From positions 1 through 36,309 of the forward strand of contig JAPUFX010000015.1 in NCBI GenBank assembly GCA_027293415.1: a stretch of 36,309 bases of DNA. Reading direction: 5' to 3'. This DNA is from Candidatus Methylomirabilota bacterium (GTDB lineage: Bacteria > Methylomirabilota > Methylomirabilia > Methylomirabilales > CSP1-5). The notes beneath the pieces were generated by a model. The model was not told the origin of the DNA. It saw only the letters and a list, made by a program, of their open reading frames with translations, and did not search any database. The translations under genes were made by a program, and so were the position numbers. This document shows, in pieces, positions 1 to 36,309 of the stretch; position 1 is the first letter of the stretch, and the number at the start of each line of letters is the position of its first letter.

Positions 1-194
1 GCCCGGATTATTCACATAGAAGTAAATAATCTGCCCTCCGGGCTTCGACTCCGCCCCGGGTTTGCGGGGCGTCGCTCAGGGCTAGCCTTGAGGCCCGCCG
101 CAGCGGCGGGATCGAAACCTGCCGGTGCGGCCGAGCCCGCATCTGCAGGCGCATTATTCACGAAGACACTCCGTTCGTGAATAATGCGGGCTAG
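1..194 (-). repeat. CTAG-bounded hairpin MITE, family A copy 1 (left tip outside window)
   Basis: This stretch is near-identical, in reverse complement, to 16735-16931. It ends with CTAG at 191-194. The other tip lies just beyond the window: position 1 matches the fourth base of the full 197-bp element. Both ends fold into hairpins built on ATTATTCAC. The left one has a 6-nt loop (about 5-30); the right one (about 151-187) is a perfect 14-bp stem, GCATTATTCACGAA, around a 9-nt loop. The GC-rich middle holds further small hairpins. There is no coding capacity, so it is a non-autonomous element. The transposase family is unknown; CTAG ends would suit an IS630- or IS5-like target preference (inference). 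Strand is arbitrary, set opposite to copy 2. Confidence 0.85.
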
Positions 195-258
195 GGCGCC
201 CTTCCACCCGGAAGGGGAAGAGCCCTGCGCTATCCGACAAGCATTATCGAGGTAGTCC

Positions 259-1998
259 GTGGGATTTATCCCTGAGGAAGTAATTGATCAGGTGCTGAAG
301 GCCTCGAACATTGTGGATGTGGTCGAGGGCTACCTGCCGCTGAAGCATGCCGGAAAATACTACCGAGCCCTCTGTCCCTTCCATACCGAAAAAACGCCCT
401 CTTTCACCGTCAATCCTGAGCGCCAAATCTTTTATTGCTTCGGGTGTGGGGAGGGTGGGGATATCTTTCGCTTCCTGATGCGGCGGGAAGGGTTTACCTT
501 CCCCGAAGCGGTCCGGCATCTCGCCCACCGGGCAGGGGTGCTGCTCCCGGAGAAAGGGAGAGGCCGGCGGGGAGAGGGTCTCCTGAGACTCCATGAGGTA
601 CAGCGACTGGCCTGTGACTTCTTCCGGAAGGCCTTGAATAATCCAGAGGGAAACGAGGCCAGGAAATATCTGATCCAGCGCGGGGTGGACGCAGGGTTCG
701 TTGAGCGGTGTCAGCTCGGCTATGCCGTCGGGGAGTGGGAGGGGTTGCTCCGGGAGCTCACTAAGCAAGGACTGTCCGCGAGCCAGGTAGAAGCCGCGGG
801 CCTGGCCCTCCCCAGGCAGGGGGGGCGCGGATACTACGACCGGTTCCGGGATCGTCTGATGATCCCCATTTGCGATTCCACGGGAAAGATCGTCGGATTC
901 GGCGGCCGGGCCCTCGGGGACCAACAGCCGAAGTACCTGAACTCCCCCGAGACCGCCATCTATCGGAAGGGGGTTCACCTGTACGGTCTTCACTTGGCGG
1001 CGCGGCCAATCCGGGAGGCGGGGATGGCGCTCGTGGTAGAGGGTTATTTCGATGTGATCGCCCTGCACGGTGCGGGATTTCCCCACACGGTGGCCTCCCT
1101 GGGCACTGCCTTGACTGCCGAGCAGGTATCCCTCTTACACCGCTATGCCGAGAAGGCGGTCCTCATCTTTGATCCCGACCCCGCGGGCATCCAGGCAGCC
1201 TGGCGAGGGCTCGAACTCTTGGTTGCAGAAGAGATGGGGGTGTCGGTAGTCGTCCTCCCGAAAGGGAAGGATCCGGATAGCTTCGTCCGCGAGTTCGGCA
1301 AGGATGCCCTCATGGGGCGCGTAGCGGCGGCTCAGGATTTGGTCGATTTTCTCCTCACGCGAGCAGAGGAGCGGACGGGACTACAGGGTGTGGACGAAAA
1401 GGCAGCTGCGGCGCGACAGGTGGTCCAACTCATTGCCCGGATGCCGGAAGGGGTCCGGAGAGCGAAGTATGTGCAGAAGCTCGCAGAGCGGTTAGGGGTC
1501 GCGGAGGCGGTGGTCCTGACGGACCTCCGCCGTATGGGGTCCTCGGAGTTGGCCCCGACGTCGGCCCCCCCACCGTTGCTGGATTTTCCCCCGGTTGAAA
1601 AGACCTTGATCCAGATCTGTCTTCTCTTTCCGGACCTTCGGCCTCTCATCTGGAGGACCCTCCAGGGCGAAGAGCTTTCGGCAGCTCCCCTGCGGGCCAT
1701 CTACCGGTTCCTCCACGAATACACGGGAGGAGAAGAAAATTTGGCCCGGGCCCTGAGCCACCATCCCGATGCCAAGGTCCGGCAGGTGGCGGCGGGGCTG
1801 TTTGTCCAAGGGGGAGAAGAGTTCAGCGATCCGCATCGGATGGCAAAGGACTGTCTAGTGCGGCTGCGGCTCCAGGACATTCAGGACCAGCTGAGGAAAG
1901 CGCGTGAGCAGGGAGACCTTCTTCAGGTGAAAGCGCTTCTAGAGCAGAAGCGGACACTCGCCGCTGGTCAGATTTCCAGAATGGACTATATTACTTAA
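259..1998 (+). CDS. dnaG: DNA primase DnaG
   Basis: Makes the RNA primers for replication and acts with the DnaB helicase at the fork. The 579-residue product has the family's domain order. The N-terminal CHC2 zinc finger has ligands C39, H42, C60 and C63. A primase core follows, with the TOPRIM signature EGYFDV (E261) and the acidic pair in DPDPAG (D305, D307). The C-terminal helical region, from about residue 430, matches the helicase-interaction domain by position. The start is GTG at 259 with a weak GAGG upstream; no better start precedes it because the flanking mobile repeat ends at 194. rpoD follows after 83 bases, the conserved dnaG-rpoD arrangement of the macromolecular synthesis operon. 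rpsU is not seen upstream within the window. Confidence 0.97.
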   Translation: MGFIPEEVIDQVLKASNIVDVVEGYLPLKHAGKYYRALCPFHTEKTPSFTVNPERQIFYCFGCGEGGDIFRFLMRREGFTFPEAVRHLAHRAGVLLPEKGRGRRGEGLLRLHEVQRLACDFFRKALNNPEGNEARKYLIQRGVDAGFVERCQLGYAVGEWEGLLRELTKQGLSASQVEAAGLALPRQGGRGYYDRFRDRLMIPICDSTGKIVGFGGRALGDQQPKYLNSPETAIYRKGVHLYGLHLAARPIREAGMALVVEGYFDVIALHGAGFPHTVASLGTALTAEQVSLLHRYAEKAVLIFDPDPAGIQAAWRGLELLVAEEMGVSVVVLPKGKDPDSFVREFGKDALMGRVAAAQDLVDFLLTRAEERTGLQGVDEKAAAARQVVQLIARMPEGVRRAKYVQKLAERLGVAEAVVLTDLRRMGSSELAPTSAPPPLLDFPPVEKTLIQICLLFPDLRPLIWRTLQGEELSAAPLRAIYRFLHEYTGGEENLARALSHHPDAKVRQVAAGLFVQGGEEFSDPHRMAKDCLVRLRLQDIQDQLRKAREQGDLLQVKALLEQKRTLAAGQISRMDYIT

Positions 1999-2081
1999 TG
2001 TGCTTCTGATGACCAGATCTTAGCGATCCGGCATGATAAAGGTAAATAAAGGTAAATAATAAAGAAGGAGGAGATGGCAGT

Positions 2082-3854
2082 ATGACAGATGAGGTAAGGC
2101 TGGAGGAGCTCAAGGTCCTCATCGGCGTGGGCAAGAAAAAGGGATACCTGACCTACGAGGAGATCAATAATCATCTTCCGGAAGATGTTACCTCTGCTGA
2201 GCAGATCGATCGCATCTTAAGCCTCTTGAATGAGATGGACATCGAAGTCCTCGATGCCCCCCACCAGGCCGGGCGAGCGGGGACAAAGAAGGCAGCGGAG
2301 CGCCCGTCGGCTAGGGCAGAGGCGGAAGTGGAAGTGGATCTCAGCCCCTCGCCGGTCGGACGAACCGATGACCCGGTACGGATGTACCTCCGGGAGATGG
2401 GGAAAACCCCGCTTCTCACCCGGGAGGGGGAGATCGGAATTGCCAAGCGGATCGAGGAAGGACGCCGCGAGGCTACCGATTCAGTCTGCCGAGCTGAGAT
2501 CGCCGCTCGAGAGGTGATTTTCTGGGGGGAACGTCTGCTCCAGGGCCGAATTCGGGTGTCCGATCTGATCGCTCTCAACGAATTTGACGAAATTTCAGAA
2601 CAGAGGGAAAAGGAATTGGTGGCTGAGGTTGCGCCATCCCTGAAGAGCGTTCGGAAGGAACAGGAGAAAGTAGATGATTTAGCCAAGCGCTTCGAGCGGG
2701 CCGAGCGACGAGGGAACACAAAGCGGGCAGAGCGCCTGTACCACGAGATTCAAGAGAAAAGCGAACAGCAGGCCGCGCTCCTGCGGCAGCTGAATCTCAA
2801 CCAGCGGGTCATAGAACGGATCGTCGCCCGCATGCGAAGCATCCTTGAGCGGATTGAGAAGGCCGAGCAGGAGATGAAAGAGCTCAGGCGGTTCGCGCGG
2901 TTGAGCGCCGCCAACTTCAAGGTGCTTTACGATACCACCCTGGGCAATGGTGTCTCAATGCGGACACTGATCCGGCGTACTAAGTTTTCCCGCGAGAAGC
3001 TAGAAGAACTTCAGCGGCAGATCAAGGTCATCACCAAGAAGATCGACCGGGCCGAGCAAGAGGCCGACGCCAGCTCGAGCGAGCTGCGCGAGCTAATGCA
3101 GGCTATTAGTCGGGGTGAGCGGAAGGCGCTGGATGCGAAGCGGGAGATGGTGGAGGCTAACCTCCGTTTGGTCATCTCTATTGCGAAGAAGTACACGAAC
3201 CGGGGCCTCCAGTTTTTGGACCTCATTCAGGAGGGGAATATCGGTCTCATGCGGGCGGTGGAGAAGTTCGAGTACCAGCGGGGTTATAAATTCTCCACCT
3301 ATGCCACCTGGTGGATCCGGCAGGCAATTACCCGGGCCATCGCCGATCAGGCCCGAACCATCCGGATCCCGGTCCATATGATCGAGACCATCAATAAGTT
3401 GATCCGTGCCTCCCGCCAGTTGGTGCAGGAATATGGTCGGGAACCCAGCCCGGAGGAGATTGCCCAAAAAATCGACCTCCCCGTGGACAAGGTGCGGAAG
3501 GTCCTAAAGATCGCTCAAGAACCGATCTCCTTGGAGACCCCTATCGGAGAGGAAGAGGATTCGCACCTGGGGGACTTTATCGAGGATAAGGGGGCGGTCT
3601 CACCTCTCGATGCGTTCATTGGAATCAATCTGGGAGCGCAGACCGACGATGTTCTGCATACCTTGACCGAACGGGAGCGAAGGGTGCTGCGCCTTCGGTT
3701 CGGGATCGGGAGTGGTGTGGACCGCACCCTGGAAGAGGTAGGACAGGAGTTCGACGTCACCCGGGAGCGGATTCGGCAGATTGAAGCCAAGGCATTGCGC
3801 AAGTTGCGACATCCCACCCGAGGCCGGAAGCTCCGAAGCTTCGTCGAACCCTAG
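2082..3854 (+). CDS. rpoD: Primary RNA polymerase sigma factor RpoD (sigma-70)
   Basis: Housekeeping sigma factor that directs core RNA polymerase to -35/-10 promoters. The 590-residue protein shows region 1.1 (residues 1-60), region 1.2 starting at [11 protein letters not shown], and a long charged non-conserved insert of about 180 residues. Region 2 contains [12 protein letters not shown] and the -10 recognition/melting helix [14 protein letters not shown]. Region 3 follows, then region 4 with the -35 recognition helix near [19 protein letters not shown] strong AAGGAGG precedes the ATG at 2082. The 83-bp gap after dnaG contains a short direct repeat of GGTAAATAAA. The stop codon lies in a CTAG followed by a GC-rich hairpin. 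Confidence 0.98.
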
Positions 3855-3876
3855 GCCCCCAGGGGGGGCCATTTAT
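3854..3876 (+). terminator. Possible weak intrinsic terminator after rpoD
   Basis: A GGCCCC/GGGGCC inverted repeat with a very small loop starts in the rpoD stop codon and is followed by ATTTATT. The T tract is poor, so termination would be partial at best. Confidence 0.35.
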
Positions 3877-3879
3877 TGG

Positions 3880-4105
3880 TTCACAGTTCACAGTTCAGGG
3901 TTCGTGACAAATGAATGGCTGTCAGCAATCAGCTGTCAGCTGTCAGCCTGGCAAGAGCGGATGGCTGACTGCGGACTGCTGACAGCTGCTCTATGGGCCC
4001 ACCAACTCGTTCAGAGTTCAGGGTTCAGAGAGAAAAACGAAAAACGGATTTTTGTGGTCTTGCTTGCCACCACGAACCATGAACCCTGGACCATACGCCA
4101 TGAAC
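3880..4105 (+). repeat. Degenerate short-word intergenic repeats (GTTCAG / CTGTCAGC / ATGAACC words)
   Basis: The gap between rpoD and the zinc-ribbon gene is made of imperfect short words. AGTTCAGGGTTC occurs twice (about 3891 and 4015), with extra partial copies of GTTCACA. AGCTGTCAGC-like words and their complement GCTGACAGC occur several times between 3917 and 3995. ATGAACC and GAACC words fill 4075-4105. No open frame with coding character is present. The lon-rnj gap (23249-23285) carries a similar TCAGC-type stretch, so the words are dispersed in this genome. Confidence 0.6.
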
Positions 4106-4116
4106 CGGGAGAGGAT

Positions 4117-4821
4117 GTGCGGGAGGACCTGGCCCAGGTAGTGGATTTGCAGAATCTCGATCTGGAGATCGCCAGGCTCCAGAGAGAGGTCGAAAAGATC
4201 CCGCGGGAGATCGCCGAGTTGGAGCGACAGCTGGCCAGCTCCCGAGGGGCATGGGAGCAAGCCCGTGAGCGCCTTGCCGCTATCGAGCAGCTCCGTCGGG
4301 GCAAGGAGCGGGGCGAAGAAGAAGTCAAGGCGGAGCAGGGTAAGCGGCAGACGCGTCTCTTCGAGATCAAGACGAATCAGGAATATGCAGCGGTTCTGAA
4401 GGAGATCGAGGGACTTAAAGAGCGCCGCTCGAAACTTGAGGACGAAATCCTCGAACTCTTTGACCAGATTGAGGCGGCCCAAGGGGCGGTCCGCAACGAG
4501 GCGGCCCTCTTTCAGGAGCGAGAGAAGACGTTTGGAGAGCAACAGGCTACCAAGGAAGATGAGCTCAAACGGCTCCAGGGAGAGCTGGGTCTCCTTGAGG
4601 AGGAACGGCGCCGTCAGGTGAGCCGCGTGGAGCCCGGACTTCGCCAAACCTACACACGTATTCTGCGCAGCCGGGGCGGCGTGGCGGTGGTCCCGGTGAA
4701 GGACGGCTCTTGCCTAGGCTGTCATGTAGCTCTCACCCCCCAGACCTATAACGAGCTCCGAAAGGGAGATCTCCTGCTCAGTTGCGCGAACTGCCAGCGG
4801 ATCCTTTACTGGAAAGGATGA
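4117..4821 (+). CDS. Coiled-coil C4-type zinc-ribbon protein (CdsZ/DUF164 family)
   Basis: A 234-residue protein with a long charged coiled coil (about residues 5-175, rich in E, R, K, Q and L). A C-terminal four-cysteine ribbon follows: C199, C202, C223 and C226, in the pairs CLGC and CANC. This is the architecture of the DUF164/zf-RING_7 family, whose members include CdsZ and the Helicobacter protein HP0958. Those proteins are implicated in RNA binding or flagellar regulation; the role here is not determined. I chose GTG at 4117, with GGGAGAGG just upstream; the open frame extends further 5' but only through the non-coding repeat region. It lies 262 bp after rpoD in the same direction. Confidence 0.85.
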   Translation: MREDLAQVVDLQNLDLEIARLQREVEKIPREIAELERQLASSRGAWEQARERLAAIEQLRRGKERGEEEVKAEQGKRQTRLFEIKTNQEYAAVLKEIEGLKERRSKLEDEILELFDQIEAAQGAVRNEAALFQEREKTFGEQQATKEDELKRLQGELGLLEEERRRQVSRVEPGLRQTYTRILRSRGGVAVVPVKDGSCLGCHVALTPQTYNELRKGDLLLSCANCQRILYWKG

Positions 4822-4937
4822 AATCCGCCACGGCTCACCGATATGTACGAAGCCATGCAGTGCACCGAAGCCCTCCCTGCCCTGACCGCAAGGTCCTGTA
4901 CCCCCCCGCCCGAGAAGCGCTACCTGCCCGCGAGTAG

Positions 4938-4966
4938 CCCTACCGGTGATCCCTCGTAGTTTTTTT
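4938..4966 (+). terminator. Possible intrinsic terminator after the zinc-ribbon gene
   Basis: A short, imperfect stem (CTAC/GTAG, or CGAG/CTCG) is followed directly by a run of seven T. The T run is good but the stem is weak. Confidence 0.3.
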
Positions 4967-5063
4967 CAACAATTTCAAGCAGTTACATAGCGAAGCTTCC
5001 CTGCAAGACAGCCAGCACATGAAACGTCCGTGGGGGCCTTTGCGCGCTTCCCTGGGACGCTGT

Positions 5064-5075
5064 GTGGGTGCCCAC
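5064..5075. promoter_or_regulatory. Perfect 12-bp palindrome upstream of the sigma-54-like promoter
   Basis: GTGGGTGCCCAC has five-base arms around a TG centre. It lies 13 bases upstream of the -24 element at 5089. It could be an activator or repressor site; this rests only on symmetry and position. Confidence 0.3.
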
Positions 5076-5088
5076 GTTGTAGGCATTT

Positions 5089-5103
5089 TGGCACGGTTGG
5101 TGC
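5089..5103 (+). promoter_or_regulatory. Candidate sigma-54 (-24/-12) promoter
   Basis: TGGCACG-N4-GTGC keeps the invariant GG and GC dinucleotides with exactly ten bases between them, as sigma-54 holoenzyme requires. The -12 half reads GTGC rather than TTGC. It lies about 85 bp before the ATG of the large GGDEF-ATPase gene. The rest of the 366-bp gap (4822-5187) shows no gene; I looked for an RNase P RNA there and did not find its conserved core. Confidence 0.5.
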
Positions 5104-5187
5104 ACCACTTGAGGAAACGTAAGAGCCCGCCAGGGAGAGGTGTCTTCAGAATAGGGGCTGGGTAATCCGAGCGACGGGATCATAGAC

Positions 5188-8100
5188 ATGGCGATCTCAG
5201 CGGTCCGTGAAGCTTCACGACTCATCTTCGTCGATGAGCTGACGGGGCTCTACAACCGGCGGTTCATGCGACAGTATCTCCGGGACCGCCTGGACCACTT
5301 TGTTCAGAGCCGCACACCCCTGTGCGTCATCATGTTCGATCTCGACGGCTTCAAGCAGGTGAACGACACCTACGGGCATCTCGAGGGAGACCTCGTCCTC
5401 AAGCGCCTAGCCCAACTTATCCGTGAGACGGCCCCGTCGGGGAGCTACGCGATCCGTTTTGCCGGCGACGAGTTCTTTGTCTTTCTCGAGGGTGTTGACG
5501 GGGCCGGCGGGGTGAGCGTCGCCGAGGGGATTCGAGAACGAGTCGCCGCCCAGCCGTTCAGCAGCGACAAGGTTCCAGACGGTGTCCCGGTGCAGGTGAG
5601 CGTCGGCGTCGCCGCCTGTCCGGAGGACGCCACCAGCGCGACCGATCTCATAGATGCGGCCGACCAGGCGCTTTACCAGTCCAAGCGGATGGGAAAGAAC
5701 TGCGTGAGTCGGGCGAGCAGGTCAATGCTTCCGCCTGAGGAGGAGGTCCTCGAGCGGTTTCCTTGTCCGCGCGTCGTTGGTCGGTACGCCGAGCTTGAGA
5801 AGCTTGATCGAGCACTGGTGGACTCTGCCGACCGGAAGCACCGCTTCCTCCTCGTGGAGGGGCACCGAGGCCTCGGAAAGAGTCGTCTCCTGGCCGAAGT
5901 GATGCAGCGCGCCGGCACCCGTGGCCTTAGGTGTTTCTTTGGACGCTGCCTGGAATCACACCAGGCTATCCCATACAGCAGTCTTACCCCGGTGGTGACC
6001 GAGTGCTTGACCCGGGAGCACGGGCAACTGGAGTCTGTCATGAGGCGGCTGTCGGGCCCGACGCTGACGGAGCTTGGGACGATCATTCCCGGGCTCGCGA
6101 CCGCCGATGGGCCGCGGGAATCCCTCACCGCTGAGGAACGGCGAAGTCTGCTCTTTCACGGCATGGGAGATCTCCTCTGCCTGCTTTCAGAGCGGGCCCC
6201 GCTGGTGCTGTTCCTCGACGATATCCACTTCGTGGACGACGCAAGCTTGGAGGTCCTCTATCGCCTTCTGGACCGGGACGACGGCGGGGTGGTCGTCTAC
6301 GGTGCGGGCCGGTCGGAGGCCCTCACCCAGCAGGAGGCCCCACCCCCACTGCTGCGTCTCTTCGCCCTCCTGCGCCAATCACCGAATTTTTCGAATGTGA
6401 GCCTCGACACGCTTGCACCGCAGGACGTCAAGCAGATGCTCGCGGCAATCCTGGAGCGGCACACGCCCTCGCCTGCCTTCTTGCAGCATCTGTTCGAGGC
6501 GAGCGGGGGAATTCCGCTGTTCGTCGAGGAGACGCTCAAGGGGCTCATCGCTAAGGGGGTCCTGAAGGCGGCGGAGGGAAACTGGGACCTAGACGCGGTG
6601 AATCTCGCCGAGATTCCGGCGTCGCTGGAGGCCGCAGTCCTCGGGGGGTTGGAAGCCCTTGACCAGGAAACCCACGCCATGATCTGGAAGGCGGCGGTGG
6701 TCGGCCCTCACGTGGACCTCACGCTGCTGGCCGGGGTGCTGGGGAAGGACCCAGGGGAAACCCAGCAGCTCGTTGATCGCGGGAAGAAGCAGCGGGTGTT
6801 CGAGGAGCCGGGTCCGCTGTCGGACGAGGAAGAAGTGCGGTTTTTGAGCCAGTGCTTTCAGCAAATTGTCTACACCGGCCTCGGCCAGGATGATCGCCGA
6901 CGCACCCACCGGGTTGTCGGGGAGGTGGCGGAGCGGCTCGCGGGGTCGCAGGTTGAGGCGGTGTTGGGGCCGCTGGCATATCACTTCGAGCGCTCGGACG
7001 ATACGGCCAAGGCGGAGTTCTACAGCCGACGAGTGCAGGAAGTCTCGACACAGCTCTTTTCGGCGGACGAAGTGGAGCGAGAGCTGAGCCTGAAGGTCGG
7101 GGCGCAGGACTTCCAGTTCCAGCTGGACGAGCAGACCTTCCCTCTGGCCGAGAGATTTTTGAGAACCTTGACCGTCGCGGTGAAGAACATGCGGCTGTAC
7201 CCCGAGGGGAGTCAGCTCGTGACGGAGAGCGTGGCGGCGGCCACCACCACCCTACTGGACCTGCTAGGCCAGGTGGAGGCCGTGACTTTCGCCGAAGAGG
7301 GTCAGGCCCTTCTGGGCAACGGCCAGCCACTGGAGCGGAAAGGGCTACATCAGGTCGTCGAAGAAGTGTTGCAAGTCTACACCGACCATGGGATTCGCCG
7401 GTGCACCTTCGCGCGCGGGATCACCCAGACTGATGTGATGGGCCTGCTGAAGATCCTGAGCGGGCCGTCTCAGGGGATCCAGCACGACGTGGCATTCTGG
7501 GAGCAACGGCTCGAGTCGATGGGGATCGAGCACGTGGACATCTTTCCAGTCATCTATCTGGCGGCGGGGGAAGCGAAGACCGTTTGGAGGCGTGAACAGG
7601 CGGAGGCACGTCTGGACGATCCGACCCTGGTGTTGGTCCGTGACATGCTCCGCTCGCTCGCGGCGACGGTCGACAACATTCGTCTCTACCCGCCCGAGAG
7701 CGAGCTGATCACCCTCACCCTCGATCAGCTGGATCGCCATACCCAGGAGCTCTTTGAGCGCCTCCCGAGCCTGACCGTGGCAATGGCAGAGGGGACGATC
7801 GTCGTCAACGCGACCCGACCGAATCCCCGCCAGTTCGGCATCACGATTGAGATCCTCCAAAAGCTCATGGAGGAAAGTGGCCTCACGAGCCTGACCATCC
7901 GGCGCGGCGTGACCCGCGAGGAGTTTCGGGTATTTCTCAGTCACTTGGCCTTGCCCCTCGAGGACGCGCAGCGAGCACCCACCTTCTGGCGGAGCATGCT
8001 CGAAAGACGTGGGATCACCACTATCGAGGTGGGAACCCGCATGTACGCGGCTGCGGTGGAACTGGAGAGTCCCCTCGAAACTGTCGCCGGGGAGATCTCC

Positions 8101-9285
8101 GAGGCCGAGGAGATCCTCCAGCGCGTGGCCCAATGGCTCCAGGACCCCCTGGCGGCATTCCTCGAAGGGCAAGTTCAAGAAGAGATCGCGCCCGTTCTCG
8201 GGACGCTGCTCGGCGTCGAGCGCGAGGATCTGGCGCGGCAGCTCGTGGGACGGACCACGGGTGCATTAGCCGAAGCGGATGGGAGTCTCCGCCGGAAGGC
8301 CGCCGAAGGACTTCATGTCTCTTTGAGGGGCGTGGGGGAGGCATCCGTTGATTGGCTGCTCGACTTGATGCTTGAAACCGTCGCGGATGCCGTATCCAGA
8401 GAAACAGAACCCGAGGCGTTCCAGGGCGAGGTGGAACTTTCGGCAGAGATCCTCAAACGGCTCCTCCAACGTAGAGACCTCGTGCGAGGGGCGCCTCTAG
8501 CCGAGGCTCTAGGCAGACTGCCAACGAGAAAGCCCGAGATGGAGAACTTTGTCGAGCCGGTGAGGAGGTTCGTGGACTCGCTGGCGCCATACCTCATGAA
8601 GCTGATCCTGGAGGGTGAGGACCTAGAGACTTCCCGCGTCGCCGCGACACTTTTGCGTGCCCAGGGGAACGCAGCGTTTCGGCTCCTCAGCCAGGAGCTG
8701 GCGCGGGCCGCTTCGCTCGAAAAGACCTGCCGTATTGTGGCAGTACTCGACGTCGTCGCGCCGGCCCTGGGAAGCGATTTTTTCTTTCTCCTAGGTCATT
8801 CGGAGGTGCAGATCCGGGCCGAGATGGCCAAGGCGCTCACGCGGCTCTCGCGAGTCCAGGCGGTGCGGTTTCTCCGGCAGGCTATGAGCCAGCCCGAGCC
8901 CGAGGTGGTGCTCGGAGCCCTCGAGTGCGTACGTGGGCTTGGGGGAGTCGAGTTGATCGACTCCGTGATCGGCCTGCTCGACCATCCACCGAGTGAGCAT
9001 GTGCTGAGGGTCGCCTGCCTCCGCCTCGGTACGTTGCAGAACGCCCGTGCCGTCAGTCCGCTCCTTCGAATCCTCGGCCGCCGCCCGCGATTTTTCGGTC
9101 TGCGGAAGGGCCTTCCGGAAGAGATCCGAGCAACCGCTGCCCGCGCCCTCGGTGAGCTGGGCTTCCCAGAGGCGCGCGAGGGGCTGGAGGTAGCTGTCAA
9201 GGATCCGAGTAATTCGGTGCGCGCGGCGGTCCGCCTCGCACTTCACAAAATCCACCAGGAGCTCGAACCCGCGCCCGAGCGATGA
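5188..9285 (+). CDS. Giant GGDEF / STAND-ATPase / HEAT-repeat signalling protein
   Basis: A 1365-residue cytosolic-looking protein with no signal peptide or membrane segment. Residues 10-175 form a GGDEF domain with DELTGLYNRR (from D16) and the active-site variant AGDEF (92-96). The RxxD inhibitory site is absent (PSGS in its place). About 195-430 is an AAA_16/STAND-like ATPase: Walker A GHRGLGKS (K231), Walker B LVLFLDD (D344, D345). Helical segments to about 640 follow. Two copies of an unassigned domain come next (about 655-800 and 815-955), each opening with a helix ending in RLYP. The C-terminus (about 1150-1360) has HEAT-like repeats. Inference: an NTP-gated switch that makes or senses c-di-GMP, with the HEAT region as partner-binding platform. 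It sits alone behind a sigma-54-like promoter. Confidence 0.85.
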   Translation: MAISAVREASRLIFVDELTGLYNRRFMRQYLRDRLDHFVQSRTPLCVIMFDLDGFKQVNDTYGHLEGDLVLKRLAQLIRETAPSGSYAIRFAGDEFFVFLEGVDGAGGVSVAEGIRERVAAQPFSSDKVPDGVPVQVSVGVAACPEDATSATDLIDAADQALYQSKRMGKNCVSRASRSMLPPEEEVLERFPCPRVVGRYAELEKLDRALVDSADRKHRFLLVEGHRGLGKSRLLAEVMQRAGTRGLRCFFGRCLESHQAIPYSSLTPVVTECLTREHGQLESVMRRLSGPTLTELGTIIPGLATADGPRESLTAEERRSLLFHGMGDLLCLLSERAPLVLFLDDIHFVDDASLEVLYRLLDRDDGGVVVYGAGRSEALTQQEAPPPLLRLFALLRQSPNFSNVSLDTLAPQDVKQMLAAILERHTPSPAFLQHLFEASGGIPLFVEETLKGLIAKGVLKAAEGNWDLDAVNLAEIPASLEAAVLGGLEALDQETHAMIWKAAVVGPHVDLTLLAGVLGKDPGETQQLVDRGKKQRVFEEPGPLSDEEEVRFLSQCFQQIVYTGLGQDDRRRTHRVVGEVAERLAGSQVEAVLGPLAYHFERSDDTAKAEFYSRRVQEVSTQLFSADEVERELSLKVGAQDFQFQLDEQTFPLAERFLRTLTVAVKNMRLYPEGSQLVTESVAAATTTLLDLLGQVEAVTFAEEGQALLGNGQPLERKGLHQVVEEVLQVYTDHGIRRCTFARGITQTDVMGLLKILSGPSQGIQHDVAFWEQRLESMGIEHVDIFPVIYLAAGEAKTVWRREQAEARLDDPTLVLVRDMLRSLAATVDNIRLYPPESELITLTLDQLDRHTQELFERLPSLTVAMAEGTIVVNATRPNPRQFGITIEILQKLMEESGLTSLTIRRGVTREEFRVFLSHLALPLEDAQRAPTFWRSMLERRGITTIEVGTRMYAAAVELESPLETVAGEISEAEEILQRVAQWLQDPLAAFLEGQVQEEIAPVLGTLLGVEREDLARQLVGRTTGALAEADGSLRRKAAEGLHVSLRGVGEASVDWLLDLMLETVADAVSRETEPEAFQGEVELSAEILKRLLQRRDLVRGAPLAEALGRLPTRKPEMENFVEPVRRFVDSLAPYLMKLILEGEDLETSRVAATLLRAQGNAAFRLLSQELARAASLEKTCRIVAVLDVVAPALGSDFFFLLGHSEVQIRAEMAKALTRLSRVQAVRFLRQAMSQPEPEVVLGALECVRGLGGVELIDSVIGLLDHPPSEHVLRVACLRLGTLQNARAVSPLLRILGRRPRFFGLRKGLPEEIRATAARALGELGFPEAREGLEVAVKDPSNSVRAAVRLALHKIHQELEPAPER

Positions 9286-9345
9286 CGGCAGCGTACTGCG
9301 ACTCCGCCAGGCTCATCTTACTCAACCGCCTGGACCCGCCACACG

Positions 9346-10053
9346 CTACTTCTTCTCAATGATCTTATGTGTTGTCTTGTGATGAATCTTCGCAACGATT
9401 CGCAATTCCTCTTCCCCCTTCTCCTTGACCACACGCCTTCCTGCTACGACCACGCTCTCGGACGCCCCCTTCGGCAGTTCAAACCCGTATTCGCGGCTGA
9501 ATTTCTCCATCCGGGAGATGAACCTGTCGCGGGCCAGAATGGATGCAGCGGCCACCGCGAGGTATCGTTCCCCTTTCGGTACCTGGATAAGCTGGAGATG
9601 TTTTCCTTTTTCCATGAGCCGGGAGCGGATATAACGCTCATCCCCGAATTGATCGGCGACCGCATGATTACAGGGAAACCGTTCGAGCAGGCTTTCGATT
9701 GCCCTTGCATGGCCCCAAGCCAGGAGGTGGTTGAGATTCTTGCGCTCCCTCCGAAAGCTCTCGTACAGCTCGTTGTAACGCTTTGGGGTGATTACGACCT
9801 CTTCATACTTCCCGCGACAAATTTCCCGGATTCGCGCAGCGAGCTCGCGGCATCGCCTGTCTGAGAGGAGCTTGGAATCCCTCACGTCGGCCGCTACGAG
9901 TTTTGGCCCGGTCACCGAGTCGAAGAACACCGCTGCCACTACCATCGGGCCAAAGTAGTCGCCCTTCCCGGATTCGTCGGTCCCGATATGCGGAAGGGGA
10001 ATCTCCTGGAGATCGGGATGGAGCCTGGCGGTTGCCTCAGCCGATTCGTTCAT
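9346..10053 (-). CDS. rnhC: Ribonuclease HIII-like (RNase H type 2), catalytic core only
   Basis: Cleaves the RNA strand of RNA-DNA hybrids. The 235-residue protein begins its core with GTDESGKGDYFGP (acidic pair D26, E27), the RNase HIII form of the motif; RNase HII usually has DEAGRG. Further conserved blocks are DSKLLSD, ADQFGD and AAASILARD. RNase HIII of Bacillus and Chlamydia is about 300 residues, with an N-terminal TBP-like substrate-binding domain. Here only about 23 residues precede the core. An in-frame TAG five codons upstream of the ATG excludes a longer product, so the N-terminal domain is truly missing. The gene is convergent with the GGDEF-ATPase gene. Confidence 0.85.
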   Translation of the reverse strand: MNESAEATARLHPDLQEIPLPHIGTDESGKGDYFGPMVVAAVFFDSVTGPKLVAADVRDSKLLSDRRCRELAARIREICRGKYEEVVITPKRYNELYESFRRERKNLNHLLAWGHARAIESLLERFPCNHAVADQFGDERYIRSRLMEKGKHLQLIQVPKGERYLAVAAASILARDRFISRMEKFSREYGFELPKGASESVVVAGRRVVKEKGEEELRIVAKIHHKTTHKIIEKK

Positions 10054-10227
10054 TGGGAACAGGTCCTAGACTCGGGTTCAGATCGTGGATGCACACGTAC
10101 CTATCGAAATTGTCTCTCGATTCACCCAAAGATCAAATATGGTAAATAAATTACGTGAAGCCAAGTAAAAATTTTCGGTCAGTCGCCCGTGGATGTGTGA
10201 GGCCAATGTTGTCAGCGGGGAACTTAC

Positions 10228-10256
10228 TTGACTTCGTGGCCGATCAAGCATATGGT
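10228..10256 (+). promoter_or_regulatory. Candidate sigma-70 promoter for dciA-lpxC
   Basis: TTGACT and TATGGT are separated by 17 bases, about 125 bp before the dciA ATG. The 327-bp gap (10054-10380) between the divergent rnhC and dciA also has an AT-rich patch near 10130-10170 that may carry the rnhC promoter. Nothing else is evident in the gap. Confidence 0.5.
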
Positions 10257-10380
10257 CTCGGTGATCCCCAGTTGCCGTCGGGCAGGTGAGCCGCCTGCCG
10301 GGCCTGTCGTCTTGCACATCGATGAAGCTGCGCGGGCCGAGTCCGGCACTCCGAGGATCGGGGTAGTGAAAGGGAGCGAG

Positions 10381-10845
10381 ATGGGTCATCCGGGCTTTAC
10401 CTCTCTCCAGGAGGTCATAGGGAGAACACTGGACCAGCTTGGACTCGGTGTCAGTCTATCCACGGCAACCATTCACCGGGTCTGGTCAGAAGTGGTCGGT
10501 GAGGAAGTGGCTCGCCGCAGCCAACCGGGTCTCTTGAAGAACGGTCGTCTCCAGGTGACAGTGAGCGATGCGGTATGGCTCCAGCAGCTGACGATGTTGA
10601 AACCGACCATTCTAGCGAGCCTGGAGGCTCACTTGGGTTCGCGGGTGGTGCGGGAGCTCTTCTTCACTGTCGGCATACTCTCCTTTCCCCCTGTGCGTCG
10701 CGAATCGACCTTCCGGGGTCATAAGAGCGCCGCGATTTCTCCTGAGGTGCGTACACGCCTCCAGGAGGTTCTCCGACCCATTCAGGATGAGGAGTGCCGA
10801 ATCGTGCTGACTCGGATTCTGAGGAAGGCGTGGGGAGCGGACTGA
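10381..10845 (+). CDS. dciA: DciA-family (DUF721) replicative helicase loader
   Basis: DciA proteins load or operate the DnaB helicase in bacteria lacking DnaC/DnaI. The 154-residue product has the family's N-terminal DUF721 core: an initial helix, then VWSEVVGEEVARRSQP and the basic strand LKNGRLQVTVSDAVWLQQL, followed by helices ending in the VVRELFFTVG region (roughly residues 8-95). The C-terminal 60 residues are variable. I chose ATG at 10381 with GGGAGCGAG upstream; the open frame extends to 10228 but that segment overlaps the predicted promoter. With dnaG in the same window, two initiation/priming factors are present, though in separate transcription units. Confidence 0.82.
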   Translation: MGHPGFTSLQEVIGRTLDQLGLGVSLSTATIHRVWSEVVGEEVARRSQPGLLKNGRLQVTVSDAVWLQQLTMLKPTILASLEAHLGSRVVRELFFTVGILSFPPVRRESTFRGHKSAAISPEVRTRLQEVLRPIQDEECRIVLTRILRKAWGAD

Positions 10846-10963
10846 AGGACCAGTTGTGTCTTTTGTTCAACATGTGGGCTGCCAGGGTTGCAAAAAAATC
10901 ACAATACCGAAAAACAGCAGTGATTGCCATCTGTTATTTATCTGAATTTAAAGGTGATAGTCA

Positions 10964-11020
10964 ATGAAGAATCCCTTATCGCCGTTGGTACGGGCCTTGC
11001 ATGCCGCTCGCACGTCTTGA
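10964..11020 (+). CDS. Possible 18-residue leader peptide upstream of lpxC
   Basis: ATG at 10964 follows AAAGGTGAT, and the frame runs 18 codons to TGA at 11018-11020 (begins MKNPLSPLVRAL). It lies in the 222-bp dciA-lpxC gap, 47 bp before the lpxC start. The only support is the ribosome-binding-like sequence and the position. Confidence 0.18.
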   Translation: MKNPLSPLVRALHAARTS

Positions 11021-11067
11021 CCAAAAAGTTTTTCCAGCTTCGAAGGCCACGCGTGGCGGGAGGAGCA

Positions 11068-11964
11068 GTGGGACGACAGAAGACGATCCGGAACATTATC
11101 AGTTGTTCTGGCGTCGGACTCCATACCGGGCGGGAGATCACCATGACACTCCACCCCTTGCCGCCCAATTCTGGGATCGTCTTTCGGAGAATGGACCTCC
11201 CTGATACGCCTGTCGTTCCTGCCCGTCCCGAAAACATCCTTGACGTCCACTACGCCACAACCCTGGGGAAGGCCGGGGTCGAGGTAAAGACTGTAGAACA
11301 CCTGCTGGCTGCCCTCGCCGGCCTCGGGATCGACAACCTCAGGATCGAGATTTCCGGGCCCGAGGTTCCCGTTATGGATGGGAGTGCGGCCCCCTTTGTC
11401 GATCTCCTCCTCCAAGCAGGGATTCGGAGGCATTATGTCCCCAAATCTTATATCGTGGTCACCAAGCCCCTCGTCATCGACATGGGGAATCGGAGCATCC
11501 AGATTCTCCCCTCCAGACGGTTCCGGGTCCATTACTCCATGTCCTTTGACCATCCCTGCTTTGCTGAGCAATCCATCGATCTCCTGGTCACTCGGCGCAC
11601 CTTCATAAGGAAGATCGCGCCCTCTCGGACCTACGGTTTTCTCCGGGATGTCGAGCACCTCTGGCGCCGGGGCCTTGCCCTGGGCGGCTCCTTGGAAAAT
11701 ACCGTAGTCATTGGCGATGAGGGTGCCCTGAATTACCTCCGCTTCGAGGACGAGCTGATTCGGCACAAGGTGTTAGATCTTATTGGTGACCTGTACCTCC
11801 TCGGGCGTCCGCTGAAGGGGACCGTCGTGGCGAAAGGAGCGGGTCATCTTCTCCATACCACTCTCGTCAAGGAGATCCAGCGGCACCTCGAATCGAACGA
11901 AGTCTCCCGATGTGTCGTAACGGCCCCTGCATCTCTCCCGATCCCCGTGCCTGCCTCCTCTTGA
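11068..11964 (+). CDS. lpxC: UDP-3-O-acyl-N-acetylglucosamine deacetylase LpxC
   Basis: Zinc enzyme for the committed step of lipid A synthesis, so the organism makes an LPS-type outer membrane. With the chosen start the protein is 298 residues, close to the usual 300. Zinc ligands are H78 (in KTVEHLLAAL), H233 and D237 (in RHKVLDLIGDL). The catalytic histidine is H260 in GAGH. The spacings 233-237-260 match E. coli H238-D242-H265. The start is taken as GTG at 11068 behind GGGAGGAG, although the spacing is short; a second in-frame GTG lies at 11053. It lies 222 bp after dciA and may have its own promoter. Confidence 0.95.
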   Translation: MGRQKTIRNIISCSGVGLHTGREITMTLHPLPPNSGIVFRRMDLPDTPVVPARPENILDVHYATTLGKAGVEVKTVEHLLAALAGLGIDNLRIEISGPEVPVMDGSAAPFVDLLLQAGIRRHYVPKSYIVVTKPLVIDMGNRSIQILPSRRFRVHYSMSFDHPCFAEQSIDLLVTRRTFIRKIAPSRTYGFLRDVEHLWRRGLALGGSLENTVVIGDEGALNYLRFEDELIRHKVLDLIGDLYLLGRPLKGTVVAKGAGHLLHTTLVKEIQRHLESNEVSRCVVTAPASLPIPVPASS

Positions 11965-12000
11965 CGCCTCGGCTCCCCTGTCCTGTAAGGCCGTTTCTCC

Positions 12001-12030
12001 TTGTCAAACTGTTTCATTCTTGGCTATAGT
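12001..12030 (+). promoter_or_regulatory. Candidate sigma-70 promoter of the ntrY-ntrX operon
   Basis: TTGTCA and TATAGT are separated by 18 bases, about 64 bp before the ntrY ATG. The -35 box includes the first possible TTG start of the open frame, which argues for the downstream ATG. Confidence 0.55.
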
Positions 12031-12093
12031 AATATCCCCCATACCTCCCCGTTCCTCTTTCGGGTAAGGCGTAGACGCTCAGGAGAGACGCCG

Positions 12094-14325
12094 ATGGTGG
12101 AGAATCTCGTCGAAAAAGCGGAACAGCGGCGGCGAACGTGGCCGATCATTGCCGGGGTGGCAGCGCTGGTCGCGGTGCTCACCGCAGTCCAGGTCCTCCT
12201 TCCCCAACTCCGGTATCCCTCCCCCATTCCGAGCAATATCCTGATCTTCGCTCTGGTGAACGTGAACCTTATCCTCCTCGTCCTCCTCGTCCTCCTGGTC
12301 TCTCGGAATCTGTTCAAGATCTATTTGGAGCGCCGGCATAACCTCGTGGGGTCCAAGTTTCGGGTGAAGCTGGTCGTGACGTTTTTGAGCCTCGCACTGC
12401 TCCCGGCTGCCCTGCTCTTCCTGGTGGCCTCAAACATCATCACGACCAGCGTGGACAGTTGGTTTAATATCCAGGTGGAGGAGTCCCTCGAGCGGTCTTT
12501 AGAGGTGGCAGAGACCTATTATCGGGATATTCACGAGCGGGCCCTCATTTCGGCCAGACACCTTGCTCGGCACATCGCTGCCGAAGGGCTCTTGGACGCT
12601 ACCGAGCCCTACTTCAATCGGTTCGCGCGAGAGAAGCTCCAGGAAATGCAACTGGCAGTGATCCAGATCTTTGACCGCAAGGGGCGACAGCGGCTGCAGA
12701 TCAGGGGAGGCCATGTCAATAAGGATGAGGCGCTCGCGGCGACGTCTCGTTATGTGCGGCGGGCCCTGACGGGCCGGGACCAGTCTCTCATCCAGACGAC
12801 CGGGATGGGGGATCTCGTTCGAGCTATCGTCCCGATCAATCTTCCGTCAAGCAAGGGTCAGATCATTGGGGTGGCTGCGGTGGGCTATCTCATCCCAGGG
12901 GGGATGGCCCGAAAGGCCACCGATATCACCACGGGGATAGACGAATACAAACAACTGAAGATGCTCAAGAACCCGATCAAAGGCATTTACAACATGCTCT
13001 TCCTGATGGTCACGTTGGTGATCATTTTCGCGGCCGTCTGGGTCGGCGGACATATGGCTCGGCGAATCACTGTTCCCATCCAGAAGCTGGCCGAGGGGAC
13101 ACGGGCTGTGGCCTCCGGAAACCTGGAGTATCAAGTGCAGGTAGAGGCGGATGATGAAATCGGGACCCTCGTCGACTCCTTTAACCGGATGACTCAGGAT
13201 CTCGGTCGGAGCAAGGTCGAGCTGACGGAAATGAACCGGGATCTGCAGCGGACCAATGTCGAGCTGGGACAGCGCCGAGCGTACATGGAGACGGTCCTGG
13301 AAAGCATCGGGGCCGGCGTTCTTTCTGTGGACGCAGAAGGACGAGTGAATACCTTGAACCGCGCGGCGGCTCGCATGCTAGACCTCGACACCACAATGGC
13401 CCTCCAGCGACACTATCGCGCGCTCTTCGGCGTGGATCCGTTGACCCCCCTCCGCCATCTGATGGACCGGATGACCCAGGATGGACGAGCCACGGTGAAT
13501 GAAGAAGTGACGCTCTCCCTTTTGGGTCGGATGGCGACCTTCGTGGTTAATATCTCGAGCCTGAGAGGTCGGGAGGGCGAATATCGCGGGATGGTGGTCG
13601 TCTTTGATGACATTACTGAACTCATGCGGGCCCAGCAGGCTATAGCGTGGCGGGAAGTGGCACGACGAATCGCCCATGAGATCAAAAACCCCTTAACTCC
13701 AATTAGGCTCTCCACCCAGCGTCTTCGAAAGAAGTTTGCTCAAGGCTCTGACGATTTCTCCCGGGTTTTTGACGAGTGTACCGAGACCATCGTTCAGGAG
13801 GTGGACGGTCTCAAGGCTTTGGTCGATGAATTTTCCCAATATGCCCGGATGCCGAGCTCTCGTGCTCGACCAGGTGACCTCCATGCGTTGATCGAGAAGG
13901 TCCTCAATCTGTACTCCGGAATCTCCAGGCGCATCCGGCTGACCGCCGGTCTCGATCCCCAGGTGCCCCCGATCAACATGGACCCGGATCAGATGAAGCG
14001 AGCGTTGGTCAATCTCGTGGACAATGCAGTGGCGGCCGTGGGGGAGGAGGGGGAGATTTGTCTGAAGACTCAGTATGTGCCGGACGAGGGAAGGGTCCGC
14101 TTGGAGGTGAACGACACCGGGCCTGGCATTCCGCCGGAAGACAGGGAGCGCCTTTTTCTTCCCTACTTTTCCACTAAGAAATCTGGGACCGGCCTGGGAC
14201 TTGCCATCGTATACCGGATTATCACAGAGCACAGCGGAACCATTCGGGTAGAAGAGAATCACCCGCGAGGGACCCGGATGATCATGGAATTTCCCACGCT
14301 GCCGGTTGTGGCCGAGGTGGTGTAA
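12094..14325 (+). CDS. ntrY: NtrY-like membrane sensor histidine kinase
   Basis: Inner-membrane sensor kinase that phosphorylates the adjacent NtrX-like regulator. The 743-residue protein has three N-terminal membrane helices (about 17-38, 48-70 and 95-117), a periplasmic segment, and a fourth helix near 300-320. A HAMP domain begins at ARRITVPIQKLAEG, followed by a PAS domain (ESIGAGVLSVDAEGRV). HisKA has the phospho-acceptor H528 in RRIAHEIKNPLTPI. HATPase has the N box VNLVDNAVAA, then DTGPGIP and GTGLGLAIV. This order is that of NtrY. ATG at 12094 follows AGGAGA. Its stop overlaps the ntrX ATG by one base (TAATG), indicating translational coupling. The signal sensed is not evident. Confidence 0.93.
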   Translation: MVENLVEKAEQRRRTWPIIAGVAALVAVLTAVQVLLPQLRYPSPIPSNILIFALVNVNLILLVLLVLLVSRNLFKIYLERRHNLVGSKFRVKLVVTFLSLALLPAALLFLVASNIITTSVDSWFNIQVEESLERSLEVAETYYRDIHERALISARHLARHIAAEGLLDATEPYFNRFAREKLQEMQLAVIQIFDRKGRQRLQIRGGHVNKDEALAATSRYVRRALTGRDQSLIQTTGMGDLVRAIVPINLPSSKGQIIGVAAVGYLIPGGMARKATDITTGIDEYKQLKMLKNPIKGIYNMLFLMVTLVIIFAAVWVGGHMARRITVPIQKLAEGTRAVASGNLEYQVQVEADDEIGTLVDSFNRMTQDLGRSKVELTEMNRDLQRTNVELGQRRAYMETVLESIGAGVLSVDAEGRVNTLNRAAARMLDLDTTMALQRHYRALFGVDPLTPLRHLMDRMTQDGRATVNEEVTLSLLGRMATFVVNISSLRGREGEYRGMVVVFDDITELMRAQQAIAWREVARRIAHEIKNPLTPIRLSTQRLRKKFAQGSDDFSRVFDECTETIVQEVDGLKALVDEFSQYARMPSSRARPGDLHALIEKVLNLYSGISRRIRLTAGLDPQVPPINMDPDQMKRALVNLVDNAVAAVGEEGEICLKTQYVPDEGRVRLEVNDTGPGIPPEDRERLFLPYFSTKKSGTGLGLAIVYRIITEHSGTIRVEENHPRGTRMIMEFPTLPVVAEVV

Positions 14326-15728
14326 TGATGGTGATGCCGAGGGAGAACATCCTGGTCGTAGACGACGAACCCAACATCCTCAAGGTGATTAAGGATATTC
14401 TCACCGACGAGGGGTATGCGGTGCGGACCGCCCACACTGGGGAAGAGGCCCTCGCGGAGGTCCAGCGCTCGTCTCCCGACCTCGTGATCTTAGATATCTG
14501 GCTTCCAGGAATGGATGGGCTGCAGGCCCTTGACATGCTTAAGGGGATGATTCCCGAGACACCGGTGATCATGATCTCGGGACATGGATCCGTCGAAACG
14601 GCCGTACGGGCCCTCAAGATGGGAGCCTATGACTTTATCGAGAAACCTCCCGAGATCGAGCGCACCCTTTTGGCAGTCCGGCACGGCCTGGAACAGCAGC
14701 GCCTCCTGCAAGAGAACCGGGCCCTTCGACAGCACCTCGAACGCCAATACGAGATCGTCGGCGACAGTCCAGCGATCCGGAAGCTTCTCAAGCAGATCGA
14801 GTCGGTTGCGCCAAGCCACGGCCGGGTCTTGATCCGAGGGGAGAGTGGAACCGGCAAGGAGCTGATCGCCAGGGCCATTCATCGGGGAAGCCTGCGGGGC
14901 GAGAAGCCCTTTGTGGAGGTCAATTGCGCCGCCATTCCGGACGAACTGATTGAGAGTGAGCTCTTTGGCCACGAGAAGGGGGCCTTTACCGGAGCCACCA
15001 ACACTCGCCGTGGTAAATTTGAGCTCGCCGACGGGGGGACGATTTTTCTGGACGAGGTCGGCGACATGAGTGTCAAGACACAGGCCAAGGTTCTCCGCGT
15101 GCTCCAGGAGCAGACCTGTGAACGGGTGGGGGGGACCGAGGCTGTCCGGGTGGACGTCCGAGTCATTGCTGCTTCCAACAAGGATCTGGAGGTGGAGATC
15201 CACGACGGGCGATTTCGGGAGGACCTCTACTATCGTCTGAACGTGATTCCCATTGAGGTGCCCCCGCTCAGGGAGCGCCGAGAAGATGTATCGCTGTTGG
15301 CCCGACACTATCTGAAGGGATTCTGCGCCGAGTACGGCAAGCGGGAAAAGAGCCTCTCGACAGACGCGATGGAACTGTTCTTGCAACATTCTTGGCCGGG
15401 GAACGTCCGGGAACTCAAGAATGTCATTGAACGGCTAGTTATTATGGTTCCCGGAGACGTTATCCACCGCTTTGATGTCGAGCCCGCATTGCGGCCTCGC
15501 CCAGGCCGAGAGGAGGCGGCCGCGTTCGTCCCCGAGGTCTGGAGGAACGCCTCGCTTCGAGAGGCGCGAAACCGGTTCGAGCGGGAGTATATTTTGACGC
15601 ATCTGCGGGAAAATCAGTGGAATATCACCCGGGCGGCGGAGCGGCTGAAAATCGAACGTTCAAACCTTCATCGGAAGCTCAAGGCGTACGGCATCGTGGC
15701 CCCCCCCGAACGGGAAGGGGGTCCATGA
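14325..15728 (+). CDS. ntrX: NtrX/NtrC-like sigma-54-dependent response regulator
   Basis: Phosphorylation-controlled activator of sigma-54 promoters. The 467-residue product has a receiver domain (residues 7-120; acidic pocket D13-D14, phospho-acceptor D57 in LDIWLPGMDG). The AAA+ domain carries Walker A GESGTGKE, the sigma-54 contact loop GAFTGA, Walker B GGTIFLDEVGDM and arginine-finger region REDLYYRLNV. A C-terminal Fis-type helix-turn-helix sits near NITRAAERLKIERSNLHRKL. It overlaps ntrY by one base and is followed directly by a HAMP protein gene. The sigma-54-like promoter at 5089-5103 shows such promoters may exist nearby, but a direct link is only a guess. Confidence 0.94.
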   Translation: MMVMPRENILVVDDEPNILKVIKDILTDEGYAVRTAHTGEEALAEVQRSSPDLVILDIWLPGMDGLQALDMLKGMIPETPVIMISGHGSVETAVRALKMGAYDFIEKPPEIERTLLAVRHGLEQQRLLQENRALRQHLERQYEIVGDSPAIRKLLKQIESVAPSHGRVLIRGESGTGKELIARAIHRGSLRGEKPFVEVNCAAIPDELIESELFGHEKGAFTGATNTRRGKFELADGGTIFLDEVGDMSVKTQAKVLRVLQEQTCERVGGTEAVRVDVRVIAASNKDLEVEIHDGRFREDLYYRLNVIPIEVPPLRERREDVSLLARHYLKGFCAEYGKREKSLSTDAMELFLQHSWPGNVRELKNVIERLVIMVPGDVIHRFDVEPALRPRPGREEAAAFVPEVWRNASLREARNRFEREYILTHLRENQWNITRAAERLKIERSNLHRKLKAYGIVAPPEREGGP

Positions 15729-15729
15729 A

Positions 15730-16338
15730 GTGCGCAACCCGTCGAGGCGACGCCGATTCTACGTCCATGGAATCCAGAAGAAATACGTCTATCTCTCTCT
15801 CGTTCCCCTGATCATCTCTTCCCTTCTGATCATTGCGTTCCTTTTTGTGCCTCTGGATGTCCTTCTCTACTCCTCCGCCTCTGCCACCGTTAAGCAAACA
15901 GTCGCTCAGGATCTTCAGGCCTTGGGGATCCGCATCTGGCCGGCCATCTTTGTCGCCATGGTCGTCTCGGCTTTTCTCAGTGTTTTTATCACGGTTTTTT
16001 TCACTCACCGCTTTGCCGGCCCCCTCTACCGGTTCCAGCAGGTGGTAGACCGGATGGCGGCAGGGGATCTCTCCACGGGGTTCAAGCTGCGCAAGGGGGA
16101 TGATCTCGTGGAGCTGGAGACCGCCCTGAACCGGGCCATCGAGAGCCTGGCCGAAACCGTCCAAGAAGTTCAGGGTCGTCTCGGAGATCTGACAGAGCGG
16201 CTCGGGACATTGGTCCGGTCGGGCGGAGATCGATCCGAACACTCGCCGGAGCAGGATTTTGTTGCGCTCTTGGAGAAAGCGCAGGAGGCGCAGACAGCTC
16301 TGGCGCGCTTCAAAATTGAGGCAGAGAGGGGGAACTGA
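15730..16338 (+). CDS. Stand-alone two-TM HAMP-domain membrane protein
   Basis: A 202-residue inner-membrane protein. A basic N-terminus (RRRR) precedes a first membrane helix (about 21-43), a short loop of about 25 residues, and a second helix (about 69-93). A HAMP domain follows (about 94-147, with RFAGPLYRFQQVVDRMAAGDL), then a coiled coil. No kinase, GGDEF or methyl-accepting domain is attached. It starts with GTG two bases after the ntrX stop, with GGGAAGGGGG inside the ntrX end as ribosome-binding site, so it belongs to the ntrYX operon. Inference: an accessory signal-transfer or scaffold protein for NtrY or the downstream bactofilin. Confidence 0.8.
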   Translation: MRNPSRRRRFYVHGIQKKYVYLSLVPLIISSLLIIAFLFVPLDVLLYSSASATVKQTVAQDLQALGIRIWPAIFVAMVVSAFLSVFITVFFTHRFAGPLYRFQQVVDRMAAGDLSTGFKLRKGDDLVELETALNRAIESLAETVQEVQGRLGDLTERLGTLVRSGGDRSEHSPEQDFVALLEKAQEAQTALARFKIEAERGN

Positions 16339-16345
16339 GGAAAGG

Positions 16346-16738
16346 ATGTCCTTCGTCATCGGCAAAGGATTAGTGGTCCGGGGTGAGCTCTCGGGCGAAG
16401 GAAATATCGAGCTGGGGGACCAGTTTGAGGGAAAGATTTGCCTGACGGGGAGCGTGGTAGTCTTAGAGGGAGCCTCCATCCAGTCGGACATCTCCGCGAC
16501 TGAGATAGTGGTGGCCGGAGCGGTTCGCGGAAATCTCATGGCTACAGAAAAGGTCGAGTTTTCATCGAGTGGCCGTCTGTTTGGAAACGTCCGGAGTAAA
16601 GTCCTGGTCGTTCGGGAAGGCGCGAGGGTGAGCGGGAGGATCCTCGCAGGGGCTCCGTCGATTCCGACCGATGAATTGGCGAAGATTGCCGAGCAAGTGC
16701 GTCGAGAGGAGGCACGCGATCTCTGGCGCAGTCCCTAG
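16346..16738 (+). CDS. Bactofilin-family cytoskeletal protein
   Basis: Bactofilins form filaments or membrane-associated scaffolds from a right-handed beta-helix. This 130-residue protein has the typical central repeat pattern (about 8-105): short hydrophobic/glycine strands such as GELSGEGNIELGDQFEGKI, VVLEGASIQSDI, VVAGAVRGNL and VVREGARVSGRI. Short flexible ends flank it. ATG at 16346 follows GAGGAAAGG, seven bases after the HAMP gene stop, so it is the last gene of the ntrYX operon. Its TAG stop (16736-16738) lies inside the CTAG terminus of the family A mobile repeat. The original C-terminus is therefore probably intact and the element marks the gene end. Confidence 0.88.
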   Translation: MSFVIGKGLVVRGELSGEGNIELGDQFEGKICLTGSVVVLEGASIQSDISATEIVVAGAVRGNLMATEKVEFSSSGRLFGNVRSKVLVVREGARVSGRILAGAPSIPTDELAKIAEQVRREEARDLWRSP

Positions 16739-16931
16739 CCCGCATTATTCACCAAGACACTCCGTTCGTGAATAATGCGCCTGCAGGTGCGGGCTCGGCC
16801 GCACCGGCAGGTTTCGATCCCGCCGCTGCGGCGGGCCTCAAGGCTAGCCCTGAGCGACGCCCCGCAAACGCGGGGCGGAGGCGAAGTCCGGAGGGCAGAT
16901 TATTCACTTCTATGTGAATAATCCGGGCTAG
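16735..16931 (+). repeat. CTAG-bounded hairpin MITE, family A copy 2 (complete, 197 bp)
   Basis: A complete element from CTAG (16735-16738) to CTAG (16928-16931), inverted relative to copy 1 at the left window edge. Its terminal inverted repeats read CTAGCCCGSATTATTCAC. Each end forms a hairpin: one has the stem GCATTATTCACSAA with the loop GACACTCCG, the other GATTATTCAC with a 6-nt loop. The core differs from copy 1 at only a few bases. Exceptionally, the loop GACACTCCG reads the same way on the + strand in both copies although the rest is inverted. No open frame is present. It directly follows the bactofilin gene and may also act as a transcription terminator or RNA-stabilising hairpin. 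Confidence 0.88.
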
Positions 16932-17227
16932 ACCGTGGGACCGACGATTCAGGTCCCGAAATACTCGCCCCAAGCAGATCTTCCGGCAGTAGCCTCCACT
17001 TTGTAGGATCCTGATTCCCCCCCGATGTCAGCCGCGTCCGTTTCCCCATGTAGGGCACCCCCCGGATCAACCCGAAGGGGAAGAAGTTGGCGAGATATAC
17101 CCCGATTTCCAAAGCCTAACTTCCTTGCTGAACTAGAAGGACAATGGTACGATATGGCGCCACCCGGATTTGGACGTGCAATTGAGCCGTTTTTGCACCT
17201 GTGAGCTGACGGCGGAGGCGTGGAGAG
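16932..17227. other. Gap without a convincing gene
   Basis: About 300 bp between the family A repeat and the M48 peptidase gene. A 70-codon minus-strand frame (16900-17112) runs into the repeat for its stop and has no clear ribosome-binding site or recognisable family. I treat the stretch as non-coding or a decayed remnant. The M48 promoter is presumably here but I see no clear match. Confidence 0.4.
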
Positions 17228-18340
17228 ATGACACCCTGCCTGTGGTGCGGGGGGATGAATCGCCGGGGGTTCCTGCGGAGCCTGATCCTGCTGGGGGGAG
17301 GGCTTATGGGGGAGCTGCTCCAGGGGCGAGGGCCGGCCTGGGCCTTCTCGGTGATCTCTTCGAAAAAGGAGGAGGCCATCGGGAAACGAGCGCACCCAGA
17401 AATCCTGAAAAGGTTTGGTTATTACAAGGATGCGGCCATTCAAGCCTACGTCACTCAGGTGGGTCACCGCGTGTTGCGGGAGGCGGAATCCTCTCCCTTC
17501 AAATTTCAGTTTACCGTCGTCGACGATCCGATGGTCAACGCCTTTGCCGTTCCCGGGGGCTTCGTCTATGTTACCCGGGGGATCCTGGCCGAGCTCAATA
17601 GCGAGACAGAGCTGGCGGCAATCTTGGGGCACGAGATCGCTCACGTCACTTCCCATCACTCTGCCGAGCAGATGACGCGTGCCCTCGGAGCCCAAATCTT
17701 GACATTGGGCCTTGCTGTGGTGAGTCCGGGAGGCCGGGAAAACGCGGCTGGTTGGTTGGCACTGTCCAGTGAGATCTCTACCCAGATCTTGCTGGGTTAC
17801 GGTCGAGAGGCTGAGCTGGAGTCGGACGAGAAGGGGATCCGCTGGGCCACGAGGGCGGGCTACAATCCTCGGGGGATGATAAGCTTCATGCGGACCCTCC
17901 AGATCAAGAACCGCCTCAGTGGCGTGGGGTATCACGCCTTCCGAGCCACCCACCCGGGCACCTTAGAACGGATCGACCGAGCTCGCGTCATGATCGAAAT
18001 TCTGGACCCCCCAAAGGGAAAATTCCTTGACGCTCCACACGGAAGATCCCTCGTGGTGAAGACGGATGAATACAAGGCCCGACTGGAGGGGCTGGTCTAT
18101 GGCGCGCGCGGTGAACGAAAACGGGTAAGGGTCGTTACCGCCCGAGGGGGCGAAAGCTTGAAAGAGATGGCCATGACCCTCTGGGGGAAGGAGAATCGGG
18201 CGTGGGACCTGGCCCTCCTCAATGGAATTCGGGATGAGGACCGCCCTCTGCGGGCGGGTGAGAAGCTTAAAGTGATCTACGACCCCTACGAGGAAACCAC
18301 GCTCAGGATCCCGAAAGATCTCTCCCGGACACTCCCTTAG
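17228..18340 (+). CDS. M48-family zinc metallopeptidase with Tat-like signal and LysM-like C-terminus
   Basis: Exported peptidase of the BepA/YfgC-Oma1 type, probably acting on envelope proteins. The N-terminus has a twin-arginine-like motif, NRRGFLRS, and a hydrophobic stretch ending near GPAWA. The catalytic zinc motif HEIAH begins at H135. The third ligand is expected in EAELESDEKG. The M48 fold spans about 40-250. Residues about 300-350 (GGESLKEMAMTLWG ... LRAGEKLKVI) resemble a LysM domain, which would tether it to peptidoglycan. ATG at 17228 (GGAG upstream, 370 residues) is used; ATG at 17255, directly before NRRGF, is an equally good start. It stands alone, convergent with the TPR gene. 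Confidence 0.87.
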   Translation: MTPCLWCGGMNRRGFLRSLILLGGGLMGELLQGRGPAWAFSVISSKKEEAIGKRAHPEILKRFGYYKDAAIQAYVTQVGHRVLREAESSPFKFQFTVVDDPMVNAFAVPGGFVYVTRGILAELNSETELAAILGHEIAHVTSHHSAEQMTRALGAQILTLGLAVVSPGGRENAAGWLALSSEISTQILLGYGREAELESDEKGIRWATRAGYNPRGMISFMRTLQIKNRLSGVGYHAFRATHPGTLERIDRARVMIEILDPPKGKFLDAPHGRSLVVKTDEYKARLEGLVYGARGERKRVRVVTARGGESLKEMAMTLWGKENRAWDLALLNGIRDEDRPLRAGEKLKVIYDPYEETTLRIPKDLSRTLP

Positions 18341-18483
18341 CAAGACAGGATGGCAGGTGAAGGTCTGTTGCCATGGTTTCCCCATGGGACGCGTGGAGTA
18401 TTGTCGATGCCCCATGACACGCTTCTTGCGACGTTGCCTTTGGGCGAGTATGGTAGGAGCAGTGGGGCGCAACCGGCGAGACG

Positions 18484-18792
18484 TCACTCTAAGGTCTTCA
18501 ACGTCTCTTCGTATTCTTCGACCATACTGGGATGTCCAAATTTCTGCGCGGCCCGAATCCCCGCCGTATAGGCTTGGCGAGCCTCTGAGATCTTACCCAG
18601 TTTCGCCAGGGCCTGGGCCAGCGTCCGATAGGCTGCTCCCTCATCTTCCGTCAGGCTGAAATACCTCTCCATGGCCGTAACACACTCGTGATACTGTCCT
18701 GCGTTAAAGTATTCGTTGCCCAGCATGTAAAGGAGCAAGGCGTCGGTGGGATTTTTCTTAAGCATCGCTTGTAGGGCTTCCAATCTGCTCAT
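18484..18792 (-). CDS. Small tetratricopeptide-repeat protein
   Basis: A 102-residue soluble protein made of two to three TPR-like helix pairs. The first is about residues 18-50 (ALLLYMLGNEYFNAGQYHEC), the second about 52-85 (GAAYRTLAQALAKLGKISEA). TPR modules bind partner proteins. No signal peptide is present. The start is ATG at 18792 with AAGGAG seven bases upstream; the open frame continues another 41 codons but without a comparable site. It is divergent from the small zinc-ribbon gene at 19032, and the 239-bp gap between them probably carries both promoters. The specific partner is unknown. Confidence 0.8.
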   Translation of the reverse strand: MSRLEALQAMLKKNPTDALLLYMLGNEYFNAGQYHECVTAMERYFSLTEDEGAAYRTLAQALAKLGKISEARQAYTAGIRAAQKFGHPSMVEEYEETLKTLE

Positions 18793-19031
18793 ACACGCTC
18801 CTTTCTCGGGCTCCCTTCCCAGTGCTTGAGGTGCTCCCCTCTGTTGCTCGGGACGTGTGACCACACCTCCCCTGCTATAGTAACTGAGATTGGTAGCAGT
18901 AGGAAACCACGGCAACCGGAATTCGCGAAGGCTTTCCTCCTCGCTGGCCCCTCCAGCATGTTAATTTACTTGAATTTCGCGCACATTTCGGCGATGATGG
19001 ATTAAATTAAGAGCAGTATTGCTATGCGACT

Positions 19032-19169
19032 ATGACGCAAGAGAAGGATATCCGGTTCTGTCCGTTTTGCTCTGTGATGGAATTCGACATGGCGACGGTG
19101 GGGGATACCGTCCACTGCGACCTGTGTGGCGTCGAAGTGCCGGTGGAAGATCTGGCAGAAACCATCTAA
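19032..19169 (+). CDS. 45-residue zinc-ribbon protein
   Basis: ATG at 19032 opens a 45-codon frame ending in TAA at 19167-19169. The product has two CxxC pairs, CPFC (C10, C13) and CDLC (C29, C32), 15 residues apart, with GDTVHCDLCG typical of a zinc knuckle. The C-terminus is acidic (VEVPVEDLAETI). Small ribbons of this kind are often nucleic-acid- or protein-binding, but I do not recognise a named family. No strong ribosome-binding site precedes it. The Cys pattern and clean boundaries are the support. A small inverted repeat (CCTCACCGTGAGG, about 19193-19205) follows. Confidence 0.65.
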   Translation: MTQEKDIRFCPFCSVMEFDMATVGDTVHCDLCGVEVPVEDLAETI

Positions 19170-19255
19170 AAGAAGGGCGCGAGAGACTTTTGCCTCACCG
19201 TGAGGGGCCGCTTTACCGGCAAATTGTCTAGTTCCCCAAAGGGAAAGGGGCGAGA

Positions 19256-19459
19256 CTACGCCTTCGTCACATTCGCAGCCTGCTTGCCCTTGGGGCCATC
19301 GACAATATCGAATTCCACCTCCTGGCCTTCCGTCAGTGACCGGAAGCCGGTCCCTGCGATGGCAGAATAGTGGACGAAAACGTCGTCCCCATCGGGCCGC
19401 TCAATAAAGCCGTAACCCTTGGAGTCATTAAACCACTTTACCTTGCCATTGACCCGCAC
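19256..19459 (-). CDS. Cold-shock domain protein (CspA family)
   Basis: A 67-residue single cold-shock domain that binds single-stranded RNA/DNA and melts RNA structure. RNP1 appears as KGYGFI and RNP2 as VFVHY, with the N-terminal [14 protein letters not shown] block and C-terminal [10 protein letters not shown] typical of CspA-like proteins. The start is GTG at 19459 behind AAGGAGG; a longer frame exists upstream but lies within the mRNA leader. A canonical promoter (19654-19682, minus) implies a leader of about 185 nt, as in cspA genes, with a terminator-like hairpin inside it. Divergent from galU. Confidence 0.95.
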
Positions 19460-19529
19460 TGCTTTCCCTCCTTTCCTGTCCTGCTCAAAGTTCCGGGGCT
19501 GGAAAACCTGGTGCAGTCCTTTCAAGCAC

Positions 19530-19566
19530 AAAAAAACCGCGAAGGTCCTCGATCTCCCCCCGCGGT
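19530..19566 (-). terminator. Terminator-like hairpin within the csp leader
   Basis: Read on the minus strand, ACCGCG (19566-19561) pairs with CGCGGT (19541-19536) across a 19-nt loop, and is followed by a run of seven T. It lies between the csp promoter and start codon, so it could act as an attenuator or temperature-sensitive switch. Confidence 0.45.
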
Positions 19567-19653
19567 CGAGCAAACCAACGGGATCGAAACCACTCGGTGC
19601 GGTACGGATATCGAGTGCTGCTCCAGGTCCTTTTCCTGCAAAGAGCAGGCGTG

Positions 19654-19682
19654 AATCTAAGGAATTTCCCGGACGTTGTCAA
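19654..19682 (-). promoter_or_regulatory. Strong sigma-70 promoter of the cold-shock gene
   Basis: On the minus strand TTGACA (19682-19677), a 17-bp spacer, and TAGATT (19659-19654). The -35 is a perfect consensus. Transcription would start near 19647, giving a leader of about 188 nt. Confidence 0.7.
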
Positions 19683-19704
19683 GTCCTTTTTCGCTGTACA
19701 CATA

Positions 19705-19731
19705 TTGACTTTCGCAGAGGGGTTCTATAGT
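19705..19731 (+). promoter_or_regulatory. Candidate sigma-70 promoter of galU
   Basis: TTGACT at 19705-19710 with TATAGT at 19726-19731 (15-bp spacer), or with the overlapping TAGTCT at 17 bp. It is back-to-back with the csp promoter and about 50 bp before the galU start. Confidence 0.5.
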
Positions 19732-19781
19732 CTCTAAATTTGTAACGACGCACAGAATGGGCGAGACGAAGGGGTGATGGC

Positions 19782-20681
19782 GTGAAGGTCCGAAAGGCGG
19801 TCTTTCCGGTCGCCGGCTTAGGGACCCGATTTCTGCCGGCCACGAAGGTGCAGCCCAAAGAGATGCTCCCCATCGTGGACAAACCGGTGATCCAATACGC
19901 GGTGGAAGAGGCACTGGCGGCCGGCATTGAAGACATCATCATGGTCACCGGTCGCGGAAAGAATGCCATTGAGGATCACTTTGACCGTTCAGTCGAGCTC
20001 GAATACGTCTTGGCCGCCCAGGGAAAGGAGGATCTCCTTAGGGATATGCGCAGAATCGCGGAGCTCATCACCTTCTGTTACATCCGCCAGAAGGTGCCGC
20101 TCGGTCTCGGCCACGCCGTCTTGGTAGCAAAGGATGTGGTCGGCGAGGAGCCTTTTGCCGTGGTATTGCCGGACGACCTCATCGATGCCCCGGTCCCAGC
20201 CACTGCACAGCTCTTAGCGGTCTTCCACCGGTATCATGCTTCGGTGCTTGCGGTGTGTCCAGTCTCCCGAGAGAGCGTGAGCAGCTACGGGATCATTGCG
20301 GGGGAGCCGGTCGAAAACGGGGTGTACCGGGTGACCGGTCTTGTAGAGAAGCCCTCTCCTGAGGAGGCCCCCTCCAACCTGGGGATCGTGGGCCGATACA
20401 TCCTCACCCCGCAGGTCTTTGAGGAACTCGAGCGGACGCCATCAGATGCCAAAGGAGAAATTCAGCTGACCAACGGCCTGAAGGGGCTCTTGGGACGCCA
20501 GGCAGTTTACGCCTATGAGCTCAATGGCCGGCGGCACGATACGGGGAACAAACTGGGATTTCTGAAAGCCACGGTGGACTTGGCCTTGAAGCATCCGGAC
20601 GTAGGAAAGGCCTTTCGGGAATATCTCAGAGGGCTGGATCTCGATGAGGGGGGATCGAACACCGATGGCCCAGATGGGTAA
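19782..20681 (+). CDS. galU: UTP--glucose-1-phosphate uridylyltransferase GalU
   Basis: Makes UDP-glucose from UTP and glucose-1-phosphate for envelope glycans and exopolysaccharide. At 299 residues it has the usual length. The nucleotide-binding signature is VFPVAGLGTRFLPATKVQPKE (split: AGLGTRFLPATK, then PKEMLPIVDKP). Further conserved blocks are EAGIEDIIMVTGRGK-like, the LPDDL metal/substrate region, and GLVEKPSPEEAPS. GTG at 19782 follows GAAGGGGTGAT. The promoter at 19705-19731 is divergent from csp. A very small basic frame overlaps its 3' end, and lon follows 107 bp downstream. Confidence 0.95.
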   Translation: MKVRKAVFPVAGLGTRFLPATKVQPKEMLPIVDKPVIQYAVEEALAAGIEDIIMVTGRGKNAIEDHFDRSVELEYVLAAQGKEDLLRDMRRIAELITFCYIRQKVPLGLGHAVLVAKDVVGEEPFAVVLPDDLIDAPVPATAQLLAVFHRYHASVLAVCPVSRESVSSYGIIAGEPVENGVYRVTGLVEKPSPEEAPSNLGIVGRYILTPQVFEELERTPSDAKGEIQLTNGLKGLLGRQAVYAYELNGRRHDTGNKLGFLKATVDLALKHPDVGKAFREYLRGLDLDEGGSNTDGPDG

Positions 20682-20763
20682 GCGCAGTCCGGGCACGGCG
20701 GAGACCCAGCGACGGAGCATCGAGCGGGAGCGTGCCTTTCGGCGCGACCAGCGAAAAAAGTAG
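20665..20763 (+). CDS. Possible 32-residue basic peptide overlapping the galU end
   Basis: ATG at 20665 opens a 32-codon frame ending in TAG at 20761-20763, rich in Arg, Lys and Glu. It overlaps galU by 17 bases and fills most of the galU-lon gap. There is no known family; it could be chance. Confidence 0.2.
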   Translation: MAQMGKRSPGTAETQRRSIERERAFRRDQRKK

Positions 20764-20788
20764 TCATCCCAAACTGGAGGTGTCATTG

Positions 20789-23248
20789 GTGAAGCGTGGA
20801 AAGAAGGAGTCGAAGACCGTAACAGAGGTGAAACTGGAAGGGCAAGGATTCCCGGGATCGGAGCGGAAAATGCCCGAGACGGTCCCTGTCCTGCCCGTGC
20901 GGGATGTTGTAGTCTACCCGTTTATGATTCTTCCCCTTTTTGTGGGGCGGGAGAAGTCCATTCGGGCGGTGGAGGGGGCACTCAGCCGGGATCGCGTTAT
21001 TATCCTCGTGGCTCAGCGGAATGCCGAGGTGGAGGACCCGAGTCCGGAGGAGATCCACGCCGTCGGCACGGTTGCCATGGTCATGCGGGTCCTGAAAATG
21101 CCCGATGGTCGCGTGAAGGTCCTGGTCCAAGGGCTTGCTCGGGCCCGGATTACGGAGTTCCTCCGGAAGGAACCGCACTTTGAGGCCCGGATCGTTGAGA
21201 TCCTCGATGACGAAGTGCCGACGATGGGGGTGGAACTCGAAGCACTGATTCGCACGGTCAAAGAGCAAGTCTCAAAGAGCGCTTCGCTCGGAAAGCAGAT
21301 ATCCCCCGATATCCTAGTTATTATCAGTAACTTGGATCACCCCGGACGCCTGGCCGATCTCGCAGCCTCCAATCTCCACCTGGAGGTGGAACAAGGGGTG
21401 GAGATTCTCGAGATCACCAATCCAGTGGAACGGCTCCAGCGGATCAGCGATTTTCTCCTCAAGGAGCTGGAAGTCTTGGAGGTTCAGCAGCGCATTCAGG
21501 TCCAGGCCAAGGAGGAGATGGATAAGACGCAGCGGGAGTATTACCTTCGGGAGCAACTCCGGGCCATCCAGAAAGAGCTGGGAGAGACTGACGAGCGGCA
21601 GCAAGAGATCGAGGAATTCTCGGAGAAGGTCGAGAAGGCCAAGATGCCTCCCCAGGTGGCCGCAGAGGCCAAGACTCAACTGAATCGCCTCGCTCGGATG
21701 CACCCGGATGCCGCTGAGGCTTCGGTGGTCCGGACATACCTCGAATGGCTCATCGAGCTGCCCTGGAGCAAGCACACCAGGGATAAGGTCAAAATCCAGC
21801 GGGCTCAGGAAATTTTGGATGAGGACCACTACAACCTGGAAAAGGTCAAAGAGCGGATCGTGGAGTACTTGGCGGTCCGAAAGCTCAAGAAAAAAATGAA
21901 AAGCCCCATTCTCTGTTTCGTGGGGCCGCCAGGGGTGGGCAAGACCTCCTTGGGACGCTCCATCGCGCGGGCGCTGGGTCGGAAGTTCGTTCGCATCTCA
22001 CTCGGCGGCTTACGGGACGAAGCGGAAATCCGGGGCCACCGGCGAACATACATCGGAGCCCTCCCTGGCAAGATCATCCAGGGGATCAAGACCGCCGGGA
22101 CGAACAACCCCGTCTACATGATGGACGAGGTCGATAAGGTCGGGGCCGATTTCCGCGGTGATCCTTCCGCCGCCCTCTTGGAGGTCCTCGATCCGGAACA
22201 AAATGTCAGCTTTACCGATCATTACCTGGCGGTCCCCTTCGATCTCTCGAATGTCATGTTTATCACAACGGCAAACATGGCTGACCCCATTATTCCCGCA
22301 CTCAAGGACCGGATGGAGATCATCAGCATTTCCGGTTATACCGAGGAGGAAAAGCTCCACATTGCCCGACGGTATCTGATCCAGCGACAACTCCAGGAGA
22401 ACGGAATCTCTGAAAGGCGTTTACAGCTCACCGACGAAGCCGTGCTCAAAATCATCCACGGGTACACCCGAGAGGCAGGACTCAGGAATCTAGAGCGGGA
22501 GATCGCCGCCATCTGTCGGAAGGTCGCCAAAGAAGTGGCAGGAGGGCGGAAGGAGCTCACCAAAGTTACTCTGCAGAATCTCCACCGGTTTCTGGGGGCC
22601 CCCAGATATCTCCCCGAACCTGAGCAGGAACGGGACGAGGTTGGGGTTGCCCTAGGGCTGGCCTGGACCCAGGCAGGTGGGGATATCATGTACGTCGAGG
22701 CGACGGTGATGAAAGGAAAGGGGCAGCTGTCCCTCACGGGGCATCTGGGTGAGGTAATGAAGGAATCGGCCCAGGCAGCGCTGAGCTATGCCAGGGCGAG
22801 GGCGCCGGAGCTTCAAATCAAAGAGGATCTTTTCGGCAAGGTCGATATTCATATCCATGTGCCCGCGGGAGCCATCCCGAAGGACGGACCGTCGGCCGGG
22901 ATCACCATGGCCACCGCCCTGATATCCGCCCTCACCAAAGTTCCCGTCAAGCGGAGCGTCTCCATGTCGGGCGAGCTGACGTTACGGGGCAAAATCCTGC
23001 CCGTCGGCGGGATCAAGGAGAAGGTGTTGGCCGCGCGCCGGAGTGGGATCTCGACGGTACTCCTCCCGCGGAAGAACGATAAGGATGTACAAGAGCTGCC
23101 GAAGACGATCCGGCGCGGGATGCACTTTGTCTTTGTCGAACAGGTGGACCAGGTGCTCACAGCGGCCCTCACCAAGCCGGTGAGGGAGAAAGGCCGTCTC
23201 GGGGTCACCACCGCGAAAAGCGCCAAGCCGGCGGTGACCGTCCACTGA
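20789..23248 (+). CDS. lon: ATP-dependent protease Lon
   Basis: Hexameric AAA+ serine protease that degrades damaged and regulatory proteins in the cytosol. With GTG at 20789 the protein is 819 residues. The N-terminal LON domain (about 25-220, from VPVLPVRDVVVYPFM) leads to a coiled-coil linker. The AAA+ module has Walker A GPPGVGKT (K385) and MDEVDKVG. The proteolytic domain has S702 in KDGPSAG and K745 in GGIKEKVLAA; the 43-residue spacing equals E. coli S679-K722. CTGGAGG lies eight bases before the chosen GTG; TTG at 20786 is an alternative. A 57-bp repeat-bearing gap separates it from rnj. Confidence 0.97.
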   Translation: MKRGKKESKTVTEVKLEGQGFPGSERKMPETVPVLPVRDVVVYPFMILPLFVGREKSIRAVEGALSRDRVIILVAQRNAEVEDPSPEEIHAVGTVAMVMRVLKMPDGRVKVLVQGLARARITEFLRKEPHFEARIVEILDDEVPTMGVELEALIRTVKEQVSKSASLGKQISPDILVIISNLDHPGRLADLAASNLHLEVEQGVEILEITNPVERLQRISDFLLKELEVLEVQQRIQVQAKEEMDKTQREYYLREQLRAIQKELGETDERQQEIEEFSEKVEKAKMPPQVAAEAKTQLNRLARMHPDAAEASVVRTYLEWLIELPWSKHTRDKVKIQRAQEILDEDHYNLEKVKERIVEYLAVRKLKKKMKSPILCFVGPPGVGKTSLGRSIARALGRKFVRISLGGLRDEAEIRGHRRTYIGALPGKIIQGIKTAGTNNPVYMMDEVDKVGADFRGDPSAALLEVLDPEQNVSFTDHYLAVPFDLSNVMFITTANMADPIIPALKDRMEIISISGYTEEEKLHIARRYLIQRQLQENGISERRLQLTDEAVLKIIHGYTREAGLRNLEREIAAICRKVAKEVAGGRKELTKVTLQNLHRFLGAPRYLPEPEQERDEVGVALGLAWTQAGGDIMYVEATVMKGKGQLSLTGHLGEVMKESAQAALSYARARAPELQIKEDLFGKVDIHIHVPAGAIPKDGPSAGITMATALISALTKVPVKRSVSMSGELTLRGKILPVGGIKEKVLAARRSGISTVLLPRKNDKDVQELPKTIRRGMHFVFVEQVDQVLTAALTKPVREKGRLGVTTAKSAKPAVTVH

Positions 23249-23305
23249 GACTCAGCAGTCAGCGGCCCGCTGTCAGCTGCTCACCAGAATCGGAGGTGGT
23301 GCTCG

Positions 23306-24979
23306 TTGCCGGAAAATGAGTGGGTCCGGATCATCGCCCTCGGTGGTCTCGGCGAGATCGGGATGAACATGTTCGTCATCGAAACGGCGGACGATATGGT
23401 CGTCATCGATGCGGGCTTGATGTTCCCCGAGGAAGAGATGTTGGGAATTGATCTGGTTATCCCCGACTTCAGCTACCTTCTACAACATCGCGATAAGGTC
23501 CGAGGGCTCATTCTCACTCACGGCCACGAGGATCACACCGGCTCACTCCCTTTCTTACTCAAGGAACTTCCAATCCCCGTCTACGGGACCCCCCTCTCCC
23601 TCGGCCTAGCAGCTGAGAAGATCCGAGAACAGGACGTCCGGGCTGACCTGCGGGCGATCGCGCCCCGGGAGCGCTTCAGCCTAGGAGGACTGCGGGTGGA
23701 GTGCATGCGGGTCTGCCATAGCATTCCGGATGGGGTCGGGGTCGCCCTGGAAACGCCTGCGGGGCTTGTCGTCCACGCAGGGGATTTCAAGTTCGACCCC
23801 ACCCCGGTGGATGGGAAGCTCACCGACTACCACAAGTTTGCCGAACTAGGAAACCGCGGGGTGTTGGTCCTCCTCTCCGACTCGACGAATGCCCTGCGTC
23901 CAGGATTCACGCCATCCGAGCGGACCGTTGGTCAGGCTTTGGAGGAGATCTTTCGCACGGTCAGACGGCGGATCATCGTCGCCTGCTTTGCCAGCCACAT
24001 CCACCGCATCCAGCAGATACTGGAGGTTGCAGCCAGGATGGGGAGGAAGGTGGCCATCCACGGCAAAAGCATGATCGCCAACACGCGGATCGCGGCTGAC
24101 CTCGGGCACCTCAGGATCCCGCCAGACGTCCTGGTTCGTTTGGACGACCTCAGGCACCTCTCCCCGGCCGAGACGGTGATCATCGCGACCGGCTCACAAG
24201 GCGAGCCCCTGTCCGCTATTGCTCGGATGGCAGCAGGCGAGCACAAGCAGATCGAGATCACACCCGGAGACACGGTGATCTTTTCCGCGCGGGTGATCCC
24301 GGGAAACGACCAGGCGATCGCGCGGACCATCAACCAGCTCTTCAGGCGGGGGGCGGAGGTCATTACTGAAGAGTTCGCCCCGGTGCATGTCTCGGGTCAC
24401 CCGTGCCAAGAAGAACTCAAGCTGATGTTGAATCTGACTCGACCGAAGTTCTTTGTCCCGATTCACGGAGAGTACCGACACCGCCATCACCATGCGAGAT
24501 TGGCGACGGCTGTCGGGATTGACCCGGCCCACATCTGCCTGGCGGAAAACGGGGATATCCTCGAGTTTACCCCCGAGAAGCGAGACATTGTTGGCAAGGT
24601 AACTGGGGGACGGGTCTTTGTGGACGGGAAGGGTGTGGGAGATGTCGGCGATGCTGTCTTGCGAGAACGGCAGCACCTGGCAAGGGATGGAATGGTGGTG
24701 GTTGTGGTGGGCCTTCATCATCAGACCAGAGCCATTGTGGTCGGCCCCGAAATTGTCTCTCGCGGGTTCGTCCATCTGCAGGAACAGGAGGCGTTCTTTG
24801 ACGCGGCCAATCACTTGGTGAAGGAGCTCCTGGCCGGCTGTCCGGAAGAAGAGCGGGGGGATGCGAGCATCCTGAAAGAAAAGATAAAGGTCGCCCTGCG
24901 GAAATTCGTTCACAAGGCTTTTGATCGCCGCCCCATGATCCTGCCGATCGTCATCGACGTGTGGGGCGCGGAACCGTGA
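23306..24979 (+). CDS. rnj: Ribonuclease J
   Basis: Metallo-beta-lactamase/beta-CASP RNase with endonuclease and 5'-3' exonuclease activity in mRNA turnover and rRNA maturation. The 557-residue protein has the zinc motif HGHEDH (H72-H77), the second-metal block VCHSIPD, and HAGDFKFD. The beta-CASP part contains the ATGSQGEP block and VHVSGHPCQEELKLML. The C-terminal domain is complete (to IDVWGAEP). The start is TTG at 23306 behind CGGAGGTGGT. It lies ten bases upstream of ftsK, so the two are co-transcribed. Confidence 0.95.
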   Translation: MPENEWVRIIALGGLGEIGMNMFVIETADDMVVIDAGLMFPEEEMLGIDLVIPDFSYLLQHRDKVRGLILTHGHEDHTGSLPFLLKELPIPVYGTPLSLGLAAEKIREQDVRADLRAIAPRERFSLGGLRVECMRVCHSIPDGVGVALETPAGLVVHAGDFKFDPTPVDGKLTDYHKFAELGNRGVLVLLSDSTNALRPGFTPSERTVGQALEEIFRTVRRRIIVACFASHIHRIQQILEVAARMGRKVAIHGKSMIANTRIAADLGHLRIPPDVLVRLDDLRHLSPAETVIIATGSQGEPLSAIARMAAGEHKQIEITPGDTVIFSARVIPGNDQAIARTINQLFRRGAEVITEEFAPVHVSGHPCQEELKLMLNLTRPKFFVPIHGEYRHRHHHARLATAVGIDPAHICLAENGDILEFTPEKRDIVGKVTGGRVFVDGKGVGDVGDAVLRERQHLARDGMVVVVVGLHHQTRAIVVGPEIVSRGFVHLQEQEAFFDAANHLVKELLAGCPEEERGDASILKEKIKVALRKFVHKAFDRRPMILPIVIDVWGAEP

Positions 24980-24989
24980 AGGAGGGACG

Positions 24990-27194
24990 ATGAAGCTCTC
25001 CTCGGCCTTATCCTCTCTGTTTCGCCATCCCAAGACCAAGGAGGTCCTGGGTCTGCTCGTCATGGCCTTTGCCCTCCTTCTACTGGTGAGCCTCGTCTCC
25101 TTCAGTCCCAAGGATCCTTCCTTCTTTCACTATGTCTCCCGCGGAGGAGCGGTGCGAAACTTCGGTGGGTTGGTGGGGGCCCACCTGGCTGGAGATCTCT
25201 TCGGGATCTTGGGGGTTGTCGCATTCTTGCTCCCCCTGGCCCTCTTCTGGGTCGGGTTCTCCCTCGTGAGCCGGCGGAGACTACAAGCCCAGACCTTTCG
25301 GGTCGTTGGGTTCTTGCTTCTCCTTGGCTCGACCTGTCTCCTCCTGAGTCTGCTCGAGCAGGAAGGGTTCCTCCCTGCATTTCGGGGAGAGCACCCAGGG
25401 GGCTTCGTGGGGATACTGCTTCTCACCGCACTTCGCCCCACATTGGGTCCCTTCGGTTTATACCTGGCAACGCTGACCGGGATGCTCCTTTTTATGGTCC
25501 TGGTCTCCCAGGGATCGTTCATCGGGACCATCCGCTCCCTCCGGGAGATCTTTGCATGGCTCGGCCGGCGTCTCGCCACGATGGTCTACTCTATCCGGAC
25601 ATGGTTCCGCGCAAGCCCTTCGGGAAAGGAGCCGGTCTCTCGGCAGGCCAGACCGCCCCGGGAGAAGCCCGTTCGGACGACACGTCGGGAAGGGGCTCAA
25701 GATCCTGCCCGAGAGGAATGGATAGCGGTCCAGGCGATCCCGAAGGACACAGAGGGACATGAGCTTCCCTCCCTGTCCCTGCTCGAAACCTCAGGCCTCG
25801 TGTCCACCCTCCCCTTAGATCAGGAGCGTGAGGCCAACAAAGAAACCCTGCAGAAGACCCTCCGAGATTTTGGGGTTGAAGGGCGTATCAGTGAGACCCA
25901 ATCGGGGCCGGTGATTACCCGGTATGAGATTGAGCCTGCGCCGGGGATCAAAGTGAACCGGATCGTCGGTTTGGCGGATGACCTGGCACTGTCTCTCAAG
26001 GCCTTGAGCGTCCGAATCATCGCTCCCGTGCCTGGAAAAGCTGCTGTGGGGGTAGAGATTCCGAACAAGACGCGTGCCATCGTCAAGCTGAGGGATGTCC
26101 TGGATTCTGACACCTTTGACAAGTGTCGATCCTGTCTTCCGATTGCTCTCGGGAAAGACACCTCAGGCGATCCCTATATTGCGGACCTCTTACACATGCC
26201 TCATCTCCTGATCGCTGGAGCCACCGGTAGCGGGAAGAGTGTCTTTCTTCACAACACCATTCTGAGTTTCCTCTTCCGTTCCACCCCTCAAGAGGTGAGA
26301 TTGCTGTTGATCGATCCCAAGCGGGTTGAACTCGCTGCTTACAACGGGATTCCCCACCTCGTGGATAACCCACTTGTCCCCGAGATGAATGGAAAAGAGA
26401 AGGCGTGGCAGGTCGTGACGGACACCAAACAAGCCGCAAAATGTTTGCAGCTGGTGGTGAAGCACATGGAGGCCCGGTACAAGCTCTTGGCTGAGCTTGG
26501 TGTTCGGTCAATTGAGGCCTATAACAGAGGGAGACCTGAGGGAAGTCCCCGGCTCGCATATCTCGCGGTCATCATTGATGAACTTGCGGATTTGATGCTT
26601 TCGGAATCGTCCGGGGTGGAAAGTGCGGTCGCCCGCTTGGCGCAGATGGCGCGGGCGGTAGGGATTCATCTCGTATTGGCCACGCAACGGCCTTCGGTAG
26701 ATGTGATCACGGGGGTGATCAAAGCCAATTTCCCCGCCAGAATTTCCTTTCAGGTCTCCTCGAAGGTCGATTCGCGGACGATTCTGGATGTGAACGGAGC
26801 TGAACAGTTACTGGGGGGAGGCGACATGCTGTTTCTCCCTCCGGTGAGTTCGAAGCCCACCCGGATTCACGGGTGCTACGTGTCGGATCAGGAGATTTCA
26901 CGTGTGGTAGACTTTTTGAAGGTGAGAGAGGTCCGAGAGCCTTTCCCGTGGTCGCTCCAAGTCGGTGAAGACCACGTGAGCGAAGACGTCGACGTCGCCG
27001 ATGATGAAGACGAAGCCCTGTACCGTGAGGCAGAAGGGATTGTACGCCGGACGGGACAACCTTCCATTTCTCTTTTGCAGAGACGCCTCAGGATCGGTTT
27101 TAACAGGGCGGGTCGGATGATTGACCGCATGGAACGCGAAGGCATCGTGAGTCACCCCGATTCGAGGGGGCATCGGATGGTCCTGAGGCCCTAG
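24990..27194 (+). CDS. ftsK: DNA translocase FtsK
   Basis: Septum-anchored motor that pumps chromosome ends apart during division. The 734-residue protein has four N-terminal membrane helices (about 20-42, 68-92, 105-127 and 142-172). A short linker of about 80 residues replaces the several-hundred-residue linker of E. coli FtsK. The alpha/beta RecA-like motor follows, with Walker A GATGSGKS (K416) and LAVIIDELADLM. The C-terminal winged-helix gamma domain (about 670-730, SISLLQRRLRIGFNRA) reads KOPS-type polarity sequences in the family. AAGGAGGG precedes the ATG. The TAG stop (27192-27194) lies inside the CTAG of a mobile repeat. Confidence 0.96.
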   Translation: MKLSSALSSLFRHPKTKEVLGLLVMAFALLLLVSLVSFSPKDPSFFHYVSRGGAVRNFGGLVGAHLAGDLFGILGVVAFLLPLALFWVGFSLVSRRRLQAQTFRVVGFLLLLGSTCLLLSLLEQEGFLPAFRGEHPGGFVGILLLTALRPTLGPFGLYLATLTGMLLFMVLVSQGSFIGTIRSLREIFAWLGRRLATMVYSIRTWFRASPSGKEPVSRQARPPREKPVRTTRREGAQDPAREEWIAVQAIPKDTEGHELPSLSLLETSGLVSTLPLDQEREANKETLQKTLRDFGVEGRISETQSGPVITRYEIEPAPGIKVNRIVGLADDLALSLKALSVRIIAPVPGKAAVGVEIPNKTRAIVKLRDVLDSDTFDKCRSCLPIALGKDTSGDPYIADLLHMPHLLIAGATGSGKSVFLHNTILSFLFRSTPQEVRLLLIDPKRVELAAYNGIPHLVDNPLVPEMNGKEKAWQVVTDTKQAAKCLQLVVKHMEARYKLLAELGVRSIEAYNRGRPEGSPRLAYLAVIIDELADLMLSESSGVESAVARLAQMARAVGIHLVLATQRPSVDVITGVIKANFPARISFQVSSKVDSRTILDVNGAEQLLGGGDMLFLPPVSSKPTRIHGCYVSDQEISRVVDFLKVREVREPFPWSLQVGEDHVSEDVDVADDEDEALYREAEGIVRRTGQPSISLLQRRLRIGFNRAGRMIDRMEREGIVSHPDSRGHRMVLRP

Positions 27195-27289
27195 GGCCGT
27201 TCCAACTTAATTTGAACGGCCTGCCATGTTGCAAGGGTCGTGAGCGAGTGCAGCGAGCAAGTTGGCGCAATTAGTTGGAACGGTACTAG
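27191..27289. repeat. 99-bp CTAG-bounded mini-element (family B-related)
   Basis: Runs from CTAG at 27191-27194 (shared with the ftsK stop) to CTAG at 27286-27289 (shared with the next repeat). Its ends are near-perfect inverted repeats of about 21 bp: CTAGGGCCGTTCCAACTTAA on the left and CTAGTACCGTTCCAACTAAT read from the right. The middle contains GTGAGCGAGTGCAGCGAGC. There is no coding capacity. The ends resemble those of the 200-bp family B element that abuts it. Confidence 0.75.
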
Positions 27290-27485
27290 TACCCCTCCAA
27301 CTAAATCTCCCTGAGCACATCAAGCTTCCGCGAGGGGTACTGAGGGGTTGTAGGGGAGAGACTCCCCTACGCTTGGGGGGTGCTCAGCGAGGCTAAAGTC
27401 GAGCGCCGAAGGGGGGCCTGCCCCCCTAGCGGAAGTGACGCACCAAGGGGGGATTGTTAGCGGGAAATAGTTGGTGCGGCACTAG
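27286..27485 (+). repeat. CTAG-bounded MITE, family B copy 1 (200 bp)
   Basis: Extends from CTAG at 27286-27289 to CTAG at 27482-27485. The ends are inverted repeats, CTAGTACCCCTCCAACTAAA and, from the other side, CTAGTGCCGCACCAACTATT. The reverse complement matches 35129-35328 over its full 200 bp, with scattered substitutions. GC-rich inner hairpins are present (for example AGGGGAGAGACTCCCCT near 27352). There is no open reading frame of note, so it is non-autonomous. It abuts the 99-bp element and the two share one CTAG. Confidence 0.85.
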
Positions 27486-27797
27486 AGACCCTTTCCCGAG
27501 CAGCATCGAGACAATCTGTCCCACCTATGGACTGGTCCTGTTTCCTTCTAGAGAAAAATTCGGACAAAAAATTAGAGGCGAGCCCCGCTGGCAGTGCTTA
27601 GAGGGCCGTAAGTGTTTGTATTCGTTGTGTCCGTCCCAAAAAGTGAGCCAGCCGGATCGGGCTCCGTCATTGGCAGTGGTCCCATACTTGCTAGTAAAAA
27701 CGTGGCCCAGCTCCGTCGGTCCCAGCCGAGAAAACGGCGATCAAGGGGATGACAAGTCTGGGGTACAGCGCCCACAAAGCCAGAGGTCGATCGGATA
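27486..27797. other. 312-bp gap without a supported gene
   Basis: Lies between the family B repeat and the first signal peptidase gene. A plus-strand frame (27454-27798) starts inside the repeat and has no coding character. I see no clear terminator or promoter. GC content drops around 27545-27575, where a promoter could lie. Confidence 0.4.
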
Positions 27798-28343
27798 ATG
27801 ACAGAATCCCGTGAACACAAAATGAGAGCCTTTTTTAACTCGCGCTTCGTCAAAGGCGAGAAACGGAGAAGCTACCGCCTGGCGTTCATCCTGTTCTGGT
27901 CCATCCTCATGTATCTCTTTTTCAGTCATTTTGTCATAAGCGTCGGGATCATACGGGAGACGAGCATGGTTCCGACGGTGCCCGAGGATGGCTACTACTT
28001 GGTCAATAAGTATATCTACTACTTTACCCGCCCCAAGCGAGGAGATATCGTCGTCCTGCGACAAAATGCCTATACACCTGAGATCCTGAAGCGGGTGGTC
28101 GGGCTGGAGGGTGAGACGCTGCTGATCAAGGGAGGCCACGTGTACATCGACGGTCGTCGATTGGACGAACCCTACGCTTTGGGCGGTACGTATCCCGATT
28201 TCGGTCCACATGCGATTGAGAAAGATACCTATTTCATCCTCGGGGACAACCGAAAGGTGAGTAAAGATAGTCGCCATTTTGGTACCGTTCCGTTTCAGAA
28301 TATCGAGGGGAAAATCAAGCCAGGAGTATTCTTTCCGTTGTAG
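27798..28343 (+). CDS. lepB: Signal peptidase I (first of a tandem pair)
   Basis: Membrane serine protease that removes signal peptides from exported proteins. The 181-residue product has one N-terminal membrane helix (about 28-52). The catalytic dyad fits S56 (ETSMVPT) and K98 (ILKRVVGLEGE). The SPase boxes RGDIVVL and GDNRKVSKDSRHFG are complete. The ATG at 27798 has only a weak GAGGTC upstream; ATG at 27822 is an alternative. The next gene in the same direction is a diverged copy, and the two share FILFWSILMY in the membrane helix. Confidence 0.92.
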   Translation: MTESREHKMRAFFNSRFVKGEKRRSYRLAFILFWSILMYLFFSHFVISVGIIRETSMVPTVPEDGYYLVNKYIYYFTRPKRGDIVVLRQNAYTPEILKRVVGLEGETLLIKGGHVYIDGRRLDEPYALGGTYPDFGPHAIEKDTYFILGDNRKVSKDSRHFGTVPFQNIEGKIKPGVFFPL

Positions 28344-28606
28344 TAGAGCGACCCAGCTCTTTGTGGTCCTCCCTCCCTTCTTGATCCGGTCTAGCCCCCG
28401 TCAGGATTTCTGATGAGGCTGTACGGAAACCGGCAGTTTGGCAGAGGGGGTATCCTGTAACCACCTGTAATTACAAAGAGATACAAGACCAGGAGTGGCC
28501 CCAGATATGCATACGATACATGGCTGGTGTACGTGTAAAGACGGTGGCTCAGGCGGATGCTCGGACAGCTCATAGCAATCGCGGTTGAAGGCGAGCAGCG
28601 AGGCGA

Positions 28607-29188
28607 ATGATGGCGGAAATCACTTCGGAGATGGGCCGTACAAGAACAGAGGACGAAAAAGTTTTTTTTGACTGGCGTTATGTCAGGGGCCTGAAAGAGC
28701 ACCGAAGACATTACAGAATGGCCTTCATCCTGTTCTGGTCCATCTTGATGTATTACTTCGTTCAGGGATATGTCGTGGCCCTCGGGCTTGTGATAGACAG
28801 GAGCATGCAACCGTCGTTGCACAAGGAAGGGTATTATTTGGTCAACAAGTACATCTACCAGTTTACGAGTCCCGAGCGAGGGGACATTGTGGTGTTTAAG
28901 AGAACTCCAGATGCCGCTATGTTAGACGCCAAGCGCATTATCGGACTCCCCGGGGAAACCGTGCTGATTAGATCGGGAGATGTCTATATAGATGGCCACC
29001 GGTTGGAGGAGGCGTACGCCGTTGGCAAAACACACCCGGATCTCGGTCCCTATTCCGTCGCCGAGGGCACCTACTATGTCCTCGGGGATAGCCGATGGGT
29101 GAGGGAGGACAGCCGGGAGTTCGGGTCCCTTTCATTGAAGAAAATAGACGGGAAGATCGCACCGGACAAGCTATTCCCATTCCGCTAA
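28607..29188 (+). CDS. lepB: Signal peptidase I paralogue with GDSR box
   Basis: A 193-residue relative of the gene just upstream, sharing the membrane helix (AFILFWSILMYY, about 39-62) and the NKYIYxF block. The dyad fits S66 (DRSMQPS) and K109 (DAKRIIGLPGE). The usual GDNR motif reads GDSRWVREDSREFG, a variant seen in some active family members. The start is one of two adjacent ATGs (28607/28610), with a poor ribosome-binding site. The 263-bp gap before it (28344-28606) shows no gene. The stop is followed after 11 bases by an unknown 353-residue gene. Tandem duplication followed by divergence is the simplest origin; separate substrates are a guess. Confidence 0.9.
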   Translation: MMAEITSEMGRTRTEDEKVFFDWRYVRGLKEHRRHYRMAFILFWSILMYYFVQGYVVALGLVIDRSMQPSLHKEGYYLVNKYIYQFTSPERGDIVVFKRTPDAAMLDAKRIIGLPGETVLIRSGDVYIDGHRLEEAYAVGKTHPDLGPYSVAEGTYYVLGDSRWVREDSREFGSLSLKKIDGKIAPDKLFPFR

Positions 29189-29199
29189 AAAGCCACGAG

Positions 29200-30261
29200 A
29201 TGGGTGCGCGAGATCTCCAAGAATCTCTTATTAAGGTTGTAGAGCGCGCCCAGGGGATCGAGATCCGTCGATACGAGCAGCGAGAGGAAGGTCCCCTTCA
29301 CGACGAACTGCTGCCCACCATCAAAGAGGCCCTTTCAGAAGCGATCGATACCTTCACCCAGGTGATTGAATCCTACAGCACCCCCATCACAGATGACGAT
29401 ACAGGTGCCGTGTCAGATCCACCTCATGCCAGCTTTGGTTCCGACACGGATTCGACAAGGCATGGCGCCGAGCGGATCGCCGATATGTCATTTGTGGCCC
29501 GATGGGAGCTGCACCAAGAGCGTGAAGAACTTGGCAAGAACAGTTTTAGCAAAGAGATGTGGAGCCTCGTTAACGCGTGCAGCAGTGCACGTCGACGGTT
29601 AACCGCATCAGCGATTGCGGTCGAATACGCCATCTGTGCACAGGAAGGTCTGACTAGTACCCTCCATGACCTGTATCTCCGCGAACTGAACCACTCGCTA
29701 CAAATCCGGCACGCGTATGCCCTGTTTCGGAATGCGGTGGTGGGGAAGGGTCCACCGAACCCGAAAAATGTGCGTCACCGCCTCCGCAAAGTTGCTACCG
29801 CCATTAAGAAGCTCACTCGAAGCGACATCTACAGCGAACTGCGTACCTCCGATCGCGTTCACCTACAGGAACTTCGCGGTCGAATCGCGGAATGCGTCGG
29901 GGTAAGCCGAGATGGCGATCCTCACGGGGCGCTCAGGCTATGGCAGGATATCGAGAACCTCTCCGAGCTTTTGCTGGGGATAAACAACCGGAGCGAGCTT
30001 CGTGAACATGATCAGAGCCTCGTTTCCGAGGCCTATAGCAGCCTTTTCGAGACCGATGGCGTGCCTGATTCGATTGCTGAGGAGCTACAGGTCCGCTTGC
30101 AGTCCCTGTTCGGCAGGGACGCGGAGGTGGACCGTCTGATTGTCATTCAGGGACCCCATTCGCCCGAGAAGTGGAAAAGTCCACTCGAAAGCCTCCTTGA
30201 AAGCCTGAGCCCCAACAGGCAAGAAACGGATTGGCCCGAGGTATCACTAGAGTCGTTTTGA
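29200..30261 (+). CDS. Unknown helical protein downstream of the signal peptidases
   Basis: A 353-residue soluble protein I do not recognise. It is rich in charged and leucine residues, predicted mostly helical, with no signal peptide, membrane helix or known catalytic motif. An acidic low-complexity patch lies near residues 65-95 (DDDTGAV... DTDSTRHG). The ATG at 29200 begins 11 bases after the second signal peptidase stop, which suggests co-transcription; the open frame also extends back inside lepB, so the exact start is uncertain. A substrate or regulator of the peptidases is possible but unsupported. Confidence 0.7.
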   Translation: MGARDLQESLIKVVERAQGIEIRRYEQREEGPLHDELLPTIKEALSEAIDTFTQVIESYSTPITDDDTGAVSDPPHASFGSDTDSTRHGAERIADMSFVARWELHQEREELGKNSFSKEMWSLVNACSSARRRLTASAIAVEYAICAQEGLTSTLHDLYLRELNHSLQIRHAYALFRNAVVGKGPPNPKNVRHRLRKVATAIKKLTRSDIYSELRTSDRVHLQELRGRIAECVGVSRDGDPHGALRLWQDIENLSELLLGINNRSELREHDQSLVSEAYSSLFETDGVPDSIAEELQVRLQSLFGRDAEVDRLIVIQGPHSPEKWKSPLESLLESLSPNRQETDWPEVSLESF

Positions 30262-30336
30262 ACGTATCCAAGGTACATCGGTAATCTTGCTTCGCCCCCG
30301 CAAACCTTCGCATTTCGTAATTGCGGAAAGCTCAGC

Positions 30337-30342
30337 TATAAT
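30337..30342 (+). promoter_or_regulatory. Perfect TATAAT -10 box
   Basis: TATAAT lies 35 bp upstream of the ATG of the 108-residue protein; the matching -35 is poor (TTCGTA at about 17 bp). Confidence 0.4.
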
Positions 30343-30377
30343 TATCGCCAATTTCTCGGTAAGGAGGTGAAAACCTT

Positions 30378-30704
30378 ATGGCCTACTATCTCGTGCGGGC
30401 CAGGCCCCAACGAGAGCGCATGTCGGACCTCGAAAAGTTACTCGCGCAGCACGCTTTTATTGACCTGCGTCCATTCGGCCAATCGCTAACCGCCGGGCTT
30501 AGCGGTGCGCGGGTCGGCGCGGATGGGCTCGCCCTCTGGGAAGAAGAGGATTACTGCTCGCCCCCCCTGGCCATGGAGCGGGCCGCGGTGCTTGACGCGT
30601 ATTTTGATGATATCCAGGTCGAGGCGGTCAAACTCGGCGAGGGTTGGAAGCGCATTCGGGAGCTGCCGCGACTCTTCTCAACGCTACCGTCTGCACCAGA
30701 GTGA
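30378..30704 (+). CDS. Conserved-looking small protein of unknown function
   Basis: A 108-residue soluble protein starting MAYYLVRARP. It is compact and mixed alpha/beta in appearance, with an acidic centre (LWEEEDYC) and no signal peptide or metal motif. The gene is clearly real: a strong GTAAGGAGGTG precedes the ATG at proper spacing, and a TATAAT lies just upstream. The DYCSPPLAMERAAVLDAYFDDI block is the best candidate for a conserved region. I do not recognise a named family. Confidence 0.75.
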   Translation: MAYYLVRARPQRERMSDLEKLLAQHAFIDLRPFGQSLTAGLSGARVGADGLALWEEEDYCSPPLAMERAAVLDAYFDDIQVEAVKLGEGWKRIRELPRLFSTLPSAPE

Positions 30705-30749
30705 GAATGTAGAAGTATACTGCAATTAGAGCCTGGGCTTTAGACCTGG

Positions 30750-31055
30750 TTACTGGAGGTGAATGCTTCCCGTGCTGGGATCATAGGCGTAGAGGTCGGG
30801 GTCGATCTCCTGATACTGGACAATGGGTAGATCGGATAGGCTCGCAGGAAAGCGTCTCTGTTCGATGTAATACTGCTGAATCGCTGTCTTCAGCGCGTGC
30901 ATGTCGGCCTTGGCTCTCACTCTTTTTGCCCGTTCGCCCGCTTGGATGACCTCGTTTCCGTATTGCTGAATGGGGTTTTGGCTCTCACTGCATCCGACTG
31001 CGACGAGCAACATTATACCCGCGACGGTTGCCGGCCAGATTTGTTTTCTGAGCAT
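30750..31055 (-). CDS. Lipoprotein with a pseudopilin-like tail
   Basis: A 101-residue exported lipoprotein. The N-terminal signal (MLRKQIWPATVAGIMLLVAVGC) ends in the lipobox LVAVGC, so C22 would be lipidated. The mature part (residues 48-101) resembles the C-terminal domain of GspG-type pseudopilins: ADMHALKTAIQQYYIEQRRFP followed by YAYDPSTGSIHLQ. The hydrophobic pilin-type N-terminal helix is absent. AGGAGGAGG lies just before the ATG at 31055. It may be a lipid-anchored scaffold derived from a pseudopilin fold; no secretion genes are nearby. It converges with the 108-residue gene. Confidence 0.78.
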   Translation of the reverse strand: MLRKQIWPATVAGIMLLVAVGCSESQNPIQQYGNEVIQAGERAKRVRAKADMHALKTAIQQYYIEQRRFPASLSDLPIVQYQEIDPDLYAYDPSTGSIHLQ

Positions 31056-31155
31056 TTTCCTCCTCCTGGAGTACCGTTCTAGCGCAAGCAGAGGTGCAAG
31101 CGGCGTGCCGTGTTTGGCCGGCCCCCACCCCCCGTCCCCGCGCTACAGGAGGAAA

Positions 31156-31236
31156 ATGGAGGGGTGCAGTGGGGCTTGCTCATTCGTCCAGAAAAGGCTA
31201 CCATGGGCCCCCTCAGCCAGAAATGAGCTTCTTTAG
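31156..31236 (+). CDS. Possible 26-residue leader peptide before the DUF427 gene
   Basis: ATG at 31156 is preceded by an excellent AGGAGG, and the frame ends in TAG at 31234-31236, 14 bases before the DUF427 ATG. It holds CSGAC. The position suggests translational coupling; no homologue is known to me. Confidence 0.25.
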   Translation: MEGCSGACSFVQKRLPWAPSARNELL

Positions 31237-31250
31237 GATAGGAGGCAACA

Positions 31251-31535
31251 ATGCCGAAAGCGATCTGGAATGGGGCGGTCCTGGCCGAAAGCGATAGGTG
31301 CGAGGTCGTTGAAGGCAACTACTATTTTCCGCCGGAATCGATTAATCAGCAGTACTTCAAGGAAAGCGACAAACACACGACTTGCCCATGGAAAGGCATG
31401 GCGAATTACTACGACATCGTGGTGGAGGGTCAGGTCAATAAGGATGCTGCTTGGTATTACCCCGCCACCAAGGAGGCTGCCCAGAATATCAAAGGCTACA
31501 CTGCCTTCTGGAAAGGCGTGAAAGTCGAAGCGTGA
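31251..31535 (+). CDS. DUF427 domain protein
   Basis: A 94-residue protein matching the DUF427 family end to end. Characteristic blocks are AIWNGAVLAESDRCEVVEGN, YYFPPESI, the TTCPWKGMANYYDI block, and DAAWYYPATKEAA with IKGYTAFWKGVKVE at the end. The family is widespread and adopts a small beta fold; its biochemical role is not established. AGGAGG precedes the ATG at good spacing. It is followed by an exported DUF3047 protein, 72 bp downstream. Confidence 0.9.
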   Translation: MPKAIWNGAVLAESDRCEVVEGNYYFPPESINQQYFKESDKHTTCPWKGMANYYDIVVEGQVNKDAAWYYPATKEAAQNIKGYTAFWKGVKVEA

Positions 31536-31607
31536 AGGTGGTGTCAATTGCGAATCGAGGATGCGACGGCCTGCTGTACGTCTGATCCTATAGGAGAAAG
31601 TCAACAG

Positions 31608-32297
31608 ATGACGTCACTTTCCACGGGCTGTGTGAGGCGTATTCGGGTCGCCATCGGGCTGCTGACTCTGGGCCTTCTCCACGTGACGGCGGTTTGGGCG
31701 CAAGAGGTGGTCGTCGTTGACTTCGTCCAAGTAAAAGACACGGTCCCACAGGGATGGGAACTGCACGAGCATGAGGGAAAAGCAGACTTGGCCCTCGTGC
31801 CTGACGGGGTCAGCCAGGTGCTCAAGCTCCGGAGTAGGTTGTCCTCCTTTTCTCTGAACAAAGAGCTGGGAATAGACCTCACCAAGACCCCCTACTTGGA
31901 GTGGCAGTGGAAGGTCACCGAGCTCCCCAAAGGGGGGGATTTCCGCAAGAGCGCCACCGACGATCAGGCGGCTCAGCTCTATGTGGTCTTTTATTGGGGG
32001 GTTTTCAAGAAGCAGGCCATTGCCTACATCTGGGACAGTACCGCTCCTGTAGGGACCACGGCAAAGGTTTCTCCCCCGGTTCCACTCGTGACCATCTATG
32101 CGGTGGTGGTCCGATCCGGGGATAAGAAGCTGGGGAAGTGGGTCACCGAGACGCGGAACGTGGTGGAGGATTACAAAAAGCTCTTTGGGAGCAAGGTGAA
32201 AGAGGTCCAGGCCATCAGGATCCAAATCAACAGCCAGCACACCAAATCGGAGGCCGAGTCGTACTGGAGGTTTGTACGCTTCAAGGCACACCCCTAA
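31608..32297 (+). CDS. Exported DUF3047 protein
   Basis: A 229-residue exported protein. A basic start (CVRRIRVAIG) and a hydrophobic stretch end in the cleavage-like VWA-QE, after about residue 31. The mature part matches DUF3047: PYLEWQWKVTELPKGGDFR, DDQAAQLYVVFYWG, AIAYIWDSTAPVG, and the end DYKKLFG ... VQAIRIQINSQHTKSEAESYW. This domain is found in secreted proteins of Proteobacteria and relatives; function is unknown. ATG at 31608 follows TAGGAGAAAG. The next gene is also an envelope lipoprotein. Confidence 0.88.
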   Translation: MTSLSTGCVRRIRVAIGLLTLGLLHVTAVWAQEVVVVDFVQVKDTVPQGWELHEHEGKADLALVPDGVSQVLKLRSRLSSFSLNKELGIDLTKTPYLEWQWKVTELPKGGDFRKSATDDQAAQLYVVFYWGVFKKQAIAYIWDSTAPVGTTAKVSPPVPLVTIYAVVVRSGDKKLGKWVTETRNVVEDYKKLFGSKVKEVQAIRIQINSQHTKSEAESYWRFVRFKAHP

Positions 32298-32427
32298 CGG
32301 TTCCCTTCCCGCCTGCTATTCCGTCCCTCATTCTCGGACAAACTGGTACAAATTTTGCTTCTTCCTCAAACTCGAGGGCCACCGAGATAGGGTGAAAGGC
32401 ACAGTGGTGATGCCGAGAGAGGGGGAC

Positions 32428-33171
32428 ATGTCCGCGATCCATCCGTTCAGCTCGTACCGGCCTCGTTTCTTCCTGGTATTTTCTCTCATCATCTCGACTA
32501 TTCTCCTTTCTGCATGCGTCGGGAAAACGCGGCAACAGAGACTGGCCCCTGGCGAAGGAATGGCAGGGGAGCACACTGCCGCTCTGGAAAAGGAGAACGC
32601 CAAGCTCAACCTCGCTGTTCTGGAAAAAGAAACCCAAATCAAGGAACTGGAGAAAAAATACGACGAGGCCGTTCAAGAGGTGGTCCGGACCAAGGCAAAA
32701 CTGCACAGCCTGGAAAGCAAGGCAGAGGCAGCCTCCACCATGGCAGAAGCCGAGATTGCCGTGAAAGCCCTGAAGGCGAGGGCGGCCGGGCAAAAGGACA
32801 ACCCAGAAGTCATCCAGGCCAAGCATCTGTTGGAAATGAGCGCCCGTGAATTGAAGAAGCATAACTACGGCGGCGCCCTGTACCTCGCCAGCCAGGCGAA
32901 GAGTCTTGTGCATATTGGCCAGAAGCGGTTGATGAGCCGAGAGAAGATAGCGATCGTTTCGGGCGAGGTCCTCTTTGCCTTGCCGCTCCCCCTGGAGGTG
33001 TTGGCGAAAAGCAACGTGAGACAAGGGCCAGGTCTCGATTTCGACGTGCTGTTCACGCTAGAGAAAGGCACCCCGCTCGTCGGCCATTCATATAAAGACG
33101 ACTGGGTTCGGGTTAAAGATGAGGATGGCCGCGGCGGCTGGGTCTATCAGACTCTGGTGGGCGGGCGGTAG
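32428..33171 (+). CDS. SH3b-domain lipoprotein with coiled coil
   Basis: A 247-residue envelope lipoprotein. The signal is hydrophobic and ends in the lipobox LLSAC (Cys near residue 31). A coiled coil follows (about 50-105, with ENAKLNLAVLEKETQIKELE), then a helical segment. The C-terminal SH3b domain (about 185-247) has NVRQGPGLDFDVLFTLEKG and WVRVKDEDGRGGWVY. SH3b domains commonly bind peptidoglycan. I chose ATG at 32428; ATG at 32410 is in frame and also possible. It converges with the GGDEF gene at 33196. Confidence 0.82.
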   Translation: MSAIHPFSSYRPRFFLVFSLIISTILLSACVGKTRQQRLAPGEGMAGEHTAALEKENAKLNLAVLEKETQIKELEKKYDEAVQEVVRTKAKLHSLESKAEAASTMAEAEIAVKALKARAAGQKDNPEVIQAKHLLEMSARELKKHNYGGALYLASQAKSLVHIGQKRLMSREKIAIVSGEVLFALPLPLEVLAKSNVRQGPGLDFDVLFTLEKGTPLVGHSYKDDWVRVKDEDGRGGWVYQTLVGGR

Positions 33172-33195
33172 CAGGGCGGTCAAGAGTGCTTTAGC

Positions 33196-34923
33196 TTAAC
33201 GGACGGATTTCGCCCGCTGCTTCGTTTTCTCTTCTCGTCTGGTGCTCGCACGAACCACCCGGTTGCGCCCGCGGCGCTTCGCCTGGTAAAGGGCGGCATC
33301 GGCGCTGGCGATAATGGATTCGGGGGCATCGCCGTGCTCTCGAAATCCGGCGACGCCGATGCTGACGGTGATCTGTTTGCTCCCGTTGCCAAATGTCTCC
33401 ATGGCCACGCGAGTGCGAATACGTTCAGCAGACTCCAAGCCTCCAGTTAATGCGGTTTCTGGAAGCATGACCAGGAACTCCTCGCCCCCATAGCGCGCCA
33501 CATAATCAACGCTGCGGATCGATTCCCTGAAGATGGACGCGATCTTGGAAAGCAGCTCGTCTCCGGCGAGGTGGCCGAAGCTGTCGTTATACTTCTTGAA
33601 GTGATCAATATCGATCATGAGTACCGAAAAGGGACGTTCGTGCCGGCGGGCTCGGGCCACCTCATTGGCGAGGGTTTCCATTAAATGTTTTCGGTTATAG
33701 AGCCCGGTCAGGCTGTCGGTGACGGAGAGCTGTGCCAGCTCCCTGTTTCTCTCGCTCAGCGTGTTGTTGATGGCGGCCAAATCGTCCCGCCCTTGGTGCA
33801 GGCGGGCCACCATATCGTTGAAGACCTCGGTCATGTAACCCACCTCGCCGCCGCTCAAGACGGGAAGATCCACTTGCAGGTCACCGGCAGCCACCTTGGC
33901 CGCGCCTTTGGTCAGGCGATCCAGGGGACGAACGATGGTGAGGCCGAGGATATAGGCGGTCAGGCCGATGCCCAGCAGTAGCCCTGACACCATCAGCAGG
34001 GTCAGATTCCGAAGCCGGACAACCTGAGCGTATGCTTCCTCCCCTCGTATCTCTGCTACAACCGCCCATTCCAATTGGGGCACACGCTTGAGGGTTCCCA
34101 CGACCTCTTTCCCCTGGTGGTCCGTGTATTCGAGTGAGGCCGCCTCTTTTTTAAACAGCGCCTGGGTGGTCCGAGGCGCCAGTTTTGATTTCATGAATGG
34201 CGAGGGGATCAGCCGAGAACTGATGACCAGGGTCCCATCCTGGGCGATCACATACACGTGTCCTGATCTTCCAAGAGAGAAGCTTTTCAGGAACTTATGA
34301 ATTGTTTGAAAATTTAGTCTTGCCGTCAGTACCCCCAAGAAGCGACCGTTTGCGGCCTTGATAGGTACGGCGATCATCATTCCCACTTTTTTCAAGGCCT
34401 CGTCCCAATGCGCCTCACCCAGGATGATATCATCTTTTCTTGCGAGGTTCAGCCAGCCGGGTGGGAGGGTTACAGGGCCAGGCCGGCGAGCGGTGGTGGC
34501 CACGACTTGGGCCTTCTGGTTGATAACCAGGAGTTCTTCGTAGTCGACAAATTTCGCCCGGACCGATTTGAGGTAGTCCTTTAGGCGTCGGAGTGCCTTG
34601 CCTTCCTTACCTGTGGCACCGTGGTCCCGAAGGATTTTCTCCAGGTTCTCTGAAACCTCGTAGGAGCTCGAGAAGACGCGCACGTCGTAGAAACGCTCCT
34701 TGAGCCATAAGTCAATCTCCCGTGCAGTATGGGAGGTAACATTTCGCAGTTCCTCCGTGATCTTTTCCGTCAGGGACCGCTTGTTCTGCACGTACGATAG
34801 CCAGCCCATGGTCAGGGATGGGATGAGGGTGGCCAGCAGAGCGAAGACCAAGATCTTGCTCTTGATGCTGTGCAAGCGGAAGGTATCGAGGAAGGTCGAA
34901 ATGGTTTCTTCCCAGGAACCCAA
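33196..34923 (-). CDS. Membrane diguanylate cyclase (Cache-HAMP-GGDEF)
   Basis: Makes c-di-GMP in response to an extracytoplasmic signal. A first membrane helix (about 21-42) precedes a large periplasmic region of about 250 residues with Cache/PAS-like features (LLVINQKAQVVATT, VYVIAQDGTLVISS). A second helix (about 305-330), a HAMP domain (TIVRPLDRLTKGAAKVAAGDL) and the GGDEF domain follow. The active site is intact GGEEF (479-483), with the RSVD inhibitory site five residues before it, so product inhibition is expected. I chose TTG at 34923 behind AGGAGGGG (575 residues); GTG at 35004 would add 27 residues without a clear ribosome-binding site. Confidence 0.93.
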   Translation of the reverse strand: MGSWEETISTFLDTFRLHSIKSKILVFALLATLIPSLTMGWLSYVQNKRSLTEKITEELRNVTSHTAREIDLWLKERFYDVRVFSSSYEVSENLEKILRDHGATGKEGKALRRLKDYLKSVRAKFVDYEELLVINQKAQVVATTARRPGPVTLPPGWLNLARKDDIILGEAHWDEALKKVGMMIAVPIKAANGRFLGVLTARLNFQTIHKFLKSFSLGRSGHVYVIAQDGTLVISSRLIPSPFMKSKLAPRTTQALFKKEAASLEYTDHQGKEVVGTLKRVPQLEWAVVAEIRGEEAYAQVVRLRNLTLLMVSGLLLGIGLTAYILGLTIVRPLDRLTKGAAKVAAGDLQVDLPVLSGGEVGYMTEVFNDMVARLHQGRDDLAAINNTLSERNRELAQLSVTDSLTGLYNRKHLMETLANEVARARRHERPFSVLMIDIDHFKKYNDSFGHLAGDELLSKIASIFRESIRSVDYVARYGGEEFLVMLPETALTGGLESAERIRTRVAMETFGNGSKQITVSIGVAGFREHGDAPESIIASADAALYQAKRRGRNRVVRASTRREEKTKQRAKSVR

Positions 34924-35029
34924 AAGGCCCCTCCTTTTCGAAGGGTGCACCTTGCAAAAACTGAACCAGATTAGAGGCCTTTCAGAATTCCTCCTGCCTG
35001 GCACATGGACCGGCCACGGTCATACCTAG

Positions 35030-35080
35030 GGAAAAAGAAAGAGCCCGGCACTGTGAGCCGGGCCCTCTCTTTCCAGCGTG
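35030..35080 (-). terminator. Intrinsic terminator, both strands possible
   Basis: A perfect GCCCGGC/GCCGGGC stem (35043-35049 and 35057-35063) with a 7-nt loop is extended by complementary AAAGAAAGAG and CTCTCTTT flanks. Read on the minus strand it is followed by a T-rich tract, so it would end transcripts arriving from the channel-like gene before the GGDEF gene. Confidence 0.7.
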
Positions 35081-35128
35081 ATCCTTGCCTTCAGGAGTCT
35101 TTGGACCGTATGGACTGTATCCACCCCC

Positions 35129-35328
35129 CTAGTGCCGCACCAACTATTTCCCGCTAACAATCCCCCCTTGGTGCGGCACTTCCGCTAGGGGGGCAGGCCC
35201 CCCATCGGCGCGCGGCTTTGGCCTCGCTGAGCACCCCCCAGGCGTAGGGGAGGCTCTCCCCTACATCCCCTCAGTGCCCCTCGCGGAAGCTTGGTCTACT
35301 TAGCAGGAGTTAGATGGAGGGGCACTAA
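35129..35328 (-). repeat. CTAG-bounded MITE, family B copy 2 (200 bp)
   Basis: The reverse-complement partner of 27286-27485, with the same 200-bp length and scattered substitutions. It starts with CTAG (35129-35132) and ends with CTAA (35325-35328), so one terminus has lost its last G. Terminal repeats read CTAGTGCCGCACCAACTATT on the left and TTAGTGCCCCTCCATCTAAC from the right. It overlaps the 3' end of the minus-strand channel-like gene and supplies its last codons and stop. Confidence 0.85.
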
Positions 35329-36309
35329 CTCGCGGGCCGCGATATCGCGGCCTCCGAGGCCGAAGGCTATCGCTACGGCCACGGCGATTGCCCCGAGCAG
35401 CAGACCAAAGGTCAGATTGATGATCTCATTCGCCAGGCCCATCTGCCGGAGCGCCATGGCCCCCGCCAGCACGACGATCGAGAGCCGCGCGGCCATGGCC
35501 AACAAACCGGCCTGAGCTGCTCCACTCGCCAGCACGGTTTTGGAGGCCAGATTGGCGAGGTAGAGGCCGATGGCAAAGATGATCAGCCCCAAGAAAATAT
35601 GATCGGCGAAGACCAGGAACTGCGCGATCAGGTCACCTAATGCCTCAAAGCCAAGCAGCCCCAATGCCTCGATGGTGGCAAACAACATGATCGCCACGAG
35701 AACGAGGTATCCGACGATGGCTGATGGGGTCCGCGCTGCTTCAGCAGACTCCCTGGCGAGCCCGAGTCGCACCAGGAGGGCATCGAACCGACCCCACTGA
35801 GCAGATTGGCGATCAGTCCGCTCACCACGCGCCCTACCATATATGCCAGCGACACGAGCAGCATGGCGGCAAAAATGGCAGGGATCGCCTCGAGGATCAT
35901 GTTGAGCATGTTGCTGGCCGGTCGGGTGATTGCTTCCAATGCCAAAGCGTTCAGTGCGGCAATCAGCACCGGGATAAGAATCAAGATGTAGACGACCAGG
36001 CCAAGGACCCCGGAAAGGCGCTGCGTCCCCAGCACTGGCGCTAATCCCACCCGGTCACTCAGCCCGTCCGCCCCGACAGCGACCAGCAGGTTGGTCACAA
36101 TCCGTTGCACAATGCGGGCGAGGAACCAGCCGACGCCCAGGATCAGACCCGCGGCGAAGAGGCTAGGGAGAAAACGAAGGATCTGGTTCATCATGTCTTG
36201 GACCGGCCGGAGCAGCCCTTCCAAGGCCAGGGCACCCAGCACTGCGGGTAAAAAGAGCAGAAAGACCAGCCAGTACACCGCATCGGCGACCGATTTCGTG
36301 AGGGGGACG
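35296..36309 (-). pseudogene. Frameshifted TM-helix / mechanosensitive-channel-like gene, 5' end outside window
   Basis: Two overlapping minus-strand frames make one membrane protein with many hydrophobic helices. The upstream part runs from the window edge (SVADAVYWLVFLLFLPAVLG) to ANLLSGVG. The downstream part resumes as DALLVRLGLARE and continues to GGRDIAARELV. Adding one base near 35787-35790 would join them, giving the repeated amphipathic helix pattern of the conserved-TM-helix/MscS-related family. As read, the frame shifts after SGVG. Reading continues from the window edge without a start, so the gene is partial. The last about nine residues and the stop come from the family B repeat. 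Either a real frameshift or a sequencing error. Confidence 0.75.

Follow-up and report, generated by a model that had tools for sequence, protein, structure and literature searches.

In most diguanylate cyclases the input domain precedes GGDEF, and GGDEF domains work only as pairs, as established for PleD and WspR. STAND proteins are ATP-driven switches of a type known from the immune receptors of plants and animals. The nearest known plan to that of the protein described here is the class III cyclase-AAA_16-TPR arrangement, seen also in human soluble adenylyl cyclase (ADCY10), in which an N-terminal cyclase is followed by a P-loop STAND ATPase in one soluble chain (PMC12802110). The bacterial examples (L216, L218 and L220) also share with our protein the presence of helical repeats after the STAND segment. 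Our protein differs in having a GGDEF domain, of the c-di-GMP type, a pair of domains that we call MID and a HEAT solenoid, whilst the class III domain, the TPR and the zinc ribbon are missing. MalT-type STAND regulators and the NLR and Apaf-1 proteins have the same combination of STAND ATPase and C-terminal repeats, but their output is DNA binding or a death or immune domain rather than a cyclase. PleD and WspR share the GGDEF fold and catalytic residues, but in the present case the input would lie C-terminal to GGDEF, the signature motif reads AGDEF and there is neither an I-site nor a receiver domain.

The gene occurs in the window, the 36,309-nucleotide stretch of DNA from a Candidatus Methylomirabilota bacterium that was analysed. 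It occupies positions 5188..9285 on the forward strand, an open reading frame with zero internal stops that encodes 1365 residues; the position and length given in the initial annotation were exact on re-check. The order proposed there, GGDEF, ATPase, a duplicated domain and then HEAT, is confirmed by Pfam, by alignment of the duplicated copies with each other and by the layout of homologues. The GGDEF diguanylate cyclase domain covers residues 14-171 (5227..5700; Pfam E 2.7e-41) and is followed by the STAND/AAA_16 ATPase with its helical arm, residues ~195-631 (5770..7080). Here the AAA_16 match accounts for residues 195-365 (E 3.7e-21) and the NCBIfam TOMM kinase/cyclase model (TOMM_kin_cyc) extends the region to residues 196-609, with a score under the model's own cut-off. 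Residues 640-1150 had been treated as one region. Two MID copies do fill residues 640-962, but what follows them is helical and continues into the HEAT solenoid. The all-helical C-terminal solenoid comprises residues ~972-1360 (8101..9267; HEAT_2 E 4.7e-14), within which HEAT repeats are detected by sequence at residues ~1140-1358. All of these features lie on the forward strand.

Is the GGDEF domain competent as a cyclase? The Pfam score is 141.5 bits against a curated cut-off of 23.8, the relatives in the PDB are WspR and PleD, and the metal, guanine and catalytic residues are present. Asp51, Lys56, Asn59, Asp68, Gly93, Asp94, Glu95, Phe96 and Lys166 are invariant in all 19 of the 'a', 'c' and 'd' sequences that extend over these sites, a set restricted to members other than the 'b' paralogues discussed below and including Acidobacteriota proteins with STAND identities of 24-28%. 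The AGDEF motif lacks the first glycine of canonical GG(D/E)EF, a position occupied by alanine, glycine or aspartate across the family. This is not disqualifying, since the AGDEF enzyme VCA0965 from Vibrio makes c-di-GMP in vitro (PMC3974145), and with the catalytic residues retained throughout the 19 sequences the idea that AGDEF renders the cyclase inactive is unsupported. The absence of an inhibitory site, also noted in the initial annotation, is borne out by the sequence, with no RxxD at the usual place upstream of AGDEF. The predicted cyclase is apparently a working one. The host genome has approximately 70 PilZ matches, so receptors for c-di-GMP are plentiful.

The position of the domain is unusual. 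In the window protein GGDEF begins about 15 residues from the N-terminus, and in every member the first conserved GGDEF aspartate is found 14-29 residues after the putative start. So short a leader could not accommodate the sensor or dimerization domain that normally occupies the N-terminus, and no upstream sensor, dimerization domain or coiled coil precedes GGDEF in any member. Control would therefore have to come from the C-terminal side.

The segment that follows GGDEF has the Walker A, the Walker B with paired acids, the G-x-P motif, the helical arm and the C-terminal repeats of STAND P-loop NTPases. Walker A reads GHRGLGKS (residues 225-232, 5860..5883) and Walker B LVLFLDDIH, within the region LVLFLDDIHFVDD (residues 339-351, 6202..6240), so that both motifs are intact as first reported. 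Every 'a', 'c' and 'd' member retains them, with DD as the Walker B acids except in G128, which has DE. AF2 prediction for residues 176-1365 gave a mean pLDDT of 81.5 and a pTM of 0.44, values that make the folds of individual domains reliable but not their relative placement. Foldseek comparison of the model with the PDB matched the STAND protein 6mfv (E 4.3e-7), Apaf-1 (1.9e-6) and NRC2 (1.2e-5), together with many HEAT proteins, for example alphaRep and PP2A-A, which supports a STAND fold for the ATPase and a HEAT solenoid at the C-terminus. In related AAA_16 proteins of the same phylum the N-terminal output may be a class III cyclase (L216, L218, L220), a BTAD domain (L217) or a sigma-54 activator (L219), a variety that fits a switch module with an exchangeable effector.

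Taken with the motifs, these features lead us to favour, by a modest measure of confidence, a cytosolic diguanylate cyclase under STAND control. The N-terminal GGDEF would be the output and the MID pair with the HEAT solenoid the part that senses a ligand or partner. At rest the STAND ATPase would keep the protein monomeric or closed; binding of a protein or small ligand, with exchange of nucleotide to ATP, would lead to self-assembly and so bring two or more GGDEF domains together. Given that GGDEF works only in pairs, assembly would start c-di-GMP synthesis and, with the inhibitory site missing, the response would be burst-like. We infer the activity, the product, the sensing of a ligand, the assembly and the direction of control. 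A precedent that counts against the switch is human soluble adenylyl cyclase: none of the nucleotides tested stimulated the full-length enzyme (PMC12802110), so a cyclase may carry a STAND part that does not serve as an ATP-triggered activator. Also on this side of the balance, the analysis turned up neither a ligand nor a conserved partner gene for the signalling protein.

The cyclase might instead be constitutively active, with STAND, MID and HEAT serving only to localize or scaffold it, for example at a membrane or polar complex, to give a local pool of c-di-GMP. Scaffolding is a classic function of HEAT solenoids, the brake that an I-site would provide is missing and MID also occurs with HD-GYP and with HEAT. 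Conservation of Walker A and Walker B under purifying selection, however, is more in keeping with a functional nucleotide switch than with an inert scaffold, and we judge this explanation decidedly unlikely.

The MID domain, of about 155 residues, is present in tandem at residues 640-802 (7105..7593) and 803-962 (7594..8073), as supported by the alignment of one copy with the other and by an AF2 model of the pair (mean pLDDT 84.4). The copies are 27% identical, with motifs such as N.RLYP common to both, and orthologues carry the same duplication. Each is predicted to consist of two helices, a beta pair, a helix, a strand, two helices and a second beta pair. The first copy of the window protein has no match in Pfam and the other 11 rows gave scattered matches, each confined to a single member. 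No meaningful match was found among PDB sequences, and Foldseek returned nothing at E<=0.001 from the PDB (best E 0.27) or a viral library. These searches place MID in no known family and confirm that the duplicated domain lacks an assignment, as had been claimed.

MID is not confined to the GGDEF proteins. Contig C140 of the host carries a priA-like helicase gene, then a MID-HEAT gene, then a MID-HD-GYP gene, the product of which retains the HD and HHxxxDxTGYP motifs. Genes of these two types recur, often adjacent, in Methylomirabilota and Acidobacteriota, and MID-HEAT is found in a genome labelled Thermodesulfovibrio as well. Such proteins share MID with the window protein, and the HD-GYP version the same c-di-GMP chemistry, but they have a single MID and neither STAND nor GGDEF. 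The domain is thus placed on both the c-di-GMP-making and the c-di-GMP-breaking sides. A role for MID as an obligatory coupler of the two was considered and mostly rejected. In most genomes one finds the full protein or a MID-HD-GYP protein but not the two together, which makes an obligatory partnership unlikely; within Methylomirabilota they coexist in G000 and G004 alone, and G094 combines the full protein with another MID protein.

A MID profile search, with the layout of each hit verified, identified the full domain order in 13 of 95 Methylomirabilota genomes, although some members are incomplete at contig ends and that of the sister genome, G004, is split over two contigs. A further four carriers were found among 247 sampled Acidobacteriota genomes, namely G128, G224 (truncated), G352 (three genes) and G368 (two genes). 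Even in members whose STAND part is no more than 24-28% identical to that of the window protein, the domain order and the cyclase and ATPase motifs are retained. The 189 genomes searched in a third group, the phylum to which a 'Deltaproteobacteria' MAG belongs, gave single MID matches only. The family is therefore conserved across at least two phyla. Comparisons with Rokubacteriales orthologues give dN/dS values of 0.20-0.30 for GGDEF, STAND and MID and of 0.22-0.44 for the C-terminus, so that all domains are under purifying selection; the values against G004 depend on a small number of changes and carry more uncertainty. The fusion is neither a product of chance nor an assembly or annotation artefact, since the same order is observed in some 20 homologues from two phyla, with dN/dS of 0.2-0.3 and matching STAND and HEAT folds.

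How new is the architecture? The initial annotation suggested a possible new class of c-di-GMP signalling protein. The GGDEF in the cyclase slot, the MID domain and the substitution of HEAT for TPR are indeed new, but the plan of cyclase, STAND and repeats is already known with class III cyclases, both in the same phylum and in human soluble adenylyl cyclase (PMC12802110), and the protein belongs to a conserved family rather than being an isolated oddity. In the open-licence literature searched for GGDEF with STAND, AAA_16, NACHT or Rokubacteria, no description of a GGDEF-STAND-MID-HEAT architecture was found. What is known, then, is a nucleotide cyclase on a STAND switch; what is new is the GGDEF output, the MID pair and HEAT.

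Six Rokubacteriales genomes (G051, G078, G079, G084, G085 and G088) have a second copy, 'b', which adjoins the first, 'a', wherever the contigs permit a view. The 'b' proteins form a separate, fully supported clade and none was found in Methylomirabilis. Every 'b' protein has EN in Walker B, where 'a' has DD, and has lost the tyrosine of the ALY motif; the cyclase motifs are weakened, to AGDQY in the case of G088. The altered Walker B suggests a partner that binds ATP but hydrolyses it poorly.

The weakened 'b' motifs, and the fact that many GGDEF domains act as receptors, would suit a different arrangement in which GGDEF is a sensor that binds GTP or c-di-GMP and STAND/HEAT is the effector, for example a protein-binding scaffold. 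Against this, pure binding would not require the catalytic residues that are kept in every one of the 19 non-'b' sequences even where STAND identity is lowest, there is no I-site to bind product, and the N-terminal domain is the output in the related AAA_16 proteins. We regard a sensory GGDEF as unlikely.

In five other members of the host genus, Methylomirabilis, a zinc-ribbon gene adjoins dciA with nothing like the signalling gene between. The same five lack the RNase HII gene (rnhB) that in the window lies outside the signalling protein (9346..10053, reverse strand; Pfam RNase_HII E 2.7e-28) and that, in a search of 11 genomes, was present only in G004. Relative to these five genus members the window copy and rnhB constitute one insertion, around which there are no terminal direct repeats of note to mark a mobile element. 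Between host and Rokubacteriales RNase J is 53-55% identical, and the STAND part of the signalling protein 62-71%. The tree places the window protein, to the level of the clade, within 'a' and after the a/b duplication. The simplest reading is that the copy was probably gained horizontally from a Rokubacteriales-type donor.

Gene context also bears on a role in phage defence. Conflict systems pair STAND proteins with nucleotide-signal enzymes, and in NTPase-linked systems of the VMAP/MoxR kind GGDEF occasionally, if rarely, stands in for the cNMP cyclase (PMC7159879), so that an anti-phage, NLR-like STAND protein with a cyclic-dinucleotide alarm signal can be envisaged. Partners of the VMAP, MoxR or vWA type are, however, absent from the window, and no PADLOC model covers the protein, the weak, partial matches being to HEAT-ARM_XIII (5e-5) and mad8 (0.009). 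The neighbours in the window are housekeeping genes, in line with the earlier observation that no phage-defence neighbours are seen, in Rokubacteriales the genes next to it encode methionine synthase and thioredoxin-reductase-like proteins, and the abundance of PilZ effectors is as in ordinary regulation. A function in defence is highly improbable and the preference for a regulatory role expressed at the outset is supported.

Returning to the STAND-controlled cyclase, a fuller and more speculative version can be outlined, which we hold to be doubtful as a whole. The STAND machine would assemble on an intracellular trigger and release a burst of c-di-GMP, the first GGDEF counterpart of NLR-like assembly; the 'a' protein of Rokubacteriales, as the active one, would work with the tandem 'b' of altered Walker B; and MID would serve GGDEF and HD-GYP proteins alike as a sensing or docking domain of a new kind. 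If true, an input placed behind GGDEF and acting by way of an ATP-dependent STAND switch would connect c-di-GMP signalling with the way in which NLR and Apaf-1 proteins work. A further pointer from the family is to an undescribed domain, MID, common to proteins that make and proteins that degrade c-di-GMP.

The RNase HII gene (window positions 9346-10053, reverse strand) forms the insertion together with the gene for the GGDEF-STAND-MID-MID-HEAT protein and, among the 11 genomes searched, occurs outside its own genome only in the sister genome. At residues ~1128-1130 the window protein is ~31 residues shorter than the Rokubacteriales orthologues, a gap close in size to one HEAT repeat, and the same residues are absent from the sister orthologue.

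Elsewhere in the window, a low-complexity repeated stretch (GTTCACAGTTCAG, CAGCTGTCAGC) occupies positions 3850-4060, between rpoD and a zinc-ribbon gene. Two neighbouring forward-strand genes resemble a duplicated signal peptidase I; that at 27798-28343 matches TIGR02227, that at 28607-29188 being assigned by sequence similarity only.

A second diguanylate cyclase, of the membrane type with dCache-HAMP-GGDEF architecture, is encoded at 33196-35004 on the reverse strand. On contig C140 of the same genome a priA-like gene is followed by MID-HEAT and MID-HD-GYP genes (L120:2018-5073). They constitute a small c-di-GMP-related operon in which the unassigned MID domain of the window protein recurs. 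The Acidobacteriota family member adjoins a cNMP-binding-GGDEF gene (L195:5616-6587, forward strand), and a similar gene is observed near another family copy, at locus L197.

The whole genome (2.75 Mb) gives about 70 PilZ matches, 69 of them above the cut-off and many in tandem; the sister genome has 59 and other genus members 11-30. The lineage carrying the GGDEF-STAND-MID-MID-HEAT gene looks strongly expanded in c-di-GMP receptors.

Follow-up and report, generated by a model that had tools for sequence, protein, structure and literature searches.

A candidate intrinsic transcription attenuator in the leader of a cold-shock gene of Candidatus Methylomirabilota

The cold-shock gene and its leader

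We analyzed a stretch of 36,309 nt, here called the window, which carries a csp gene on its minus strand (19256..19459). The gene starts with GTG and encodes a canonical cold-shock protein of 67 amino acids. Its top NCBIfam match is CspE (E 1e-29, under that model's curated cut-off), it matches solved structures of CspB type (E 3e-25), and the closest Csp among named contigs belongs to Candidatus Methylomirabilota (NC10). On the other side of the csp leader lies galU (19782), which is divergent. A terminator-like inverted repeat stands just 3' of csp in the near-identical genome G004 (98% identical; about 1440-1500 of locus L004) and is absent from the window (about 19235-19255), where the gap sits between short direct repeats, AGGGAAAGG, which suggests a deletion or an assembly collapse.

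Upstream of csp, on the same strand, we found a sigma-70-type promoter (19654..19682) composed of TTGACA (19682-19677), a 17-nt spacer and TAGATT (19659-19654), matching 10 of 12 consensus positions. Taken alone this match is weak, because two such sites occur in the scanned region against 1.0 expected; the site, including its spacer, is conserved across five species. Its spacing places the predicted start site at about 19647, so that the leader up to the GTG at 19459 spans about 188 nt. The near-consensus promoter and the leader length proposed in an earlier sequence-only reading of this DNA thus agree with our results. A Shine-Dalgarno sequence, AAAGGAGGG (19466..19474, minus strand), was assigned from the sequence and its conservation in the five species. 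A small 5' hairpin read from the sequence, CCTGC-TCTTT-GCAGG with a U-rich loop (19635..19649, minus strand), lies at or just past the start site and is a weak candidate, since only one of the five pairs is intact in all six sequences and each of the others is disrupted in one or two. Within the promoter spacer, CGGGAAATTCC (19661-19671, minus strand) is identical in all six species, and a near-palindrome there, GGAAATTCC, may be an operator or a polymerase contact.

Between promoter and gene lies a predicted terminator hairpin (19535..19567, minus strand). Its stem of 11 pairs joins GACCGCGGGGG (19567-19557) to CCTTCGCGGTT (19545-19535) around the 11-nt loop GAGATCGAGGA, with a folding energy of -18.4 kcal/mol; a terminator scan that accepts loops of at most 8 nt had missed it. 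The ACCGCG/CGCGGT hairpin of the sequence-only reading is therefore present, as the outer six pairs of this longer stem. The same reading placed seven T after CGCGGT. A run of seven does exist (19530..19536, read 19536-19530 on the minus strand), but only six T follow the quoted arm, since the run counts the T of CGCGGT itself. The first two T of this U tract also belong to the stem, leaving five outside it, and six or seven T are present in all six species. Promoter, hairpin with U tract and gene start thus follow one another on a single strand, the promoter and start site being predicted.

Folding statistics of the window sequence are modest: 9 of 200 shuffles fold as well as the hairpin (z -1.88), and the stability of the complete leader is not unusual (z -0.61). 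We then compared leaders of this type among relatives. A model of the window leader (R1) gave one match in each of six of the seven genomes of the genus, all before csp, and none in the other 28 of the 35 genomes of the order at E ≤ 0.01. In five species, the window's own included and near-identical G004 left out, 33 of 38 columns of the hairpin and U run are invariant (mean identity 0.94), as are 23 of 29 in the promoter (0.89) and 11 of 13 in a block, AAAAGGACCTGGA, close to the start site (0.94). Identity is 0.70 from start site to block, 0.63 from block to hairpin and 0.54 from terminator to Shine-Dalgarno sequence. Conservation of the hairpin in relatives, set beforehand as a check on the terminator, was thus borne out within the genus. 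It is this cross-species comparison, not the statistics of a single sequence, that excludes a chance hairpin.

Leader terminators before csp genes of the order

We next asked how widely such terminators precede csp genes. A protein search of the window's own genome (G000) gave three csp genes, and a terminator lies in the leader of every one; the terminators of the other two genes (L002 and L003) differ in sequence from the window's, reading AAACCGCAAGGGCTTCATGAAAAGCCCTTGCGGTTT or nearly so, followed by a T run. Under a strict rule, requiring a hairpin of -10 kcal/mol or better with a U run no more than 130 nt from the start, a terminator was present in 49 of 69 distinct csp leaders from 60 genomes, the window's included (72 loci, a subset of the csp places listed; only seven leaders came from f7 genomes). 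Under a relaxed rule, 56 of 65 csp leaders of the order had a terminator shortly before the gene, compared with 10 of 63 csp genes of other phyla (drawn from 72 loci) and 17 of 109 non-csp genes (ORFs of at least 150 amino acids in the window and flanks), some of the last probably being terminators of the preceding gene. The built-in terminator proposed for this csp leader is accordingly strongly supported by comparison, through both its conservation and the enrichment of terminators before csp genes.

The 65 leaders were drawn from 71 loci and represent 73 csp places at E < 1e-20; weaker cold-shock-domain places (E > 1e-16) and three csp starts with less than 150 nt of upstream sequence were left out. 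Three further csp genes fell outside the search motif (L130, L145, L150), two with a terminator and one without. Of the nine misses, five (L010, L011, L012, L017, L165) are the f6 counterparts of the window csp, all lacking a terminator; the others are L123, L128, L133 and L164, where L128 (masked with N) and L133 (a hairpin with no U run) were counted as misses. The relaxed rule found terminators in six of seven csp leaders of a first f7 set, and in a wider f7 set a terminator preceded 31 of 44 csp starts in 30 loci, the misses being mostly a second csp copy about 1.5 kb downstream. Two loci gave no row in the wider set (L219, L240), the first of which has a terminator before its first csp.

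Several individual leaders were observed besides these tallies. In an Acidobacteria locus (L093) and a Bacillota locus (L084), a promoter-like site, a hairpin with a T run and csp follow in the same order, and a KSB1 locus (L054) has a hairpin with a T run before csp. A csp leader of a different type in genome G019 (L163) carries AAGGACCC/GGGTCCTT with a T run, a terminator that has perhaps arisen independently. In the csp leader of L026, the terminator is preceded by two U-rich stretches, GCCTTTTGTTTGC and GCGGTTTTT.

The sequence-only reading had also named covariance among leaders of relatives as a check, and here the outcome was divided. The stem of the window family hardly varies and shows no covariation (covariation term +1.59, unfavourable). 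Four terminator pairs in the f6_B family, by comparison, remain paired although both partners have changed, next to some pairs that are broken; the upper stem of this family contains 13 unpaired cells, and the covariation term reaches only -0.19. We therefore exchanged hairpin halves between leaders. Between families, 1689 of 1834 chimeras folded worse than both parents, with a mean energy of -12.8 kcal/mol against -20.1 kcal/mol for native hairpins. Members within families are mostly alike, and within-family swaps were worse than both parents in 27/30 cases for f7, 27/54 for f6_B, 8/18 for the window type, 34/82 for the g1 paralogues, 23/66 for f6_A, 2/6 for f4B and 0/6 for f3. Judged from these sequence comparisons, the csp leader terminator is kept by selection.

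A second model, built from the g1 paralogue leaders (R2), gave 11 strong matches, 11 of 11 before csp. Among its 18 weak matches (E 1.7e-4 to 0.008), 11 are csp leaders of f6, f2 and f4, three are the reverse strand of g1 hairpins, and four lie elsewhere, namely three ordinary-looking terminators and one site in apparent coding sequence. Since those four are as strong as the csp ones (best 1.7e-4), the weak matches alone are no proof of homology; together with the alignments, the R2 matches suggest that the g1, f6, f2 and f4 leaders form one leader family. The ten g1 paralogues share a nearly invariant 5' stretch at the inferred start site, TTTCGTGATNGGCTTGTTGTGG, and f6_A leaders have a related stretch that is equally constant. 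TTTCGTGATNGGCTTGTTGTGG is U-rich, and Csp sites are often U-rich.

Predicted 5' pairing and folding across temperatures

The conserved block AAAAGGACCTGGA (19622..19634, minus strand) is complementary to the terminator loop and is the predicted antiterminator strand of the window family. Within it, GGACCTGGA can pair with TCCAGGACC, which comprises the loop and the start of the 3' arm, in 8 of 9 positions in five of the six species and in 7 of 9 in the window's own copy. A match this good was reached by 3-6 of 300 shuffles in those five species and by 45 of 300 for the window copy, and the loop pairing probability was reached by 5-15 of 300 shuffles in five of six species; because the species are related, these results are not independent. 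When the RNA was cut at the end of the loop and folded at 37 °C, the block-loop helix had a probability of 0.75-0.98 in five species and 0.0 in the window. At 10 °C the values were 0.94-0.99 in four of those five, with 0.01 in G004 (versus 0.75 at 37 °C). Once the 3' arm is complete, three of the five remain in the block-loop helix at 37 °C and the other two switch to the terminator, so the two structures are predicted to be of similar strength.

The window departs from its relatives by a single loop base, with TCGAGG (19547-19552, minus strand) where all five relatives, 98% identical G004 included, have TCCAGG, and this change breaks the predicted antiterminator helix. Other upstream pairings in the window leader leave the terminator at 0.00-0.10 and its outer six pairs at 0.03-0.30. 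With the block-loop helix lost and these competing pairings present, the window's own copy may be altered; since near-identical G004 keeps TCCAGG, the loop base may have changed recently or may reflect a mis-assembly. On these folding predictions, a loop-pairing antiterminator in the window family is about an even bet, and one in the window's own copy is doubtful.

Across the other families the predicted pairing varied. Loop pairing exceeded controls in the g1 paralogues (mean z -1.85), exceeded swapped loops (about -2) and not shuffles in f4B, and was weakly above control in f6_A. Shuffle controls showed no excess of loop pairing in f6_B, f7 or f3, and swap controls showed none in f6_B or f7. 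A classical antiterminator, in which the 5' element would pair with the 5' arm, was rejected on its weak pairing (mean z -0.34 over 43 leaders). The 43 rows of the 5'-arm and loop shuffle tests leave out L006, L007, L031 and one tandem L134 copy, for which the automatic start site was wrong, and the 41 rows of the loop-swap test also leave out L027 and both L134 rows.

We also folded 47 leaders, from start site to U run, at 5, 20, 37 and 50 °C (with the start sites of L006, L007 and L031 set by pattern). In equilibrium folding, the terminator kept a mean pair probability of at least 0.76 at all four temperatures in 43 of them. The four exceptions (L001, L006, L007, L008) are all of the window type. 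Only L008 showed a large temperature effect; its terminator fell from 0.88 at 5 °C to 0.06 at 37 °C and so was favoured in the cold. In the window leader the terminator stood at 0.00 at 5 °C and 0.09 at 37 °C, and its outer pairs at 0.03 at 10 °C and 0.30 at 37 °C.

Attenuation, its alternatives and known systems

Taken together, promoter, terminator and gene order indicate that the csp leader is very probably a transcription attenuator. RNA polymerase would start at a strong promoter and meet an intrinsic terminator after about 31-144 nt, a distance that varies with the csp family and is 80 nt here, and only polymerases that read through it would make csp mRNA. In the window family, the 5' block would pair with the terminator loop as it emerges, ahead of synthesis of the 3' arm. 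The antiterminator so formed would compete with the stem, and this competition would be the regulated step. The likeliest signal would be the amount of free Csp, giving autogenous control. Csp might act positively, by melting the terminator, or negatively, by keeping the 5' element open and so allowing the terminator to form. All strong R1 and R2 matches lie before csp genes, which, with the antitermination described for E. coli Csp proteins (below), we count toward a response to Csp itself, the other trigger offered by the sequence-only reading, being plausible. We give this explanation as a whole a probability of roughly 0.6. Control of attenuation by Csp itself falls a little short of even odds. 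We rank free Csp first among the candidate signals, and cold acting directly on the hairpin last. More tentatively still, most csp genes of one phylum could be under intrinsic attenuators through which Csp gauges, on the nascent leader, how much of it is free. This would be an RNA-chaperone thermostat working through termination and not through translation, mRNA decay or Rho.

The best-surviving alternative, though an unlikely one, is a passive partial terminator that lowers or insulates csp expression with no regulated switch. The predicted dominance of the terminator in 43 of 47 leaders and the weak antiterminator pairing in several families would suit such an element. It would not need conserved 5' sequences, however, and in the window family the block by the start site equals the hairpin in conservation, with well-conserved 5' elements in other families too, which counts against it.

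Less likely again is a gene for a small RNA of about 75-120 nt that acts in trans or as a Csp sponge, with csp also supplied by transcripts that read through its terminator. A promoter, a conserved 5' stretch and a terminator are the anatomy of a small RNA, and in the g1 paralogues the terminator lies only about 31 nt past the inferred start site, with TTTCGTGATNGGCTTGTTGTGG nearly invariant. Against this, the elements sit before csp in 6 of 6 R1 and 11 of 11 strong R2 matches, and no good promoter-like site was seen between terminator and csp. In 47 of 48 leaders the top promoter-like site within 140 nt before the terminator outscores any that follows it, the stretch after it being shorter, and we count this in favour of attenuation. 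When start sites were assigned, two of 49 leaders gave no TTGAC upstream. An independent small RNA elsewhere in the genome was rejected, as R1 matches csp leaders only and the strong R2 matches are all csp leaders.

An RNA thermometer is improbable. The sequence-only reading had proposed that the hairpin stops transcription at normal temperature and opens in the cold, as might suit a gene for a cold-shock protein, and the window's own leader does have somewhat less terminator in the cold. The folding predictions speak against this proposal, since 43 of 47 leaders retain the terminator over the whole range of 5 to 50 °C and L008 favours it in the cold, the wrong direction. Because the terminator wins at equilibrium in those 43 leaders, simple cold melting is disfavoured and a protein or kinetic trigger must be invoked. 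Finally, a chance hairpin, for which the modest single-sequence statistics (z -1.88) might speak, or the terminator of an upstream gene has a negligible probability given the conservation, the kept pairing, the enrichment before csp and a neighbour, galU, whose divergent orientation means that the hairpin is not its terminator.

The proposed csp attenuator can be set beside several known systems. Ribosomal protein L20 controls the infC operon of Bacillus through an autogenous transcription attenuator. The csp leader resembles it in having a leader terminator ahead of a protein gene that may be controlled by its product; the gene and the RNA are different, and product control is here only a proposal. 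The cspA thermosensor leader (RF01766; Giuliodori et al. 2010) likewise is a long leader on a cold-shock gene and, in the available sections of PMC3738593 and PMC3890552, acts on translation and stability. RF01766 gave no match at its gathering score anywhere in the window, nor at E up to 10 in 19440-19700, and no Rfam family matched the window csp leader. CspA, CspC and CspE of E. coli are described, in the parts of PMC11648934 and PMC12562117 available to us, as antiterminators at intrinsic terminators (Bae et al. 2000). Csp-family proteins and intrinsic terminators would thus come together in both cases, Csp action being presumed in ours; the E. coli proteins act on other operons (metY-rpsO), whereas here the terminator lies in csp's own leader.

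The csp leaders of E. coli and Salmonella are under Rho-dependent regulation (Delaleau et al. 2024, as cited in available passages of PMC12350095 and PMC12562117), and the available text of PMC12350095 reports an absence of Rho-site peaks at the cold shock genes of B. subtilis. The leaders studied here are like the Rho-dependent switches in that expression of a cold-shock gene would be regulated through premature transcription termination; unlike them, they carry an intrinsic hairpin with a U run where Rho acts there. Among the openly licensed papers listed by our searches, we noticed none that reports an intrinsic attenuator for csp leaders. Since csp leaders and attenuators are both known kinds, an intrinsic attenuator in a csp leader would, from the sequence evidence, be a new combination. 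A natural terminator in csp's own leader, kept across the phylum, would tie Csp activity to Csp synthesis, and the leaders, which in most families measure about 75-120 nt between start site and U run, are compact enough for direct tests of Csp antitermination. Set beside the Rho-dependent switches, these leaders suggest that termination in csp leaders arose not with Rho alone but also with intrinsic hairpins.
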